Of a stretch of DNA of 64,000 nt, positions 1 through 64,000 are shown one piece after another. Each line of letters begins with the position of its first letter. Position 1 is the first letter of the stretch. A model generated the notes under the pieces. It did not search any database and had not been told where the DNA came from. It saw only the letters and a list, made by a program, of their open reading frames with translations. Source of the stretch: Ruegeria pomeroyi (GTDB lineage Bacteria > Pseudomonadota > Alphaproteobacteria > Rhodobacterales > Rhodobacteraceae); the NCBI RefSeq assembly GCF_021405525.1, contig NZ_JAGQAG010000001.1, positions 2,666,001-2,730,000 on the forward strand, written 5' to 3'. Both the position numbers and the translations under genes were made by a program.

Positions 1-13
1 CGATATCAGGGCG

Positions 14-1315
14 ATGATCCAGCCCGGCCAGGTCCATCGCGATGTCTATATCAGCGATGCGGTCTATCAGCTGGAAATGCGCCACCTTTTCACCAATGCC
101 TGGGTCTTTGTCGGGCATGACAGCCAGACCCCGAACAAGGGCGATTACATCACCACCCAGGTCGGCGACCAGCCGGTGATCATGGTGCGCCACAGCGATG
201 GCGAGGTGAAGGTTCTTTACAACCGCTGCCCGCACAAGGGCACCAAGATCGCCATCGACCGGGCCGGCAACACCGGCAAGTTCTTTCGCTGCCCCTACCA
301 CGCCTGGAGCTTCAAGACCGACGGTTGCCTGCTCGCCATCCCGCTGAAGAAGGGATACGAGGGCACCGGCCTGGCCGAGTCGCAGAACGGCAAGGGGATG
401 CAGGCGGTGGGTGCGGTGCACAACTATCGCGGCTTTGTCTTTGCCCGGCTGGCCGAGGAGGGCATCGGGTTCGACGAATTCTTTGGCGGCTCGCTCAGTT
501 CCATCGACAACATGGTCGACCGCGCGCCTGAAGGCCGCGTGGAAATTTCCGGCCCGCCGCTGCGCTACATGCACAAGTGCAACTGGAAGATGCTGGTCGA
601 GAACCAGACCGACACCTGCCATCCTATGGTGGCGCATGAAAGCTCGGCCGGGACGGCGGTGAAGATCTATGAGCAGATGGGCAATCCCGAACCGCGCCCG
701 CCCGCGATGCAGATCATCGCGCCGTTCATGAGCCCTTATGAGTTCTTCGAGGATATGGGCATCCGCACCTGGCCCAATGGCCACGGCCATACCGGCGTCA
801 ACATGTCGATCCATTCGAACTATGACGCCATCCCCGGCTATTTCGAGGCCATGGTCGAGAGCTACGGCGAGGAGCGCGCCAAGGCGATACTGGACGAGAA
901 CCGGCACAATACCGTCTATTTCCCCAATGTCATGGTCAAGGCGCCGCTGACGCAGCTGCGCAACTTCATTCCGCTGGGGGCGGACCGCACGCTGGTGGAA
1001 AGCTATGTCTACCGGCTGGTCGGCGCGCCCGAGCAGCTGACCGCCATGTCTGCCATGTATAACCGGATGATCAACGCCCCCACTTCGATCGTGGGTCATG
1101 ACGATCTGGAGATGTATGAACGCGCGCAGGAGGGGCTGCATGCCGAGGGCATGCAATGGGTCGATATCCGGCGGTTGCACACCGGGACAGAGGATTTCGA
1201 GACCGAAGCGGTCGAAAACGGCACCACCGAACGGCAGATGCGCAACCAGTTCCACGCCTGGGCCAAGTTCATGACCATGTCCATGGAGGACGCCGCTGGC
1301 GTCGCCGCCCAATGA
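14..1315 (+). CDS. Rieske non-heme iron ring-hydroxylating dioxygenase, alpha subunit (5' end possibly cut)
   Basis: Catalytic subunit of an aromatic-ring dioxygenase. The Rieske [2Fe-2S] ligands are visible as C72-P-H74 and C93-P-Y-H96. The mononuclear iron site lies in NWKMLVEN...DTCH-x4-H at residues 190-208, with bridging D200 and ligands H203 and H208. At 433 residues it has normal family length. The reading frame stays open to the left window edge and the ATG at 14 has no well-placed ribosome site, so a slightly earlier start is possible. Its stop overlaps the next short gene region, and the beta subunit follows, so the pair should form an alpha/beta oligomer. No reductase or ferredoxin gene is in the window. 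Substrate is inferred from the operon as an indolic or aryl acetic acid, not seen directly. Confidence 0.9.
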   Translation: MIQPGQVHRDVYISDAVYQLEMRHLFTNAWVFVGHDSQTPNKGDYITTQVGDQPVIMVRHSDGEVKVLYNRCPHKGTKIAIDRAGNTGKFFRCPYHAWSFKTDGCLLAIPLKKGYEGTGLAESQNGKGMQAVGAVHNYRGFVFARLAEEGIGFDEFFGGSLSSIDNMVDRAPEGRVEISGPPLRYMHKCNWKMLVENQTDTCHPMVAHESSAGTAVKIYEQMGNPEPRPPAMQIIAPFMSPYEFFEDMGIRTWPNGHGHTGVNMSIHSNYDAIPGYFEAMVESYGEERAKAILDENRHNTVYFPNVMVKAPLTQLRNFIPLGADRTLVESYVYRLVGAPEQLTAMSAMYNRMINAPTSIVGHDDLEMYERAQEGLHAEGMQWVDIRRLHTGTEDFETEAVENGTTERQMRNQFHAWAKFMTMSMEDAAGVAAQ

Positions 1316-1332
1316 TCGAGGGGAATGCAGCA

Positions 1333-1809
1333 ATGATCACCCGCGACGACGTGATCGACTTCATCTATGCCGAAACCCGGATGCTGGACGAAGGCCGCTA
1401 CTCCGAATGGCTCGACCTCTGGCTGCCTGATGCGGTCTACTGGATGCCGCTCGACTACAAGCAGGCCGATCCGGTCAACGCCACCTCGTTCCTTTACGAG
1501 GACAATTTCATGCTGCGCCTCAGGGTCGAGCGGCTGAATGGCGAGCGGACATTCTCGCAGAAACCGAAATCGCGCTGCAACCACGTGATCCAGCGGCCCT
1601 TTGTCGATGTGTTCGACCCCGAGGCGGGCAAGTTCCAGACCGTGACCAACATGCATTATGTCGAGACGCGGCTGGACGAACAGCAGCTTTTGGCACTGAC
1701 CGTGACCCATGACCTGGCACTGGTGGACGGCGCATTCCGCATCGCGGGCAAGAAGGTCGAGTTGCTCAATTGCGACGCCGCCTTTGGCAATATCCAGCTG
1801 CTGCCGTGA
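1333..1809 (+). CDS. Aromatic-ring-hydroxylating dioxygenase, beta subunit
   Basis: Small 158-residue protein of the SnoaL/NTF2-like cone fold typical of dioxygenase beta subunits (RDDVIDFIYAETRMLDEGRY at the N-terminus; IAGKKVELLNCD near the C-terminus). Its role is structural, completing the oligomer with the alpha subunit. The ATG at 1333 is chosen because GAGGGG lies 9 bases upstream; an earlier in-frame ATG at 1312 overlaps the alpha stop codon as ATGA and cannot be excluded. The stop overlaps the GTG of the next gene, so translation is probably coupled. Confidence 0.88.
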   Translation: MITRDDVIDFIYAETRMLDEGRYSEWLDLWLPDAVYWMPLDYKQADPVNATSFLYEDNFMLRLRVERLNGERTFSQKPKSRCNHVIQRPFVDVFDPEAGKFQTVTNMHYVETRLDEQQLLALTVTHDLALVDGAFRIAGKKVELLNCDAAFGNIQLLP

Positions 1810-3419
1810 GCGCCGAGACGGTTTACGCCGCCATCGCGGCCACGGCGGCACGCTGGCCGGACCGCCCGCTGCTTGACGTGCTGCCCGGCACGGCGGCGGC
1901 CTATGACATCGCGGCCGGGCCGGTCAGCTATGGCGCCTTCCTTGCGCGCGTCGATGCGCGGGCCGAGGCGCTGGAACAGGCGGGCTATGGCGCGGGGGTG
2001 CGGGTGGCCGTGTTGCTCGAAAACCGGCCCGTGTTCTTCGAGCTCTTTGCCGCGCTCAACCGCATCGGCGCCTCGATCGTGCCGATCAACCCCGACCTGC
2101 GCGCCGCCGAACTGGAATACCTGATCGGCCATGCACAACCGGCGCTGATCGTCGCCCTGCCCGCCCGTGCCGAAGAACTGCGCGCGGCAGCCTTGGCGGC
2201 GGGCGTTACCGCCCCGGTCATCGCGGCCGGGGACGCCCCGCCCCCACCCCGCGCCGAGGCGACCGTGACCGAGCAGCGCACAGGCGAAGCGCGCGAGGCG
2301 GCGCTGCTCTATACCTCTGGCACCACCGGCAACCCCAAGGGCTGCGTGCTGCCCAATGCCTATTTCCTGCTGGCCGGGCGCTGGTATGCCGATCTGGGCG
2401 GGGTCGCCTCGCTGACCGAAAGGGGCGAGCGGATGATCACGCCCCTGCCGATCTTTCACATGAATGCCATGGCCTATTCCTTCATGGCGATGGTTACCGT
2501 GGGCGGCTGCCTGATCGCGCTCGACCGGTTCCACCCGTCCAGCTGGTGGGCTGATGTGGCCGAGGCGCGCGCCACCTGCCTGCATTACCTGGGCGTCATG
2601 CCCTCGATCCTGATGTCCTTGCCCGAGGGACCGCAGGACCGCGCCCATCAGGTGCGCTTTGGCTTTGGCGCGGGCATCGACCCGAAATTGCAGGCCGGGT
2701 TCGAGGCGCGGTTCGGCTTTCCCCTGATCGAGGCCTGGGCGATGACCGAAACCGGCGCGGGCGCGGTGATCGCCGCGCAGACGCATGACCGGCTGATCGG
2801 CCAATCCTGTCTGGGCCGGGCCGAAGGCTGGGTCGCGGCCCGCGTGGTCACCGATACCGGCCAGGACGCCGCCCCGGACGAGCCCGGCGAACTCCTCGTC
2901 CGCAATGCCGGACCCGACCCGCGCTACGGCTTCTTCTCGCATTACGACAAGAACCCTGAGGCCACCGCCGATGCCTGGGAAGGCGGCTGGTTCCACACCG
3001 GCGACATCGTGCGCCGCGACGCGCAGGGCCGGTTCTTCTTCGTCGACCGCAAGAAGAACGTGATCCGCCGCTCGGGCGAGAATATCGCCGCGGTCGAGGT
3101 GGAAAGCGTACTGATGCGCCACCCGTCCATCCGCGCGGCGGGCGTGGCCGCCGTGCCCGACCCGATACGCGGGGACGAGGTGTTCGCCTGCCTGCGCGTC
3201 GATGCCCCCTCGCCCGATCTAGCCCATCAGATTGCCCAATGGGCGCTGACCCAGATGGCCTATTACAAGGTGCCGGGCTATATTGCCTTTGTGGACAACC
3301 TGCCGATGACCCCCACCCAGAAGATCCAGCGCAAGGCGCTGAAGGAGATGGCCGAGGCGCTGCTCTCGGATCCGGCCACGGTGACGCTGACCCATCTCAA
3401 GAAACGGCAGGTGGCGTGA
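1806..3419 (+). CDS. AMP-forming acyl-CoA ligase (ANL superfamily)
   Basis: Activates a carboxylic acid with ATP and CoA. The P-loop YTSGTTGNPKG begins at residue 169. The motifs GWFHTGDIVRRD, DRKKNVIRRSGENI and the catalytic lysine in QKIQRKALK follow in normal order. Length is 537 residues from the GTG at 1806, which shares GTGA with the stop of the beta subunit; longer readings from an ATG at 1770 would run through that gene's end. In context the enzyme should thioesterify the acid produced by the dioxygenase, ahead of carbon-carbon cleavage. Specificity cannot be read from sequence. Confidence 0.9.
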   Translation: MSAETVYAAIAATAARWPDRPLLDVLPGTAAAYDIAAGPVSYGAFLARVDARAEALEQAGYGAGVRVAVLLENRPVFFELFAALNRIGASIVPINPDLRAAELEYLIGHAQPALIVALPARAEELRAAALAAGVTAPVIAAGDAPPPPRAEATVTEQRTGEAREAALLYTSGTTGNPKGCVLPNAYFLLAGRWYADLGGVASLTERGERMITPLPIFHMNAMAYSFMAMVTVGGCLIALDRFHPSSWWADVAEARATCLHYLGVMPSILMSLPEGPQDRAHQVRFGFGAGIDPKLQAGFEARFGFPLIEAWAMTETGAGAVIAAQTHDRLIGQSCLGRAEGWVAARVVTDTGQDAAPDEPGELLVRNAGPDPRYGFFSHYDKNPEATADAWEGGWFHTGDIVRRDAQGRFFFVDRKKNVIRRSGENIAAVEVESVLMRHPSIRAAGVAAVPDPIRGDEVFACLRVDAPSPDLAHQIAQWALTQMAYYKVPGYIAFVDNLPMTPTQKIQRKALKEMAEALLSDPATVTLTHLKKRQVA

Positions 3420-4594
3420 TGGCGCGGCCTACCAGCTATGAGGGCGTGGCGCTGGTGGCGCCTTTCTCGACGCCCTATCAGCGCTATTCCATCGACACCG
3501 CACATCACTGGATCGCCACCGCCCTGCGCGGCTCCTTGCGGGCGGCGGGGCTGAAACCCGGCGATCTGGACGGGTTCGAGGTCGCGTCCTTCACGCTCTT
3601 CCCCGATACCGCCGTGGGGCTGACCCAGCATCTGGGCCTCTGCCCGCGCTGGCTCGACCATATCCCGATGGGCGGCGCCTCGGCCGGTGTGGCCCTACGC
3701 CGCGCCGCGCGCGCTGTGCAGGCGGGTGATGCCGAAATCATCGCCTGCGTGGCGGGCGACACCAACCATATCGACAGTTTCCGGCAACTCCTGTCCAGCT
3801 TCTCGCGCTTTGCCATGGATGCGAGCTATCCCTATGGCTATGGCGGCCCGAATGCGAGCTTTGCCCTTCTTACCGACCGCTACATGACCGAATACGGCGC
3901 GACGCGCGAAGATTTCGGGCGCCTCTGCGTGGCCCAGCGCGCCAATGCGCTGAAAAACCCGAACGCGGTGATGAAGAAACCCCTGACGATGGAGCAATAC
4001 CTGGGTGCCCGCCCCATCGCCGACCCGATTGCGCTCTTTGACTGCGTGATGCCCTGCGCCGGGGCCGAGGCGTTTCTGGTCATGTCCGAGGATCGGGCGC
4101 GGGCGCTGAACCTGCCCTATGCCCGGCTGGCAGGGGCCATCGAGCGGCACAATGCCCATGCCGACGACCCGATCCAGCTGCGCGGCGGCTGGACGATGGA
4201 TGTGGATGTGCTCTGGGATCAGGCCGGAATGGCACCGCAGGAGATGGATCTGGTGCAGACCTATGACGACTATCCGGTGATTTCGATGATGCAGATCGAG
4301 GATCTGGGCTTCTGCGCCAAGGGCGAGGCCCCTGCGTTTCTGCGCGACAAGGATCTGACCGTTGCGGGCGACTTCCCGCACAATACTTCGGGCGGGCAGC
4401 TTTCCGGCGGTCAGGCCGGGGCAGCGGGCGGCTTCATCGGCATGGTCGAGGCAATCCGCCAGGTCACCGGACAGGCGGGCGGCACGCAGGTGCCGGGCGC
4501 GGAACACGCGCTGGTGTCGGGCTTTGGCATGATCAACTTCGACCGCGGCCTCTGTTCCAGCGCCGCGGTCCTCACGACCGGAGCGCGCGCATGA
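3419..4594 (+). CDS. Thiolase-fold protein of the SCP-x / Ltp2-DitF type, probable CoA-dependent retro-aldolase
   Basis: A 391-residue thiolase-fold protein. At the position of the thiolase nucleophilic cysteine it has MGGASAGVAL, without Cys, as in the Ltp2/DitF branch whose studied members catalyse retro-aldol cleavage of beta-hydroxyacyl-CoA and need a DUF35 partner. The C-terminal GGQLSGGQAGAAGG loop is present. The ATG at 3419 overlaps the ligase stop (TGATG), and the next gene, which carries a DUF35 domain, starts inside its last codons. The pairing with DUF35 supports the aldolase reading; a true acetyl-CoA acyltransferase is less likely without the cysteine. Confidence 0.75.
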   Translation: MARPTSYEGVALVAPFSTPYQRYSIDTAHHWIATALRGSLRAAGLKPGDLDGFEVASFTLFPDTAVGLTQHLGLCPRWLDHIPMGGASAGVALRRAARAVQAGDAEIIACVAGDTNHIDSFRQLLSSFSRFAMDASYPYGYGGPNASFALLTDRYMTEYGATREDFGRLCVAQRANALKNPNAVMKKPLTMEQYLGARPIADPIALFDCVMPCAGAEAFLVMSEDRARALNLPYARLAGAIERHNAHADDPIQLRGGWTMDVDVLWDQAGMAPQEMDLVQTYDDYPVISMMQIEDLGFCAKGEAPAFLRDKDLTVAGDFPHNTSGGQLSGGQAGAAGGFIGMVEAIRQVTGQAGGTQVPGAEHALVSGFGMINFDRGLCSSAAVLTTGARA

Positions 4595-5847
4595 CCCATC
4601 CCCTGTCCCCGCCGCCCAAGAAAAACCCGCAGAAACGCTCGGTCTCGCCGACGCGCCCGCCCGAAGTGCGGTCGCGCGCCGCGCTCCACCTGACCGCCGC
4701 CGCCGCCGAGGGGCGGTTTGCCCTGCAACGCTGCGCCGACTGCGGCAAGGTGCAATACCCGCCGCGCGATGCCTGTTCGGCCTGCCTGAGCACAGACCTG
4801 CCATGGCAGGACATGGCGCCGGGCGGCACACTGATCGCCGAGACCACGGTGCAGACCTCGCCCCGGCTTTACTTCCGCGAGCGGATGCCATGGCGCGCAG
4901 GCACCGTGCAGCTCGATGCCGGTCCCACTGTGCTGGCCCATATCCATGGCGACGTAAAACGCCACGCCCGCGTGCGTGTCACCGTCCGACTTGATCAGGC
5001 AGGCCAGGGCGTGCTGGTCGCCCTGCCCGAAACCGACACCCCGAACATGGAGGACGATCCGCTGATGCGTGCCCTCTCTGCCGATCCCAAACACCGCCGC
5101 GTGCTGATCACCGATGCCCGCAGCGCACAAGCCCCCGCGCTGGCCCGCGCCCTGCAAAAGGCGGGTGCGGCGATCATCTTTGCAGGCGAGCCGGAAAGCT
5201 GGCGACCCTATCCGCAACGCGCCGAACTGGAGGCTTTGGGTGTCCAGATCCTGCCGATGGACGTGACCGACACCGCATCGGTGCAGAAACTGGCGGGCGA
5301 GATCGGCGGCAAGACCGACATCCTGATCAACACCGCCCGGTTCCTGCGCCCCGGCGGGGTGCTGGACCGGGGCGATACCGGCTTTGCCCGCGACGAACTG
5401 GAGGTGAATTACCTTGGCCTGATGCGCCTGGCGCAGGCATTCGGTCCGGCCATGTGCGCGCGTGCCTCCGACGGCGTGAATGCCGCCGCCGCCTGGGTCA
5501 ACCTGCTCAGCGTCGGCGCGCTGAGTAATGCGCGCCCTTTCGGCGCCTATTCCGCCAGCCAGGCGGGGGCCTATTCCCTCAGCCAGTCGCTGCGCGCCGA
5601 ATTCCGGCCCTCGGGGCTCAGGGTGATGAACGTGTTCTTTGGCCCCACTGAAGAGGACGACTGGTACCAGCCACTGCCACCACCGCGCGTGACAGCCTCC
5701 GCCTTGGCCCGCTCGGTCGTCGACGGGCTGCAACGGGGCTTGGAAGACGTCTGGTGCGGCGACATCGCCCAGGACCTGCGCGACCGTTTTCGCCGCGACC
5801 CCAAGGTGCTGGAACGCGAAATGACGCTGGGAGGAGAAGGCGCATGA
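4591..5847 (+). CDS. DUF35 (rubredoxin-like zinc ribbon + OB fold) fused to an SDR-like domain
   Basis: A 418-residue fusion. The zinc ribbon uses C48, C51, C62 and C65, followed by an OB-fold to about residue 150; DUF35 domains dock on thiolase-fold aldolases. Residues about 170-400 have a short-chain dehydrogenase layout, but the nucleotide loop reads VLITDARSAQAPALARAL, without the TGxxxGxG glycines, and the catalytic YxxxK reads Y320-S-A-S-Q324, so the lysine is missing. The SDR part may therefore be non-catalytic, acting as scaffold or substrate channel. Start overlaps the preceding stop and the end overlaps the next ATG (ATGA). I do not know a characterised protein with this exact architecture. 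Confidence 0.8.
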   Translation: MTHPLSPPPKKNPQKRSVSPTRPPEVRSRAALHLTAAAAEGRFALQRCADCGKVQYPPRDACSACLSTDLPWQDMAPGGTLIAETTVQTSPRLYFRERMPWRAGTVQLDAGPTVLAHIHGDVKRHARVRVTVRLDQAGQGVLVALPETDTPNMEDDPLMRALSADPKHRRVLITDARSAQAPALARALQKAGAAIIFAGEPESWRPYPQRAELEALGVQILPMDVTDTASVQKLAGEIGGKTDILINTARFLRPGGVLDRGDTGFARDELEVNYLGLMRLAQAFGPAMCARASDGVNAAAAWVNLLSVGALSNARPFGAYSASQAGAYSLSQSLRAEFRPSGLRVMNVFFGPTEEDDWYQPLPPPRVTASALARSVVDGLQRGLEDVWCGDIAQDLRDRFRRDPKVLEREMTLGGEGA

Positions 5848-6620
5848 GCACTCTGGCCAATCTTGCCACCCGCATCGCCAGCGGAGAGATCCGGGTCGTC
5901 GACCTGACCCACACGCTCGACCCCGATTTCCCGGTCATCATCCTGCCGCCCGAATTCGGCCAATGCGCCCGCTTTCGCATGGAGGAAATCAGCGCCTATG
6001 ACCATCGCGGCCCGGCGTGGAAATGGCACAATATCTCGATGTCCGAACACACTGGCACCCATTTCGACGCGCCAGCGCACTGGATCTCGGGCCGCGACCT
6101 GCCGCGCGCGGCGGTGGACGAGATCGACCCGGCCGATTTCATCGGCCCGGTCTGTGTCATCGACTGTTCTCAAGGTGCCGCGCAGGACGAAGATTTCGAA
6201 CTGACCGTACCCCTGATCGAAGGCTGGGAGGCCGCCCATGGCCGCATCCCCGCCGGGGCCTGGGTGCTGATGCGCACCGACTGGTCGAAACGGCGCGGTG
6301 CCGCATACCTCAACATGCGCGAGGACGGACCGCATTCGCCGGGGCCGACGCCCGAGGCCATCCGCTTTCTGATCGACCAGCGCGACATTCGCGGGTTCGG
6401 CGTCGAAACCGTGGGCACCGATGCCGGTCAGGGCAGCCATTATACCCCGCCCTATCCGGCGCATTACTACCTGCACGGCGCGGGGCGCTTTGGGCTGCAA
6501 TGCCTGTCGGATCTCGACCAGTTGCCTGCAACCGGCGCGGTGCTGATCGCCGCCCCCCTCAAGATCAAGAACGGTACCGGCAGCCCGCTCAGGGTACTGG
6601 CGCTGGTGGAGGAGACATGA
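5844..6620 (+). CDS. Cyclase-family metal hydrolase, isatin-hydrolase-like
   Basis: A 258-residue member of the cyclase / kynurenine formamidase family. The metal motif HTGTHFDAPAHW is intact, and the flanks WKWHNISMSE, GPHSPGPTP, GTDAGQG and the C-terminal APLKI-x-NGTGSP resemble, from memory, isatin hydrolase of Labrenzia (Mn-dependent opening of isatin to isatinate). The ATG at 5844 has GAGGAG 8 bases upstream and overlaps the previous stop; longer readings are unlikely. In this operon it would open the lactam formed after side-chain removal. Kynurenine formamidase is the main alternative, but no tryptophan 2,3-dioxygenase or kynureninase gene is nearby. Confidence 0.8.
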   Translation: MSTLANLATRIASGEIRVVDLTHTLDPDFPVIILPPEFGQCARFRMEEISAYDHRGPAWKWHNISMSEHTGTHFDAPAHWISGRDLPRAAVDEIDPADFIGPVCVIDCSQGAAQDEDFELTVPLIEGWEAAHGRIPAGAWVLMRTDWSKRRGAAYLNMREDGPHSPGPTPEAIRFLIDQRDIRGFGVETVGTDAGQGSHYTPPYPAHYYLHGAGRFGLQCLSDLDQLPATGAVLIAAPLKIKNGTGSPLRVLALVEET

Positions 6621-7339
6621 CCCATACCGCCGTCATCACTGGGGGCAACAAGGGGATCGGCGCCGATCTGGCGCAGGCGCTCCTGGCGCGCGACTACACG
6701 GTCGTGTCGATCTCGCGCCGCGCGCCCGAGGTCTCCCACCCACACCTCCACTCGGTCGAGGCCGATCTGTTGGACGGCCAGGCGGTGGCCGAAGCCGCCG
6801 CTGAAGTCGCGACCAACCACGAGGTCACTCACCTGATCCACAATGCGGGCCTGATCTGGCCCAACCTGATCGAAGCGGCCGAACCCTCGGACATCACCGG
6901 GCTGGCGCAACTGCATCTGGGGTCCGCCCTGACCCTGCTCAAGGCGTTTCTGCCCGCGATGAAGGCGCGCCAGTTCGGGCGGGTGATGTTCAACGGCTCA
7001 CGCGCCGCCCTTGGCGCACCCACACGCACCGCCTATGGCGCCACCAAGGCCGGCATGATCGGCATGGCGCGCACCTGGGCGCTGGAGCTGGCCCCCCATG
7101 GCATCACCGTCAACGTGGTGGCGCCCGGCCCGATCCTGACCGACAATTTCTGGGGTATCGTGGAAAAGGACAGCCCCCAGCAAGAGGCGCTGGCCAAGCG
7201 CATTCCCATGGGTCGCCTTGGCCGGGTCGACGACGTCACCCGCGCCTTTCTGTTCTTTTGCGATCCCGAAAACAGCTTTGTCACCGGGCAGACCCTTTAT
7301 GTCTGCGGCGGCGCCAGTGTCGGATCGCTCCAGATCTGA
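6617..7339 (+). CDS. Short-chain dehydrogenase/reductase
   Basis: Classical 240-residue SDR with complete motifs: TGGNKGIG for NAD(P) near the N-terminus, HNAG, a catalytic Ser in FNGSRAA, and YGATK. The ATG at 6617 overlaps the stop of the hydrolase gene and has GGAGGAG just upstream. As the last gene of the operon it probably oxidises or reduces an intermediate, for example a hydroxylated indole. It is an intact enzyme, unlike the SDR-like half of the fusion two genes upstream. Confidence 0.85.
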   Translation: MTHTAVITGGNKGIGADLAQALLARDYTVVSISRRAPEVSHPHLHSVEADLLDGQAVAEAAAEVATNHEVTHLIHNAGLIWPNLIEAAEPSDITGLAQLHLGSALTLLKAFLPAMKARQFGRVMFNGSRAALGAPTRTAYGATKAGMIGMARTWALELAPHGITVNVVAPGPILTDNFWGIVEKDSPQQEALAKRIPMGRLGRVDDVTRAFLFFCDPENSFVTGQTLYVCGGASVGSLQI

Positions 7340-7396
7340 GGCTGCCTGCGATTTCCAACCTTGCCAAGGTCCGCCCGGCGGGTCACCAATAGCCCC

Positions 7397-8329
7397 ATGA
7401 ACACATCACCGACCTGGGGCGTGGTGGCCACCGTCAAGGCGCCCGAACGCGAGATCCTGCGCTTTGCCGCCTGGCACCTGGAACTGGGCGCGCATCGGCT
7501 GTTCCTCTATCTCGACGATCCCGACCCTGCGGTCTTTGCCCGGCTGAAGGCGCATCCGCGCATCCGGGTCTTTGCCTGCGACGAGAGTTACTGGCAGCGG
7601 CGCAAACTGACCCGCCCGGTGAAGCACCAGGCCCGCCAGACGATGAATGCCCGCCATGCCTATAACCGCGCCGATGTGGACTGGCTGGCCCATGTCGATG
7701 TGGATGAATTCATCTGGTCCGAAACGCCGATTGCGACGATCCTGTCCACCTTGCCCGACGACACGCTTTGCGCCCGGATGCGCCCGATCGAGGCTCTTGC
7801 GGGCGAGGATGCGCTCTACAAGGCGTTCATCCCCGGCGGTCCGGCCCGAGACGGAATCGTGCGCCGCCTCTACCCCACCTTCGGCGCCTTTGTAAAAGGC
7901 GGCTTCATGAGCCATGTGGCTGGCAAAGTGTTTGCGCGCACCGGCATGGAAAAGGTCGACTTCCGCATCCACAACATCTTTCGCAACAAGGAAATGAACC
8001 CGCACCAGGTGGAGTTGGACACGGTCGACCTGTGCCACCGGCACGGCGCCGATTGGGATCACTGGATCGCCGCCTATCGCTATCGCATCGCCAAAGGGTC
8101 CTATCGCCCCGACCTGGCCCCCAATGTCCCGCGCGAGGCGGGCGGACTGAGCATGCACGAACTGCTGAGCGGTATCGAGGAAGAGGAAGGCGAAGCCGGT
8201 TTGCGCGCCTTCTTCGACGAGTTGAACGCAACCACCCCCGAAAGCCGGGCGCGGTTGCGGGCCGCGGGGATGCTGAAGCACCGCCCGCTCGACCTCGACG
8301 GGGCGATACGCAAACAGTTTCCCAACTAA
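7397..8329 (+). CDS. Family 2/92-like glycosyltransferase
   Basis: A 310-residue cytoplasmic protein opening with VVATVKAPEREILRFAAWHLELGAHRLFLYLDDPD and carrying the metal/nucleotide-sugar motif DVDEF, as in the glycosyl transferase family 2 proteins common in Rhodobacteraceae that resemble GT92. The acceptor is unknown. The ATG at 7397 is preferred because it opens directly on the conserved start of the fold. It lies 57 bases after the SDR gene and may be read through from that operon, though its function looks unrelated. Confidence 0.7.
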   Translation: MNTSPTWGVVATVKAPEREILRFAAWHLELGAHRLFLYLDDPDPAVFARLKAHPRIRVFACDESYWQRRKLTRPVKHQARQTMNARHAYNRADVDWLAHVDVDEFIWSETPIATILSTLPDDTLCARMRPIEALAGEDALYKAFIPGGPARDGIVRRLYPTFGAFVKGGFMSHVAGKVFARTGMEKVDFRIHNIFRNKEMNPHQVELDTVDLCHRHGADWDHWIAAYRYRIAKGSYRPDLAPNVPREAGGLSMHELLSGIEEEEGEAGLRAFFDELNATTPESRARLRAAGMLKHRPLDLDGAIRKQFPN

Positions 8330-8390
8330 CACCCCATAGTTTCCAAAAAAGAAACAAATACCGCCAAATCCGCTGCTGCGCGCGCACCAT

Positions 8391-8419
8391 TTGACGCTGA
8401 CTGGGCTTTTTGCTATGCC
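8391..8419 (+). promoter_or_regulatory. Sigma70-type promoter for the RNA helicase gene
   Basis: TTGACG at 8391-8396, exactly 17 bases, then TATGCC at 8414-8419. Transcription would begin near 8426 and give a 5' leader of about 95 bases that contains the start-proximal hairpin at 8496-8518. Confidence 0.6.
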
Positions 8420-8495
8420 CCGCCTAGCCGTTACGCGAAAAACGCGCAATCAGGTCGCACGGACCCGGCGATACGACAGACGTGCGGGCCCGAAT

Positions 8496-8518
8496 AGTGT
8501 CCGCAAACATCGGACACT
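8496..8518 (+). promoter_or_regulatory. Hairpin in the helicase leader covering the ribosome-binding region
   Basis: AGTGTCCG and CGGACACT form a perfect 8-bp stem with a 7-base loop, ending one base before the ATG at 8520. The only Shine-Dalgarno-like bases (GGAC) lie in the right arm, so folding would hide them. Regulation by temperature or by helicase activity is inference. Confidence 0.5.
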
Positions 8519-8519
8519 C

Positions 8520-9899
8520 ATGACAAAATTTTCTGAACTGAACCTCAATCCCAAAGTTCTTAAGGCCATTGAAGAGGCCGGCTATGAAACGCCGACTCCG
8601 ATCCAGGCAGGCGCTATCCCGCCCGCGCTCGAAGGCCGCGACGTGCTGGGCATCGCCCAGACAGGCACCGGCAAGACCGCCAGTTTCACCCTGCCGATGA
8701 TCACCCTTCTGGCCCGTGGCCGCGCCCGGGCGCGGATGCCGCGCAGCCTGGTGCTGTGTCCGACACGGGAACTGGCCGCCCAGGTGGCCGAGAATTTCGA
8801 TACCTATACCAAGCACCTGAAACTGACCAAGGCGCTGCTCATTGGCGGTGTCAGCTTCAAGGAGCAGGATGCGCTGATCGACCGGGGCGTCGACGTGCTG
8901 ATCGCCACGCCGGGCCGGCTGCTCGATCATTTCGAACGCGGCAAACTGCTCTTGACCGGCGTGCAGATCATGGTGGTGGACGAGGCCGACCGGATGCTCG
9001 ACATGGGATTCATCCCCGATATCGAGCGTATCTTCAGCCTGACCCCCTTTACCCGTCAGACGCTGTTCTTCTCGGCCACCATGGCGCCCGAGATCGAGCG
9101 GATCACCAATACCTTCCTCAGCGCCCCCGCACGGATCGAGGTCGCCCGCCAGGCCACGGCATCCGAAACCATCGAACAGGGCGTGGTGCTGTTCAAGGGC
9201 TCGCGCCGCGACCGCGAAGCGAGCGAAAAACGCGCGGTTCTGCGGGCGCTGATCGACGCCGAGGGCGAAAAATGCACCAACGCGATCATCTTCTGCAACC
9301 GCAAGACGGATGTGGATATCGTCGCGAAATCGCTGCAAAAATACGGCTATGATGCGGCGCCGATCCACGGCGACCTGGATCAGAGCCAGCGCACCCGGAC
9401 GCTGGACGGGTTCCGCGAAGGCAAACTGCGCCTGCTGGTGGCCTCGGACGTGGCCGCACGCGGGCTGGATGTGCCCTCGGTGAGCCATGTGTTCAACTTC
9501 GACGTCCCCGGCCACCCCGAGGATTACGTGCATCGGATCGGCCGCACCGGCCGCGCGGGCCGAGACGGCAAGGCGATCACGCTCTGCATCCCGCGTGACG
9601 AAAAGGCGCTCGATGCCATCGAGAAGCTGATCCAGAAGGAAATCCCGCGTCTCGAGAACCCGGCCAAAACGGCGGAAAAGCCCGAAGCCAAACCCCGCCG
9701 CGAGGAAAAACCGGTCAAGGCCGACAAACCTCGGCGCAGCGAGGCCGACAAGCCCGAAGCCGACAAGCGTGAGCCGCGCAGCCGCAAGGGAGACGACCGC
9801 CGCGACCGCAAGGATGACCGCGGCGCCAAGGTGGTTGGGATGGGAGATCACCTGCCCAGCTTCATCGCGCTCAGTTTCGAGGAGCGGCGCGCCAGCTGA
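8520..9899 (+). CDS. rhlE: DEAD-box ATP-dependent RNA helicase, RhlE type
   Basis: A 459-residue helicase with every motif in order: Q motif (YETPTPIQ), AQTGTGKT, PTRELA, TPGR, VDEADRMLDMG, SAT, the HGDLDQSQR region, ARGLDVP and HRIGRTGRAGRDG. The C-terminal 85 residues are a charged Lys/Arg/Glu-rich tail with repeated KPR/ADKPE units, likely RNA binding. Functions of the family are ribosome assembly and RNA turnover, often in the cold. The ATG at 8520 is chosen because it starts the family's usual MTKFSEL N-terminus; longer readings from 8391 would start inside the promoter. A terminator follows directly. Confidence 0.93.
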   Translation: MTKFSELNLNPKVLKAIEEAGYETPTPIQAGAIPPALEGRDVLGIAQTGTGKTASFTLPMITLLARGRARARMPRSLVLCPTRELAAQVAENFDTYTKHLKLTKALLIGGVSFKEQDALIDRGVDVLIATPGRLLDHFERGKLLLTGVQIMVVDEADRMLDMGFIPDIERIFSLTPFTRQTLFFSATMAPEIERITNTFLSAPARIEVARQATASETIEQGVVLFKGSRRDREASEKRAVLRALIDAEGEKCTNAIIFCNRKTDVDIVAKSLQKYGYDAAPIHGDLDQSQRTRTLDGFREGKLRLLVASDVAARGLDVPSVSHVFNFDVPGHPEDYVHRIGRTGRAGRDGKAITLCIPRDEKALDAIEKLIQKEIPRLENPAKTAEKPEAKPRREEKPVKADKPRRSEADKPEADKREPRSRKGDDRRDRKDDRGAKVVGMGDHLPSFIALSFEERRAS

Positions 9900-9909
9900 G
9901 CGGGCACAA

Positions 9910-9965
9910 GGGGGCGCTGCCCCCGTCCTTCGGACTCCCCCGAAGTATTTTTGGCGAAATGAAGA
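9910..9965 (+). terminator. 3' element downstream of the helicase gene
   Basis: GGGGGC-GCT-GCCCCC hairpin at 9910-9924, then a second stem CTTCGG / CCGAAG at 9928-9945 followed by TATTTTT, a good factor-independent terminator. The tail GAAGTATTTTTGGCGAAATGAAG matches the element found behind five other genes in this window. Confidence 0.7.
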
Positions 9966-9989
9966 GGCTTGGACAGATCGGGCTTCTTT

Positions 9990-10028
9990 CTGGTCTGAAA
10001 TACTCCGGAGCGCGAGGCAGCGCCTCGC
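9990..10028 (-). terminator. Second, diverged copy of the 3' element, behind the DMT transporter gene
   Basis: Read on the minus strand: GCGAGGC-GCT-GCCTCGC hairpin (10012-10028), then CTCCGGAGTATTTCAG. It faces the copy at 9910-9965, so each of the two convergent genes has its own. It lies 97 bases beyond the stop at 10125, farther than the other copies. Confidence 0.5.
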
Positions 10029-10124
10029 AAGAAACCGCCGCGCGGCACGCGCGGCCCAGCCCAACGCCGGACGGGGCTCTCGCAGAGAGCACCAGGCCGG
10101 GGGCGGGAGCGCCCCGCTCTCGGG

Positions 10125-11027
10125 TCAGATCGCCAGCACCAATGCCAGGATCGACAGGCCGAGCAGCGCGATGCCCGCAATCTCGCGCCCAGTGATCTTT
10201 TCCCGGAAAAACAGGGTCGAGGCCATCAGGCTGAAGATCAGCTCCACCTGCCCCAGCGCCTTGACATAGGCCGCGTTCTGAAGCGTGAAGGCGAGAAACC
10301 AGCAGAACGACCCGCCCAGGCTGGTGAGCCCGACAAAGGCGCCGGTGTTCCGCGTGGCCCAGACCGCCGCCAGCTGCGCCCGGTCGCGCCACCAGAGCCA
10401 GAGCGCCATCGACACCAGCTGGAACGACACCACCGCGGCCAGCGTCACCAGCGCCCGGAACCAGGGCGTGAGATCGCCCAGTTCCAGCGAGGCGGCCCGG
10501 TAGCTGACTGCCGAAAAGGCAAACAGAACGCCCGAGCCCAACCCCAGCTGCGAGGCGCGGTTGGTCAGGTGGCGCCACCAGGCGCCGGATCCTCCGGGTG
10601 TTTTCGACAAGAGCAGCACCGCCGCCAGCCCCAGCAGGATCGCGCCCAGCGCGCCAAAGGAGACGCCCTCGCCCAGAATGACAAAACCGACGATCGCTGT
10701 CTGGATCACCTCGGTCTTCTTGAAGGTGATGCCCACGGCAAAATTGCGTTGCTTGAACAGTGCCACCACGCAGATGGTGGCAAGGATCTGGGCGGTGCCG
10801 CCGATGGCGACAAACAGCCAGAACCGTGGTCCCAGCTCCGGCAGATCAAAACCACCGGCGGTGGTGGCAATGAAGAGCCCCGCCAATGCCAGCGGTGCAG
10901 AATAGAGGAAGCGGGCAAAGGTGGCGCCGGAGGCCGACAGTTTCACCGTCGCCAGCGATTTTTGCAGCATGAACCGCACGGTCTGAAACAGCGCGGCGGC
11001 GAGGGTGACAGGGATCCAGAGGCTCAT
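10125..11027 (-). CDS. DMT-superfamily (EamA) membrane transporter
   Basis: A 300-residue protein with about ten hydrophobic helices arranged as two five-helix repeats, the pattern of drug/metabolite exporters. Helices follow each other closely, with short basic loops such as FKQRNFAVGITFKKTE between the halves, and the C-terminal half contains FFREKITGREIAGIALLGLSIL, a typical EamA end. The substrate is unknown. The gene is monocistronic, convergent with the helicase and just downstream of the desaturase gene on the same strand (20-base gap), so it could be co-transcribed with it. Confidence 0.8.
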   Translation of the reverse strand: MSLWIPVTLAAALFQTVRFMLQKSLATVKLSASGATFARFLYSAPLALAGLFIATTAGGFDLPELGPRFWLFVAIGGTAQILATICVVALFKQRNFAVGITFKKTEVIQTAIVGFVILGEGVSFGALGAILLGLAAVLLLSKTPGGSGAWWRHLTNRASQLGLGSGVLFAFSAVSYRAASLELGDLTPWFRALVTLAAVVSFQLVSMALWLWWRDRAQLAAVWATRNTGAFVGLTSLGGSFCWFLAFTLQNAAYVKALGQVELIFSLMASTLFFREKITGREIAGIALLGLSILALVLAI

Positions 11028-11047
11028 GCGCCTCTTGTGGCCTCAAA

Positions 11048-11950
11048 TCAGGGTTTTGGCCAGAGCGGATGCGGCACCGGATCCTTGGCGCGCCAGAAAT
11101 AGCGGCGGAACACCTCGGCATAAGAGGCGTAGCTGTAGCCCTCGTTGCAACTGAGATACCGCTCCTTGCCCGCCCGGTAGAGCGCGGGCAGCGCATACCA
11201 GGGGGCGCCCGGGTTCATGTGATGCACCACGTGGTAATTGTTGTTGAGGAACAGGAACGCCAACAGCCCCCGATCCTCGATCACCACGGTGCGGGCGCGC
11301 GATTTCTCATGCGCGCGATGTTCCAGAAAGGTGCGGATCTTGAGCAGGCCCAGCCCGATATAGGCTGAGAGCGCAAAGGCCCAAATGGGCATCGGTGACA
11401 GGGTTACCACCCAGAGCACCACCGCCATGCCGGGCAGGTGCAGCGCCCAGGCCAAGAGGATCGCGCGGTCGCCGCGCAGCGCGCCGCGCGCCTCGTCGCG
11501 CAGGAAACAGGCGGTTCCGATCAGCGGACCCAGCGCCATACGCCCCGCCAGCGTGTTGTTGAGCGCATAGAGGCGCCGCTGCCAGCCCGGCAGGCGCGAC
11601 CAGATTGCGGGGTCGAGATAGTTGCTCTCGGGGTCGTCATAGGGGTCGGTCAGGTTCGCGTCCAGGTGATGGGCCAGATGCAGGTCGCGGAACCGGTTAT
11701 AGGGGATGCACAGCGTCAGCGGCAGCGCCATCAGCGCCTCGTTCAGCCAGCGATAGCGAAACGGGTGGCCATGCAGCGCCTCATGCGTCAGCGAGGAATG
11801 CAGCGCCGCGACCAGCCCCATCGCGGGGATGGCGAGCCAGAGCGACAGACCTGCCAAACCAAAGATCACCAGCAGCCAGGCCGCATAGCAGGCGAGGATC
11901 AGCGCAAATGTGCCCCATTCGGCGCGCTCGGGCAGGCGCGGCTCAGACAT
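11048..11950 (-). CDS. Membrane fatty-acid desaturase / hydroxylase family protein
   Basis: A 300-residue integral membrane di-iron enzyme. The three histidine boxes are seen as HEALHG, HLAHH and HVVHH, with four to five hydrophobic segments between them. Either a lipid desaturase or a carotenoid-type hydroxylase fits. The ATG at 11950 is preferred: it lies 8 bases inside the end of the DUF2061 gene, consistent with coupling; a start at 11980 would add 10 residues. Being divergent from an XRE regulator suggests control by it, perhaps of membrane fluidity (inference). Confidence 0.8.
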   Translation of the reverse strand: MSEPRLPERAEWGTFALILACYAAWLLVIFGLAGLSLWLAIPAMGLVAALHSSLTHEALHGHPFRYRWLNEALMALPLTLCIPYNRFRDLHLAHHLDANLTDPYDDPESNYLDPAIWSRLPGWQRRLYALNNTLAGRMALGPLIGTACFLRDEARGALRGDRAILLAWALHLPGMAVVLWVVTLSPMPIWAFALSAYIGLGLLKIRTFLEHRAHEKSRARTVVIEDRGLLAFLFLNNNYHVVHHMNPGAPWYALPALYRAGKERYLSCNEGYSYASYAEVFRRYFWRAKDPVPHPLWPKP

Positions 11951-12146
11951 GGCGGCCCCAGCGGATGCCGGCCCAGACACGCTCGTAGACCAGGTAGAGG
12001 GTGAAACCCAGTGCCGTGTTCACCAGTGCCAGTGTACCGCCCAACGCCACCGAACCGGTCGCCACCAGCCCCACCAGCGTCATGGTGACCAGCCCCAGCA
12101 GGTTCCAGACCACTGCCTTGACCACCGATCTCTGCCGCGTGTCCAT
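11943..12146 (-). CDS. DUF2061 small membrane protein
   Basis: A 67-residue protein with two hydrophobic helices and the family's KAVVWNLLG start, TGSVALGG turn and YERVWAGIRWG end. Function is not known for the family. It is the first gene of the minus-strand unit, overlaps the desaturase gene by 8 bases, and is divergent from the XRE regulator. Confidence 0.8.
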   Translation of the reverse strand: MDTRQRSVVKAVVWNLLGLVTMTLVGLVATGSVALGGTLALVNTALGFTLYLVYERVWAGIRWGRHV

Positions 12147-12238
12147 ATACCCTCCATTGTCACGTTCACGAATTTGTTATCCGGTGGCGCGCAGCGTGAG
12201 AATTCTGAATATGATTAACAAAATTCATCGAATGTGAT

Positions 12239-12252
12239 ATTTGTAAACAAAT
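12239..12252. promoter_or_regulatory. Inverted repeat, candidate operator of the XRE regulator
   Basis: ATTTGT-AA-ACAAAT in an AT-rich divergent intergenic region. It overlaps the earlier possible start codon of the regulator gene, which would fit autoregulation and favours the later ATG at 12263. Confidence 0.35.
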
Positions 12253-13114
12253 GTTGGATAGAATGGACAAACGAGATCGCGCCGCCCAGTTCCGCCAGCG
12301 CCTGATCCGCGCGATGGAACTCCGCCAGATCACGCAAAGCGCATTGGCTCGCGATGTGGGGGTGGACCGGTCCACGATTTCGCAACTGCTGACCGATAGC
12401 GGCGCGCGGCTGCCCAATGGCCATGTGGTGGGCGCCTGTGCCTCGGCGCTTGGGGTATCTACGGATTGGCTGCTGGGTTTGTCCGACCGACCGGAAAGCG
12501 CGGCGGAACTGCTGGCCAGTTCGCTGACCATGACCGAGGCGCCGCGCGCGCTGGTTGACGAGCGCATCTATGAATGGCACCGCGAGGCGGCAGGCTACAA
12601 GATCCGTTATGTGCCCGCCGCCCTGCCCGACATGCTCAAGACCCGCGCGGTGCTGGAATGGGAATATGCGCCGCATCTGGGCCGGACGGCCGATCAGGCC
12701 ATCGGCGCGTCCGAGGACCGGCTGGCCTGGATGCGCAGCGCCCAGTCGGATTACGAGATCGCCATGCCCCTGTTCGAGCTGGAGAGCTTTGCCCACGGGG
12801 TGGGTTACTACGAAGGCCTTGACCCGGCGGTCCGGCACGAACAGATCGACCACCTGCTGGTGCTCAGCGAACAGCTCTATCCGCGACTGCGCATCTATCT
12901 TTACGATGCCAAGCGGCTCTATTCGGCGCCGATGACGATCTTTGGCCCACTACTCTGCGTGTTCTACGCGGGCGGTCATTACATGGCATTCCGCGACCGT
13001 GACCGGATCGAGATCTTCACCCGCCAGTTTGACACGCTGGTGCGCGAAGCGGACCTGACCGCGCGGCATCTACCGACCCATCTGCGGCGGCTGCGAGAGG
13101 CGGTTGCCGGCTGA
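12251..13114 (+). CDS. XRE-family transcriptional regulator with a large C-terminal domain
   Basis: Residues about 14-75 form a Cro/CI-type helix-turn-helix (QSALARDVGVDRSTISQLL, then ALGVSTDWLLGLSDRP). The remaining 210 residues are a soluble domain I cannot name. The start may be the ATG at 12263 (MDKRDRAAQ), which has a GGAT-like ribosome site and clears the inverted repeat; the longer reading adds four residues. Divergent from DUF2061-desaturase, the likely targets. Confidence 0.82.
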   Translation: MLDRMDKRDRAAQFRQRLIRAMELRQITQSALARDVGVDRSTISQLLTDSGARLPNGHVVGACASALGVSTDWLLGLSDRPESAAELLASSLTMTEAPRALVDERIYEWHREAAGYKIRYVPAALPDMLKTRAVLEWEYAPHLGRTADQAIGASEDRLAWMRSAQSDYEIAMPLFELESFAHGVGYYEGLDPAVRHEQIDHLLVLSEQLYPRLRIYLYDAKRLYSAPMTIFGPLLCVFYAGGHYMAFRDRDRIEIFTRQFDTLVREADLTARHLPTHLRRLREAVAG

Positions 13115-13201
13115 TTGCGCGCAGGCGGTCTGCGCCTGGCATGGATTTGTGTTACACTGGTTGCCCGACGCAGTTCGAATCCACAGACGGAGGAACCCCG
13201 A

Positions 13202-13384
13202 ATGGACACCATCCGAACCGCAGAATATGCCCGCGCGCTTTATGCCGCGCATGGCGACAAGGCCGAGGCCGAAGCGGCTCAGAAGGAACAGCACAGCAAG
13301 GCCCTGGGCAACCGGGACGAGGCGCAGAGCTGGCAGGCGGTACGCCGCGCCATCCGCCAGATGCGCGGCGCCAACCAGAGCTAG
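13202..13384 (+). CDS. Small conserved-looking hypothetical protein
   Basis: A 60-residue, highly charged, Ala/Glu/Gln-rich protein (MDTIRTAEYARALYAAHGDK start, QSWQAVRRAIRQMRGANQS end), probably helical and soluble. GGAGG sits 7 bases before the ATG at 13202, which is why I accept it over a longer reading. Function is unknown; I believe similar short proteins occur in other Rhodobacteraceae but could not check. Confidence 0.65.
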   Translation: MDTIRTAEYARALYAAHGDKAEAEAAQKEQHSKALGNRDEAQSWQAVRRAIRQMRGANQS

Positions 13385-13456
13385 ACCTGATTATTTCTCG
13401 GTCGCGAATCCGTCGAAAGGCTACCGGCTTTCGGCAGATGGTCTATATCGGCCGAC

Positions 13457-14023
13457 ATGAACAGTTTTCATTTCGATAACAGGACAGGCCTCCCTGAGGC
13501 GCTGCGGGTGCTGCTTGAGGCGCATCCGCGCGAGAGTTGGCAGGCCGATCCCAACTTTCATGGTCTGGTCAGTTTCTGGCTGGAGCGCCATATGATGTTC
13601 CGCCAGATCATGGCGCATATGCAGGCCGAGACGCGCGCCTTCCTGGATGCCGAGCGGGACGCGGCACGGTTCGCGCAGGGCATCGCGCGCTATGGCGGCA
13701 TGTTCGTGAACCAGTTGCATGGGCATCACCAGATCGAGGACCAGCACTATTTTCCCCTGCTCAGGACCAAGGACCGCCGTATCGAGACGGGTTTCGACCT
13801 GTTGGACGCGGACCACCATGCGCTGGACGGGCTGCTGAACCGGTTTGTCGAACAGGCCAATGGGGCGATCCAGGCGGCCAATGGCCCAGACGCCCGCACC
13901 AGCGCCGGGGCGCTGCTGACTGGGTTGGGTAATCTGGAGCGGATGATCGGCCGCCATCTTGAGGATGAAGAGGACCTGATCGTACCGATCATCCTGAAAC
14001 ACGGCGCCGACACTCTGGGATAG
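13457..14023 (+). CDS. Hemerythrin HHE domain protein
   Basis: A 188-residue protein with the four-helix hemerythrin ligand pattern: an N-terminal H in the ERHMMFRQIMAHM region, HGHHQIEDQHYFPLL, LDADHHALDGLL and IGRHLEDEEDLIVP. Such proteins bind a non-heme di-iron centre and sense or handle oxygen, NO or iron. No neighbour clarifies the role. Its 3' side is followed by a cluster of hairpins. Confidence 0.8.
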   Translation: MNSFHFDNRTGLPEALRVLLEAHPRESWQADPNFHGLVSFWLERHMMFRQIMAHMQAETRAFLDAERDAARFAQGIARYGGMFVNQLHGHHQIEDQHYFPLLRTKDRRIETGFDLLDADHHALDGLLNRFVEQANGAIQAANGPDARTSAGALLTGLGNLERMIGRHLEDEEDLIVPIILKHGADTLG

Positions 14024-14042
14024 CCATGGAAACCGTGGTTGG

Positions 14043-14162
14043 GGACCAACATGTGGTCCTTGTACCCGATGGCCTCTCAGCAAGGCGCGACGGTCACACG
14101 ATTTCAAAGAAATCGTGTCCACAAGGTTTGTACCAAACCTTGTCCCCGCGCGGTTGCGCGGG
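14043..14162. repeat. Cluster of four hairpins between convergent genes
   Basis: In order: GGACCA / TGGTCC (14043-14059); ACACGATTTC-AAA-GAAATCGTGT, a perfect 10-bp stem (14096-14118); ACAAGGTTTG-TAC-CAAACCTTGT, a perfect 10-bp stem (14121-14143); CCCGCGC-GGTT-GCGCGGG (14145-14162). The layout and the tail tcccCGCGC match the cluster at 20187-20280. It may act in termination for both flanking genes; no U-tract is visible. Confidence 0.75.
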
Positions 14163-14172
14163 TGCGCCCCGG

Positions 14173-14934
14173 TCAGACCTTGGGGTCGGGGTTCACCGTA
14201 TGGCCATCGACCGCTATCACCTGCCCCGACACCAGCCGCGCCGCGTCAGAGCCCAGAAACACCGCCATGTTGGCGATGTCCGCCGCTTCGACGAAGCGGC
14301 CCATCGAGGTGCCCGAGGCGTAGCCCGCATAGACCTGATCGCGGGTCATGCCCTTGGCCGCTGCCTCGCGCGCCAGCACACCCTCCATCCGCGGTCCTTC
14401 GACCGAACCGGGACAGATCACGTTGCAGCGGACCCCGTGCGGGCCCAGTTCCATTGCCAGCGTCTTGGCCAGGCCGATCACCCCCCATTTCGCCGCCGCA
14501 TAGGGCCCGCGATAGGGAAAACCGTATTGCCCGGCGGTGGAAGAGGTGATGACGATACTGCCCGCGCCCTGCCGTTTCAGCAGCGGGACGGCGTATTTGG
14601 CACATAGAAACGCACCGTCGAGATTGACCGCGATGCAGGAGCGCCAGCCGTCGAGCGGCATATCCTCGACCAGTGCGGTCGGCCCGGCGATGCCCGCATT
14701 GGAACAGAGCGTATCAAGCCCGCCCCAGTCGGCCTCGATGTCGGCAAAGAGCGCCGCAACCGAGGCCTCATCCGCCACATCGACCACACTCTGCCGCCAG
14801 TGGGCGGGACAGGCGGCCAGCGCCGCCTTGTCCACATCCGCCACCCAGACCCGCGCCCCCGCCGCGTCAAAGGCCTCGGCCATGGCGCGGCCGATGCCGC
14901 CGGCACCAGCGGTGATCAGAACGCGCGCGCTCAT
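14173..14934 (-). CDS. Short-chain dehydrogenase in the L-carnitine operon
   Basis: A 253-residue classical SDR: TAGAGGIG cofactor loop, SNAG, catalytic Ser in ITSSTAG and YAAAK. The ATG at 14934 overlaps the stop of the upstream carnitine dehydrogenase gene (ATGA), so it belongs to that operon. Likely roles are D-carnitine oxidation, which would feed the same 3-dehydrocarnitine intermediate, or interconversion of the acetoacetate released by the cleavage enzyme with 3-hydroxybutyrate. The sequence alone does not decide. Confidence 0.85.
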   Translation of the reverse strand: MSARVLITAGAGGIGRAMAEAFDAAGARVWVADVDKAALAACPAHWRQSVVDVADEASVAALFADIEADWGGLDTLCSNAGIAGPTALVEDMPLDGWRSCIAVNLDGAFLCAKYAVPLLKRQGAGSIVITSSTAGQYGFPYRGPYAAAKWGVIGLAKTLAMELGPHGVRCNVICPGSVEGPRMEGVLAREAAAKGMTRDQVYAGYASGTSMGRFVEAADIANMAVFLGSDAARLVSGQVIAVDGHTVNPDPKV

Positions 14935-16394
14935 GCCGGTTTCCGGATCGCGCTGCCCGCGCCTTCGGGGTATGGCAGGCCCGCCTGCGCCTCTGCGATG
15001 CGGGCCATGGCGGCCTCGATCTCGGACGAAGGGGCGCAGGGTTTGCGGGTTTCCAGGCTCACATGCAGAAGGAAGCTCTCGCCGGTGGCCAAGAGCGTGT
15101 CGCCCTCGTACATGCGATGGAACAGGTGCAGCTTCTTGCCCTGCCCCAGCAGCATCTGGGTCTCGACCCGGATCCGCGCGCCTGCGTGGGTCTCGTCCAG
15201 ATGGCGGATATGGGTCTCGGCGGTGAAATAGCTGCCGCCATTGGCGATATAGTCGGCATCGCAACCGATGATCTCCATGAACCGGTCGGTGGAATTGGCA
15301 AATGCTTCCAGATATTTCGACTCGGTCATGTGACCGTTGTAGTCGGTCCAGTCGAGCGGCACCGCGCGCGACAACGTCAGGATCGGCTGGCTCAGGTCGG
15401 CCCTATCCAGATCGGGCAGCGCCTTGGGTTTCAGCGCCGCGTCATGCGTGTTCAGCACCGCGCCCGCACCCCAGTTCTGCGCTTTCAGCGCCCGCATCAT
15501 GCCGACAAGGTTGTTGTCGCGGATGCGTTCCAGTTCGCGGATCGTATGGTGCCCCGATTGGGCATCCGACTGGCCCGCGATCAGGTCGACCAGCTCGTCG
15601 GTGAATTCGGGCACATCCATCAGCTTGGTCCAGGGCCAGCTGAGGCAGGGGCCGAACTGCGCCATGAAATGCTTCATCCCCGCCTCGCCGCCCGCGACGC
15701 GATAGGTCTCGAACAGGCCCATCTGCGCCCAGCGGATGCCAAAGCCCATGCGGATCGCCTCGTCGATCTCTTCGGTGGTGGCGATGCCGTCCTTGACCAA
15801 CCACAGCGCCTCGCGCCAGACGGCCTCCAGAAAGCGGTCGGCGATATGGGCGTCGATCTCCTTGCGCACATGCAGCGGGAACTGACCCAGTCCGCGCATG
15901 ATCTCCTTGGCGCGCTCGATCATCTCGGGGCTGTTTTCCGGCGTCGTCACCAGTTCGATCAGCGGCAGCAGGTAGACCGGGTTGAACGGGTGCGTCACCA
16001 CGATCTGACCGGGGCGCAGCGCGCCCTCCTGCAATTCGCTCGGCTTGAAGCCAGAGGTCGAGGAGCCAAGGATCGCATCCGGATCGCAGGCCTCCTGGAT
16101 CGAACGATAGACTTTGAGCTTGAGGTCCAGCCGCTCGGGCACGCTCTCCTGGATCCACGCGGCCCCTGCCACCGCCTCAGCCAGATCGGTGTGAAAGCTG
16201 AGCTTGCCCTCGGGCGGCAGCGGCATGTCGCTGAGACCGGGCAGCGAACGGCGGGCATTGGCCAGCACCTCGCCGATCTTGCGTTCGGCTTGCGGGTCGG
16301 GGTCGAACACCCGAACATCCCAGCCGTTGAGCAGAAAGCGCGCGGCCCAGCCGCCGCCGATCACGCCGCCACCGATGATTGCAGCCGTTGTCAT
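14931..16394 (-). CDS. lcdH: L-carnitine dehydrogenase fused to a betainyl-CoA thioesterase
   Basis: A 487-residue two-enzyme fusion. Residues 1-320 are a 3-hydroxyacyl-CoA dehydrogenase-type fold (GGGVIGGGWA NAD loop at residues 8-17; VTHPFNPVYLLPLIE). Residues about 335-465 are a hot-dog thioesterase (VPLDWTDYNGHMTESKYLEAF). This pairing is the known architecture of carnitine catabolism in rhizobia and relatives: L-carnitine to 3-dehydrocarnitine, and betainyl-CoA to glycine betaine. It lies between the beta-keto acid cleavage enzyme and an SDR on the same strand. Confidence 0.9.
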   Translation of the reverse strand: MTTAAIIGGGVIGGGWAARFLLNGWDVRVFDPDPQAERKIGEVLANARRSLPGLSDMPLPPEGKLSFHTDLAEAVAGAAWIQESVPERLDLKLKVYRSIQEACDPDAILGSSTSGFKPSELQEGALRPGQIVVTHPFNPVYLLPLIELVTTPENSPEMIERAKEIMRGLGQFPLHVRKEIDAHIADRFLEAVWREALWLVKDGIATTEEIDEAIRMGFGIRWAQMGLFETYRVAGGEAGMKHFMAQFGPCLSWPWTKLMDVPEFTDELVDLIAGQSDAQSGHHTIRELERIRDNNLVGMMRALKAQNWGAGAVLNTHDAALKPKALPDLDRADLSQPILTLSRAVPLDWTDYNGHMTESKYLEAFANSTDRFMEIIGCDADYIANGGSYFTAETHIRHLDETHAGARIRVETQMLLGQGKKLHLFHRMYEGDTLLATGESFLLHVSLETRKPCAPSSEIEAAMARIAEAQAGLPYPEGAGSAIRKPA

Positions 16395-16422
16395 TCCCGA
16401 TTTTCCTTGTCGCTACCCGGCT

Positions 16423-16470
16423 CTTCATTTCGCCGGAAATACTCCGGGGGTCTGGGGGCAGCGCCCCCAG
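16423..16470 (-). terminator. 3' element behind the beta-keto acid cleavage enzyme gene
   Basis: Minus-strand reading: CTGGGGGC-GCT-GCCCCCAG, an 8-bp stem, then CCCCCGGAGTATTT and GCGAAATGAAGAG. It sits 17 bases after the stop at 16487 and before the carnitine dehydrogenase gene, so it may attenuate rather than end transcription in the operon. Confidence 0.6.
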
Positions 16471-16486
16471 CCTCTCCGCAAAAGAC

Positions 16487-17404
16487 CTACTTCGCCACTG
16501 GCGCGCGTTTCACCAGGCCCAGCTTTTCGCGCACCTCCTGCGGCCCGATCACCCGAGCGCCCATGTTCGACACGATGCCTGCCGCCCGTTCAACCAGTTG
16601 CCAGTTCTCGGCCAGCACGCCCTTGTCGAGCCAGAGGTTATCCTCGAGCCCGACGCGCACATTGCCCCCCGCCAGCACCGACGCCGCGGCATAGGCCATC
16701 TGGTTGCGCCCCAAAGAGAAGGCGCTGAAGGTCCAGTCGTCGGGCACGTTGTTGACCATCGCCATGAAGGTATTGAGGTCATCGGGCGCCCCCCACGGCA
16801 CACCCATGCAGAGCTGCACCAGAGCCGGCCCGTCCAGCACGCCATCCTTGACCAGTTGCTTGGCATACCACAGGTGGCCGGTGTCAAACGCCTCGATCTC
16901 GGGCTTGACGCCCAGTTCGGTCATCATCCGGCCCATGGCGGTCAGCATGCCGGGCGTGTTGGTCATCACGTAATCGGCCTCGGCAAAGTTCATGGTGCCG
17001 CAGTCGAGCGTGCAGATCTCGGGCAGGCATTCGGCCACATGCGCCACGCGCTCGGTGGCGCCGACCATGTCGGTGCCCTTTTCACGCAGCGGCAGCGGGT
17101 TTTCGACATCGCCGAATATCATGTCGCCGCCCATGCCGGCGGTCAGGTTCAGCACCACATCGACCTCGGCGTCGCGGATGCGGTCGGTCACCTCGCGATA
17201 CAGGTCCAGCCGGCGCGAGGGCGCCCCCGTCTCGGGGTCGCGCACATGGCAATGCACCACCGCCGCCCCCGCCTTGGCCGCCGCAATCGCGCTCTCGGCG
17301 ATCTGCTTGGGGCTGCGCGGCACATGCGGGCTGCGATCCTGGGTGCCGCCCGAACCAGTGACGGCGCAGGTGATGAAGACCTCGCGGTTCATTTCCAGAG
17401 GCAT
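16487..17404 (-). CDS. Beta-keto acid cleavage enzyme (BKACE, DUF849), 3-dehydrocarnitine cleavage
   Basis: A 305-residue TIM-barrel, metal-dependent enzyme with VVHCHVRDPETG (HxH zinc ligands) and CAVTGSG near the start. BKACE proteins condense a beta-keto acid with acetyl-CoA, giving acetoacetate and a new CoA ester; next to carnitine dehydrogenase the substrate is 3-dehydrocarnitine and the product betainyl-CoA, taken by the fused thioesterase. First gene of the operon, divergent from the AraC-type regulator. Confidence 0.88.
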   Translation of the reverse strand: MPLEMNREVFITCAVTGSGGTQDRSPHVPRSPKQIAESAIAAAKAGAAVVHCHVRDPETGAPSRRLDLYREVTDRIRDAEVDVVLNLTAGMGGDMIFGDVENPLPLREKGTDMVGATERVAHVAECLPEICTLDCGTMNFAEADYVMTNTPGMLTAMGRMMTELGVKPEIEAFDTGHLWYAKQLVKDGVLDGPALVQLCMGVPWGAPDDLNTFMAMVNNVPDDWTFSAFSLGRNQMAYAAASVLAGGNVRVGLEDNLWLDKGVLAENWQLVERAAGIVSNMGARVIGPQEVREKLGLVKRAPVAK

Positions 17405-17537
17405 GTCGGTTTTCCCTTGTTTTTACCGGTTTCTCCCCGGGGTTGTCCCCAGATTTGTCCCCGGATTCCGATTTGCGTTGTGTGCGACTCTGGCGCAGCC
17501 TTGCGGCGACCACTTGCCAGAATGCGAATCGAACTTG

Positions 17538-18524
17538 ATGAAATCCGCAAAAAACATTCTCCAGCCGGAACACCGGGCGCTGAAATGCGCGCTTCTGGTG
17601 CTGGACGATTGCAACACGCTCAGTTTTGCCGCCGCGGTGGATCCCATGCGCGCCGCCAACCGGCTGGCCGACCGCCATGCCTTCGACTGGGATTATGTCA
17701 CCGCCACCGACGCGCCTGCGCGACTCACCTGCGGTCTGATGGTGCCGGGACTGCCGCTGGCGCGGCTCGAAACCTGCGATCTGCTGATCGTGGTGGCAGG
17801 GTTCCAGCTGGCACGCCACGCCACGCCCAGCCTGCTCGCCGGGCTGCGCCGGATCGCCGCCGGCGGCTCCACCATCGCCGGCATCGACGGCGGCCCATGG
17901 CTCCTGGCCGAAGCGGGCCTGCTCGACGGTCACGCCGCCACCACCCATTGGGAGGATCTGGACAATTTCGCCAGCCGGTTCCCGGCCGTTGACGTGCGCC
18001 ACGACCGCTACGCGGTGTCCGGCAACCGGCTCACCTCCGGCGGGGCGATGCCCGCGATCGAGATGATGCTGCATGTCATCGCCGCCCGCCACGGCGCGGG
18101 CTTTGCCGCGCGGGTGGCGGGGCTCTTCCTCTACGAAGGCGCGCCCCAGCCCGGCACGCCGCAGCGCCGCACCGGCGCGCCGCATCGCCACAACAAGCTC
18201 ACCGCGCGGGCCAATGCGCTGATGGAGGCATCGCTCGACGAACCGCTGCCCCTGGCCGAGATCGCCGAGACGCTGGGCACCAGCCCGCGCACCCTGCAAC
18301 AGCAGTTCCGCCTGCGCCTTGGCACCACGCCGCAGGACCACTACCTGCAACTGCGCCTGGCCGAGGCACGACGGCTGGTGACCGACACCGACATGCCGCT
18401 GATGGAAGTGGCACAGGCCACCGGCTTTACCTCGCAATCGAGCTTTGCCCGTGCCTTTCGCACCCAGAACGGCCAATCGGCCCGCGACCTGCGGCAGGCC
18501 CGAACCCAACCCGCGACACCCTGA
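17538..18524 (+). CDS. GlxA-family AraC-type regulator, probably of carnitine use
   Basis: A 328-residue regulator. Residues 15-190 have the DJ-1/PfpI (class I amidotransferase-like) fold (LVLDDCNTLSFAAAVDPMRAAN; AGIDGGPWLLAEAGLLDG, with Gly where amidases have Cys). Residues about 215-320 carry the AraC double helix-turn-helix (LAEIAETLGTSPRTLQQQF; VAQATGFTSQSSFARAF). The architecture matches carnitine and glycine-betaine regulators such as CdhR/GbdR. Start at 17538 because longer frames run into the promoter region. Divergent from the carnitine operon. Confidence 0.85.
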   Translation: MKSAKNILQPEHRALKCALLVLDDCNTLSFAAAVDPMRAANRLADRHAFDWDYVTATDAPARLTCGLMVPGLPLARLETCDLLIVVAGFQLARHATPSLLAGLRRIAAGGSTIAGIDGGPWLLAEAGLLDGHAATTHWEDLDNFASRFPAVDVRHDRYAVSGNRLTSGGAMPAIEMMLHVIAARHGAGFAARVAGLFLYEGAPQPGTPQRRTGAPHRHNKLTARANALMEASLDEPLPLAEIAETLGTSPRTLQQQFRLRLGTTPQDHYLQLRLAEARRLVTDTDMPLMEVAQATGFTSQSSFARAFRTQNGQSARDLRQARTQPATP

Positions 18525-18531
18525 TCTTCAT

Positions 18532-18600
18532 TTCGCAAAAAATACTCCGGGGGAGCCTACAAAATTCGACGAATTTTGTAGGCCGGGGGCAGCGCCCCCG
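18532..18600 (-). terminator. 3' element with an embedded AAAATTCG palindrome
   Basis: Reading from the aldo/keto reductase stop on the minus strand: CGGGGGC-GCT-GCCCCCG (18584-18600), then the 27-base perfect palindrome CCTACAAAATTCG-N-CGAATTTTGTAGG (18556-18582), then CTCCCCCGGAGTATTTTTTGCGAAATGAAGA. The T6 run gives a terminator-like end. Confidence 0.65.
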
Positions 18601-18606
18601 CCCCGC

Positions 18607-19653
18607 TCAATAGGGCATCGGATGCGCCTTGTGGGCGCGCGCGATCTCGTCCAGCACCTCATCCGACAGGGTCAGATCGGCACCGGCCAACACGTGATCG
18701 AGCTGCCCCAGCGTGGTGGCTCCAAAGACCGCCGACATCATGAAGGGCCGGGTCTGGCACCAGGCCAGCGCCATATGTACCGGGTCCAACCCGTGCCGGC
18801 GGGCAATGTCCAGATAGGCGTCGACCGTATCGAACACCCGCTCGGATTTGCGTCCGCCCATCTCGGGCACCAGCGACATGCGCGAGCCCTCTGGCACCGC
18901 ACCGCGCTGATACTTGCCGGTCAGGAACCCCGCCGCAAGCGGTGAAAAGGCCATCAGCCCCACATCCTCGTTCACGCTCAGCTCGGCCATGTCAGTGTCG
19001 TAAAGGCGGCAAAGCAGCGAATACTCGTTCTGCACCGACGCCACCCGAGGCCCTTGCCCGGCCTCGGCCAACCGCAGCCATTGCGCGGTCCCCCAGGCGC
19101 TTTCGTTCGACAGACCAAAGGCGCGGATGGTGCCGCGATCGACCTCGCGTTGCAGCGCCTCAAGGCAATCGGTCATGTTCTCCAGCACCGAACCCGCATC
19201 CTGCCCCGACGGGTCATAGCGCCAGTTCTGCCGAAACATGTAGCTGCCGCGATTGGGCCAGTGGAACTGATAAAGGTCGATATGATCGGTCCCCAACCGT
19301 TTCAACGAGCCCTCGACCGCCCCGGCAATGGTCTTACCCGAGATCGGCGCACCATCGCGGCAATGTGCCATACCCGCACCGGAATGCTTGGTCGCAAGTA
19401 CATAGTCGCCGCGCCGCGCCGGGTTGGCGCGGTTCCAGCTGCCGATGATCTCTTCGCTGCGGCCCACCGTCTCCTTGCGGACCGGGTTCACCGGATACAT
19501 CTCGGCGGTATCGACAAAGGTGATCCCGGCGGCCAGGGCGCGCTCGATCTGGGCATGGCTGTCGGCCTCGCTTGTCTGGCTGCCAAAGGTCATGGTGCCC
19601 AGGCACAGCGTACTTACCTCGATGCCGGTGCGGCCCAGCGGTCTCGTTTTCAT
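18607..19653 (-). CDS. Aldo/keto reductase (Tas-like)
   Basis: A 348-residue NADP-dependent (beta/alpha)8 oxidoreductase. Catalytic residues are visible in order: Asp and Tyr in DTAEMYP, Lys in LATKHSG and His in QFHWPN. The long insertion after the third strand (PISGKTIAGAVEGSLKRLG, then RGSYMFRQNWRYD) is typical of the Tas subfamily. Substrate unknown. It stands alone, convergent with the AraC regulator and divergent from the rhodanese gene. Confidence 0.88.
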   Translation of the reverse strand: MKTRPLGRTGIEVSTLCLGTMTFGSQTSEADSHAQIERALAAGITFVDTAEMYPVNPVRKETVGRSEEIIGSWNRANPARRGDYVLATKHSGAGMAHCRDGAPISGKTIAGAVEGSLKRLGTDHIDLYQFHWPNRGSYMFRQNWRYDPSGQDAGSVLENMTDCLEALQREVDRGTIRAFGLSNESAWGTAQWLRLAEAGQGPRVASVQNEYSLLCRLYDTDMAELSVNEDVGLMAFSPLAAGFLTGKYQRGAVPEGSRMSLVPEMGGRKSERVFDTVDAYLDIARRHGLDPVHMALAWCQTRPFMMSAVFGATTLGQLDHVLAGADLTLSDEVLDEIARAHKAHPMPY

Positions 19654-19764
19654 GTCTCGGCTCCCTCTTGTCCGCGCCAGACCCTAGCGGAGGGACACAC
19701 GGCGGCAACCCCTCTTGAGCTTTGCCACCATTTGCGCCAGCCTGAGCGGCAACCGGAGGGGTAG

Positions 19765-20166
19765 ATGATGGCGCAGAAGATCACAAAGGGAATCAAGACC
19801 TTGCTGGCAGAGGCAAATGCGCGGGTCGCAATCCTGCCGGTGGCCGAGGCCAAGGCGCTCTATGACGATCCGGATCATGTGTTCGTCGATCTGCGCGATA
19901 TTCGCGAAGTGCAGCGCAGCGGCATGATCCCGGGTGCCTTTTCCTGCCCGCGTGGCATGCTGGAATTCTGGATCGACCCCGACAGCCCCTATCACAAACC
20001 CGTCTTCAACCAGGACAAGACTTACGTGTTCTACTGCGCGAGCGCCTGGCGTTCGGCGCTGGCGGCCCAGGCCGCGCAGGAGATGGGCCTTGCCCCGGTC
20101 ATGCATCTCGAAGGCGGTTTCACCGAATGGGTGAAACAGGATGGCCCCGTCGCCGAAAAGACCTGA
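19765..20166 (+). CDS. Single-domain rhodanese-like protein
   Basis: A 133-residue protein with one rhodanese domain: VFVDLRDIREVQRSGMIPGA, the active-site loop YCASAWRS with the persulfide-forming Cys, and HLEGGFTEW at the end. Sulfur transfer or thiosulfate:cyanide chemistry is expected. The start may be the second of two adjacent ATGs (19768); GGAGGGG lies just upstream. The neighbouring O-acetylhomoserine sulfhydrylase suggests a sulfur-assimilation context. Confidence 0.82.
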   Translation: MMAQKITKGIKTLLAEANARVAILPVAEAKALYDDPDHVFVDLRDIREVQRSGMIPGAFSCPRGMLEFWIDPDSPYHKPVFNQDKTYVFYCASAWRSALAAQAAQEMGLAPVMHLEGGFTEWVKQDGPVAEKT

Positions 20167-20186
20167 GCCCTCGGCGGCAGCGACCC

Positions 20187-20280
20187 AAAGTGTCAATTGA
20201 CACTTTGACCAAGCGCCTGTTCCAGGCGCTTGCACAGGATTTTCCAAAATCCTGTGGACAAGGATTTCAGGAAATCCTTG
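20187..20280. repeat. Tandem array of four perfect hairpins
   Basis: AAAGTGTCAATTGACACTTT, a 20-base perfect palindrome (20187-20206); AAGCGCCTG-TTC-CAGGCGCTT (20211-20231); ACAGGATTTT-CC-AAAATCCTGT (20234-20255); CAAGGATTTC-AG-GAAATCCTTG (20259-20280). Spacers are only 2-4 bases. It begins 20 bases after the rhodanese stop. Related in layout to 14043-14162. Confidence 0.85.
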
Positions 20281-20309
20281 GTCCCGCGCCTGACGCATGC
20301 GCGCTAATG

Positions 20310-20338
20310 TTGTCTGGCGTTCATCTATCGCCTAGAGA
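20310..20338 (+). promoter_or_regulatory. Candidate sigma70 promoter of the O-acetylhomoserine sulfhydrylase gene
   Basis: TTGTCT at 20310, 17 bases, TAGAGA at 20333. It would give a leader of about 30 bases, too short for a SAM riboswitch, and I see no SAM-II-like fold between the hairpin array and the gene. Confidence 0.35.
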
Positions 20339-20373
20339 TCGGTGCAAGTGAGTTTCAAAGGGAGAGATCACCC

Positions 20374-21666
20374 ATGTCCGATACCCCCAGCTACGGCTTC
20401 GACACCTTGCAGATCCACGCCGGCAGCAGGCCCGACCCGGCCACCGGCGCGCGGCAGACGCCGATTTATCAGACCACGGCCTATGTGTTCCGCGATGCCG
20501 ATCACGCCGCAGCCCTCTTTAACCTGCAAGAGGTGGGTTACATCTATTCCCGCCTGACCAACCCCACCGTGGCCGTGCTTCAGGAGCGTATCGCAACGCT
20601 CGAGGGCGGTGTCGGTGCGGTCTGCTGTTCCTCGGGCCACGCGGCACAGATCATGGCGCTGTTCCCGCTGATGCAGCCGGGCTGCAACGTGGTGGCCTCG
20701 ACCCGGCTTTATGGCGGCACCGTCACCCAGTTCAGCCAGACCATCAAACGGTTCGGCTGGTCGGCCAAGTTCGTCGATTTCGACGATCTCGACGCGCTGC
20801 GCGATGCCATCGACGACAATACCCGCGCGGTGTTCGGCGAATCCATCGCCAATCCGGGCGGCTATGTCACCGATATCCGCGCGGTGGCCGATGTGGCCGA
20901 TGCCGCCGGCGTGCCTCTGATCATCGACAATACCAGCGCCACCCCCTATCTGTGCCGCCCGTTCGAACATGGTGCCTCGCTAGTGGTGCATTCCACCACC
21001 AAATACCTGACCGGCAACGGCACCGTCACCGGCGGCTGCATTGTCGATTCCGGCCGTTTCGACTGGTCGGCCAGTGACAAGTTCCCCTCGCTCAGCGCGC
21101 CGGAACCGGCCTATCACGGGCTCAAGTTCCACGAGACCTTTGGCCCGCTCGCCTATACGTTCCATGGCATTGCCATCGGGCTGCGCGACCTCGGGATGAC
21201 CATGAACCCGCAGGCCGCCCATTACACGCTGATGGGGATCGAGACACTGAGCCTGCGGATGCAGCGCCATGTCGAGAACGCCAAGAAGGTCGCCGCCTGG
21301 CTCGAGGCCGATCCGCGCGTCGATTATGTCACCTATGCCGGCCTGCCCTCCTCGCCCTATGCCGAGCGGGCAGAGCGCTGCTATCCCAAGGGCGCTGGCG
21401 GGCTCTTCACCTTTGCGGTCAAGGGCGGGTACGAGGCCTGCGTCAAGCTGGTCAATGCGCTCGAGATCTTCAGCCATGTGGCCAACTTGGGCGACGCGCG
21501 CTCGCTGATCATCCATTCGGCCTCGACCACCCACCGCCAGCTGACACCCGAGCAGCAGGAAGCGGCGGGCGCCGGGCCGAACGTGGTGCGCGTCTCGATC
21601 GGGATCGAGGATGCCGATGACCTGATCGCCGATCTGGATCAGGCCCTGGCCAAGGCCACCGCCTGA
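20374..21666 (+). CDS. metY: O-acetylhomoserine sulfhydrylase / aminocarboxypropyltransferase
   Basis: A 430-residue PLP enzyme of the Cys/Met metabolism family, with the cofactor lysine in VHSTTKYLTGNG and the family's YSRLTNPT, GHAAQIMAL and SLIIHSASTTHRQL motifs. The length and the last motif fit MetY (O-acetylhomoserine plus sulfide to homocysteine) rather than the shorter cystathionine synthases. GGGAGAG precedes the ATG. A strong terminator follows at 21676-21701. Confidence 0.9.
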   Translation: MSDTPSYGFDTLQIHAGSRPDPATGARQTPIYQTTAYVFRDADHAAALFNLQEVGYIYSRLTNPTVAVLQERIATLEGGVGAVCCSSGHAAQIMALFPLMQPGCNVVASTRLYGGTVTQFSQTIKRFGWSAKFVDFDDLDALRDAIDDNTRAVFGESIANPGGYVTDIRAVADVADAAGVPLIIDNTSATPYLCRPFEHGASLVVHSTTKYLTGNGTVTGGCIVDSGRFDWSASDKFPSLSAPEPAYHGLKFHETFGPLAYTFHGIAIGLRDLGMTMNPQAAHYTLMGIETLSLRMQRHVENAKKVAAWLEADPRVDYVTYAGLPSSPYAERAERCYPKGAGGLFTFAVKGGYEACVKLVNALEIFSHVANLGDARSLIIHSASTTHRQLTPEQQEAAGAGPNVVRVSIGIEDADDLIADLDQALAKATA

Positions 21667-21675
21667 CCGGAAGCG

Positions 21676-21701
21676 GGGCGGCCCTCAGCGGCCGCCCTTT
21701 T
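21676..21701 (+). terminator. Factor-independent terminator of metY
   Basis: GGGCGGCC-CTCAGC-GGCCGCCC, a perfect 8-bp GC stem (21676-21697), followed by TTTT. It ends at the stop of the convergent MFS gene. Confidence 0.8.
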
Positions 21702-22918
21702 CAGTCCAGCCGCAGCCGCGCCAGAGCATAGGCCAGCAGCGCCAGGCAGCACAGGCCCGCCAACAGGAAGGGCGCGCGCAGCGCCAGTTCGCGGCTCATC
21801 TGCTGTTCGGCCAGCGCCACCACCGCGCCGCCTGCCAGCGCCCCCAGCGGCATCGAGCCCCAACCGAAGAAGCGATAGATGCTGTTCACGCGGCCCAGCA
21901 TGGCGGGCGGGATGCGCCGTTGCCGCCAGGATACGGTGATCACGTTCCACAACATCGCCGCCGCCATGATCGCGGTCAGCGCCAGCCCCATGATCCAACC
22001 GTTGCTTGACAGGCCAATGCTGGCATAGCCCGCGCCCCAGACCGCGATCGACAGGAACAGGCAGGCTTGCGTACCGATCAGTCGCATCGCGCGTGGTGCC
22101 AGAAGGCTGCCGCAGATCGCGCCCACCGCGCCCGCCGACAGCACCAGCCCGTACTGCGAGGGCCCGAGGCCCAGCACCTCTTGCGCGAAGAGGACCTGCA
22201 CTGTGATCGTGGCCATGGCGATGAAATTGGCCAGTCCCAGCACCACCGCCAGCCGCAACAACAGCGCGTCGCCGCGCATGAAGGCGATACCCTCGGCCAA
22301 TGCCTGACGGAACCGCGCCCGGCTGGGCACCTGCGGCGGCAGCGAGATCAGCCAGACCAGACCGGCGGCCAGCACCAGCACCGCCACGTCGAGGCCAAAG
22401 GGCACCGCGATACCGGTCGAGATCAGCACGCCAGCCAGCGGCGGGCCGATGAACTGGCCCGTCAGCTGCTCGGTGCTCCAGAGCTGGCCATTTGCGGCCT
22501 CAAGATCCTGTGGCTCGACCAGCGCTGGCAGGATGGTCTGGGCGGCATTGTCGCGCAGCACCTCGGCCGAACCCAGCAGAAAGGCCAGCCCCGCCAGTGC
22601 CCAGATTGCCCCCGGCGCCGGGTCACCCAAGGCCAAGAGCAGGATGGCCAGCACGATCCCCGCCCGTATCAGATCGGCCCGCGCGATCAGCTTGCGCCGA
22701 TCGCTGCGGTCGATGATCACGCCCGCAGGCAGGGCAAAGAGCAGCCAGGGCAGTCGCGCCGCCGCCGCCACGGCGGCAATCGCCACCGCGTCGCGGGTCA
22801 TCAGCGCCGCCAGCCAGGGCAGCGCCAGCACCAGCACCCCGTCACCCAGATTGGTCAGGGCGCCCGCAGTGAAGAGCAGTCGAAAGTTGCGATTTCGGAT
22901 TACCAGCGGCGCGGCCAT
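21701..22918 (-). CDS. MFS transporter, MFS_3/EntS-like exporter
   Basis: A 405-residue protein with about twelve hydrophobic segments and the MFS loop IDRSDRRKLIARADLIRAG between helices 2 and 3. The overall pattern (RNRNFRLLFTAGALTNLGDG start, WSTEQLTGQFIGPPLAG in the middle) fits the enterobactin-exporter-like branch that exports drugs or siderophores. The ATG at 22918 is favoured over the GTG one codon earlier because GGAG lies at the right distance. No siderophore genes are nearby, so the substrate is open. Confidence 0.82.
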   Translation of the reverse strand: MAAPLVIRNRNFRLLFTAGALTNLGDGVLVLALPWLAALMTRDAVAIAAVAAAARLPWLLFALPAGVIIDRSDRRKLIARADLIRAGIVLAILLLALGDPAPGAIWALAGLAFLLGSAEVLRDNAAQTILPALVEPQDLEAANGQLWSTEQLTGQFIGPPLAGVLISTGIAVPFGLDVAVLVLAAGLVWLISLPPQVPSRARFRQALAEGIAFMRGDALLLRLAVVLGLANFIAMATITVQVLFAQEVLGLGPSQYGLVLSAGAVGAICGSLLAPRAMRLIGTQACLFLSIAVWGAGYASIGLSSNGWIMGLALTAIMAAAMLWNVITVSWRQRRIPPAMLGRVNSIYRFFGWGSMPLGALAGGAVVALAEQQMSRELALRAPFLLAGLCCLALLAYALARLRLD

Positions 22919-23013
22919 CACAGTCTCCGGGTCAGGTTCGGGACAGAGTGACGCGACCCTGCGCCATGGTCAATGCAGGGTCGATGCGGGCGGCAGGCCG
23001 CCCGCAAAGCGGC

Positions 23014-23712
23014 TCATTGCCGGATCTCGAACACTATGGTGACGCTGCCGCTCAGCCCGATTTCACCACCGGCAACCGGCACATCCATGGACTCGGCCAT
23101 GGCCGCCATACGCATCATCGGGCGCGGCTGCGGGTCATGGAACTGTTCCGAGATCGACACCACCCGGCCCAGCTCGACCCCCGCCGCCTCGGCCAGTTGG
23201 CGGGCGCGGTCCTGCGCATCCGCCACCGCCTTGGCGCGTGCCTGGTCGCGCAGCGGTTTGGGTTCCTTGACCCCGAATTCTAGCCCGTTGAACGTGTTGG
23301 CCCCGTCGCTGACCACCGCGTCCAGGATTCCGCCCAGCGCCGCCAGGTCACGCACCCGCACCGTCACCCGGTTCGAGGCCTGAAAGCCGGTGATCTTCGG
23401 CGGCTCGCTGCTGGAGGCGCGGTTCGACCAGACCGGTGACAGCGACAGGTCGCTGGTCTGCATGTCGCGCGCCTCGATACCCATCTCGCCCAACCGCTCA
23501 AAGACCTGCTGCACCGCTTCAGATGTGGCCAGCAGTGCAGCGCGCGCCTCTTTGGCCTCGTGGGTGACGCCCAGGGTGATCACCGCCATGTCGGGCACCG
23601 TTTCGACGGTGCCGCTCCCCGTCACGGTGATATGGCCGGGCTGCTCGTCCGCGCGGGCCAGCCCGACCGCCGCAAAAAGCAAGGCCGCCACCAGAAAAAT
23701 CAATGTTCTCAT
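23014..23712 (-). CDS. SIMPL-domain (DUF541) periplasmic protein
   Basis: A 232-residue exported protein. Residues 1-21 are a signal peptide with a cleavage site near LARADEQ. The rest is the SIMPL/DUF541 domain (ITVTGSGTVETVPDMAVITLGVTHEAKEA; ARAKAVADAQDRARQLAEAAG), related to oxidative-stress protein YggE. Molecular function of the family is uncertain. Divergent from the large envelope-protein gene at 23880. Confidence 0.88.
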   Translation of the reverse strand: MRTLIFLVAALLFAAVGLARADEQPGHITVTGSGTVETVPDMAVITLGVTHEAKEARAALLATSEAVQQVFERLGEMGIEARDMQTSDLSLSPVWSNRASSSEPPKITGFQASNRVTVRVRDLAALGGILDAVVSDGANTFNGLEFGVKEPKPLRDQARAKAVADAQDRARQLAEAAGVELGRVVSISEQFHDPQPRPMMRMAAMAESMDVPVAGGEIGLSGSVTIVFEIRQ

Positions 23713-23879
23713 TTATGTTCTCCTGCTATCCTCGCCATCAAAGATGGGGTGGCGGCATGTCGCGCGGCAAGGGGAAAACCGGAGTAATTCTTTCCCTCGG
23801 CAGATCTCTGCTTTAATGTCGCGCCGTGGCGCTCGCCAGTGGGTGCCCCAAGCCATTCAGGAACGGTTAGACTGGTCAC

Positions 23880-26126
23880 ATGAAACCCGCCTTTGCGCTG
23901 TCGCTTTCCTTCGAGGGGATCACGCTCTTGCATCGTGCCGCCGGTGGCTGGCGACAGGTGGGAGCGGTGGCGCTCGACGCGCCCGATCTGGCTGGCGCTT
24001 TGCGTAAGCTTCGCCAAGAGGCGTTGCGTCTGGAACCCGATCTCCACTGCAAGCTGATCCTCCCCAACGAACAGATCCGCTATCTGACCGTCGAAACCGG
24101 CCCGTTCAAGGGCGAGGCCCGCCATACGCTGATCGAGCAGGAGGTCGGCGCCGCAACTCCCTATGCGCTGGACGAGCTGGTTTACGACACCTCTCCCGAC
24201 GGAGAAATTACCCATGTAGCCGCCGTGGCCCGCGAGACCTTGCGCGAGGCCGAAGACTTTGCCACCGAACACGGGTTTAACCCGGTCAGTTTTGTAGCTG
24301 CACCAGGCGACAATCCCTTTTTGGGTGAACCTTTCTTTGGTCCGAGCAGCGCCACCGCCGACAACACCGGTTCCGAGGCCGTCGACCCGGATGGAATCGC
24401 TGTGGTGGTGGTCGGTCCGGTGATCTTTCCCGATACAGACCCGACTGTTCCGCCCGCACCTGTCGAAGCCACTGCCGGCAAGGCGATCAGTTTCTCCAGC
24501 CGCCGATCACGACAGGCCCAGGATGCCACCGAGGTCGAGCCCCTAGACATTGCGCCCAGCACCCCCGTAACCGCGGCCCAAGGCGTGCCACTGTCCGCTC
24601 CGCAGCCCCCAGCGGAGCGAGCGCTGCCCGAGCCCCGGATCGAAGCGAAACGAGAGGCCGACTCGAATGTGGCGCTCCCGATTACCGGCGAGCGTCCGAC
24701 CACCACCTTTGCCGCAGCCGGACGCCCCGATCAGGTGCCCCAAACAGAGGCGGATCGCCTGACCATCTTTGGCGCGCGCACCGGTGGCATTGGCGGCAAG
24801 CCCCGCTATCTGGGTGTGATGCTCACGGTAGGACTACTGCTGTTTCTTGCCGCTGTCGCTGCCTTTGCCTCGTTGTTTACTCAAAGCGGCCTGAAGGGGT
24901 TCTTTCGCGACTCCGATCCTCTGGCCGAACCGCCTGTCTCCGCCATTGAGGCCCCGGCGACCACACCCGACGCGGCGCCGGAACAAACTGCACCGCAGGC
25001 TCCGGCCTCCATCGACGAGGACCCACAGGTTCTGGTGGCGCCACAAGACACGCCAGGCCTCCCAGGCCTGAGTGGAACCGACAGTGCCGTGCTCGAAGCA
25101 CTGCGGATCGATCCGCAACAGGTGGAGGACCTGGACTACGAGCCCGAACCCAGTGGAACCCAAGCCGTGGAACTGGCCCTGTCCGAAGCGCCGCCGCCGC
25201 CGGAAGTACCCGAGTTAATTGGCCTCAACGACCTGTTCGTCGCCTCGATTGACCGGACCGACCTGTTCCAGGACGCGATAGCGCTGCCTCCAGCCACGGG
25301 TTTCGACACCGATACCGCCCCAGATGGAAGCGCACCGTCGGCCTCTCCGGGTCAAAGCTTCGATCTGGACACACGCGGTCTGGTTGAGGCAACGCCCAGC
25401 GGAACGCTCAACCCTGATGGTGTTCTGGTCTATGCCGGACGTCCTACCAAGGTGCCACCGGCGCCGCCGCTCCGATTCGAGGCCCCACCGGAGGTGGATG
25501 TTGCGCAACAGCGACTGGCTAGCATCCGGCCTAAACCCCGCCCCGAAGATCTGGTTGAGCAGTCTGAACGTACGCAATTCGGAGGCCGATCTCGCACCGA
25601 GCTTGCAGGCCTGCGGCCCAAGGCGCGCCCAGAATCGGCGCAGGAGCAGTTGACCGCCCTGCAGGAAGAATCGGCGGAGGATACCGCCCAGGCCGTCAGC
25701 CCTCTGGCGGTGGCCAGCGCGCGCAAACCGCGGATGCGCCCCGAGAAACTGGCGGCGACCGCAACCGCTGCGGCGGCAACCAGCCAAAGCAATCTCGGCT
25801 CGACCGCCGGGCTGAACCGCAGCGCCGATGCCGATGAGAGCGGCAGTTTCGCCGCCGCGACGGTCAAACCCAAAGCGCCCTCGCCCACATCGGTCGCCCG
25901 TCAGGCCACGCTCGACAACGCGATCAACCTGCGCAACCTGAACCTGATCGGCGTCTACGGCACGCCCGCCAACCGGCGCGCGTTGGTCCGCCTGCCCTCG
26001 GGCCGCTACAAGAAGGTCAAAGTCGGCGACAGTATCGATGGTGGTCGCATCACCGCCATTGGCGACAGCGAACTGCGTTATCAAAAGGGCTCGCGCAACC
26101 TGACCCTGCGCATCCCCAGCGGCTGA
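23880..26126 (+). CDS. Large single-pass envelope protein with PilM/GspL-like N-terminus and PilP/GspC-like C-terminus
   Basis: A 748-residue protein. Residues 1-145 resemble the actin-like cytoplasmic part of PilM/GspL proteins (LILPNEQIRYLTVETGPFKG, TLIEQEVGAATPYALDELVYD). A Pro/Ala-rich linker leads to one hydrophobic segment near residues 308-334 (YLGVMLTVGLLLFLAAVAAF), then 320 residues of low-complexity, presumably periplasmic sequence with repeated RPKARPE motifs. The last 80 residues (LIGVYGTPANRRALVRLPSG, KVGDSIDGGRITAIGD) look like the PilP/GspC homology region. The homology is my inference. No other pilus or secretion genes adjoin it. Confidence 0.6.
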   Translation: MKPAFALSLSFEGITLLHRAAGGWRQVGAVALDAPDLAGALRKLRQEALRLEPDLHCKLILPNEQIRYLTVETGPFKGEARHTLIEQEVGAATPYALDELVYDTSPDGEITHVAAVARETLREAEDFATEHGFNPVSFVAAPGDNPFLGEPFFGPSSATADNTGSEAVDPDGIAVVVVGPVIFPDTDPTVPPAPVEATAGKAISFSSRRSRQAQDATEVEPLDIAPSTPVTAAQGVPLSAPQPPAERALPEPRIEAKREADSNVALPITGERPTTTFAAAGRPDQVPQTEADRLTIFGARTGGIGGKPRYLGVMLTVGLLLFLAAVAAFASLFTQSGLKGFFRDSDPLAEPPVSAIEAPATTPDAAPEQTAPQAPASIDEDPQVLVAPQDTPGLPGLSGTDSAVLEALRIDPQQVEDLDYEPEPSGTQAVELALSEAPPPPEVPELIGLNDLFVASIDRTDLFQDAIALPPATGFDTDTAPDGSAPSASPGQSFDLDTRGLVEATPSGTLNPDGVLVYAGRPTKVPPAPPLRFEAPPEVDVAQQRLASIRPKPRPEDLVEQSERTQFGGRSRTELAGLRPKARPESAQEQLTALQEESAEDTAQAVSPLAVASARKPRMRPEKLAATATAAAATSQSNLGSTAGLNRSADADESGSFAAATVKPKAPSPTSVARQATLDNAINLRNLNLIGVYGTPANRRALVRLPSGRYKKVKVGDSIDGGRITAIGDSELRYQKGSRNLTLRIPSG

Positions 26127-26158
26127 GACTAAGAAGGGCGAAGCCTTCCGGCCCCGCC

Positions 26159-26234
26159 CTTCATTTCGCTCAAAATACTCCGGGGGGAGAGGACAAAATT
26201 CGTCGAATTTTGTCATCGGGGGGCAGAGCCCCCC
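26159..26234 (-). terminator. 3' element with AAAATTCG palindrome behind hppD
   Basis: Minus strand: GGGGGGC-TCT-GCCCCCC (26218-26234), GACAAAATTCG-N-CGAATTTTGTC (26192-26214), then CCCCCCGGAGTATTTTGAGCGAAATGAAGG. Twelve bases after the hppD stop; faces the convergent gene ending at 26126. Confidence 0.65.
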
Positions 26235-26245
26235 TCCCCGCTGCC

Positions 26246-27346
26246 TCACTCGGCGGCTTCGATCTCGCCGCTTTCGATCTGTTCGCGCTCGATACTTTCG
26301 AACAGCGCCTTGAAGTTGCCCTCACCGAAACCATCGTCACCCTTGCGCTGGATGAATTCGAAAAAGATCGGCCCGATCACGGTCTTCGAGAAGATTTGCA
26401 GCAGGATCTTGGTTTCGCCGCCATCCACCACGCCTTCGCCGTCGATCAGGATGCCGTGTTCCATCATCCGATCCTTGGGCTCGTCATGGCCCGCAACCCG
26501 GTCATAGGACATGTCGTAATAGGCCTCGTTCGGGCCGGGCATGAATTTCAGCCCCTTGGCCGCGATGGCATCCACCGAGTTGTAGATGTCGTCGGTGCCC
26601 ACGGCGATGTGCTGGATGCCTTCGCCATTGTATTTCTTCAGGTAGCTCACGATCTGGCCGGTCTCGCCGCGGTCTTCATTGATCGGGATACGGATGCGGC
26701 CACAGGGCGAGGTCAGCGCCCGGCTGTAAAGCCCGGTGAACTTGCCCTGGATGTCAAAGAAGCGGATTTCGCGGAAGTTGAACAGGTCGCCGTAGAACTT
26801 GAACCACTTGTCCATGTTGCCCTTGAAGACATTGTGGGTCAGGTGATCGAGATAGAAGAACCCGTCGCCGCGCGGCTTCGACTGCTTCAGCCACTCGAAC
26901 TCGGTATTGTAAGGCGAGGTGTCGTAATACTGATCGATGAAATAGAGCAGCGAGCCGCCGATGCCCTTGATCGCGGGGACGTTCATGGTCATGTCGTCGC
27001 CCTCATAGGGTTCGGCGCCCATCTTGACCGCATGATCGAAGGCCGCCTGCGCATCCACCACGCGCCAGCCCATCGAGGGGGCGCAAGGACCATGCAATTC
27101 GATGAATTTTTCAGCAAACGTGCCCTTTTCGGCATTCAGGATATAGGTGACATCCCCCTGCTGCCACAGCTCGATGCCGGGCTTGTCCTTGTGGCGGGCG
27201 ACCATGTCGAACCCCATCTGCGCGAACAGGTCGCGCAGCACCTGCGGCTCGGGATGGGCGAATTCGACAAATTCGAACCCGTCGGTACCGGCGGGGTTTT
27301 CGGGGGTGATCTCGGATTTCGGGGCGTTATGCGGGAAAGGACCCAT
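26246..27346 (-). CDS. hppD: 4-hydroxyphenylpyruvate dioxygenase
   Basis: A 366-residue Fe(II) enzyme converting 4-hydroxyphenylpyruvate to homogentisate in tyrosine degradation. The vicinal-oxygen-chelate fold is duplicated; iron ligands are His in YLDHLTHNVF, His in GIQHIAVGT and Glu in FFEFIQRKG near the C-terminus. The ATG at 27346 has AGGAG 8 bases upstream and gives the family's usual length; longer readings run into the divergent promoter. An Lrp-type gene is transcribed away from it. No homogentisate dioxygenase or fumarylacetoacetase gene adjoins. Confidence 0.95.
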   Translation of the reverse strand: MGPFPHNAPKSEITPENPAGTDGFEFVEFAHPEPQVLRDLFAQMGFDMVARHKDKPGIELWQQGDVTYILNAEKGTFAEKFIELHGPCAPSMGWRVVDAQAAFDHAVKMGAEPYEGDDMTMNVPAIKGIGGSLLYFIDQYYDTSPYNTEFEWLKQSKPRGDGFFYLDHLTHNVFKGNMDKWFKFYGDLFNFREIRFFDIQGKFTGLYSRALTSPCGRIRIPINEDRGETGQIVSYLKKYNGEGIQHIAVGTDDIYNSVDAIAAKGLKFMPGPNEAYYDMSYDRVAGHDEPKDRMMEHGILIDGEGVVDGGETKILLQIFSKTVIGPIFFEFIQRKGDDGFGEGNFKALFESIEREQIESGEIEAAE

Positions 27347-27375
27347 GGTGCGTCTCCTGATGCGGCGAAACATTT

Positions 27376-27400
27376 GCTGAGTCGAGAATACGACTTCAGC
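27376..27400. promoter_or_regulatory. Dyad in the hppD-lrp intergenic region, candidate Lrp/AsnC operator
   Basis: GCTGA-GTCG, six bases, CGAC-T-TCAGC: a near-perfect palindrome broken by one extra base, 30 bases upstream of hppD's ATG. Lrp/AsnC dimers bind such dyads. Binding is inferred from position only. Confidence 0.35.
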
Positions 27401-27490
27401 CACGCTGATTCTGCGCATTGTTTTTGGCCTTCCACCGTTTACGCGCGCGAAATTCGCACTAAACTCAAAGAAAACGAGGAAAACGCGCAC

Positions 27491-27946
27491 ATGTTGGATT
27501 CGATGGATCTGCGCCTGCTCGATGCCCTGCAAAAGGACGCGCATCTGACAGCCCAGCAGCTGGGCGAGATGCTGCACCTGTCCAGCAGCCAGGCGGGCCG
27601 CCGCCGTCAGCGGCTGGAGGCCGAGGGCTACATCACCGGCTATGCCGCCAAGCTCGATCCGCTGAAACTGGGCCTGCATGTGCAGGGCTTCATCCAGGTG
27701 CATCTGGGCACCCATGGGCCGGAACAATCGGCCAAGTTTGCCCGGATGGTGAATTCCCGCCCGGAGATCACAAGCGCATGGACGATGACCGGCGAAGCGG
27801 ATTATCTGCTGCATGTCTATTGCGCTGATCTGCCCGCGCTGAATCGGCTGCTGCACGAGGTGATCCTGCCGCATCCGGCGGTGGCCCGGGTGCAGAGCCA
27901 GATCGTGATGGACCAGTTGAAGCGCGACGCACCGCTGCCCACCTGA
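27491..27946 (+). CDS. Lrp/AsnC-family regulator, probably of hppD
   Basis: A 151-residue regulator: N-terminal winged helix-turn-helix (DLRLLDALQKDAHLTAQQLGEMLHLSSSQAGRRRQRLE) and C-terminal RAM ligand domain (VQGFIQVHLG, TMTGEADYLLHVYC). The ATG at 27491 is used; one at 27503 would give MDLRLLD. Divergence from hppD suggests that it responds to an aromatic amino acid or its keto acid. Confidence 0.9.
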   Translation: MLDSMDLRLLDALQKDAHLTAQQLGEMLHLSSSQAGRRRQRLEAEGYITGYAAKLDPLKLGLHVQGFIQVHLGTHGPEQSAKFARMVNSRPEITSAWTMTGEADYLLHVYCADLPALNRLLHEVILPHPAVARVQSQIVMDQLKRDAPLPT

Positions 27947-27965
27947 GGCGGCACAAGGGAGAGAG

Positions 27966-29846
27966 ATGGAAAGCTTTCTGTATCAGGCGACGATCTACCT
28001 GGCGGCGGCCGTCATCGCCGTGCCGTTGGCGGCCCGTCTGGGCCTTGGCTCGGTTCTGGGCTATCTGGCGGCGGGGCTGATCATCGGGCCGGTTCTGGGG
28101 CTGGTCGGCGCCGAAACCGCCGATCTGCAACATGTGGCCGAATTCGGCGTTGTCATGATGCTGTTCCTGATCGGGCTGGAGCTGGAGCCGCGCGCGCTCT
28201 GGGACATGCGCGACAAGCTGCTGGGCCTGGGCGGGCTTCAGGTGGGGGTCTCGACGCTGGCGATCATGGTGATCGCGATGGTGGCGGGCCAACCCTGGAG
28301 CGTGGCACTGGCCGTCGGCCTGACGCTGTCGCTCAGTTCGACCGCGATCGTGTTGCAGACGCTGTCGGAAAAGGGGCTGATGCAGACCAATGGAGGGCGG
28401 GCGACCTTCTCGGTCCTGTTGACGCAGGATATCGCGGTGATCCCTATCCTGGCCCTGCTGCCGCTCCTGGCCAGTGTGCCGGGGCTGGCCGAGCTTACCC
28501 CCGATGGGTCGATCAACCTGTTGCACGACGACGAGAAGGGCGCGCACGACCTGTCCCTTGTCGAGGGGCTGCCCGGCTGGGCGGTCACGCTGGTCACCAT
28601 CGGCGCAGTCGGCTTTGTGGTGCTGGCGGGCATCTATCTGACCCGGCCCCTGTTCCGTTTCATTCACGCCAGCCGCCTGCGCGAGATGTACACCGCGCTG
28701 GCGCTGGTGATCGTGGTAGGGATCTCGTTTCTGATGACCCTGGTAGGCCTGTCGCCGGCGTTGGGCGCCTTTCTGGCGGGCGTGGTTCTGGCCAACTCGG
28801 AGTTCCGGCACGAACTTGAAAGCGATCTGGAGCCGTTCAAGGGCCTGCTGCTGGGCCTGTTCTTCATCACCGTGGGCGCCGGGATCGATGTCGGCTTCTT
28901 CCTTGCCGATCCGCTCGATCTGATCGGGCTGGCGCTGCTGGTGATCCTGTTCAAGGGGGTCATCCTCTATATCGTCGGGCGCGCGTTCAAGCTCAAGGGC
29001 CGCGACCGCTGGCTGTTCACGCTGGGGCTGGCGCAGGCGGGCGAATTCGGCTTTGTCCTGCTGGCCTTTTCCACCCAGCAGAACGTGATCCCGGCGCATC
29101 TGTCACAGAAACTGCTGATGATCATCGCACTGACCATGATGATCACGCCGCTTCTGTTCATCCTTTACGACCTGTTGTCACGCAACATGCGCGAGCATGC
29201 CCCGACCCATGCGCCCGACACAATCGACGAACAGGGGCCGGTGATCATCGCGGGCATCGGTCGGTTCGGCCAGATCGTCAACCGGCTGGTCACCGCCAGC
29301 GGGTTCAAGACCATCGTGCTGGATCACGACATGGAGACGATCCAGCTGATGCGGCGCTTTGGCGTCAAGGGGTTTCTGGGCGACCCGACCCGGCCCGAGT
29401 TGCTCAAGGCGGCGGGACTGGCCAAGGCGCAGGTGCTGGTGGCGGCGCTGGATGATGACAATCAGGTGACGAAACTGGTGGCCTATGCCCGGCGCCAGCG
29501 CCCCGACCTGCATATCATCGCCCGCGCGCGCGACCGCAACCATGTCTATGAGCTTTACCGCGCCGGGGCCGATGACATCGTGCGCGAGATGTTCGACAGC
29601 TCGGTCCGCGCCGGACGCTATGTGCTGGAGAATGTCGGCCTCAGCGAATACGAGGCAGCTCAGGCAGCGCAGACCTTTTATCAGCATGACCGCAAGGCGG
29701 TGCGTGATCTGGCAGAGGTCTGGGACCCGAACATACCCACCGCCGAGAACACAGCCTATGTGGAGCGCTCGCAGGCGCTGCAAAAGGACCTTGAGACAGC
29801 GCTGATGGAGTTGAGCGAGGAACTGGCAGAGCGACGCTCTGCCTGA
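27966..29846 (+). CDS. Kef-type monovalent cation:proton antiporter (CPA2) with TrkA-N domain
   Basis: A 626-residue membrane protein. Residues 1-390 have about twelve helices of the CPA2 Na/H exchanger domain (LGLGSVLGYLAAGLIIGPVLG; LSLSSTAIVLQTLSEKG; SPALGAFLAGVVLANSEFRHELE). Residues about 415-530 are a TrkA-N/RCK nucleotide-binding domain (VIIAGIGRFGQIVNRL; LDHDMETI). The arrangement fits KefB/KefC potassium efflux, normally gated by glutathione adducts. No KefG/KefF ancillary gene is adjacent. A GGCAGAGC-GAC-GCTCTGCC hairpin covers the stop codon region (29825-29843). Confidence 0.9.
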   Translation: MESFLYQATIYLAAAVIAVPLAARLGLGSVLGYLAAGLIIGPVLGLVGAETADLQHVAEFGVVMMLFLIGLELEPRALWDMRDKLLGLGGLQVGVSTLAIMVIAMVAGQPWSVALAVGLTLSLSSTAIVLQTLSEKGLMQTNGGRATFSVLLTQDIAVIPILALLPLLASVPGLAELTPDGSINLLHDDEKGAHDLSLVEGLPGWAVTLVTIGAVGFVVLAGIYLTRPLFRFIHASRLREMYTALALVIVVGISFLMTLVGLSPALGAFLAGVVLANSEFRHELESDLEPFKGLLLGLFFITVGAGIDVGFFLADPLDLIGLALLVILFKGVILYIVGRAFKLKGRDRWLFTLGLAQAGEFGFVLLAFSTQQNVIPAHLSQKLLMIIALTMMITPLLFILYDLLSRNMREHAPTHAPDTIDEQGPVIIAGIGRFGQIVNRLVTASGFKTIVLDHDMETIQLMRRFGVKGFLGDPTRPELLKAAGLAKAQVLVAALDDDNQVTKLVAYARRQRPDLHIIARARDRNHVYELYRAGADDIVREMFDSSVRAGRYVLENVGLSEYEAAQAAQTFYQHDRKAVRDLAEVWDPNIPTAENTAYVERSQALQKDLETALMELSEELAERRSA

Positions 29847-29873
29847 TTCACGCAAGGGCCGGAAGAGCGGCGT

Positions 29874-30884
29874 TCAGCCGTCGGAAACGCCGGCCTCGGC
29901 AAAGGTGGCCATGCCGGAATGGCAGGCCACCGCGCTTTTCAGGATATTGATCGCCAACGCCCCGCCCGAGCCCTCGCCCAGACGCAGGCCGAGCGAAAGA
30001 AGTGCTTCCTTGCCCAGCTTCTTCAAAAGCGCCTTATGCGCACCCTCGGCGCTCTGGTGACCGGCAACGGTATGATCCAGCGCGTCTGCCGCAACCGCCG
30101 CAAGCGTCGCTGCCGCCGCCGTGCAGATGAACCCGTCCAGGATCACCGGGATGCGCAGCTGACGCGCGGCGGCAATTGCACCCGCCATGGCGGCGATCTC
30201 GCGCCCGCCCAGGCGACGCAATACCTCGAGCCCGTCGCGGCTGGTGTGCAGGGCGACGCCCTCGGCCACGACGCGCGTCTTGTTGGCCAGCCCGGCGTCG
30301 TCAACCCCGGTACCGCGCCCGGTCCAGTCGCCCGCCGCGCCCCCGAACAGCGCATGCGCGATGGCCGCCGCCGGGGTGGTGTTGCCGATGCCCATCTCGC
30401 CCACCACCAGCAGATCCGCCGCCGGATCGACGGCGGCCCAGCCGGTTTGCAGCGCGGTCAGCAATTCGTCCCCGGTCATTGCCGGGCCTTGGGTGAAATC
30501 CTGTGTCGGACGGTCCAGTTCCAGCGCGTGCACATCCATGCGCGCCCCGGCGGCACGCGCCAACTGGTTGATGGCGGCGCCGCCATGTTCGAAATTCATC
30601 ACCATCTGCACCGTCACCTCGGCCGGAAATGCCGAAACGCCCTGTGCCGTCACCCCGTGATTGCCGGCAAAGACGATCACCTGCGGCGCCTCGATCCGGG
30701 GCCGGGCATCGCCGCGCCAGCCCGCATACCAGATCGCCAGATCCTCGAGCCGCCCCAGCGCACCGGGCGGTTTGGTCAATTGACCGTTGCGCTCTTCAGC
30801 GCCAGCGCGGGCGGCGGTATCGGGACCGGGCGCCGAGGTCAGCAGGTCGCGGAACTGGGCGAGATCGGTAAGCGCTGGCAGCAT
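29874..30884 (-). CDS. cobT: Nicotinate-nucleotide--dimethylbenzimidazole phosphoribosyltransferase
   Basis: A 336-residue enzyme making alpha-ribazole phosphate for the lower ligand of cobalamin. Motifs: [42 protein letters not shown], and the catalytic-base region [12 protein letters not shown] near the C-terminus. Start at 30884 gives the usual length; a longer reading from 30938 would enter the divergent cobS promoter. The pair cobT/cobS completes nucleotide-loop assembly. Confidence 0.94.
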
Positions 30885-30962
30885 GGAAAGCCTCTTTGCA
30901 TCTTGGGTCCGCCCGTGTTTAACCAATGCACCCGACACGACAAGACCTTGAAAGGCGGAGAG

Positions 30963-31727
30963 ATGCGCAAAAACGACATTGCGGCCATTTCATCCCGGGA
31001 TCCTTTGCTGGCGCTGGTGTTGCTGACCCGCCTGCCGCTGCCCGCCCTGCCCGAACCCGCCTTTGCCCGGCAGGCCGCGGCCGTCTGGGCCTTTCCGCTG
31101 GCGGGGCTGGTGGTTGGAGGGCTGGCCTGGGTCACCGGCGCGCTGGCACTTGCCGCCGGGCTGGCGCCGGTCGCTGTGGCCGGGCTGATGCTGGTGGTGC
31201 TGGTGATGACCACCGGCGCCATGCACGAGGACGGGTTGGCCGATACCGCCGACGGGCTCTGGGGCGGCTTCACACCAGAGCGGCGGCTGGAGATCATGAA
31301 GGACAGCCATATCGGCACCTATGGCGTGCTGGCGCTGATCCTGTCACAGGGGTTGCGACTGGCGGCGCTGGCGGCACTGGTCGCGGGCGGTGCGTTTGGC
31401 GCGGTCGTGGCGGCGGCGGTCTGGTCGCGGGCGCTGATGCCGGTGCTGATGCGGGTCCTGCCCAATGCGCGCGGCGCGGGCCTCAGCCAGTCGGTGGGGC
31501 GCCCGGCCCCGCAGGCGGTGGTGATCGGCCTTGGGCTGGCGATGGGGCTGGCGCTCTTGCTGGCCGGCTGGACGGTGCTGATCCCGGCACTGCTGGCGGC
31601 GCTGGCAGTGACGGGTCTTGCCGTACTTGCCCGGGCCAAGATCGGCGGCCAGACCGGCGATATTCTGGGCGCCGCGCAGCAACTGGCCGAGATCACCTGC
31701 CTGCTGGCGCTGTCGGCCGCGCTTTAG
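30963..31727 (+). CDS. cobS: Adenosylcobinamide-GDP ribazoletransferase (cobalamin synthase)
   Basis: A 254-residue integral membrane enzyme joining adenosylcobinamide-GDP and alpha-ribazole. It has about seven hydrophobic helices and the family's [14 protein letters not shown] metal-binding motif, [11 protein letters not shown] and [15 protein letters not shown] at 30963 with GGCGGAGAG upstream. Divergent from cobT across 78 bases, too short for a cobalamin riboswitch. Confidence 0.94.
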
Positions 31728-31738
31728 ACATCGCCGCC

Positions 31739-32512
31739 CTACCCGGCCCCACCCGTCTCGATATTCAGCAACCCGCCGCAATGCTTGCAATGCACCGCAT
31801 CCGGGTCATGCCGGAACAGGCCGCAATCCGGACAGCGATAGCGCACCTTCTGCGGGGAAAAGATCGCCTGCGCCAGACGCACGAACAGCGCCACGCCCAC
31901 CACCATGACAAAGACCGAAAACAGCTTGCCCGCCGGGGTCGGCAGGGTGATGTCGCCGAACCCGGTGGTGGTCAGCGTCGCCATGGTGAAATAGAGCGCG
32001 TCGATATAGGGGGTCTCGCGGCTGCCCGGCGGGATGAAGAAAACCAGCACCGCCATCGTGGTCAGAAAGATGAAGACCAAGAGATTGACCGCCGCCACAA
32101 TGGCATCCTCATGCGTGCGGAAGAATTGACTGTCACGCCTGAGGTCGTGCAGCAGATGATAGGAGTGGATCAGCCGCAGCCCGCGCAGGATGCGCAGAAA
32201 GGCGAGGCTCTGGGTCAGGAACGGATCCAGCAGCAGCGACAGGATCACGATGATATCGGCAATGGTATAGATGCGGGTCAGAAACTCGCGCCTTTGCCTG
32301 GCAATCCACAATCGCGCGCTGAAGTCGCACAGGATGACGAGCCCGATCACCACGCTCAGCGCGGTCAACAGCCGGCCATGCGGCAGATGCGCGGTCGCGA
32401 TGAAAAAGAGGATGGTCGACAGGTCGAACAGGATCAGCCCATAGCGAAACCGAACCGACCCCGGTTCCCGCCCGACATAGAGTTTGCGGACTGCCGCCTT
32501 GACCGTATGCAT
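31739..32512 (-). CDS. Voltage-gated-like ion channel with C-terminal zinc ribbon
   Basis: A 257-residue protein. Residues about 20-130 hold four hydrophobic helices, the fourth with spaced arginines (FLRILRGLRLIHSY, S4-like). The pore loop is TLTTTGFGDI, a K+-type filter with GFGD, followed by the last helix. Residues about 225-248 are a zinc ribbon: CPDCGLFRHDPDAVHCKHCG. A tetrameric potassium channel with a metal-binding tail is the simplest reading. Confidence 0.8.
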   Translation of the reverse strand: MHTVKAAVRKLYVGREPGSVRFRYGLILFDLSTILFFIATAHLPHGRLLTALSVVIGLVILCDFSARLWIARQRREFLTRIYTIADIIVILSLLLDPFLTQSLAFLRILRGLRLIHSYHLLHDLRRDSQFFRTHEDAIVAAVNLLVFIFLTTMAVLVFFIPPGSRETPYIDALYFTMATLTTTGFGDITLPTPAGKLFSVFVMVVGVALFVRLAQAIFSPQKVRYRCPDCGLFRHDPDAVHCKHCGGLLNIETGGAG

Positions 32513-32573
32513 CTGCCCTCTCTGTCCTGACCGATCTGTCGTCAGCCTAGTACCCTACGCTCGGGAATGCCGC

Positions 32574-32607
32574 GCAAAAAAACGGGCCGCCCCAAGGGGA
32601 CGGCCCG
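32574..32607 (-). terminator. Terminator of the carD gene
   Basis: Minus strand: CGGGCCG-T-CCCC-TT-GGGG-CGGCCCG stem (one bulged base) followed by seven T. It lies 20 bases after the carD stop. Confidence 0.8.
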
Positions 32608-32626
32608 CAAAATGTCGCATCCGGCG

Positions 32627-33136
32627 TCAGGCCGCGCGCGAGGTCAGCACATCGTCGACCTGCTTGGCGGCGGCCATCTCATCGGCGCCCGACACGGCAG
32701 CAACTTCACGCGTCAGACGCTCAAGCGCCGCCTCGTAGAGCTGACGTTCGGAATAGGACTGCTCGCGCTGGTCATCGGTTCGATGCAGGTCACGGACCAC
32801 CTCGGCGATCGAGATCAGGTCGCCCGAGTTGATCTTTTGCTCGTATTCCTGCGCCCGGCGCGACCACATGGCGCGCTTGACCTTGGCCTTGCCCTTGAGC
32901 GTCTTCATCGCCTGGTTGATCACATCCGGAGAGCTGAGCGAACGCAGACCGGATTCGGTGGCCTTGTTGGTCGGCACCCGCAGGGTCATCTTGTCCTTTT
33001 CAAAGGAGATCACGAACAGCTCGAGCTTGAACCCGGCGACTTCCTGCTCTTCGATCGAGAGGATCTGTCCGACGCCATGCGCCGGATAGACCACGTAATC
33101 GTTTGGGCGGAACTCGAGCTTTTTCGACTTGGTCAT
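32627..33136 (-). CDS. carD: CarD/CdnL-family RNA polymerase-binding protein
   Basis: A 169-residue protein: N-terminal Tudor-like RNAP beta-binding domain (FRPNDYVVYPAHGVGQI) and C-terminal helical DNA-binding domain (WSRRAQEYEQKINSGDLISIAEVVRDL). The family stabilises open promoter complexes, notably at rRNA and growth promoters, and is essential or near-essential in alphaproteobacteria. Single gene with its own terminator; 288 bases of noncoding sequence lie upstream. Confidence 0.93.
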   Translation of the reverse strand: MTKSKKLEFRPNDYVVYPAHGVGQILSIEEQEVAGFKLELFVISFEKDKMTLRVPTNKATESGLRSLSSPDVINQAMKTLKGKAKVKRAMWSRRAQEYEQKINSGDLISIAEVVRDLHRTDDQREQSYSERQLYEAALERLTREVAAVSGADEMAAAKQVDDVLTSRAA

Positions 33137-33424
33137 TCAGGTCTTTCCTTGGTTGCTGACCGGGGTCGCCGCAACAAAATTAGACGCTCGGGAACGATGG
33201 CTCCCGCGAGTCGTTGAATTTCATCACAAATGCTGTTGCCCAAAAGCGAGCCAGCTTTTGGTGCTCATCCCGATCATTGGCATCATGTAAAGAGAATATA
33301 CCATAAAATTACGCCCCCTTAAAGGGCGAGACGTCACAACGACCCATTCACCCTTTCTGATCAGGGTCTTGAACCGATCCGCCCCGCCAAGGACCCGGGT
33401 CCGCGCGCGAATCGTTATATCGTT
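33137..33424. other. Noncoding region upstream of carD
   Basis: AT-rich in its middle. On the minus strand TATGGTATATTC near 33290-33305 looks like a -10 region for carD. A perfect hairpin CCAAAAGC / GCTTTTGG lies at 33240-33261 within the predicted leader. I see no gene here. Confidence 0.45.
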
Positions 33425-33763
33425 TCAGCCGCCCTCGCCGGGCGCCTCGGAGAAATACTTCTCCATCTTGCCGGACTCGCCGTCACGCTCTTCAGCGTCG
33501 GGCAGCGGGTCCTTCTTGGTCACGATGACCGGCCACATTTCGGAATACTTGCGGTTGAACTCGACCCATTGCTCCATCCCCGGTTCGGTATCGGGGCGGA
33601 TCGCATCAGCGGGGCATTCGGGTTCGCACACGCCACAGTCGATGCATTCGTCGGGATGGATGACCAGCGTGTTCTCGCCCTCGTAGAAACAGTCCACCGG
33701 ACATACCTCGACACAGTCGGTGTATTTACAGGCGATGCAGTTTTCGGTGACGACATAGGTCAT
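33425..33763 (-). CDS. fdxA: Seven-iron ferredoxin
   Basis: A 112-residue soluble electron carrier. Cluster ligands are seen in [21 protein letters not shown] and [12 protein letters not shown]; the CxxxxxxC spacing in the first motif marks a [3Fe-4S] site next to one [4Fe-4S]. The C-terminal 50 residues ([12 protein letters not shown] region) are the extension of the Azotobacter FdI type. The short gap to the S4 gene downstream allows co-transcription. Confidence 0.92.
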
Positions 33764-33898
33764 GAGCTGAATTCCACTGGTTCGTTGCCCGACTAGCTAA
33801 ATCAGAGTGGCGTGTTCTTCAAGGGAGGATCGCCCCTGGCGGCGTCCGGAAAGGCCGGGCATCCCGCCGCAGGCGGGTGAGGCGCGACAGCGTTCCGG

Positions 33899-34201
33899 TC
33901 AGGCTTCGGCGGGAGGAGCATCGTTTCGCTCCGCATCCAGATCGGTATACAGCGTTTGCGCCTCGGGCGCCGGGCCACGCCGTGTCCCCAGCGCCTCGAC
34001 CCGGATCACCCGGACCTGACGGCCCTGGCCAAAGGTCAGCACATCCCCCGGCCCCACCGCATGCGCCGGTTTCGAGACGCGATTGCCATTGACACGGATA
34101 CGCCCTGATCCGGCCGCCTCGGCTGCCAGCACGCGCGTTTTGAAGAAACGCGCGTGCCAGAGCCATTTGTCGATGCGCAGCCGGGTCGGCGCCTCTGTCA
34201 T
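33899..34201 (-). CDS. S4-domain RNA-binding protein (HslR-like)
   Basis: A 100-residue protein with an S4 domain at residues 7-60 (RIDKWLWHARFFKTRVLAAE; GRIRVNGNRVSKPAH). Relatives such as HslR bind stalled 50S subunits after heat stress. It starts 6 bases after the helicase stop, so the two are translated from one message. Confidence 0.87.
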   Translation of the reverse strand: MTEAPTRLRIDKWLWHARFFKTRVLAAEAAGSGRIRVNGNRVSKPAHAVGPGDVLTFGQGRQVRVIRVEALGTRRGPAPEAQTLYTDLDAERNDAPPAEA

Positions 34202-34207
34202 GACCGC

Positions 34208-37054
34208 TCAGTTGCCCTCTTTCAGCCCCATCAGCGCGGCGGCAAAGGGGTTGTCGGGGTCGATCGCCTTTTCCTTCTTCGGCGGGCGCGAGGAATAGGT
34301 CTTGGCGCCTTGCTGGCCGGGTTTGCCACCCTTGCCGCCCTGGGGCTTGCCATCGCGGCGGCGTCCGCCCTCTTGCGGCTTGCCACCGCGCGGGCGGTCC
34401 TTGGCGCGGCCTTCGCCCTGCCCCGGCTGGCCCCGGCCCTCGCGGCGCGGGCCACGGCCCTGCTGCTGGCGGGCGGCACGGGCCCAAGTGAAGGTGAAAA
34501 AGACCTCAAGCTCGAGCTCCGCGTCGGCGGCCTCTGCGGGGGTCTCTGCGGGGGCTTCGACCGGCTCCACTGGCACTGCCTCTGCCTCGGCGACCTCGGG
34601 TGCCGGGGCGGCCTCGGCTACGGTCCCCTCTGCCGGGGCGGCCGCTCCTTCGGCAGCACCCTCGACAGGCGCCGGTTTCACCTTGGCACGTTCGCCGCGC
34701 TCGGCCTTGTAGCCCAGCCCCTGCATCAGGTCGGCAAACTGCTCCAGCGTCATGCCGGTGATCGACAGCATGTCCGCCGTCGCCTCGAACCCGGCGCGGC
34801 TGTCCTTGGCGCGCAGCATGTCGGCCAGACGTTCCAGCATGTCGATGCGGATCGCCCGCTCGCCCGAGATGCGATAGCCGCACATCGTATCGACGCCCGG
34901 TTCGGCATCCTTGACCGACGGCACCGTCACCAGCCCCGGCGGCGGCGCCTCGGGGAATTCCGACAGGCCCCGGGCCAGCGACCACAGCACCAGCCGCAAA
35001 CGGGTCGGCGCCGGTTTCAGCAGGAGCGGCATGAAGATGGTGAACTGGCCAAAGCGGATGCCATGCTTGCGCAGGGCGCCACGCGCTTCCTGATCCAGAT
35101 CCTTGACCTCTTGCGCCACATCGGCGCGCGGCAGGATGCCGAAATTCTCGACCATGCGGAAGGCAAAGCCACGCGCCAGCCCGCTCAGCGCCTCGTCGCG
35201 TGACAGCGCGAGCAGCGGCTCGAACAGGGCCGCGATCTTGCGGTCGATGAAATGCTGCAGGCGGCGCTGCACCTTCTGTTCGACATCGGGGCCTGCGGCC
35301 TCGTCAACAAAGACCTCTACCTGCGGTTTCAGTGGATCGGCGCCGACGGTGAGCTTGCCCACCGCATATTCGCCCCACATCAGACCGCCCTGTTCGGTAA
35401 AGTCGATCTCGGTATCGGGTGCGTTATAGAACCGGTCGGCGCGCAGATGGAACTGCGGCGCCAGCGCCTGCAACGACGCCGATTTCAGCGCCTTTGCCTC
35501 GGCCCCCTGCGCGGACTTGTCCGGCATGAAGCGGAATCCCTCGAGACGGCCGACGAATTCACCTTCGACCGTCACTTCACCCTTGTCGTTCACTTCGGCC
35601 AAAAGGGCCTCCTTCTGCTTGAGCCGGCGCAGCAGCACGCTGGTGCGCCGGTCCACAAATCTCTGTGTCAGACGTTCATGGAGGGCGTCCGACACCCTGT
35701 CTTCTACAGCGCGGGTTTCGCCGCGCCAATGGCTTTCGTCACGAACCCAGCCGTTCCGCTGCGCGACATATGTCCACGTGCGGATATATGCCAGCCGTTT
35801 GGACAGAGTATCTATGTCCCCATGGGTGCGGTCGATGCGACGGATTTGCCGGGCCATGAAATCGTCGGGAATGGCCCCACGCTCGTGCAGATGACCAAAG
35901 ATCACCTGCAACAACCCGGCATGTTCCGCATGGCTGATACCGCGGAAATCCGGAATACGGCAGACATCCCAGAGCAGCCGGACCGAAGCGCCATCGCTGG
36001 CGCGGGCAATGACCTCGGCCTCGCCCGCCAGCGATTTCAGCGCCATCAGGTCGTCGGCCTCGCGCGCCTTGAGCAGGTGTTCGCCGCTTGGTGCCTCTTC
36101 CAGTGCGGAAATCAGCGCATCCACCGAGTTGAAGCGCAACGCGCTGTTGCGCCAGTTCAGTTTCCGGAGCGGGGTGAAGCGGTGCTCCATGATCGCCTGC
36201 GCCATCCCCTCGTCAAGCGGCCGCGCCTCGCCGGTCACACCAAAGGTGCCGCTGGCCATGCCACGCCCGGCCCGGCCCGCGATCTGGCCCAACTCGTTGG
36301 GCGCCAGAGGACGCATGCGGCGGCCGTCGAACTTGCTGAGCGCGGAAAAGGCCACATGGTCGATATCCAGGTTCAACCCCATGCCGATGGCATCGGTGGC
36401 GACCAGGTAGTCGACCTCGCCATTCTGATAGAGATCCACCTGCGCGTTGCGGGTGCGCGGGGACAGCGCCCCCATCACCACGGCAGCACCCCCTTTTTGG
36501 CGGCGGATCAGCTCGGCGATGGCATAGACGTTTTCGACAGAAAACCCGACAATGGCGCTGCGCGGTGGCATCCGGGTGATCTTTTTCGAGCCGGTATAGA
36601 CCAGCTGGCTCATCCGCTCGCGGCGGACGAACTGCGCCTCGGGCACCAGCGCCGCGATGGGTCCGCGCATGGTGTCGGAGCCCAGAAACAGCGTTTCGTG
36701 CAGCCCGCGCGCCCTGAGCAAGCGGTCGGTAAAAACATGGCCGCGTTCGGGATCGGCGCAGAGCTGGATTTCATCCACGGCAACGCAATCGGCGCCCAGC
36801 CCCTCGGGCATCGCCTCGACCGTGCAGACCCAATACTGGGTGCGCGGCGGCACGATTCGCTCTTCGCCGGTGACCAGCGCCACCACCGAGGGGCCGCGCA
36901 GCGCCACGATCTTGTCATAGACCTCGCGCGCAAGCAGGCGCAGCGGCAGGCCGATCACCCCCGTACGATGGCCCAGCATCCGTTCGATCGCGTAATGCGT
37001 CTTGCCTGTGTTGGTCGGGCCAAGGACGGCCACGATCCGCGTTGATCCGCTCAC
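34208..37054 (-). CDS. SUV3-like DExH RNA helicase
   Basis: A 948-residue superfamily 2 helicase. The ATPase core is at residues 8-330: GPTNTGKTHYA Walker A, DEIQ Walker B, GSDTMRG, then GMGLNLDI and QIAGRAGRG in the second RecA fold. It resembles mitochondrial SUV3, the degradosome helicase. The last 150 residues are a Pro/Ala/Glu-rich stretch and a Lys/Arg/Gly-rich tail (GKGGKPGQQG), probably RNA binding. It starts with GTG; no strong ribosome site is seen. Operon with the S4-domain gene. Confidence 0.9.
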   Translation of the reverse strand: MSGSTRIVAVLGPTNTGKTHYAIERMLGHRTGVIGLPLRLLAREVYDKIVALRGPSVVALVTGEERIVPPRTQYWVCTVEAMPEGLGADCVAVDEIQLCADPERGHVFTDRLLRARGLHETLFLGSDTMRGPIAALVPEAQFVRRERMSQLVYTGSKKITRMPPRSAIVGFSVENVYAIAELIRRQKGGAAVVMGALSPRTRNAQVDLYQNGEVDYLVATDAIGMGLNLDIDHVAFSALSKFDGRRMRPLAPNELGQIAGRAGRGMASGTFGVTGEARPLDEGMAQAIMEHRFTPLRKLNWRNSALRFNSVDALISALEEAPSGEHLLKAREADDLMALKSLAGEAEVIARASDGASVRLLWDVCRIPDFRGISHAEHAGLLQVIFGHLHERGAIPDDFMARQIRRIDRTHGDIDTLSKRLAYIRTWTYVAQRNGWVRDESHWRGETRAVEDRVSDALHERLTQRFVDRRTSVLLRRLKQKEALLAEVNDKGEVTVEGEFVGRLEGFRFMPDKSAQGAEAKALKSASLQALAPQFHLRADRFYNAPDTEIDFTEQGGLMWGEYAVGKLTVGADPLKPQVEVFVDEAAGPDVEQKVQRRLQHFIDRKIAALFEPLLALSRDEALSGLARGFAFRMVENFGILPRADVAQEVKDLDQEARGALRKHGIRFGQFTIFMPLLLKPAPTRLRLVLWSLARGLSEFPEAPPPGLVTVPSVKDAEPGVDTMCGYRISGERAIRIDMLERLADMLRAKDSRAGFEATADMLSITGMTLEQFADLMQGLGYKAERGERAKVKPAPVEGAAEGAAAPAEGTVAEAAPAPEVAEAEAVPVEPVEAPAETPAEAADAELELEVFFTFTWARAARQQQGRGPRREGRGQPGQGEGRAKDRPRGGKPQEGGRRRDGKPQGGKGGKPGQQGAKTYSSRPPKKEKAIDPDNPFAAALMGLKEGN

Positions 37055-37087
37055 CTGTCTGCCCCCTGCCCGGCCCGGTGCGGCGCG

Positions 37088-37657
37088 TCAGAGCGCCTGG
37101 CCCTCGATCCGGGATTTCAGTCGAGTCACGGCACTGGTTACTTCCTCGTGATGCGGATGTATAGCCAACGCCCGGGTATAGACGGCATAGGCCGTTTCAG
37201 GCCGCTCAAGCGCCTCGAAGATCAACCCAAGCCCAAAGATCGCATCATACTGGTTCGGGTTGAGCGCAAGCGCGCGCTCCAGATCGGCCACGGCGGCGCC
37301 ATAGAGGTCGGCGGCGAAATAGGCCGAAGCGCGGGCATGCCACCCCTCGGCGAAATCGGGCGCATGATCGGTCAAAGCCGTCAGATGTTCGATGGCGGCG
37401 GGGATATCCTGCGCCTCGAGCGCGTCGCGTCCACGCTTGAGCAGGAAATCGGCCGAGGCAGAGCCCGATTGTGCCCAAAGCGCCTGCAATTCGCGGTCGA
37501 TCTGACGCGCGCGCACGGGATCGGCCCCGACCAGTTCTTCCAGCAGGACGGCTTCGTCATTCGGCTCGACCTCCTGCGCCGACACCCCCCCGGAAATGGC
37601 GGATATCAGCCAGAGTGCCGCAACGATATCTTTGAGCTTTACAGGCAATGCGATCAT
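37088..37657 (-). CDS. Exported TPR-repeat protein
   Basis: A 189-residue protein with a signal peptide (hydrophobic residues 10-25, GGVSAQ cleavage region) and two to three tetratricopeptide repeats between residues 75 and 180 (AEGWHARASAYFAADLYGAAVADLERALALNPNQYDAIFG). A periplasmic scaffold is likely; no specific role is apparent. Divergent from the SCP2 gene across a region holding the palindrome at 37670-37683; ends 33 bases before the helicase gene. Confidence 0.85.
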   Translation of the reverse strand: MIALPVKLKDIVAALWLISAISGGVSAQEVEPNDEAVLLEELVGADPVRARQIDRELQALWAQSGSASADFLLKRGRDALEAQDIPAAIEHLTALTDHAPDFAEGWHARASAYFAADLYGAAVADLERALALNPNQYDAIFGLGLIFEALERPETAYAVYTRALAIHPHHEEVTSAVTRLKSRIEGQAL

Positions 37658-37669
37658 AACAGACCTTAC

Positions 37670-37683
37670 TTTAGCGCGCTAAA
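37670..37683. promoter_or_regulatory. Perfect 14-bp palindrome in a divergent promoter region
   Basis: TTTAGCGCGCTAAA, 13 bases before the TPR gene's ATG and 53 bases before the SCP2 gene. Candidate operator; no regulator gene is adjacent. Confidence 0.3.
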
Positions 37684-37736
37684 CGGCGTTGTCCACGAGG
37701 GCTGCGTCACGCCCCAAACAAAGACCGAGGAACACA

Positions 37737-38027
37737 ATGAGCGACACTCTTGAACAGGCCGCAGCCGAGCTGAACGAAAAGCTGTCTGGCGCCGGTTTCG
37801 ATGCCACAGCCAAATTCGCCATCGCCGATATGGGCGCGATCGTGTTGGATGGGTCGGGCGCCCGGGTCAGCGACGAAGAGGCCGATGTGACCCTGTCGGC
37901 GGATGCCGATACCTTTCAGCAGATCCTGTCGGGTGACCTGAACCCCACCGGCGCGTTCATGTCCGGCAAGCTGACCATCGACGGCGACATGGGCGTCGCG
38001 ATGAAACTGGCCTCGGTGCTGGCCTGA
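37737..38027 (+). CDS. SCP2 sterol-carrier-like lipid-binding protein
   Basis: A 96-residue single SCP2 domain (LSADADTFQQILSGDLNPTGAFMSGKLTIDGDMGVAMKL), which forms a hydrophobic pocket for fatty acyl chains. The ATG at 37737 gives a normal start. The stop overlaps the ATG of the next gene (TGATG), a lipase-like hydrolase, so the pair probably hands over or senses a lipid. Confidence 0.88.
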   Translation: MSDTLEQAAAELNEKLSGAGFDATAKFAIADMGAIVLDGSGARVSDEEADVTLSADADTFQQILSGDLNPTGAFMSGKLTIDGDMGVAMKLASVLA

Positions 38028-38989
38028 TGACCCTGACGCCGGCCCCCTTGTTCGAAGATGTGGCCGGCGGCCCCGCCGGTGGCGCGGCCCATTGGATGCA
38101 GACCTCGGACGGTCTGCGCATCCGCGCCGGTCATTGGCGCCCCGACGGCGAAGCGCGTGGCACCGTGCTGATGTTTCCCGGGCGCACCGAATATATCGAG
38201 AAATACGGCGATGCGGCGCGTGCCTTTGTGGCGCGCGGCTTTGCCATGCTGGCGGTGGACTGGCGCGGTCAGGGTCTGGCCGACAGGCTGCTGGAGGACC
38301 GCCGCCTGGGGCATGTGGTGAATTTCACCGACTTCCAGCGCGACGTCGCGGCGGCGGTGGAACTGGCCACCACACTCGAACTGCCGAAGCCCTGGTTCAT
38401 GGTCGGCCATTCCATGGGCGGCGCCATCGGGCTGCGCGCGGTGATGGAGGGGCTGCCGGTCGCAGCCTGCGCCTTTACTGGGCCGATGTGGGGCATTTTC
38501 TTTACCCCGGTGATGAAGCCGCTGAGCTGGATAACCGCCAATCTGGCTCCGGCCATCGGCATGGGGCACAAGCATCCCGCCACCACCACGTTGGAGCCAT
38601 ATGTGCAGGCGCAGGAATTCCAGGGCAATGCGCTGACCCGCGACCCGGCGATGTACGAGATGATGCGCGATCAGCTGGCCGCGCACCCGGAACTGGCGCT
38701 TGGCGCTCCCACCAATATCTGGCTGCGCGAGGCGCTGGCGGAATGCCGCGCACTGGAGAACCGCCCCTCGCCCGACCTGCCCTGCCTGACCTTCCTGGGC
38801 TCCCACGAGCAGATCGTCGACCGCAAGGCGGTGCGCGCCCGCATGGCGCGCTGGCCGCGTGGCGAACTGGTCGAGATCCCGGACGGTGAACACGAGGTGC
38901 TGATGGAGGCCCCAGAAGTGCGCGACCCGGTCTATGACCGGATGGCCGCCCTGTTCTCGGCACCGGACCGGTTGCAACGCAGCGCCTGA
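38027..38989 (+). CDS. Alpha/beta hydrolase, monoacylglycerol-lipase / lysophospholipase-like
   Basis: A 320-residue serine hydrolase: nucleophile elbow GHSMGG, oxyanion region FPGRTEYIEKYGDAA, VDWRGQGLADR strand turn, an Asp in the LGSHEQIVDRKA region, and His in DGEHEVL. This matches PldB-type lysophospholipases. Coupled to the SCP2 gene by a TGATG overlap. Confidence 0.88.
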   Translation: MTLTPAPLFEDVAGGPAGGAAHWMQTSDGLRIRAGHWRPDGEARGTVLMFPGRTEYIEKYGDAARAFVARGFAMLAVDWRGQGLADRLLEDRRLGHVVNFTDFQRDVAAAVELATTLELPKPWFMVGHSMGGAIGLRAVMEGLPVAACAFTGPMWGIFFTPVMKPLSWITANLAPAIGMGHKHPATTTLEPYVQAQEFQGNALTRDPAMYEMMRDQLAAHPELALGAPTNIWLREALAECRALENRPSPDLPCLTFLGSHEQIVDRKAVRARMARWPRGELVEIPDGEHEVLMEAPEVRDPVYDRMAALFSAPDRLQRSA

Positions 38990-39006
38990 CCGCGCGCTGG
39001 CACGCC

Positions 39007-39031
39007 CGAGAAAATTCGTCGAATTTTCTCG
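39007..39031. repeat. AAAATTCG palindrome, third copy
   Basis: CGAGAAAATTCG-N-CGAATTTTCTCG, perfect 25 bases, 18 bases after the hydrolase stop. Same core as in the elements at 18556 and 26192 but without the GGGGGC hairpin or the GAGTATTT tail. Confidence 0.7.
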
Positions 39032-39124
39032 CCGCCTGCCGCAAGCGCACACTCGCGGTCTTGCCGGTTGCGGTGGGCGGCTGCGCTCCTTAAGTGTGGG
39101 GCAACAAGCAAAGACGAGGCCCAC

Positions 39125-40945
39125 ATGTTTCACCTGCCCTTTCCCCTTCGCGACGCCAATGCCGGTTCCGGTTCCAAGGATCTCGGCAATCTGCCCGAAT
39201 GGGACCTGAGCGATCTTTATACCGGCGAGGACGCGCCGGAGTTGAAACGTGACCTCGACTGGCTGGAAACCGAATGCGCCGCATTCGCCGCCGATTACGA
39301 GGGCAAGCTGGCCGATCTGGATGCGGGCGCCCTGCTGACCTGTGTGCAGCGCAACGAGAAGATCAGCGCCGTCGCCGGGCGCATCATGTCCTTTGCAGGC
39401 TTGCGCTATTACCAGCTGACCATCGACGCGGGCCGGGCCAAGTTCATGTCCGACTGCCAGGAAAAGATCACCAATTTCACCACGCCGCTGGTCTTCTTCA
39501 CCCTGGAACTGAACCGGATCGAGGATGACGCTCTGGCCGCCCGCTTTGCAGAAAACGAAGAATTGGCCCGCTATGCGCCCGTGTTCCGCCGCATCCGCGC
39601 AATGAAACCCTATCAGCTGAGCGATGAACTGGAACGCTTCCTGCACGATCTGGGCGTGGTGGGCGACGCCTGGGAGCGGCTGTTCGACGAGACCATCGCC
39701 GGGCTCACCTTTGACATCGACGGCGAAGACCTGAACATCGAGGGCACGCTGAACCTGCTGACCGAGCAGGACCGGAGCAAGCGAGAGGCCGCCGCCCACG
39801 AACTGGCCCGCGTCTTTGGCGAGAACATCAAGACCTTCGCCCGCGTCCACAACACCGCCGCCAAGGAAAAGGAAGTGATCGACCGCTGGCGCAAGATGCC
39901 CAGCGCCCAGACCGGCCGTCATCTGTCCAACGACGTCGAACCCGAGGTGGTCGAGGCCCTGCGCGAGGCGGTGGTTGCCGCCTATCCCAAGCTGAGCCAC
40001 CGCTATTACGAGTTGAAACGCAAATGGCTGGGACTGGACCGCATGCAGGTCTGGGACCGCAACGCGCCGCTGCCGATGGAAGACACCCGCACCATCCCCT
40101 GGGCCCAGGCCGAGCGCATGGTGATGGAGGCCTATGACGCCTTTGATCCGCGCATGGGCGAGATCGCCGCGCCCTTCTTCTCCAAGGGGTGGATCGACGC
40201 GGGCGTGAAACCCGGCAAGGCGCCGGGTGCCTTTGCCCATCCCACCGTGACCGAGGTGCACCCCTATGTGATGCTCAACTATCTGGGCAAGCCGCGCGAT
40301 GTGATGACGCTGGCGCATGAGCTGGGTCATGGCGTGCATCAGGTGCTGGCCGCCGGTCAGGGCGAAATGCTCTCCTCGACCCCGCTGACACTGGCCGAGA
40401 CCGCAAGCGTGTTTGGCGAGATGCTGACCTTCCGCAAGATGCTGGAAAAGGCCGAGACCCAAGAACAGCGCAAGGTGCTGCTGGCGGGCAAGGTCGAGGA
40501 CATGATCAACACGGTGGTGCGCCAGATCGCGTTTTATGACTTTGAATGCAAGCTGCACGCCGCCCGCCGTCAGGGGGAACTCACGCCCGAGGATATCGGC
40601 GCGTTGTGGATGAGCGTGCAGGGCGAAAGCCTTGGGCCTGCATTCGACTTCATGGAAGGCTATGAAAGCTTCTGGGCCTATATCCCGCATTTCGTGCACT
40701 CGCCCTTTTACGTCTATGCCTATGCATTCGGCGACGGGCTGGTGAACGCGCTCTACTCGGTCTACGCCGAGGGCGCCGAAGGGTTCGAAGAAAAGTATTT
40801 CGACATGCTGAAGGCGGGCGGTTCCAAGCACCACAAAGAGCTTCTGGCGCCCTTTGGTCTGGATGCCAGCGACCCAAAATTCTGGGACAAGGGCCTGAGC
40901 ATGATCTCGGACATGATCGACGAGCTGGAAGCGATGGAGGGCTGA
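39125..40945 (+). CDS. pepF: Oligoendopeptidase F (M3 metallopeptidase)
   Basis: A 606-residue cytosolic zinc peptidase. The HExxH site is LAHELGHGVHQ near residue 398, with the third ligand Glu in LAETASVFGEM about 25 residues later. The C-terminal region ESFWAYIPHFVHSPFYVYAYAFGDG is typical. The ATG at 39125 is used because it opens the conserved N-terminus. It degrades short peptides. A U-rich terminator-like structure follows near 41017-41056. Confidence 0.93.
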   Translation: MFHLPFPLRDANAGSGSKDLGNLPEWDLSDLYTGEDAPELKRDLDWLETECAAFAADYEGKLADLDAGALLTCVQRNEKISAVAGRIMSFAGLRYYQLTIDAGRAKFMSDCQEKITNFTTPLVFFTLELNRIEDDALAARFAENEELARYAPVFRRIRAMKPYQLSDELERFLHDLGVVGDAWERLFDETIAGLTFDIDGEDLNIEGTLNLLTEQDRSKREAAAHELARVFGENIKTFARVHNTAAKEKEVIDRWRKMPSAQTGRHLSNDVEPEVVEALREAVVAAYPKLSHRYYELKRKWLGLDRMQVWDRNAPLPMEDTRTIPWAQAERMVMEAYDAFDPRMGEIAAPFFSKGWIDAGVKPGKAPGAFAHPTVTEVHPYVMLNYLGKPRDVMTLAHELGHGVHQVLAAGQGEMLSSTPLTLAETASVFGEMLTFRKMLEKAETQEQRKVLLAGKVEDMINTVVRQIAFYDFECKLHAARRQGELTPEDIGALWMSVQGESLGPAFDFMEGYESFWAYIPHFVHSPFYVYAYAFGDGLVNALYSVYAEGAEGFEEKYFDMLKAGGSKHHKELLAPFGLDASDPKFWDKGLSMISDMIDELEAMEG

Positions 40946-41268
40946 TGCCCAGCCCGCGCCACAGGGAGAAGATGCCTGTGGCGCGGCTCAGAACAGACTG
41001 AGCCCCGCAAGACAAAACCCCGCCAAAACCGCGAAAGATTTTGCCGAGGTTTTTTGCTCCTATCAACAGCTTGATTTTGGGTGGCTTGTCATCTTGTGAC
41101 AAAAACGACCGTTTTTGGCACTTGTCCTTTAGTGGAGTGCACCTCATGGTTGAGCTGACCAAATGCACTCGGTGCTGTATGTCCTCTGACAACTAAGCGA
41201 TAGACGGATTGCTGTGTCTCAAATATCTTAGCTTGCGGAACTGACAGTCAGCACATGAGACACCAGCC
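40946..41268. other. 323-base intergenic region between pepF and the histidine kinase
   Basis: First part: imperfect hairpin with CCCCGCCAAAA and TTTTGCCGAGG arms followed by TTTTTT, a probable pepF terminator. Then the palindrome CAAAAACG-AC-CGTTTTTG (41100-41117). The remainder is AT-richer than its surroundings and carries the nested repeat AGTGCA...TGCACT around 41135-41170. No coding sequence is seen. Confidence 0.6.
41100..41117. repeat. Left palindrome flanking the HWE kinase gene
   Basis: CAAAAACG-AC-CGTTTTTG, sharing the 14-base core AAAACGACCGTTTT with the right-hand copy at 42313-42334. Confidence 0.6.
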
Positions 41269-42243
41269 TTGGCATACAACTTTGAAGACGTTTTTCTAAG
41301 ATCGCCCGCGCCGACGATGATCCTGGACAGCGAGTTATGCTTCAAGGCAGCAAATCCAGCCTACCTGGAAATGGTGGGCAAAAAGTGGAACGATCTCTCT
41401 GACCAGTATGTCTTTGACGCTTTCCCGGAGGCTGAAGACAGGGTTGAGAGCATGAAAGCGATCTTCGAAGCCACCTTGGCGGGCGAAGAAACCTCAATCT
41501 CGGAGATACCTTTTCGGCTTTCGGTGGATGGGACGATCAAGGAGCAATGGTGGACGGCCCACCATGCACCCCTTCAAGGGCAGAATGAAACCGAACGCTT
41601 CATGATCCAGTTCAGCGAGAACGTCACCGATCAAGTAAAGCTACGTGAGATGCGAAATGCTCTGATGGGAGAGCTGCAGCACCGGGTCGGAAACCTCTTC
41701 TCCATAGTCTTTGCCATTGCGCGGCAGACTGGAAGAGCTGCTGCAACTGTTCCTGAGTTTCTCAAAGCCTTCGAAGAAAGGCTGACTTCACTCATCAAAG
41801 TCAACCAGCAGTTGGCGGGCAAGAGCTCGTCACAGGAAGACACCATTCGATCTGTCTTTGAATACCAGCTTGCCGTCCATGGGAAGGATGCCCTTCAACG
41901 GATCAGCATTGAGGGGCCAGAATACCCCCTTTCGATGGCGCAAGCTCAGTCCCTTTCGATGGCAGCTCACGAGCTTGCCACAAATGCCCTGAAGTACGGG
42001 GCGATTGGACACGAAGGGGGCAAGATAGAAATTTCTTGGAACGAGCTTCCAACCGGAGGCTGTCTACTTGAGTGGAAAGAGAGTGGCATTCCACTGCAGG
42101 AGAGATCGGACAAAAGCGGGTATGGTACGATGTTGCTAACGACCATCATACCTAGCCAGCTTGACGGTTCGGGCGTACGCGACTTCGACGGAAACACTTT
42201 CGTCTATAGACTGGAGATGGGCCCGACATCCTCACTTCGTTGA
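41269..42243 (+). CDS. PAS - HWE-family sensor histidine kinase
   Basis: A 324-residue soluble kinase. Residues 5-125 are a PAS sensor (SPAPTMILDSELCFKAANPAYLEMVG). The phosphoacceptor box is GELQHRVGNLFSIVFAIARQT, the N box HELATNALKYGA, and the WKE in CLLEWKESG is the signature that names the HWE group. The start is a TTG at 41269; the next in-frame ATG (41317) would cut the PAS domain. GC content is clearly lower than in neighbours and codon choice is less biased, suggesting acquisition. No response regulator is adjacent. Confidence 0.87.
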   Translation: MAYNFEDVFLRSPAPTMILDSELCFKAANPAYLEMVGKKWNDLSDQYVFDAFPEAEDRVESMKAIFEATLAGEETSISEIPFRLSVDGTIKEQWWTAHHAPLQGQNETERFMIQFSENVTDQVKLREMRNALMGELQHRVGNLFSIVFAIARQTGRAAATVPEFLKAFEERLTSLIKVNQQLAGKSSSQEDTIRSVFEYQLAVHGKDALQRISIEGPEYPLSMAQAQSLSMAAHELATNALKYGAIGHEGGKIEISWNELPTGGCLLEWKESGIPLQERSDKSGYGTMLLTTIIPSQLDGSGVRDFDGNTFVYRLEMGPTSSLR

Positions 42244-42312
42244 TGCCGAAGGATGGGAGAAGACCTACTCTGCAGATACTCCTATATGCTCTCGGTTGAG
42301 TGGCAAAGATCA

Positions 42313-42334
42313 GGCGAAAACGACCGTTTTCGCC
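42313..42334. repeat. Right palindrome flanking the HWE kinase gene
   Basis: GGCGAAAACG-AC-CGTTTTCGCC. Same core as 41100-41117; outer stem bases differ but still pair. Confidence 0.6.
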
Positions 42335-42343
42335 CCCCAGTCC

Positions 42344-42613
42344 TCACTTCAACTGGCTGTCCTTTGACCCGCGCCGGTTAATGCCCCCGCGCGCCTTGAA
42401 GGCGCCGTCGCGTTCCTGCTGGCAATCCAGGCATAGTTTCACCCCCGGGATCGCCTTTCGGCGCGGTTCGGGGATCTCCTCTTCGCATTCGGCGCAATGG
42501 GTCAGGCTTTCGCCCACCGGCGTCTTGCGCGCCTTCAGCCGCGCCAGCTCGTCGGAAATCGACGCCTCGATCTGTTCGCTCACCGCGCCGTCGCGGGCCC
42601 AGCCTCCGGCCAT
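42344..42613 (-). CDS. DksA/TraR-family zinc-finger protein
   Basis: An 89-residue protein. The zinc finger is CAECEEEIPEPRRKAIPGVKLCLDCQ (C4 type) and an N-terminal helix precedes it (QIEASISDELARLKA). Short members of this family, unlike full-length DksA, lack the coiled coil that enters the RNAP secondary channel, so the role may differ. Convergent with the kinase gene. Confidence 0.85.
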   Translation of the reverse strand: MAGGWARDGAVSEQIEASISDELARLKARKTPVGESLTHCAECEEEIPEPRRKAIPGVKLCLDCQQERDGAFKARGGINRRGSKDSQLK

Positions 42614-42752
42614 GATCGCTCCTCCCTTGGAACCATCATCCTAGCGCGGCCACGTGACGATGCAACTCTGCCCGGCTAGACGCAGGGTCAGTCTTTGCCC
42701 TGACATATTCGACGCTTAGGCTGGCGCCAGATCGCATCAGGGAGAGTTGATC

Positions 42753-43931
42753 ATGCGGAAGGTTCTGAAATGGGCGGTGCGACTGCTGGCGCTGGCGGCG
42801 ATTGCCGGGGCGGTCGTGTTCTTCGGCTTTCTGCCTGCATATGTCGAGGACACGTCCAACAACGTGATCGACCATGCCCCCTATCCGGTGAGCGACCGCG
42901 CCGCCGCCCTGCACAAGGAGCTGATCGTGGGCGACTGGCATGCCGATCCTCTGCTCTGGAGCCGCGATCTGAGCCAGCGCGGCACCCGCGGCCAGGTCGA
43001 TGTTCCTCGCCTGATCGAGGGCAACGTGGCGCTACAAGTGTTTACCGCAGTTACCAAATCGCCCGCCGGGCAGAACTATGACAGCAACTCGGCCGAGGCG
43101 TTCGACAACATCACCCTGCTGGCGGTGGGCCAGCTCTGGCCGCTGCGCACCTGGACCAGCCTGCGCGAACGAGCGATCTGGCAGGCGGAAAAACTGCACA
43201 AGGTCGAGGACGCCGCCGGTGGCCGCCTCAAGATCATCAAGACCGCCGCCGATCTGGAAGAAGTGCTCGCCGCCAAGACGCGCGGCGAGGCGGTTGTGGG
43301 CGGCATCCTGGGGATCGAAGGCGCGCATCCGCTCGAGGGTGATCTGGCCAATCTCGACCCGATCTTTGACGCCGGGCACCGGGTCTATGGGCTGCAACAT
43401 TTCTTCGACAACGAGCTGGGCGGCTCGCTGCATGGCGAGGCCGATACCGGCCTGACCGAATTCGGCCGCGCCGTAGTGGCCGAACTGGCCCGCCGTCCGG
43501 TGGTGATCGACCTGGCCCATTCCAGCCAGCAGGTGGCGCGCGACGTGCTGGCGATGACCGACATGCCGCTGGTGGTCAGCCATGGCGGGCTGCACGGCCA
43601 TTGCCCGGTCAAACGCAACTATCCCGACGAGCTGATGCGCGAGATTGCCGCCACCGGCGGGGTGATCGGCATGGGCTACTGGGCCGAGGTCGCCTGTGAC
43701 GACATCACCCCCACCGGTATCGCCAAGATGATCGTCAAGGCGATCGAAACGGTGGGCGCCGATCATGTCTCGCTGGGCTCCGATTATGACGGTTCGGTGG
43801 AAACCGCCTTTGACACCTCGGAACTGGCCGCACTTACCTCGGCGCTGCTGGATGCGGGCGTGAGCGAAGAGCAGATCCGCAAGGTGATGGGAGACAACAT
43901 GGTCCGCGTCCTGCGCGCCCGGCTGCGCTAG
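42753..43931 (+). CDS. Membrane-anchored dipeptidase (peptidase M19)
   Basis: A 392-residue zinc dipeptidase of the renal dipeptidase family. Residues 7-28 are an uncleaved signal anchor. Metal-site residues are visible in GDWHADPL, GIEGAHPL, VIDLAHSS, VVSHGG and LGSDYDG. The ATG at 42753 has GGGAGAG 7 bases upstream. Substrates could be dipeptides or N-acyl D-amino acids. The small membrane-protein gene follows after 42 bases. Confidence 0.88.
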   Translation: MRKVLKWAVRLLALAAIAGAVVFFGFLPAYVEDTSNNVIDHAPYPVSDRAAALHKELIVGDWHADPLLWSRDLSQRGTRGQVDVPRLIEGNVALQVFTAVTKSPAGQNYDSNSAEAFDNITLLAVGQLWPLRTWTSLRERAIWQAEKLHKVEDAAGGRLKIIKTAADLEEVLAAKTRGEAVVGGILGIEGAHPLEGDLANLDPIFDAGHRVYGLQHFFDNELGGSLHGEADTGLTEFGRAVVAELARRPVVIDLAHSSQQVARDVLAMTDMPLVVSHGGLHGHCPVKRNYPDELMREIAATGGVIGMGYWAEVACDDITPTGIAKMIVKAIETVGADHVSLGSDYDGSVETAFDTSELAALTSALLDAGVSEEQIRKVMGDNMVRVLRARLR

Positions 43932-43973
43932 GGCCGGGCCGGGCCCCACTCTGCGAATCCTTGGGAGAAGACC

Positions 43974-44291
43974 GTGGAGATTGTCCTCGAAATTATCGTC
44001 ACCCTGTTGGCGGTTACGATCTACGGCACCGAAGAGCGGCCCAGATCGCCGATCTGGCGCAACACTGTGCGCGTCATCGCCTTTGGTGGCGCGTTCCTAT
44101 CCGGTCTTGGCCTTCTGGGGCTCATCCCTGTCATCGACTATCCAATTGCCGCCATGATGCTCTGGGGGGTTTGCGGCCTGATCGTCCTCGTTGGGGAATA
44201 TGAGGCCGGCTCCAAACGGGTCGCTATCGCCGCAATTGTCGCCGCCGTCATCCTGATCCTGTTGACATCGATCACTTGGCTTGCCGAGTAG
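43974..44291 (+). CDS. Small hypothetical membrane protein
   Basis: A 105-residue protein with three hydrophobic helices (near residues 2-17, 33-54 and 60-73) plus a fourth at the C-terminus. Starts with GTG; TTGGGAGAAG precedes it. Not recognised. Probably co-transcribed with the dipeptidase gene. Confidence 0.6.
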   Translation: MEIVLEIIVTLLAVTIYGTEERPRSPIWRNTVRVIAFGGAFLSGLGLLGLIPVIDYPIAAMMLWGVCGLIVLVGEYEAGSKRVAIAAIVAAVILILLTSITWLAE

Positions 44292-44313
44292 CCGCGTCAC
44301 CCTCTCCAGACCG

Positions 44314-44381
44314 CAAGAAACAAGAAGGGCCCTGCCGGGCCCCTCTCTTCATTCCGCCATAAATACTCACCCGCAGGCCGG
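44314..44381 (-). terminator. rpoH 3' region: element tail and terminator
   Basis: Immediately after the rpoH stop on the minus strand: GTGAGTATTTATGGCGGAATGAAGA, the shared tail without its GC hairpin, followed by GGGCCC-GGCA-GGGCCC (44327-44342) and a T-rich run. The stem may serve both convergent genes. Confidence 0.6.
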
Positions 44382-45278
44382 TCAGGCCGGGATCAGCATG
44401 CCCTTTTCGCGGGCCAGCTCGCGCATGCGCTTTTGCAGCTTTTCAAAGGCGCGCACCTCGATCTGACGGATGCGCTCGCGGCTGACATTGTATTGCGCGC
44501 TCAGATCCTCGAGCGTCACGGTCTGGTCCATCAGCCGCCGCTGGGTCAGCACGTCCTTTTCACGCTCGTTCAGCACATCCAGCGCCGAGGCCAGCAATTC
44601 GCGCCGCGCCTCCAGCTCGTCGCGCGCCTCGTAATCGGCGGCCTGGTCGGCGTCTTCGTCCTCCAGCCAGTCCTGCCATTGCATCGTGCCCTCGCCTTCG
44701 GAGCCGACAGTGGCATTCAGCGAGGCATCGCCGCCGGACATGCGCCGGTTCATGCTGATCACGTCATCCTCGCTCACGCCCAGGTCATGGGCGATGCGGG
44801 CGACGTTCTCGGGGCGCAGGTCGCCCTCTTCCAGCGCGCCGATACGGGCCTTGGCCTTGCGCAGGTTGAAGAACAGCTTTTTCTGCGCACTGGTGGTACC
44901 CAGCTTTACCAGCGACCACGAGCGCAGGATGTATTCCTGGATCGCGGCGCGGATCCACCACATGGCATAGGTCGCCAGGCGGAACCCCTTTTCCGGGTCG
45001 AACCGTTTCACCGCTTGCATCAGGCCTACGTTCGCCTCGGAAATCACCTCGGCCTGGGGCAGGCCATAGCCGCGATAGCCCATGGCGATCTTGGCGGCCA
45101 GACGCAGATGGCTGGTGACCATCTTGTGCGCGGCCTCGGCATCCTGTTCCTCGACCCAGCGCTTGGCCAGCATGTATTCCTCTTCCGGTTCCAGCAGCGG
45201 GAACTTGCGGATTTCCTGCATATAGCGGTTCAGGCCGCCTTCGGGCGTGGGGGCCGGCAGGGTGGTGTAATTCGCCAT
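44382..45278 (-). CDS. rpoH: RNA polymerase sigma-32 (heat-shock) factor
   Basis: A 298-residue sigma factor. Region 2 is intact (ISEANVGLMQAVKRFDPEKGFRLATYAMWWIRAAIQEYIL), the RpoH box reads QKKLFFNLRK, and region 4.2 ends RERIRQIEVRAFEKLQKRM. The ATG at 45278 has GGGAGGGAC upstream; an earlier TTG at 45296 is unlikely. It drives heat-shock chaperone and protease genes. A sigma-32-like promoter lies just upstream, and many Rhodobacteraceae have two rpoH genes. Confidence 0.93.
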   Translation of the reverse strand: MANYTTLPAPTPEGGLNRYMQEIRKFPLLEPEEEYMLAKRWVEEQDAEAAHKMVTSHLRLAAKIAMGYRGYGLPQAEVISEANVGLMQAVKRFDPEKGFRLATYAMWWIRAAIQEYILRSWSLVKLGTTSAQKKLFFNLRKAKARIGALEEGDLRPENVARIAHDLGVSEDDVISMNRRMSGGDASLNATVGSEGEGTMQWQDWLEDEDADQAADYEARDELEARRELLASALDVLNEREKDVLTQRRLMDQTVTLEDLSAQYNVSRERIRQIEVRAFEKLQKRMRELAREKGMLIPA

Positions 45279-45318
45279 GATCAATGTCCCTCCCAAATGT
45301 TTAAGGACTTAACATAGG

Positions 45319-45347
45319 ATATGGGTCGCCTATTTTGCCCATTCAAG
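45319..45347 (-). promoter_or_regulatory. Sigma-32-type promoter upstream of rpoH
   Basis: Minus strand: CTTGAA, 15 bases, ACCCATAT, close to the heat-shock consensus CTTGAA-N13-15-CCCCATNT. The start site would be about 30 bases before the ATG at 45278. Suggests positive autoregulation. Confidence 0.55.
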
Positions 45348-45428
45348 GGTCAAGGGCTACGATACCGAAATTAAGCTTCGATTAAGAAAATGTGAGACCT
45401 CGCCCATCACCTTGCCGTGCGAAGTGTT

Positions 45429-46457
45429 TCAGGCCCGGCGCAGCACGTCGATCAGCTTTTCAAGATCCTCCGGCAAAGGCGCGGAAAAGCTCAATGTTTC
45501 ACCGCTTATCGGATGTTCGAACCCCAGGACAGCCGCATGCAGCGCCTGGCGCGGAAAGGCGCCGATGGCCTCGACCGCTTCGGGTGACAGCGCGCGTGGG
45601 GACAGTTTGCGCCGCCCGCCATAGACCGGATCGCCCAGCAGCCCGTGTCCGGCATGGGCCATATGGACCCGAATCTGATGGGTCCGCCCGGTTTCCAGCC
45701 AGCAGTCGATCAGCGACACGGCAGCGGGCTGCCCAAAGCTCTCGACCACCCGCGCCCGCGTCACCGCGTGCCGCCCCCCATGGAACACCACAGCCTGCCT
45801 CTGGCGGTCGGTCGGGTGGCGGGTCAGCTGCGTGGTCAGGCGCAGGATGTTACCCGGCTCGAAACTGGCGCCCTTGACGCCGCGCAGGCGCGGATCGCTG
45901 CCATCGGGCACCCCGTAGCACAGCGCGGTATAATGCCGCTCGGCACTATGGGCGGCAAATTGCGCGGCCAGACCGTGATGGGCGGCATCGCTCTTGGCCA
46001 CCACCAGAAGACCGCTCGTGTCCTTGTCGATCCGGTGCACGATACCGGGCCGCTTGACCCCGCCCACCCCCGACAGGTTGTCGCCGCAATGGGCCAGCAG
46101 CGCATTGACCAGCGTGCCCGAGGGCGTGCCCGGCGCCGGGTGCACCACCATGCCGGCGGGCTTGTCGATCACGATCAGGTCGTCATCCTCGTAGACGACC
46201 ACCAGCGGGATCGCCTCGGGCGCGATATGGCTTTCCTCGGCTTCGGTCAGGGTGATCGCCACCTGCGCGCCCTCGGCGACGCGCGCCTTGGGGTCGGTGA
46301 CCACCTGCCCGTCGATACGGACCGCGCCCTCGGCGATCAGACGCGCCAACCGGGTGCGCGACAGCGCCGCCTCCTCTGGCACATCCCGCGAAAGCGCCTT
46401 ATCAAGGCGGGGCGGCGGTGCCGCCGAGATGACAAATTCCAGCCTGGCCTTATCCAT
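45429..46457 (-). CDS. rluD: Large-subunit pseudouridine synthase RluA/RluD family
   Basis: A 342-residue enzyme: N-terminal S4 domain (LSRTRLARLIAEGAVRIDGQVV) and pseudouridine synthase domain with the catalytic Asp in HRIDKDTSGLLVVAKS. It modifies 23S rRNA helix 69 uridines if it is RluD proper. The ATG at 46457 shares the palindrome CATG with the ATG of the divergent DUF6476 gene. Positioned head-to-tail with rpoH. Confidence 0.9.
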   Translation of the reverse strand: MDKARLEFVISAAPPPRLDKALSRDVPEEAALSRTRLARLIAEGAVRIDGQVVTDPKARVAEGAQVAITLTEAEESHIAPEAIPLVVVYEDDDLIVIDKPAGMVVHPAPGTPSGTLVNALLAHCGDNLSGVGGVKRPGIVHRIDKDTSGLLVVAKSDAAHHGLAAQFAAHSAERHYTALCYGVPDGSDPRLRGVKGASFEPGNILRLTTQLTRHPTDRQRQAVVFHGGRHAVTRARVVESFGQPAAVSLIDCWLETGRTHQIRVHMAHAGHGLLGDPVYGGRRKLSPRALSPEAVEAIGAFPRQALHAAVLGFEHPISGETLSFSAPLPEDLEKLIDVLRRA

Positions 46458-46758
46458 GACCGCCCCTTCCGATCCCGAGATACCGCAGGAAACCCCGCAA
46501 CTGAAACTGCTGCGGCGCATGGTCATGGCATTGACCGCGGTGATGATTGGCGGGGTTCTAGTGACATTCGCGCTGATTGTCATCCGTCTGAGCGACCGAA
46601 CCCCCACCCTGCCCGATCAGGTCGAGCTTCCCGACGGCGCCCGCGCCGTGGCGGTCACCATCGGCAGCAACTGGTTCGCCGTGGTCACCGAGGACGAGCG
46701 CATCCTGATCTTTGACAAGACCACCGGCAAGCTGCGCCAGACGGTCACGACGAACTGA
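46456..46758 (+). CDS. DUF6476-like small membrane protein
   Basis: A 100-residue protein with one hydrophobic segment (residues 22-47, MVMALTAVMIGGVLVTFALIV), a short cytoplasmic N-terminus and an outer domain (GSNWFAVVTEDERILIFDKTTGKLRQTV). I recall this protein in Rhodobacteraceae beside rluD; function unknown. Its start codon overlaps the divergent rluD start codon, so its ribosome site lies within the rluD coding sequence. Confidence 0.75.
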   Translation: MTAPSDPEIPQETPQLKLLRRMVMALTAVMIGGVLVTFALIVIRLSDRTPTLPDQVELPDGARAVAVTIGSNWFAVVTEDERILIFDKTTGKLRQTVTTN

Positions 46759-46764
46759 CGCCAG

Positions 46765-46912
46765 GTCACCTGAAATACCTATACTTTTGTATAAAAGCCT
46801 ATACCCCTGCACGCCGACACGTGCCGCGGCCTGTGCTAGTGTAAAGCTCAGGTGACATCCACCACTCACTCACGGACGGGTTCGAGGCGGAGGGGGTATC
46901 CCTTCGAACCCG
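46765..46912. other. Structured intergenic region with inverted repeats
   Basis: GTCACCTGA at 46765-46773 is matched by TCAGGTGAC at 46848-46856. A two-tier hairpin follows: CGGGTTCGA / TCGAACCCG (46877-46912) enclosing AGGG-GGTAT-CCCT (46891-46903). No U-tract on either strand. It lies between convergent genes. Confidence 0.5.
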
Positions 46913-46930
46913 CCCGACACAAAGGCCAGG

Positions 46931-47701
46931 TCAAAACCGGCGCAGACCGGTGAGATGGCGCGATCGAGACGGCGCAAGACCGTACAACGCGACAATGCCG
47001 GGCGGCACCCTCCACAGGGCGGGTGTCGCTGGCATGGCCCGCTCGACCAGCAGAAAGACAGCCACCAGCACCATTGCCGCGCCATGTCCGCCCTGCACCG
47101 CAAGGGGCACCAGCATCCATGGCCAGCACGCGCCCAGGCAGGCGCCTCCATGCGCCAGCCCGTAATCCAGCGCGGCGCGGGCAGCACGGATTCGCCCCGC
47201 GGGCAGCCAACGCATCCGGTGACAGCGGTTGCGTGCCGCCTGCGCTGTGGGTGAAGCGCTCCAGATCAGCGCCGCGCCCAGCAAGAGTGGCAAGGCCGCC
47301 GGGCCGCTGGCCAGTAGCAGCGCCAGCGGCAACAGCACCAGCCCCGCCAAGCTCCAGACCGCCAGATAGGCCAACGCAAAAGGCGCAACCGCAGCCCAGC
47401 GCCCGGCATGTGCGGTGGTCTGCCACAGATGCGCCAGCGGCGCCGAGACCAGCGGCGGCATCATCGCCAGCACCATCAGAACCCACCCCCCGGCCAACAG
47501 CCCCGGCGCGGGCAGCAGCAACGCCCGCGCCGCGGGATCGGCGAGCAGGGCCAGCGACAGCCGACCACACAGCTCGACCAGCCCATGCCCGGCGGGCAGC
47601 AAGAGCGACATGCCCAGCGCGGTTACGGCCAGAGCCAGCAGCCAGGGCATCGGCCCCAACCGCAGATGCGCCGCGACAGCACGCAATGGCACGGGAATCA
47701 T
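46931..47701 (-). CDS. DUF2182 integral membrane protein
   Basis: A 256-residue protein with six to seven hydrophobic helices and the family motif CHRMRW...DYGLAHGGACLGACWPWM, whose Cys and His residues led to the label 'predicted metal-binding'. The ATG overlaps the tyrosinase stop (ATGA), so they form a coupled operon. A role in delivering or holding copper for tyrosinase is an inference. Confidence 0.82.
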   Translation of the reverse strand: MIPVPLRAVAAHLRLGPMPWLLALAVTALGMSLLLPAGHGLVELCGRLSLALLADPAARALLLPAPGLLAGGWVLMVLAMMPPLVSAPLAHLWQTTAHAGRWAAVAPFALAYLAVWSLAGLVLLPLALLLASGPAALPLLLGAALIWSASPTAQAARNRCHRMRWLPAGRIRAARAALDYGLAHGGACLGACWPWMLVPLAVQGGHGAAMVLVAVFLLVERAMPATPALWRVPPGIVALYGLAPSRSRHLTGLRRF

Positions 47702-49161
47702 CCCATTTCCTGCCTGTAAAGGCTGACCCGCTCGACCGTGATCTCTGTTTCGGGTGCTCCGGGCTGACTCAACTCGACCGACAGCCGCTCCAGCGCGCCG
47801 GGGGCCGCCATCTGTATCTCGCGCGCGAGGTCAGTGATGTCGATGGCCAACGACAGGCCGTTGCCCGCATGCACGCCTTCGGTCGAGCTGGCCTTGCCCA
47901 GCCCGAACAGCGCCACCGTATCAGCCAGCCGCAGCCCGCCGCCCTCGCCCGGCAACCGCAGATGCACTTGCAGCACACCGGCCGCCGCCGCTCCGCGCAC
48001 CCCTTCGAGGTTGAGGTAAAGACGCGGCTCGGGCCCCAGGCCCGGCGGCGCGGCAAACTCGGTCGCGGCCCTGGCCGGGATGGCGATCTCGGTCGCGGCC
48101 GGGGTGGCCGCCACCGTCAGCGGCGCAGAGTTCGAGCCCAGAAGCGCCGAGCCACCCGCCTGTCTGGACGTGATCATCGCTCCCTCCGTCACCGGGCCAC
48201 CGGCCACCGCCTGGGCAATACCGGTGCCATCATGCAGGCTATCATAAACGGGGGCCAGCGGGCCACCGGGCAGGGTCTGGCCGGGCAGGAACACATCGCC
48301 GCCGCCTGCCGGGTTCGGCATCAGGAACTGGCGCGGAAACGGCCCGTTCGACCAGGCGCCGCTTGCCTCTTGCTGGTTGGCCGGGTCGCTCATCCACGCC
48401 GCCCAGAACCGGTCGATATTGCAATGATGCATCCAGAAGATCGGGTCGAGCGCGGCATAATCCGGGTCGCTCATCCAACCCGCCACCGGTTGCACCCCGC
48501 CCACCATCACGTGGACACGGTTATGCGGATCGCCCTCGACCGCGCCGGTCAGGCTGCCCTGCTGGGCAAAACCGCTGATCGCGCCGCCATAACCCTCGGT
48601 CCCCGGCGCGGCGGTAAAGGGCAGGCTGCGGGTTTGCGCCGACAGGCTGATATCGCCCGGGAACCAGGGCTGCGGCCCCAGCACCTGCATGCCATTGCGG
48701 CGCACCTGTGACAGCGGGTTGGCGCTGCCATCGGGCAGGGTCGGGTCAAGAAATTCCTGCGGAATCGCCCGACCGTTCGGATTGCTGTCCGAAAGATAGT
48801 TCCAATAGGGCAGCGCCCAATCCTGCGGGCCGCCTGGCTGAGTCGATATCCAGGCATCCAGAATGGCCTCGAACGCGGCCAGATAGCCCCGATGCCAGGG
48901 CAGAAAGAACCAGCCCGCATGCTGGCACTGGTTGAAGATCAGATCCTGCTCGCCCTGCGGCGGCAGCGAGCCGGCCGAAGGCACGATGCCCTGCTGCACC
49001 CAGCCGGGAATGTCGATGCCGTGAATGGCGGCCAGATACCACCAGCTGGTGCGGTCGGCGGGTGCCCGCCCCTGCAATGCGCGCACCGCGCGGGCGTACC
49101 AGAGCATTTCGTCGGACCAGGGTCCGTTCAGTTTGGCGATGTCCTTGCGCGTTCCGGCCAT
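47698..49161 (-). CDS. Tyrosinase-family copper oxidase
   Basis: A 487-residue type 3 copper protein. CuA ligands: H47, H81 (CQHAGWFFLPWH) and H90. CuB ligands: H213 and H217 (DPHNRVHVMVGG) and H245/H246 (DPIFWMHHCNIDRFW). Residues about 330-487 form a beta-rich C-terminal domain. The family oxidises phenols to quinones (melanin, phenoxazinones). No signal peptide is seen. GGAGG-C precedes the ATG at 49161; a TTG start 36 bases earlier is possible. The DUF2182 gene follows. Confidence 0.88.
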   Translation of the reverse strand: MAGTRKDIAKLNGPWSDEMLWYARAVRALQGRAPADRTSWWYLAAIHGIDIPGWVQQGIVPSAGSLPPQGEQDLIFNQCQHAGWFFLPWHRGYLAAFEAILDAWISTQPGGPQDWALPYWNYLSDSNPNGRAIPQEFLDPTLPDGSANPLSQVRRNGMQVLGPQPWFPGDISLSAQTRSLPFTAAPGTEGYGGAISGFAQQGSLTGAVEGDPHNRVHVMVGGVQPVAGWMSDPDYAALDPIFWMHHCNIDRFWAAWMSDPANQQEASGAWSNGPFPRQFLMPNPAGGGDVFLPGQTLPGGPLAPVYDSLHDGTGIAQAVAGGPVTEGAMITSRQAGGSALLGSNSAPLTVAATPAATEIAIPARAATEFAAPPGLGPEPRLYLNLEGVRGAAAAGVLQVHLRLPGEGGGLRLADTVALFGLGKASSTEGVHAGNGLSLAIDITDLAREIQMAAPGALERLSVELSQPGAPETEITVERVSLYRQEMG

Positions 49162-49357
49162 ATCTGTGCCTCCATCTGCTGAAAAGTGAGTATTCAAAGT
49201 GCGGTGTTCCGGCGGGATTGAGCCGGGGGCGATATCAATGTCGAAATGCTACCACAGGTTGCCGAGATTCTCACCTGTTGCTTTTCGCCCGGTTGCGACC
49301 GTACCGATCCCGATTTTGTCACTGGTCTTGGCGCGCAACCGCCCCTAGCGTGCCGGT

Positions 49358-50572
49358 ATGACTCACCCGGTTCACGACAGCGCCTATTCCTGGTTTCGCC
49401 TGCTGATCACCCTGGCCATCGCCACGGTGGCCAATGTGGGCATGTGGGCGGTGATCGTGGTGATGCCCGCGGTCGAGGCCGAGTTCGGTGCCGGGCGGGC
49501 CGAGGCCTCGATGCCCTATACGCTGACCATGATCGGCTTTGCGCTGGGCAATCTGTGGCTGGGCCGGCTGGTGGACCGGCTGGGCGTGACCTGGGCGCTG
49601 ATCGGGGCGGCGCTCTTGAGCGCGCTCAGCTATCTGCTGGCCACGCTGGCGCCCACGATCCTGTGGCTCTCTGCGGCGCATCTGTTGCTGGGGCTGGGCA
49701 CGGCGGTGGGCTTCGGGCCGCTGATCGCCGATATCTCGCACTGGTTCCTGCGCCGGCGCGGCATCGCCGTGGCGCTGGTGGCCAGCGGCAACTACCTGTC
49801 GGGCGCGGTCTGGCCCACCCTGCTGGCCGATGTGCTGGCCGAACGGGGCTGGCAGGCGGTCTATCTGACGCTTGCCGTGGTGACGCTGGTCGCGGTGATC
49901 CCGCTGTCGCTGGTCCTGCGCCGCCGCCTTCCCGAAGAGGCGCATGGCACCGCCGCCGCCACCGCCCAGCTGAACGCGCGCAGCGCCGGGCTGAGCCCGC
50001 GCGCGCTGCAATACCTGCTGGGCATTGCCGGCATCGGCTGTTGCGTGGCGATGTCGATGCCCCAGGTCCATATCGTCGCCTATTGCGTCGGGCTGGGATA
50101 CGGCCCGGCGGTGGGGGCCGAGATGCTGTCGCTGATGCTCTTGGGTGGTGTGGTCAGCCGGGTGATTTCGGGCCTGGTCGCCGACCGGCTGGGCGGGGTG
50201 ACGACGCTGCTGGCGGGCTCGGTCCTGCAATGCGCGGCATTGTTCCTGTTCCTGCCCTATGACGGGCTGGTGCCGCTCTACGTGGTCAGCACCCTGTTCG
50301 GACTGGCCCAGGGGGGTATCGTGCCCAGCTATGCGCTGGTGGTGCGCGAATATCTGCCCCCGCGCGAGGCGGGCGCACGCGTGGGTTTCGTGATGATGAT
50401 GACCATCCTCGGCATGGCCCTGGGCGGCTGGATGTCGGGCTGGATCTACGACGTCACCAGCAGTTACACGCTGGCTTTCGTCAACGGCATCATCTGGAAC
50501 GGGCTGAACATCGCGATCATCCTGTGGCTCATGCTCCGCTCGCGGCCCCGTGGTCAGGCGGTTCCGGCCTGA
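49358..50572 (+). CDS. MFS transporter
   Basis: A 404-residue protein with twelve hydrophobic helices and the MFS loop WLGRLVDRLGVTWAL. It resembles the monocarboxylate/oxalate:formate branch (RGIAVALVASGNYLSGAVWP; GLAQGGIVPSYALVVREYLPPREAGARVG). Divergent from tyrosinase across about 200 bases, and 95 bases before a second MFS gene on the same strand. Substrate unknown. Confidence 0.85.
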   Translation: MTHPVHDSAYSWFRLLITLAIATVANVGMWAVIVVMPAVEAEFGAGRAEASMPYTLTMIGFALGNLWLGRLVDRLGVTWALIGAALLSALSYLLATLAPTILWLSAAHLLLGLGTAVGFGPLIADISHWFLRRRGIAVALVASGNYLSGAVWPTLLADVLAERGWQAVYLTLAVVTLVAVIPLSLVLRRRLPEEAHGTAAATAQLNARSAGLSPRALQYLLGIAGIGCCVAMSMPQVHIVAYCVGLGYGPAVGAEMLSLMLLGGVVSRVISGLVADRLGGVTTLLAGSVLQCAALFLFLPYDGLVPLYVVSTLFGLAQGGIVPSYALVVREYLPPREAGARVGFVMMMTILGMALGGWMSGWIYDVTSSYTLAFVNGIIWNGLNIAIILWLMLRSRPRGQAVPA

Positions 50573-50667
50573 AACCGGAACAGAAGGGGCATTTGCACTC
50601 GTATCCGACGGCGAATCGTCGGTAAATCGACGGACCAAGGTCCCCTGCCCGGATATCACCCGATCCC

Positions 50668-51900
50668 ATGCGTACAGTCATTTCCTTTGCCGCCCTGTTT
50701 CTCTCGGTCATCCTTTTGCAGCTGTCGACCGGTGGCGTTGGCCCGCTGGATGCGATTTCGGGCATCACGCTGGAGTTTTCCAAGGCCCAGATCGGTATGC
50801 TGGGCTCGGCGCATTTCTTTGGCTTCTTCATTGGCTGCTGGTGGGCGCCCCGCCTGATGGGGTCGGTCGGGCATTCGCGCGCCTTTGCCGCCTGCACCGC
50901 ATTGGGGGCGATGGGCCTGATCGGCCATACCCTGACCGAGGATCCCTATGCCTGGGCGGTGATGCGGATCGCGTCAGGTATCTGTGTCGCGGGCTGCTAT
51001 ACGGTGATCGAGGCCTGGCTGAACGCCAAGCTGACCAACGAGATCCGCGGCCGCGCCATGGGCACCTACCGGATCGCGGATTCCGGCGCCTCGCTCTGTG
51101 CGCAGCTGATCATCGCGGTGCTGCCACCAGCCCATTATGTCTCGTACAACCTGCTGGCAGTGCTGTGTTGCGCCGCGCTGTTGCCGCTGACCCTGACCAA
51201 GGCCAGCCAGCCCGAGACCCCCGATGCCCCGCGCCTGCGCCCTGGCCTGGCCTGGTTCTGTTCGCCACTGGCGGTGGCCGGGGTGATCGTTTCGGCGGTC
51301 AGCTCTGCCTCGTTCCGCATGGTTGGGCCGCTTTATGGGCAAGAAGTGGGTCTGGCGGTCAACCAGATCGCGTTTTTCCTGGCCGCCTTCGTGCTGGGCG
51401 GGGTTGCGGCGCAATATCCAGTCGGCTGGCTGGCCGACAAATACGACCGCCGATGGGTGCTGATCTGGATCTCTGTCGCAGCGATGGGGTCCTGTGCCGT
51501 GATTGCGGCGGCGGGCGGTACCGGCACCTTGGGCGTTATGCTGGCGGCCGGGCTGTTCGGCTTTACCTCGTTCCCGATCTTCTCGATCTCGGCGGCGCAT
51601 GCCAATGACTTTGCCACCTCGGAACAGCGGGTCGAGCTGTCGGCGGCGCTGATGTTCTGGTACGCGCTGGGGGCCATCGCGGCACCCTATCTGGCATCGA
51701 CCCTGATCGAAGGCTTTGGCCCGCCCGCCCTGTTCGCCCTGATCGCGGTCGCGCATCTGTTCCTGATCGGCTTTGGCCTGACCCGGATGCGGGCCCGCCC
51801 CACGCCCGAGGCACGCACCAACTATGTCTTCGCGCCGCGCACCTCGTTCACCATCGGTCGGCTCCAGAAACGTTCGCGTGAAGAGCGCGAGGAACGGTAA
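50668..51900 (+). CDS. MFS transporter, YcaD/sugar-phosphate-like
   Basis: A 410-residue, twelve-helix protein. MGSVGHSRAFAACTALGAMG between helices and ISVAAMGSCAVIAAAGG mark the MFS; LVAEAWLN-type residues (VIEAWLNAKLTNEIRGRAMG) point to the YcaD group. Its C-terminus is basic and cytoplasmic (FTIGRLQKRSREEREER). Substrate unknown. metG follows after 75 bases. Confidence 0.85.
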   Translation: MRTVISFAALFLSVILLQLSTGGVGPLDAISGITLEFSKAQIGMLGSAHFFGFFIGCWWAPRLMGSVGHSRAFAACTALGAMGLIGHTLTEDPYAWAVMRIASGICVAGCYTVIEAWLNAKLTNEIRGRAMGTYRIADSGASLCAQLIIAVLPPAHYVSYNLLAVLCCAALLPLTLTKASQPETPDAPRLRPGLAWFCSPLAVAGVIVSAVSSASFRMVGPLYGQEVGLAVNQIAFFLAAFVLGGVAAQYPVGWLADKYDRRWVLIWISVAAMGSCAVIAAAGGTGTLGVMLAAGLFGFTSFPIFSISAAHANDFATSEQRVELSAALMFWYALGAIAAPYLASTLIEGFGPPALFALIAVAHLFLIGFGLTRMRARPTPEARTNYVFAPRTSFTIGRLQKRSREEREER

Positions 51901-51975
51901 GGGCGAAAAGGGGGATTTCTCCCCCTGCGCGGCTGGGTTAAAGGAACCGCAGACGATTTTCGCGGAAGTGGGACA

Positions 51976-53694
51976 ATGGCACGTATTCTGATCACCTCGG
52001 CGATCCCTTATATCAACGGGATCAAGCACCTCGGCAATCTGGTGGGCTCGCAGCTGCCCGCCGATCTCTATGCGCGCTATCAGCGTGGCCGGGGCAACGA
52101 GGTGATGTTCCTCTGCGCCACCGACGAGCACGGCACCCCCGCCGAACTGGCCGCCGCCAAGGCGGGCAAGCCGGTGGCCGAATATTGCGCCGAGATGCAC
52201 GAGGTGCAGGCCGATATCGCCCGGCGCTTTGGCCTGAGCTTCGATCATTTCGGGCGTTCGTCCAGCCCGCAGAACCACAAGCTGACCCAGCATTTCGCGG
52301 GCAAACTGGCCGAGAACGACCTGATCCGCGAAGTGAGCGAGCGGCAGGTCTATTCCAATGCCGATGGTCGCTTCCTGCCCGACCGCTATATCGAGGGCAC
52401 CTGCCCCAATTGCGGTTACGACAAGGCGCGCGGCGACCAGTGCGAGAACTGCACCAAGCAGCTGGACCCGACCGACCTGATCGAGCCGCGCTCGGCCATC
52501 TCCGGTTCCACCGATCTGGAGGTGCGCGAGACCAAGCACCTCTATCTGCGCCAGTCGGCGCTCAAGGATCAGCTCGACGCCTGGATCGACTCGAAAACCG
52601 ACTGGCCGGTGCTGACCACCTCGATCGCCAAGAAATGGCTGCATGACGGCGACGGCTTGCAGGATCGCGGCATCACCCGCGATCTGGACTGGGGCATCCC
52701 AGTCAAGAAGGGCGAGCAGGACTGGCCGGGGATGGAGGGCAAGGTCTTCTATGTCTGGTTCGACGCGCCGATCGAATATATCGCCTGCGCCGGCGAATGG
52801 GCCGAGGCGCATGGCAAGAGCGACGCGGAATGGGAACGCTGGTGGCGCACCGACAAGGGCGCGGATGACGTGCGCTATGTGCAGTTCATGGGCAAGGACA
52901 ACGTGCCCTTCCACACGCTGAGCTTTCCGGCCACCCTGATCGGCTCGGGCGAGCCGTGGAAGATGGTCGACCACCTGAAATCCTTCAACTACCTGAATTA
53001 CGACGGCGGCCAGTTCTCGACCTCGCAGGGTCGTGGCGTGTTCATGGATCAGGCGCTGGAGATCCTGCCTGCCGACTATTGGCGCTGGTGGCTTCTGTCC
53101 CATGCGCCGGAAAACAGCGACAGCGAATTCACCTGGGAGAACTTCCAGGCCAGCGTGAACAAGGATCTGGCGGATGTGCTGGGCAATTTCGTCAGCCGCA
53201 TCACCAAGTTCTGCCGCTCGAAATTCGGCGAGGAAGTGCCCGAGGGTGGCGCATACGGCCCGCAGGAAGAGGCGCTGATCGCGGAACTGACGACGCGGGT
53301 GCGCGCCTATGAGGGTCATATGGAGGCGATGGAGGTCCGCAAGTCGGCGCAGGAGCTGCGCGCGATCTGGGCCGCAGGTAACGAATACCTGCAAAGTGCG
53401 GCGCCCTGGACCCTGTTCAAGACCGATCCGGTGCAGGCGGCCGCACAAGTGCGGCTGGGTCTCAACCTGATCCGCCTCTATGCGGTGCTCAGCGCGCCCT
53501 TTATCCCCGCCGCCTCGGCGCGGATGCTTGAGGCGATGCAGACTGGCGATGACAGCTGGCCCGAGGATATCGCAGCCGCGCTGAACGCGCTGGCACCTGG
53601 TCACGCTTTCACTGTGCCCGAAGTGCTGTTCGCCAAGATCAGCGATGAGGATCGCGAGGGTTGGCAACAGCGTTTCTCAGGGGTGCGGAGCTAA
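51976..53694 (+). CDS. metG: Methionyl-tRNA synthetase
   Basis: A 572-residue class I aminoacyl-tRNA synthetase. The HIGH region is [11 protein letters not shown], the zinc knuckle [17 protein letters not shown] and the KMSKS loop [11 protein letters not shown], in which both usual lysines are replaced. The anticodon-binding region follows the [17 protein letters not shown] helix. Charges tRNA-Met for initiation and elongation. Confidence 0.93.
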
Positions 53695-53718
53695 ACCGCG
53701 CACGCTGCTCATTAGTCA

Positions 53719-53744
53719 CGATCCGCCCGGAAACGAGCGGATCG
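53719..53744. terminator. Hairpin between convergent metG and adhesin genes
   Basis: CGATCCGC / GCGGATCG, an 8-bp stem with a 10-base loop. There is no T run, so factor-independent termination is uncertain. Confidence 0.35.
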
Positions 53745-53774
53745 GCACTTGAGGCCATGGGCGGCAATTCCGGC

Positions 53775-56700
53775 TCAGGCAGTGGCTGCCGCTCCCGCAA
53801 GCTCGTGATCGAGGCCGAGAGTGTCGAATAGTCCGATATCGGCAAGCCCGGCAAAAACATCGGGGCCGGATGGTGTCGTCGCAGCCGTTTGATTGTCAGC
53901 GCCGTTCACGGTGCCTCCAACCTCTGAGTTTTGCCCTGGCAACTCCAAAGCAGCCAGCAGATCGTCATTCCCGTCTTCGATCAAGCCGGCCAGCACACTT
54001 GGCTCTAACTCAGAGGTTTCTTCCACCTGTCCAAATCCCTGCGGAGAGCCCCCATCAAACACAGGCACGGTGTCATCTGACGGCAACAGGCCGGGTTCCG
54101 ACACAGCGGACATGTCGACATAGGCTGCAACCGCAGACCCCGAGCTAGCCCCGGCTTCAGGCTCAGCTTGAATAACTCCACCGGCAAACAGCTCTATACG
54201 ATCACTGGTGGTTTCAACGACCCCGTCCAGATCGAAAATAGCAGTTGCTGTGAAGACATTGATCTCTCCCAACATATCGTCGATCCCGGGAACGTCCTCC
54301 AAGGTAACCGTATAGTTCAAACCGTTGCTGGAGACGGCATCGCTGTCTTCATCAGCGATCTCTCCCAGATCCGTTCCGTCAACATAAAGCTCGAGCGAAA
54401 AATCGACCAACTGGGCATTAAACAGCGGCGTTTCCGAAAACGCGGTCGCAAGAGCCGATGGGCTGGTGACCGTCGTCGCGCTTCCATCTGAATCGACCTG
54501 ATTGAGATTCCCCAAATCGACCTGCGGACCGATTGCAAAGGCTTCGATATCAACGGAAACGCTGGCATTCAGTTCCGAAAGCGCCTCTTGCCACTCTTGG
54601 TTCGTCGGCACCGGGTTCCCGTCAGTTATGAAATACAGAATGTTGACGCCGTCGCTCTGCGCGACAAAGAAAGCTTTCGACGCGTCAAATGCCGCTTCCC
54701 AGTTGGTATTGCCTGCCTGGAAAGGTAGTCCGTCCAATGCGGTGATCAGCGAAGAGTATTGATCAACCAAATCGTAGGTTGCCGACTGCTGAACGCCGCT
54801 GCTGTATGATATCAGACTGACATTCACATCCGTAATCGAGTTGTCGAACTGCGACTTCAACTCACTCAGCGCCCCTTCGACGGCCTCCTTCATATCGTTC
54901 CAGCCACTCAGGGTGATACTGCCGGAACTATCCATCGCAATGACGAGATTGATGGAATTCGACGAGACAGGAATGACGTTCACAAAAAACGATCCAGGCG
55001 GTTCCCCGGGCGTCTCGGGGTTGAATGTGATCGAAACCGGAAGTCCGGTTGGCAGCGTCGATACGTCCTGCTCCACCAGAACGGTAACGGTCGAACTGTC
55101 CGTACCGCCATTTCCATCGCTAACAGTATAAGTGAAGCTGTCAACGCCATAGTCAAAATTTGCGTTTGGCGTATAGGTTACCGTTCCCCCGCTAAACGAC
55201 ACGGTACCGTTCGATGCACCGCCGACCGATGTGACCGTCAGCGTATCGCCTTCCTCGTCCTCGTCATTTGCAACGACGTTGATCGTGACCGCTTCGCCCT
55301 GGTCGGTTATGCCAAAGTCGGACTTGGCCACCGGATCATCGTTCGCCTCCGCCAAATTCAGTATGACAGTGGCTGTATCCGTCGCACCGACCCCATCGAC
55401 AACAGTATAGGTAAAGCTGTCCTGCCCGCTAAAGTTCTGGCTGGGCGTATATGTAAAGCTTCCGTTTGAAGCGACCGTAACTGTACCATTCCCTGGCTGT
55501 GTGTACGAACTCACCACCAGCGGCGCCGGATTGATGTCGCCGTCGTCCGTGTCGTTGGTCAGCACCGAGCCGGTGATCGGCTGATCTTCGGTCCCGTTGA
55601 AAGTGTCGTCATTCGCAACAGGCGGATCGTTCACCGCCTCGACCGTGACGGTTATCGTACCGGTGTCGCTGCCGCCGTTGCCGTCACTCACCGTGTAGGA
55701 GATGCTCTCGACACCATTGAAATCAGCGCTCGGCTGATACGTGATGAAATCATCTGTAGTGTCGCCAGGTGTGCCGTTATTCATGACAACGACCGTCCCG
55801 CTGCCCGCGGTGCTGACGGAGACAATCTCCAGATCGTCACCGTCCACATCAGACACATTGCTGAAGACATTGATCGCGTTTGCCCCGGAATCCTCGGTCA
55901 CAGTGGTCGCGAAATTCGTCGCAACGGGTGCGTCGTTCACACCCGTCACCGTCACCGTCACATTGTTCACTGCCGTCGCATCGTGCGAATCCGTTGCCGT
56001 GACCTGAATGCTGACCTGCTGCGTCTCCCCAACGGCAAGATCTTGGAAATCGTCGCCTGGGTCGAACGTCAGCATCGTGCCATTGACCGTGGCGCTTCCC
56101 TCCGAAGGTTGCCCCGTCACCGCATAGGTCAAGCTGTTTGCGTCATCGTCGCTATCGACATCGTCCCCAAGGGTGGCAAGATTCAGACTAACGGCGCCCC
56201 CGTCCTCTGTGGCCAGCAGAGTACCCGCCGCCAGTGTCGGATCATCGTTGACGCCGGTGATAGTCCATATCAGCGTGCCTTCGTTTGACTGCGCACCGTG
56301 ACTGTCTGTTGCGACCACCGTAGCTGTAGCCTGCGTAGACTCTCCCACAGCCAAATGATCGAAATTACCGGCAATATTGAGCTGCAATCCACCTGTCGTG
56401 ACCTCGAATGCCGTCGTCGAGAAATTGCTGTACTGGTACGTGAGCGTGCTTGGATCGTCGTCATCGTCGACATCATTGGCGCGATTGTTCAATTGGAAAA
56501 AGTCCGGGGCAACTATGCCCGCAAAACCGTCATCCTCAGAATTTGTCTGCACATTGATGGTCGAAGCAACAACCGGCGCGTCGTTCACACCCGTCACCGT
56601 CACCGTCACCGTTGCCGTGTCGGCACCGCCATTGCCGTCGCTCACCGTGTAGGTGAACGTGTCGGTCCCGTTGAAATTCGCATCCGGCGTATAGCTCAGC

Positions 56701-59700
56701 GTGTTGTCCGCTTTCACCACGACGCTGCCATTGGCAGGATCACTCGCCCTACTCACCGTCAGGCTGTCCCCATCCGGGTCGCTGTCATTGCCCAGCACCG
56801 CAATGCTCACCGAGCCGTCCTCGGCCACCGAGACCGTGTCATCAACCGCAACCGGCGCGTCGTTCACGCCCGTCACCGTCACCGTCACCGTTGCCGTGTC
56901 GATGTCCCCATTGCCGTCGCTCACCGTGTAGGTGAACGTGTCGGTCCCGTTGAAATTCGCATCCGGCGTATAGCTCAGCGTGTTGTCCGCGTTCACCACG
57001 ACGCTGCCATTGGCAGGATCACTCGCCCCGCTCACCACCAGGCTGTCCCCATCCGGGTCGCTGTCATTGCCCAGCACCGCAATGCTCACCGAGCCGTCCT
57101 CGGCCACCGAGACCGTGTCATCAACCGCAACCGGCGCGTCGTTCACGCCCGTCACCGTCACCGTCACCGTTGCCGTGTCGGCACCGCCATTGCCGTCGCT
57201 CACCGTGTAGACGAAACTGTCTGTGCCAGTGAAATTCGCATCCGGCGTATAGCTCAGCGTATTGTCCGCGTTCACCACGACGCTGCCATTGGCAGGATCA
57301 CTCGCCCCGCTCACCACCAGGCTGTCCCCATCCGGGTCGCTGTCATTGCCCAGCACCGCAATGCTCACCGAGCCGTCCTCGGCCACCGAGACCGTGTCAT
57401 CAACCGCAACCGGCGCGTCGTTCACACCCGTCACCGTCACCGTCACCGTTGCCGTGTCGATGTCCCCATTGCCGTCGCTCACCGTGTAGGTGAACGTGTC
57501 GGTCCCGTTGAAATCCGCATCCGGCGTATAGCTCAGCGTGTTGTCCGCGTTCACCACGACGCTGCCATTGGCAGGATCACTCGCCCCGCTCACCACCAGG
57601 CTGTCCCCATCCGGGTCGCTGTCATTGCCCAGCACCGCAATGCTCACCGAGCCGTCCTCGGCCACCGAGACCGTGTCATCAACCGCAACCGGTGCGTCGT
57701 TCACACCCGTCACCGTCACCGTCACCGTTGCCGTGTCGGCACCGCCATTGCCGTCGCTCACCGTGTAGACGAAACTGTCTGTGCCAGTGAAATTCGCATC
57801 CGGCGTATAGCTCAGCGTATTGTCCGCGTTCACCACGACGCTGCCATTGGCAGGATCACTCGCCCCGCTCACCGTCAGGCTGTCCCCATCCGGGTCGCTG
57901 TCATTGCCCAGCACCGCAATGCTCACCGAGCCGTCCTCGGCCACCGAGACCGTGTCATCAACCGCAACCGGCGCGTCGTTCACGCCCGTCACCGTCACCG
58001 TCACCGTTGCCGTGTCGATGTCCCCATTGCCGTCGCTCACCGTGTAGGTGAACGTGTCGGTCCCGTTGAAATCCGCATCCGGCGTATAACTCAGCGTGTT
58101 GTCCGCGTTCACCACGACGCTGCCATTGGCCGCAAATCCGACCGAAGATACCGTCAGGCTGTCCCCATCCGGGTCACTGTCATTGCCCAGCACCGCAATG
58201 CTCACCGGAGTATCTTCCAGGGTTGAAACGGCGTCATCAGATGCGGAGGGAGGATCGTTGACAACGCCAACCAAGAGCGACACCGAGACCGGGGCCGAGT
58301 TGGCTGCACCATCGGTCAAGACATATGTGAAGCTATCTGGCCCATTGTAATTTTCATCCGGCGAATAGGTGACAGTACCATCCCCGTTGACGGTAATGCT
58401 GCCGTGCTCTGGTTGCGTGAACGAAGCAATAGAAAGACTGTCGCCCTCTCTATCCCCATCGTTTGCCAGAACCGCTATGGTTACCGGTGTATCCTCTTCG
58501 GTAGTAGCCGAATCCGCATTACCGACGGGCGCGTCGTTCACACCCGTCACCGTCACCGTCACCGTTCCCGTGTCGCTGCCGCCATTGCCGTCGCTCACCG
58601 TGTAGGTGAACGTGTCGGTCCCGTTGAAATTCGCATCCGGCGTATAGCTCAGCGTATTGTCCGCGTTCACCACGACGCTGCCATTGGCAGGATCACTCGC
58701 CCCGCTCACCACCAGGCTGTCCCCATCCGGGTCGCTGTCATTGCCCAGCACCGCAATGCTCACCGAGCCGTCCTCGGCCACCGAGACCGTGTCATCAACC
58801 GCAACCGGCGCGTCGTTCACACCCGTCACCGTCACCGTCACCGTTGCCGTGTCGGCACCGCCATTGCCGTCGCTCACCGTGTAGGTGAACGTGTCGGTCC
58901 CGTTGAAATTCGCATCCGGCGTATAGCTCAGCGTGTTGTCCGCGTTCACCACGACGCTGCCATTGGCAGGATCACTCGCCCCGCTCACCGTCAGGCTGTC
59001 CCCATCCGGGTCGCTGTCATTGCCCAGCACCGCAATGCTCACCGAGCCGTCCTCGGCCACCGAGACCGTGTCATCAACCGCAACCGGCGCGTCGTTCACG
59101 CCCGTCACCGTCACCGTCACCGTTGCCGTGTCGGCACCGCCATTGCCGTCGCTCACCGTGTAGGTGAACGTGTCGGTCCCGTTGAAATTCGCATCCGGCG
59201 TATAGCTCAGCGTGTTGTCCGCGTTCACCACGACGCTGCCATTGGCAGGATCACTCGCCCCGCTCACCGTCAGGCTGTCCCCATCCGGGTCGCTGTCATT
59301 GCCCAGCACCGCAATGCTCACCGAGCCGTCCTCGGCCACCGAGACCGTGTCATCAACCGCAACCGGCGCGTCGTTCACGCCCGTCACCGTCACCGTCACC
59401 GTTGCCGTGTCGGCACCGCCATTGCCGTCGCTCACCGTGTAGACGAAACTGTCTGTGCCAGTGAAATTCGCATCCGGCGCGTAAGTGAATCGACCATCCG
59501 GCAGCATCGTCAGAGTGCCGTGTGTTGGGGCAGTCGTGAGCACAACCGCCAGCGCGTCGCCCTCGATGTCAGAGTCGTTCTCTAGAACTGAACCCGCGAC
59601 GCTACCGTCTTCGCCGACCACGAAAGTATCCGGAGCGGCAATCGGGTCGTCATTCACGGCTTCGACTTCTACAGTCACGGTGCCAGTGGCAGAAGTTCCG

Positions 59701-61058
59701 GTCGTGTCGACGATCTCATATGTAAAAAAGTCTTGCCCGAAGAAATCGGCCTCGGGCGTGTAAACGAATGTCCCGTCCGGATTAACCTTCGCGGTACCGT
59801 TCTGTGGCCCCTTGTCTAACGAGAAGACAATTGAATCGTCCGAAACATCCGCCAGCTCAATCTTGCCTGAAATGGGCGAGGAGCCGCCAGAATCTTCGGG
59901 TCCGGAAACCACAACATCAACTGGTTCGATCTCCCCAAAAGGGTCGCGAATATTGTCAATGTTCAGATGCGTGTCGTCGAAATCCCCCCTTGTTTCGTTG
60001 GGGTTATTCTCCGGTTCCTCGGGTTCAGGTTCAAATCCCTGCGAGGGTGGAAGTGTGCCATCATCCGGTGCATTTTGCTGGATGAGAGGTGAGCTAACGG
60101 ATTTGATCTCGACGTAATTCTGGCCTGCGAGGATACGCTCTTGAGCCAGTTGATAGGCGACAAGTGCATCCCCCACCAACAGTGACTCGTCCATTTCTTC
60201 TCCGTCCGAACGCGGCAGTTCGACAACCTGGCCAGAAACAGGAATCACCCATTTTGTGTCGGTCGTGGTGATTGTCGTGATCAGATTTCCGTCGAGATCT
60301 GAAAGCACGATCGAACCCAGGCTGCCGTCCGGGTCGTAGTTGAGCGCGACAGTTACTTGGGTGACGGTCTCTGCGCGATCGACCTCGGCATAAACATTGG
60401 TCCCACGGATGCCCATCGTGGCTGCAGGAGTGCTGACATCCATGTCGCCGGTTTTCGCCAGTTGTCCAGCAATGAAAACGAAGCCACCGTTGATGAGGTT
60501 GAATGACCCCGCGTTATTGGTTCCCTCCGGCTGATAGACAAGCTCATCGATGACCATGCGCGACGCTTCCGACATCGAAAACACGGTACCATCGGCGAAG
60601 GTAACAGACAGTCTGCCATCCGCGTCGGTCAACAGGACATCGCGTTGGTATATCTTGGTTCCTACCGACAGATTGTCGATCGTTCCGTCGAGCCTCTGTA
60701 CCCGGGCACTGCCCGATACCACTTCGACTTGCCCGATCGGAACCGGCACCGGGGCGGGCCCGAGCTGGGCGAATTGCGCATCGACCGCGGCACCCGCCAG
60801 CAATCTGACGGTATCGCCGTCAAGTACACCACCCTCTGCCGAAACAAGGTCAGCAGGGCTCAGGCTTTCGAAATATTCCAGGACGCGCACAACAGTCCCT
60901 TGTGCATCCCGGACGAGCAGATCTTGCTGCGACTTTTCGAAATCCGCTCCAAAAAGCCCGAAACCATCGGGGAACACAAGAGGACTACTATCGAGAGACG
61001 TGATATCGACCGCGGACTCAAGCGTACCGACTGGTTCCGAAAACGCTACCCGAGCCAT
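53775..61058 (-). CDS. Giant FecR-headed cadherin-like repeat adhesin with VWA domain
   Basis: A 2427-residue protein, very acidic and nearly free of Cys. Residues about 105-220 are a FecR-like domain (VVSGSARVQRLDG; LTDADGRLSVTFADGT; ATMGIRGTNVYAEV). Residues about 460-1960 are tandem cadherin/Ig-like repeats, eleven with a period of 93 residues, each with VNDAPVA and NDSDPDGDSL calcium-binding motifs. Residues about 2030-2230 are a von Willebrand A domain with the metal site DSSGS. No Sec signal peptide is seen; with an HlyD-type adaptor nearby, type I secretion through a C-terminal signal is likely. The ATG at 61058 is preferred over a TTG at 61079. Confidence 0.85.
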   Translation of the reverse strand: MARVAFSEPVGTLESAVDITSLDSSPLVFPDGFGLFGADFEKSQQDLLVRDAQGTVVRVLEYFESLSPADLVSAEGGVLDGDTVRLLAGAAVDAQFAQLGPAPVPVPIGQVEVVSGSARVQRLDGTIDNLSVGTKIYQRDVLLTDADGRLSVTFADGTVFSMSEASRMVIDELVYQPEGTNNAGSFNLINGGFVFIAGQLAKTGDMDVSTPAATMGIRGTNVYAEVDRAETVTQVTVALNYDPDGSLGSIVLSDLDGNLITTITTTDTKWVIPVSGQVVELPRSDGEEMDESLLVGDALVAYQLAQERILAGQNYVEIKSVSSPLIQQNAPDDGTLPPSQGFEPEPEEPENNPNETRGDFDDTHLNIDNIRDPFGEIEPVDVVVSGPEDSGGSSPISGKIELADVSDDSIVFSLDKGPQNGTAKVNPDGTFVYTPEADFFGQDFFTYEIVDTTGTSATGTVTVEVEAVNDDPIAAPDTFVVGEDGSVAGSVLENDSDIEGDALAVVLTTAPTHGTLTMLPDGRFTYAPDANFTGTDSFVYTVSDGNGGADTATVTVTVTGVNDAPVAVDDTVSVAEDGSVSIAVLGNDSDPDGDSLTVSGASDPANGSVVVNADNTLSYTPDANFNGTDTFTYTVSDGNGGADTATVTVTVTGVNDAPVAVDDTVSVAEDGSVSIAVLGNDSDPDGDSLTVSGASDPANGSVVVNADNTLSYTPDANFNGTDTFTYTVSDGNGGADTATVTVTVTGVNDAPVAVDDTVSVAEDGSVSIAVLGNDSDPDGDSLVVSGASDPANGSVVVNADNTLSYTPDANFNGTDTFTYTVSDGNGGSDTGTVTVTVTGVNDAPVGNADSATTEEDTPVTIAVLANDGDREGDSLSIASFTQPEHGSITVNGDGTVTYSPDENYNGPDSFTYVLTDGAANSAPVSVSLLVGVVNDPPSASDDAVSTLEDTPVSIAVLGNDSDPDGDSLTVSSVGFAANGSVVVNADNTLSYTPDADFNGTDTFTYTVSDGNGDIDTATVTVTVTGVNDAPVAVDDTVSVAEDGSVSIAVLGNDSDPDGDSLTVSGASDPANGSVVVNADNTLSYTPDANFTGTDSFVYTVSDGNGGADTATVTVTVTGVNDAPVAVDDTVSVAEDGSVSIAVLGNDSDPDGDSLVVSGASDPANGSVVVNADNTLSYTPDADFNGTDTFTYTVSDGNGDIDTATVTVTVTGVNDAPVAVDDTVSVAEDGSVSIAVLGNDSDPDGDSLVVSGASDPANGSVVVNADNTLSYTPDANFTGTDSFVYTVSDGNGGADTATVTVTVTGVNDAPVAVDDTVSVAEDGSVSIAVLGNDSDPDGDSLVVSGASDPANGSVVVNADNTLSYTPDANFNGTDTFTYTVSDGNGDIDTATVTVTVTGVNDAPVAVDDTVSVAEDGSVSIAVLGNDSDPDGDSLTVSRASDPANGSVVVKADNTLSYTPDANFNGTDTFTYTVSDGNGGADTATVTVTVTGVNDAPVVASTINVQTNSEDDGFAGIVAPDFFQLNNRANDVDDDDDPSTLTYQYSNFSTTAFEVTTGGLQLNIAGNFDHLAVGESTQATATVVATDSHGAQSNEGTLIWTITGVNDDPTLAAGTLLATEDGGAVSLNLATLGDDVDSDDDANSLTYAVTGQPSEGSATVNGTMLTFDPGDDFQDLAVGETQQVSIQVTATDSHDATAVNNVTVTVTGVNDAPVATNFATTVTEDSGANAINVFSNVSDVDGDDLEIVSVSTAGSGTVVVMNNGTPGDTTDDFITYQPSADFNGVESISYTVSDGNGGSDTGTITVTVEAVNDPPVANDDTFNGTEDQPITGSVLTNDTDDGDINPAPLVVSSYTQPGNGTVTVASNGSFTYTPSQNFSGQDSFTYTVVDGVGATDTATVILNLAEANDDPVAKSDFGITDQGEAVTINVVANDEDEEGDTLTVTSVGGASNGTVSFSGGTVTYTPNANFDYGVDSFTYTVSDGNGGTDSSTVTVLVEQDVSTLPTGLPVSITFNPETPGEPPGSFFVNVIPVSSNSINLVIAMDSSGSITLSGWNDMKEAVEGALSELKSQFDNSITDVNVSLISYSSGVQQSATYDLVDQYSSLITALDGLPFQAGNTNWEAAFDASKAFFVAQSDGVNILYFITDGNPVPTNQEWQEALSELNASVSVDIEAFAIGPQVDLGNLNQVDSDGSATTVTSPSALATAFSETPLFNAQLVDFSLELYVDGTDLGEIADEDSDAVSSNGLNYTVTLEDVPGIDDMLGEINVFTATAIFDLDGVVETTSDRIELFAGGVIQAEPEAGASSGSAVAAYVDMSAVSEPGLLPSDDTVPVFDGGSPQGFGQVEETSELEPSVLAGLIEDGNDDLLAALELPGQNSEVGGTVNGADNQTAATTPSGPDVFAGLADIGLFDTLGLDHELAGAAATA
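56578..59647 (-). repeat. Eleven 279-bp coding repeats in the adhesin gene
   Basis: Unit boundaries (the codons for GVNDAPVA) recur every 279 bases from 56578 to 59647, 11 x 279. Nine units are almost identical in DNA, even at third positions; the ones near 58252 and 58531 are diverged. Two variant suffixes alternate, giving a 558-base higher-order repeat (see findings). Confidence 0.9.
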
Positions 61059-61291
61059 CCTTCGCCCCCCCCAGTACAAACATTAACCAACGGTTAACCT
61101 TAACACAGGCGGTCGATTCTGCCTAAAAACATCAATGAAGATGCTATATTATGTCTACATTTTGGCCGATATAGGGTAACATTTACTCCAAACTACAAGC
61201 TATTGTTCACACCCGAGCCTCTCCATTCCCGGTAAGATAGATTGTAGATTGGGCCCATACTCGCCACAGGTGCGGACGGGAAAGCGGTACG
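61059..61291. other. AT-rich divergent intergenic region of adhesin and cyclase genes
   Basis: Much lower GC than the coding flanks. The dyad TTAACC-AAC-GGTTAA lies at 61083-61097, 25 bases before the adhesin ATG. TATATTATG near 61147 could be part of a -10 region. No gene is seen. Confidence 0.45.
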
Positions 61292-63511
61292 GTGTTTAAG
61301 ACGCTCACAAGCACGGTCAATCTTGGTCGACTTCTCGGCCTGGCTTTGCTTGCCGGCCTTCTGGTGCTGCGGGCCATCGATCCTACAATCGTAGAAAGGA
61401 CAAGGTTACAGACCTTCGATCTGTATCAGCGCCTTGTGCCCCGCGAGACCGGGAATTTTCCGGTTGTGATCTTGGATATCGACGACCGGAGCCTGGCCGA
61501 ACTCGGTCAGTGGCCGTGGCCCAGGACATTGCTTGCGACCTTAACGGAGCGCGCCATGCAAGCCGGTGCGGTGGCACTCGCTTTTGACATCGTCTTTTCG
61601 GAACCCGACCGGCTGTCGCCTGCAGTCGTGGCAGCAGACAACCCGCAACTGCCGGAAGACTTGCGTGCTGTGATGCTGGAGCAACCCTCAAACGACCGCA
61701 TTCTGGCAGATGCCTTTGCACGGTCGAGAGTTGTCGTGGGTCAGACCAGCGTCCGTATCGGAACGCAGCGGACCGACCAAACCAAGGATATTCGGCAAAT
61801 CCCTCACGCCTTTATCGGGCATGATCCGACGCCTTTCCTGCTGAAGTTTCCCAATCTCATCGAAAACCTGTCCGTTCTTGAAGACGCTGCATTGGGACAC
61901 GGGGTGTTCACCGTGCTTCCCGACTCGGATGGGGTTTATCGGCGTGTCCCTATCGTGATGATGGTCGAAGGCGCCTTGAGACTGAGCTTGTCGGTAGAGT
62001 TGCTGCGGGTCGCGACGGGCGGAAATGCGTTTGCGACCAGGGCCAACGAGGCCGGAATCGAAGGGGTCGTTGTGGCCGGCCAGATGATCAGGACCCAGGG
62101 GGATGGAACAGTCTGGACACGGCTTTCGAAATCCGATCCCGATCGGTTCGTTTCCGCCGTCGATCTGATACGGGGCGACCTGCCACCCGAGCGTCTGCAA
62201 GGTCGACTGGTTCTAGTTGGCACCTCGGCCATCGGGCTCGAGGATTTTCGCGCAACGGCCCTTGGCGTTCCGATGGCCGGTGTCGAGCTGCATGTACAGT
62301 TGCTGGAGAATATCCTCGGCAATGAGCTGCTAAAGCGTAGCAACACCGCCGATGTGCAGGAATTGTTCTGGGTGGCTTGTCTCTCGCTTCTGGTCATCGC
62401 GCTGGCACCGATGATGCAGGCGAGCTGGCTGATCGTCAGTTCACTGTTGCTGGTCTCTGCCTACGCGAGCTATTCCTATCTTTCGTTTGCCTGGACCAGT
62501 ACCTTGGTCGATCCGACCTATCCGATGTTCTCGACGATCCTGTCTTTGATGCTGACGTCGAGCACGAACTACCTGCGTGAGGAACGGCGCAAGCGGAGGA
62601 TCAGAAACGCGTTCGGACAATATGTGTCCCCCGATCTCGTCGCAAAGTTGGCGGATAGCCCGGAAGGACTGACACTCGGTGGCGAGCGACGGGACTTGTC
62701 CGTGCTTTTCAGCGACATTCGTGGTTTCACCACCCTAGCAGAAACCTTTCGCGAAGACCCGCAGGGGCTGACGCGACTGATGAACCGAATGTTGACGGCC
62801 ATGTCTGAACCGATCCTGCAATATGGCGGTACCATTGACAAATTCATGGGCGATGCCGTCATGGCGTTCTGGAACGCCCCCCTCGACCACCCCGATCATG
62901 CCTCCGATGCCTGCCACGCCGCGCTCAAGATGGTGGCAGCCGTTCACGAGCTGAACCAGCAACGCAAGAAAGACCGTTCGTCTGGAGAGGAGGTCCAACC
63001 GATCGATATCGGAATTGCTGTTAATACAGGAACCTGTTTCGTCGGCAACATGGGCAGCGATACCCGCTTCGACTACACCGCTGTTGGCGACACCGTGAAC
63101 GTTGCCTCCAGACTGGAGGGTCAAACCAAGTCATACGGGGTGCGCATTCTGGTCGGCGAAGCAACAGCCAAGGCCATCGAAGACAGCTTCGCGGTGATCG
63201 AACTGGATCTTGTCCGGGTCAAAGGCAAGACCGAACCCGAACGGATCTATGGTCTGTTCGGAGACAGGGCGCTTGCCGAAAACCTTCAGTTCCGCGCGCT
63301 AAAAAAGGCCGTCGAAGCGATGCTTACCGCCTATCGAGCCGGTGAATGGGGCCTGGTCCTAAGAAGGGTCGGCGATGTCGAGAAGCTGGTTTCGGCATTG
63401 CAACTCGAGATGTGGGGCTATTGCGCCCTGTTCCGAAACCGTCTGAGCCAGCTTCAGGAAACGCCGCCCGACGAGAATTGGACAGGGGTCTACGATGCGC
63501 AAGAGAAGTAA
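61292..63511 (+). CDS. CHASE2-domain class III adenylate/guanylate cyclase
   Basis: A 739-residue membrane enzyme. One helix near residues 12-30, then an extracytoplasmic CHASE2 sensor (FPVVILDIDDRSLAELGQWPW; VALAFDIVFSEPD) to about residue 340. Three helices follow (residues about 350-430), and a class III cyclase domain at about 455-640: SVLFSDIRGFTTLAE with metal Asp residues, GDAVMAFWNAP and YTAVGDTVNVASRLE. It makes cAMP or cGMP. Starts with GTG. Divergent from the FecR-headed adhesin and convergent with the secretion adaptor, one base apart. Confidence 0.9.
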   Translation: MFKTLTSTVNLGRLLGLALLAGLLVLRAIDPTIVERTRLQTFDLYQRLVPRETGNFPVVILDIDDRSLAELGQWPWPRTLLATLTERAMQAGAVALAFDIVFSEPDRLSPAVVAADNPQLPEDLRAVMLEQPSNDRILADAFARSRVVVGQTSVRIGTQRTDQTKDIRQIPHAFIGHDPTPFLLKFPNLIENLSVLEDAALGHGVFTVLPDSDGVYRRVPIVMMVEGALRLSLSVELLRVATGGNAFATRANEAGIEGVVVAGQMIRTQGDGTVWTRLSKSDPDRFVSAVDLIRGDLPPERLQGRLVLVGTSAIGLEDFRATALGVPMAGVELHVQLLENILGNELLKRSNTADVQELFWVACLSLLVIALAPMMQASWLIVSSLLLVSAYASYSYLSFAWTSTLVDPTYPMFSTILSLMLTSSTNYLREERRKRRIRNAFGQYVSPDLVAKLADSPEGLTLGGERRDLSVLFSDIRGFTTLAETFREDPQGLTRLMNRMLTAMSEPILQYGGTIDKFMGDAVMAFWNAPLDHPDHASDACHAALKMVAAVHELNQQRKKDRSSGEEVQPIDIGIAVNTGTCFVGNMGSDTRFDYTAVGDTVNVASRLEGQTKSYGVRILVGEATAKAIEDSFAVIELDLVRVKGKTEPERIYGLFGDRALAENLQFRALKKAVEAMLTAYRAGEWGLVLRRVGDVEKLVSALQLEMWGYCALFRNRLSQLQETPPDENWTGVYDAQEK

Positions 63512-63512
63512 C

Positions 63513-63998
63513 CTAGCGTTCGCGCATGGCCTCGTATTGTGCGCGTCTCAAGGGCTTTAGCAGGTAATCCAGCACCGTCTTGCGTCCGGTCAGGATATCG
63601 ATGCTCGCCACCATGCCCGGAGAAATGGGAAGCGGCCTTTCTGCGTCACCCAGATGACTCTGTTCTGTCTGTACGACAACGCGGAAAAACTCGGTCCCGT
63701 CATCTGCGGCAATCGTGTCTGCGCCGATCCTTTCGACATATCCCGGAATATCGCCGTAGATCAGATAGTCATATGCCGTGATCTTGACCGAAACCCGTGC
63801 GCCCGGCCGGACAAAGGCGACATCCGCAGGACGCAGGTTTGCTTCGATCACCAGGCCATCATCGACCGGCACAATTTCCGCCAGCGCCTGTCCCGGCCCG
63901 ACCACTGCACCTAGCGTTGTGATCGGAACGGCATTTACCGTTCCATGCACCGGTGCACGGATGCTCGTTCTGGCCACACGGTCGCGGGCAGCGCGCAA
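63513..63998 (-). CDS. Type I secretion membrane-fusion protein (HlyD family), C-terminal part
   Basis: The last 161 residues of a HlyD-type adaptor; the frame is open to the right window edge, so the N-terminus is outside. Seen are the lipoyl/beta-barrel return (RTSIRAPVHGTVNAVPITTLGAVVGPGQALAEIVP), the beta-barrel (EANLRPADVAFVRPGARVSVKITAYDY) and SPGMVASIDILTGRKTVLDYLLKPL, the standard HlyD end. With an ABC transporter presumably beyond the window, it should export the giant adhesin. Confidence 0.85.
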   Translation of the reverse strand: MRAARDRVARTSIRAPVHGTVNAVPITTLGAVVGPGQALAEIVPVDDGLVIEANLRPADVAFVRPGARVSVKITAYDYLIYGDIPGYVERIGADTIAADDGTEFFRVVVQTEQSHLGDAERPLPISPGMVASIDILTGRKTVLDYLLKPLRRAQYEAMRER

Positions 63999-64000
63999 GC

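Follow-up and report, generated by a model that had tools for sequence, protein, structure and literature searches.

The window, by which is meant the whole 64,000-nucleotide stretch of DNA analysed here, opens with seven open reading frames, all on the plus strand and together spanning 14-7339, with 1-4 shared bases at each of the six junctions provided that the GTG at 1806 is the start of the third gene; a TTG at 1770 is open as well (Table 1). This layout, as well as the gene families that an earlier note had read from the letters, was recovered when the frames were re-derived, and profile matches agree for all seven genes. The seven genes are joined into an operon as that note described, but its start lies outside the window: the first operon gene is iadC, encoding a Rieske reductase and ending 22 bases before the window start, and a divergent MarR gene, iadR, lies beyond iadC, also outside. 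Thus iadC to iadJ are all present together at the locus, and iadA/iadB (iorA/iorB) lie in the same genome region, 5.6 kb upstream. The seven genes and iadC are the already described iad operon, used by certain soil and marine bacteria to degrade the plant hormone auxin, here in a marine Ruegeria relative.

Table 1. Genes of the iad locus, with positions in the window or in region L004
Gene and product	Position	Strand	Evidence
iadA/iadB (iorA/iorB)	L004:6748-10439		
iadC, Rieske reductase	L004:15052-15978		
iadD, Rieske oxygenase alpha subunit	14..1315	+	Rieske and Ring_hydroxyl_A; 54% identity to Variovorax IadD
iadE, Rieske oxygenase beta subunit	1312..1809	+	Ring_hydroxyl_B PF00866, 80 bits; present in 79/80 related loci
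iadF, AMP-forming acyl-CoA ligase	1806..3419	+	AMP-binding PF00501, 194 bits; IadF of the published pathway
iadG, thiolase-fold protein, proposed retro-aldolase	3419..4594	+	Thiolase_C_1; best PDB matches 9myr, 4u4e and Ltp2 6ok1
iadH, fusion of an N-terminal zinc ribbon and OB (DUF35) with a degenerate SDR	4591..5847	+	zf-ChsH2, OB_ChsH2_C, adh_short
iadI, predicted isatin hydrolase A	5844..6620	+	Cyclase PF04199; 501 bits, full length, to LaIHA 5nnb
iadJ, SDR dehydrogenase, assigned to the second oxidation step	6617..7339	+	SDR family; Gly motif, Ser, Tyr and Lys kept

Among 80 loci of other genomes, chosen by similarity to gene D alone, J lies downstream of D in 71, with at least one of G, H and I between them in 56 of these 71; the genes are therefore grouped beyond chance. 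In the other 15 of the 71 loci iadJ follows E or F, with no G, H or I between.

The oxygenase, the regulator and indole-3-acetate

Sequence comparison identifies the alpha subunit as an ortholog of IadD. The earlier note had proposed a check against IadD-type dioxygenases, and two Variovorax IadD sequences indeed provide the best matches in a search of PDB sequences, at 540-544 bits (544 to 9o71), the next family scoring 138. The Rieske and Fe ligands are conserved, and eight of the nine IAA-pocket residues of IadD named in the available part of PMC10374108 are identical; the ninth, L211, is replaced by Q, and position 211 is Gln rather than Leu in all 80 relatives. IadE is assigned by family and gene position only. 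The route from the Rieske enzyme to dioxindole-3-acetate (DOAA) set out in the earlier note stands, except that the enzyme is reported as a monooxygenase and that the last SDR, IadJ, is the one that finishes the oxidation (PMC12633357, a 2025 preprint cited throughout from the parts available). The three Gly of the Gly motif and the Ser, Tyr and Lys are kept in 71 of 71 IadJ sequences, and IadJ is on its motifs a predicted catalytic SDR, unlike IadH.

IadR shares 145 of 153 residues (95%) with MarR_3CDH of R. pomeroyi, which binds IAA with a KD of 0.237 uM (PMC9613470, likewise available in part), and is probably an IAA-binding MarR repressor next to the operon. Its S39 and R57 correspond, by an inferred numbering offset, to S28 and R46 of MarR_73, the published IAA-carboxylate residues. 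A palindrome, ATATGA-N4-TCATAT, stands before iadC (45/49). The operator pattern has no match in the window, which tells little because only 0.38 matches are expected by chance.

Indole-3-acetate (IAA) is very probably the compound on which the operon acts. The Gln at position 211 does make the pocket differ from that of Variovorax, and would suit an operon acting on some other aryl or heteroaryl acetate. Such a substrate is very improbable and was rejected, because IadR is nearly identical to an IAA-binding regulator, because R. pomeroyi, a reported IAA degrader, has the Gln pocket too in a megaplasmid operon, and because an isatin hydrolase within the operon suits an indole substrate. R. pomeroyi is among the strains tested in PMC9613470, which reports IAA degradation for every strain that has such a locus. 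The degradation of IAA is therefore not new, and the idea that its use by a roseobacter would be a novelty has to be given up, since the locus is a known one; published iad work agrees with the earlier note on IAA as the starting compound, on the CoA ligase, on isatin and on isatinate.

Proposed side-chain removal by IadF, IadG and IadH

IadF would make the CoA ester of DOAA, as the preprint also infers; a literature search on DOAA together with a CoA ligase returned nothing. IadG matches its best PDB relatives at 153-178 bits. It had been described as cysteine-less, which holds for the catalytic position but not for the protein: seven Cys are present, none of them at motif positions 85-87 (the thiolase motif was placed by eye) in any of 61 orthologs, two of which have a Cys at position 88. 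A Tyr occupies the equivalent of Ltp2 Y294 in 61/61, and no Tyr is aligned with Ltp2 Y344 in the alignment as read by eye. We take Tyr294 and Tyr344 to be the catalytic positions of Ltp2, and the thiolase motif is likewise presumed from general knowledge. With a predicted thiolase fold and a DUF35 partner but no Tyr344, IadG is not classed as an Ltp2 member.

Residues 36-136 of IadH align with the DUF35 protein 6ok1_B (26 bits). In its SDR domain, the Tyr and Lys of YxxxK occur together in none of 62 sequences and in none of four further relatives (66/66 lack the pair), and the first Gly of the Gly motif is replaced by D, E or N in 62/62; YxxxK and TGxxxGxG are what we take to be the catalytic SDR motifs. 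Loci L082 and L084, the nearest proxies for Variovorax IadH, keep the Lys and have Phe for Tyr. The structure model of IadH (pLDDT 85.3, pTM 0.84) has an SDR fold. The structure closest to it is 5u4s, at a TM-score of 0.92 (by target length), which was crystallised with NADP, yet is itself without the Tyr in the alignment to IadH. With the predicted fold intact and its nearest structure NADP-bound, IadH may bind a cofactor, which lowers our estimate of the pseudo-dehydrogenase and isatinate reading and raises that of the preprint's reading.

Because the Tyr-Lys pair is lacking in all 66 sequences, IadG/IadH seems to be a redox-neutral retro-aldolase whose product is isatin, a step suggested by homology and by lost active-site residues. 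A search of the literature on retro-aldol cleavage and DUF35 found only steroid or bile-acid systems. The view of IadH as a DUF35-SDR fusion with a non-catalytic SDR is possibly new, and is contrary to the alcohol dehydrogenase of the preprint.

The preprint assigns ketothiolase activity to IadG and alcohol dehydrogenase activity to IadH; in its scheme IadFGH remove the side chain reductively to give C8H7NO2, and IadI would follow as a broad amidase. The compound accumulates when iadI is deleted, and also in a strain expressing iadCDEFGH_JK2 (PMC12633357), so that isatin as first product requires a side reduction to account for it; the modelled SDR fold of IadH, closest to an NADP-bound structure, points the same way. 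We nevertheless consider this chemistry improbable for the same locus. IadH lacks the Tyr-Lys pair and the first Gly, IadG is Ltp2-like without a Cys at the motif positions, and the beta carbon of DOAA is a tertiary alcohol, which on chemical reasoning leaves no beta-keto group for a thiolase. Moreover, gene I in the iad locus of R. aggregatum (L013) matches at every letter the characterised isatin hydrolase LaIHA, which was crystallised with isatinate (available part of PMC6117287). IadI is predicted to be an isatin hydrolase A close to that enzyme: the metal motif HxG[T/A]HxDxPxH and WxW are kept in 61/61 sequences, and GLQC in 60/61, with one gap.

IadAB and a possible isatin module

The claim that every chemical step has its gene in the window does not hold, as the reductase lies outside and none of the seven genes fits the conversion of isatinate to anthranilate, for which the published pathway, in its available part, names no enzyme. 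We propose, from co-occurrence and linkage, that IadAB turns isatinate into anthraniloyl-CoA by oxidative decarboxylation. IadAB consists of two subunits with a TPP-enzyme domain. A thioesterase gene lies near iadAB.

All 33 order-level genomes with isatin hydrolase have iorA, including 15 without iadD, and so do 23 of 25 at phylum level, the remaining two lacking it; at the limit used, isatin hydrolase is missing in 5/38 order-level and 6/29 phylum-level iorA genomes. Where iadD is absent and isatin hydrolase present, iorA always lies within 5 kb of the hydrolase gene (15/15 genomes), and IorA proteins of iad loci and of isatin hydrolase B modules are interleaved in one tree. The gene paaA served as a control in 196 genomes (111 matches over the cut-off, one weak match, G087, being dropped), with p-values that ignore shared ancestry. 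It is itself associated with iorA (28/38 vs 83/158, p 0.013), isatin hydrolase (26/33 vs 85/163, p 0.0036), iadD (18/18 vs 93/178, p 2e-5) and NF006101 (64/88 vs 47/108, p 3e-5); the values for iadD and NF006101 may therefore be due in part to versatile genomes. Once iadD genomes are removed, iorA shows no association with paaA (10/20 vs 83/158, p 0.67), whereas its associations with isatin hydrolase (15/15 vs 5/163) and NF006101 (16/20 vs 54/158, p 1e-4) hold. A mere large-genome effect was rejected, since without iadD genomes the iorA-paaA association is gone and that with isatin hydrolase is kept.

The family name of IadAB, its similarity to IOR_alpha and the neighbouring thioesterase would suit a true indolepyruvate oxidoreductase, feeding the pathway from tryptophan through indolepyruvate and indoleacetyl-CoA. 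That is unlikely, however: the IOR_alpha score of 269 bits is far under the cut-off of 651 for this curated equivalog, two further IOR-like frames, both fused, occur elsewhere in the genome (1174 aa with 28% identity and 1149 aa with 26%), and the tree mixes IorA of both kinds of locus. The fused frames and the linkage of iorA to isatin hydrolase in genomes without iadD led us to reject an upstream tryptophan route.

We lean, with modest confidence, towards a joint reading in which IadAB would be an isatinate (2-aminophenylglyoxylate):acceptor oxidoreductase, tying isatin catabolism to the 2-aminobenzoyl-CoA pathway, and IadH a pseudo-dehydrogenase that serves as scaffold to IadG, a redox-neutral retro-aldolase. 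In the same reading, isatin hydrolase, IadAB and the second MarR would form an 'isatin module' that is spread over Pseudomonadota and occurs even where the auxin oxygenase is absent, and this MarR, which accompanies iorAB and scores 327 bits to 3cjn, would, if of the IadR2 group, sense an intermediate of the module and not IAA. The available part of the published pathway names no IadR2 ligand. In B. japonicum, IAA is reported to induce iorA 30.7-fold and iorB 7.6-fold (available part of PMC3788728), a pair presumed to be iad-linked. An iadC-K2 fragment restored anthranilate without iadAB in Variovorax (PMC12633357, PMC9613470), which means that anthranilate can form there without a strict need for IadAB. 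IadAB as the partner for the isatinate step is possibly new; in a search mostly outside subscription papers, no publication assigning it to isatinate was found in the text available.

Proposed route and comparison with known systems

A TRAP transporter would take up IAA, which would free IadR from the palindrome in front of iadC, a release published for Variovorax. IadCDE would add one oxygen to the indole ring and IadJ would oxidise the product to DOAA, both as published for Variovorax, with orthology here for IadD. After formation of the CoA ester by IadF, IadG/IadH would cleave this tertiary beta-hydroxyacyl-CoA to isatin and acetyl-CoA, the SDR domain of IadH taking no part in catalysis and serving as a scaffold or for binding. 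IadI would then open isatin to isatinate, an activity published for its close homolog LaIHA, and IadAB would yield anthraniloyl-CoA, to be hydrolysed to anthranilate or to enter the 2-aminobenzoyl-CoA monooxygenase pathway. We hold the overall route from IAA via isatin, including the retro-aldol and IadAB steps, with good confidence.

Auxin is exchanged between marine Rhodobacterales and phytoplankton. The operon extends the known pathway within marine Rhodobacterales, and genome comparison offers testable assignments for the isatinate step, the role of IadH and the IadR2 ligand. The iadC-K2 cassette already moved into root bacteria (PMC12633357) by name omits iadAB.

The locus resembles the iad loci of Variovorax paradoxus CL14/CL014 and Bradyrhizobium in its iadCDEFGHIJ set, the adjacent IadR and the nearby iorA/iorB (PMC9613470, PMC12633357, as far as available). 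Deletions of iadCDE, F, G, H, I and J in Variovorax each lowered anthranilate (PMC12633357), and iadA/iadB are exclusive iad markers in Conway 2022 (PMC9613470). Unlike Variovorax, which is described with an ABC transporter including IadK2 and has Leu at IadD position 211, the present locus has TRAP genes and Gln. Here iorAB and a MarR of their own make up a distinct unit on the opposite strand, whereas iadA comes first behind IadR in Conway's account (PMC9613470). The megaplasmid of R. pomeroyi DSS-3 (L119, NC_006569.1) carries a full annotated CDEFGHIJ operon with the same nine pocket residues, its proteins being 46-62% identical to those here. A MarR_3CDH-like gene was found on none of the Ruegeria plasmid records, so that MarR_3CDH must lie off the plasmids.

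Compared with isatin hydrolase A of Roseibium (Labrenzia) aggregatum (5NNA/5NNB), the predicted IadI shares HxGTHxDxPxH, WxW and GLQC. IadAB, like indolepyruvate ferredoxin oxidoreductase, has two subunits and a TPP-enzyme domain, but travels with isatin hydrolase. As in Ltp2-ChsH2 DUF35 (6OK1) and Sal-Shy, IadG is without the catalytic Cys and is paired with a DUF35 protein fused to another domain. That domain is MaoC in the Ltp2/Sal-Shy steroid side-chain aldolases and a degenerate SDR in IadH, and IadG differs from Ltp2 in having no Tyr344 equivalent and in its substrate, which would be an oxindole.

Gene layout and candidate operator

The seven plus-strand genes reported in the earlier note, iadD to iadJ, are present as described, with overlaps of 1-4 bases, and Pfam assignments agree with the family names given there. 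Further genes and sites lie in the adjoining upstream stretch of the same genome (L004; see table).

Features of the window and of L004 (subtract 16000 from an L004 position for the coordinate in the window)
Feature	Position	Strand	Remarks
iadD, E, F, G, H, I, J	window 14..7339	+	
Frame presumably resembling a carnitine-type dehydrogenase with C-terminal thioesterase domain	window 14931-16394	-	SDR next
iadC, Fer2/NAD_binding_1 reductase	L004:15052-15978	+	35 bases before iadD
Candidate IadR operator	L004:15013-15028		
iadR, MarR	L004 about 14526-14984	-	
TRAP transporter genes	L004:11535-14463	-	binding protein DctP PF03480; others named by reading
4HBT-type thioesterase	L004:11101-11532	+	beside TRAP genes
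Second MarR	L004:10444-10923	-	327 bits to 3cjn
iadA (iorA-like)	L004:8289-10439	-	
iadB (iorB-like)	L004:6748-8289	-	
Asp/Glu racemase-like gene	L004:5874-6692	-	
Second TRAP solute-binding gene	L004:1849-2934	+	
IadR-like site, 2 mismatches	L004:1739-1754		between the octopine-dehydrogenase-like and second TRAP genes
Octopine-dehydrogenase-like gene (PF02317)	L004:619-1752	-	

The 67 bases between the MarR gene and iadC contain ATATGATTTTTCATAT. Comparison was made with 80 loci, the best of 198 confirmed, selected by gene D. Among the 49 of these where MarR and iadC are divergent and close enough to be tested, 45 carry the palindrome with at most two mismatches; among 980 single-base shuffles the share was 1.1%. 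Besides the candidate operator, L004 holds two IadR-like sites where 0.13 would be expected in 16.1 kb: the one in the table and another, also with two mismatches, upstream of the TRAP genes. The 64-kb window itself has 0 sites matching the operator pattern (0.38 expected).

The 4HBT-type thioesterase has close relatives (69-88%) at 11 of the 80 iad loci and may cleave the CoA ester of anthranilate or of indoleacetate. Relatives of each of the octopine-dehydrogenase-like, second TRAP solute-binding and racemase-like genes occur in 7 of the 80 stretches, and on Agrobacterium pusense plasmid pR76 a racemase gene also comes after G, H and I. These genes possibly serve the use of auxin conjugates or of another IadR-controlled substrate.

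Relation to known iad loci

For the alpha subunit, two Variovorax IadD sequences came out as the best PDB matches (544 and 540 bits; 54% identity), far ahead of the next family (138 bits). Eight of the nine pocket residues named in excerpts of PMC10374108 are identical, Leu211 being replaced by Gln, and all nine positions are the same as in the window at the 80 related loci (the best of 198), one row being gapped at Tyr362. IadR is identical at 145 of 153 aligned positions to R. pomeroyi MarR_3CDH, which binds indole-3-acetate (IAA) with a KD of 0.237 uM; every tested strain that carries a degradation locus broke IAA down, and R. pomeroyi was among the strains grown (PMC9613470, excerpts). The operon is thus the known iad locus, carried by a close relative of Ruegeria. 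Among the best 80 of 198 loci, Ruegeria sp. PrR005, XHP0148 and R. marina are the closest named relatives, at 97% identity in IadD. Auxin use by a roseobacter, which the earlier note said would be notable, was already in print for R. pomeroyi (PMC9613470, excerpts).

The R. pomeroyi DSS-3 megaplasmid (L119, NC_006569.1:125921-151147) carries a full annotated CDEFGHIJ operon with the same nine pocket residues and proteins 46-62% identical to the window's; it is the sole iad operon of that strain among the records examined. Because no Ruegeria plasmid record matched in a search with the window's MarR (E 1e-20), the MarR_3CDH gene must have another location in R. pomeroyi, perhaps next to a second operon.

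Of the best 80 (of 198) loci, 71 have J downstream of D. In 15 of these 71, G, H and I are missing between D and J, which directly follows E (12 loci) or F (3 loci), consistent with the placing of IadJ, in excerpts of a Variovorax preprint (PMC12633357), at a second oxidation step straight after IadCDE. In the two betaproteobacterial loci (L082, L084) identity is 63% for G but only 35% for the CoA ligase F; a ligase of another lineage has probably been substituted for F. Plasmids of A. pusense (L121) and Novosphingobium humi (L122) carry G-H-I or F-G-H with no iadD match within the fetched stretch; the lower module moves separately from the oxygenase.

Proposed side-chain cleavage and isatin hydrolysis

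The structures nearest to IadG are 9myr, 4u4e and Ltp2 (6ok1). A Tyr equivalent to Ltp2 Y294 is found in all 61 IadG orthologs, within an invariant YDDYP, while the alignment has no equivalent of Y344; IadG is therefore not filed as Ltp2. IadH joins a zinc ribbon and an OB domain to an SDR domain in one protein. Among 62 orthologs, the YxxxK motif retains Tyr in 9 and Lys in 2 (L082 and L084, where the Tyr is Phe) and never both; the nucleotide motif has D, E or N in place of its first Gly throughout the 62, and the four zinc Cys are kept in 61, the remaining row being gapped. Four more distant plasmid-borne relatives, including that of R. pomeroyi, also lack the Tyr-Lys pair. From these sequence features, we infer that the SDR domain is a pseudo-SDR. 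The predicted structure (pLDDT 85.3, pTM 0.84) retains the SDR fold; its nearest relative, 5u4s, was crystallised with NADP, so IadH may still bind a cofactor.

Excerpts of the preprint assign IadH as an alcohol dehydrogenase and IadG as a ketothiolase. In dioxindole-3-acetyl-CoA the beta position bears a tertiary hydroxyl instead of a keto group, and retro-aldol cleavage to isatin and acetyl-CoA, which IadG and IadH would perform together, is therefore the simpler chemistry. Given the retro-aldol route, the C8H7NO2 that builds up in an iadI mutant (preprint excerpts) would be a by-product of isatin reduction.

The earlier note's isatin-hydrolase-like cyclase, IadI, matches isatin hydrolase A of Roseibium (Labrenzia) aggregatum (LaIHA, 5nnb) over its full length (501 bits), in keeping with that name. 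LaIHA was crystallised with isatinate (PMC6117287, excerpts), and its sequence agrees letter for letter with that of gene I in the iad locus of R. aggregatum (L013, L117). The preprint excerpts suggest a broad amidase; an isatin hydrolase is favoured here. At the iad locus of Labrenzia sp. DG1229 (L015:15777-16546), the isatin hydrolase gene matches as two overlapping pieces in different frames, which is a frameshift or sequencing error.

A proposed role of IadAB in the fate of isatinate

According to the earlier note every chemical step has one gene here, but none of the seven is a candidate for acting on isatinate. We infer that IadAB, like relatives acting on aryl-2-oxoacids, would convert isatinate, a 2-oxoacid, to anthraniloyl-CoA. 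Excerpts of Conway 2022 (PMC9613470) equate iorA/iorB with iadA/iadB as markers of iad-like loci, and in B. japonicum IAA induces iorA 30.7-fold and iorB 7.6-fold (PMC3788728, excerpts).

Among 196 genomes of the order, 18 have iadD, 38 iorA, 33 isatin hydrolase (limit E 1e-60) and 88 NF006101, the salicylyl-CoA/2-aminobenzoyl-CoA-type monooxygenase-reductase family (87 over the cut-off). iorA occurs in 18/18 iadD genomes against 20/178 others, and in 33/33 hydrolase genomes against 5/163 others; NF006101 occurs in 33/33 hydrolase genomes against 55/163. In 22 of the 33 genomes the closest iorA-hydrolase pair is no more than 5 kb apart, and in 29 no more than 15 kb; all 15 that lack iadD have it within 5 kb. 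Some of the results for the control gene paaA speak against this reading. In a phylum sample (398 genomes), iorA accompanies the hydrolase in 23/25 genomes (exceptions G420 and G503) against 6/373 others; once the matched genomes that also belong to the order sample are removed, the count is 20/22, the pair lying within 5 kb in 13 of these and within 30 kb in 18. iorA without hydrolase was found in G008, G052, G089, G142 and G184 (order) and in G008, G214, G329, G379, G416 and G444 (phylum); in G008, G052, G142, G329, G379 and G416 the match to iorA reaches only 52-54% identity.

Of the 38 order genomes with iorA, 20 supplied one iorA region each. The choice was not random: most were taken because a hydrolase or NF006101 is close by, and G089 and G184 served as hydrolase-less cases. 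The second MarR is the marked gene closest to iorA in all 20. In 15, a hydrolase sharing 47-50% identity with that of the window adjoins MarR-iorA-iorB, and these 15 stretches contain no matches to D, E, G or H. The three regions with frames listed (L096, L098, L101) have a CrtI-like FAD oxidoreductase that separates the hydrolase from MarR; the gap is too small for one in L099, L107, L108 and L115. The L098 hydrolase scores 528 bits against R. aggregatum isatin hydrolase B (LaIHB, 4j0n), whose gene (identical to 4j0n over the aligned part shown) lies 2.1 kb from that genome's only iorA match. L096-L115 (for example, L098:6064-12788) include stand-alone hydrolase B modules. Several contain CrtI/CrtO-like FAD oxidoreductases together with frames resembling, by reading, a peptide-type ABC transporter; the isatin for these modules seems to come from a non-auxin source.

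Of the 34 genomes that contain NF006101 as well as iorA, 8 have the two no more than 12 kb apart and 10 no more than 26 kb. One large set (L101) combines an NF006101 type, a Rid-like protein, hydrolase, MarR and iorAB; another (L114) has an NF006101 type, enoyl-CoA hydratase, acyl-CoA-dehydrogenase-like, thioesterase-like and benzoate-CoA-ligase-like genes (the last slightly below cut-off), MarR, iorAB, F, G, H and I. The window's genome has its NF006101 match on contig C4 (1321 bits; cut-off 1078), beside a frame that we take to resemble tryptophan 2,3-dioxygenase.

In an IorA tree of 43 rows, iad and hydrolase-B rows are interleaved, well-supported branches forcing at least six changes of the iad label, although each label remains more clustered than under shuffling (1 and 8 of 500 shuffles as low). 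Against the proposed role of IadAB, the iadC-K2 fragment restored anthranilate in Variovorax (preprint excerpts). Judged by its name, that fragment lacks iadAB; in excerpts of PMC9613470, iadA is gene 72 and the deletion covers genes 77-53.

The analysis thus adds two proposals, a pseudo-SDR domain in IadH and an action of IadAB on isatinate, to a locus that is itself ordinary, of the iad kind already known.
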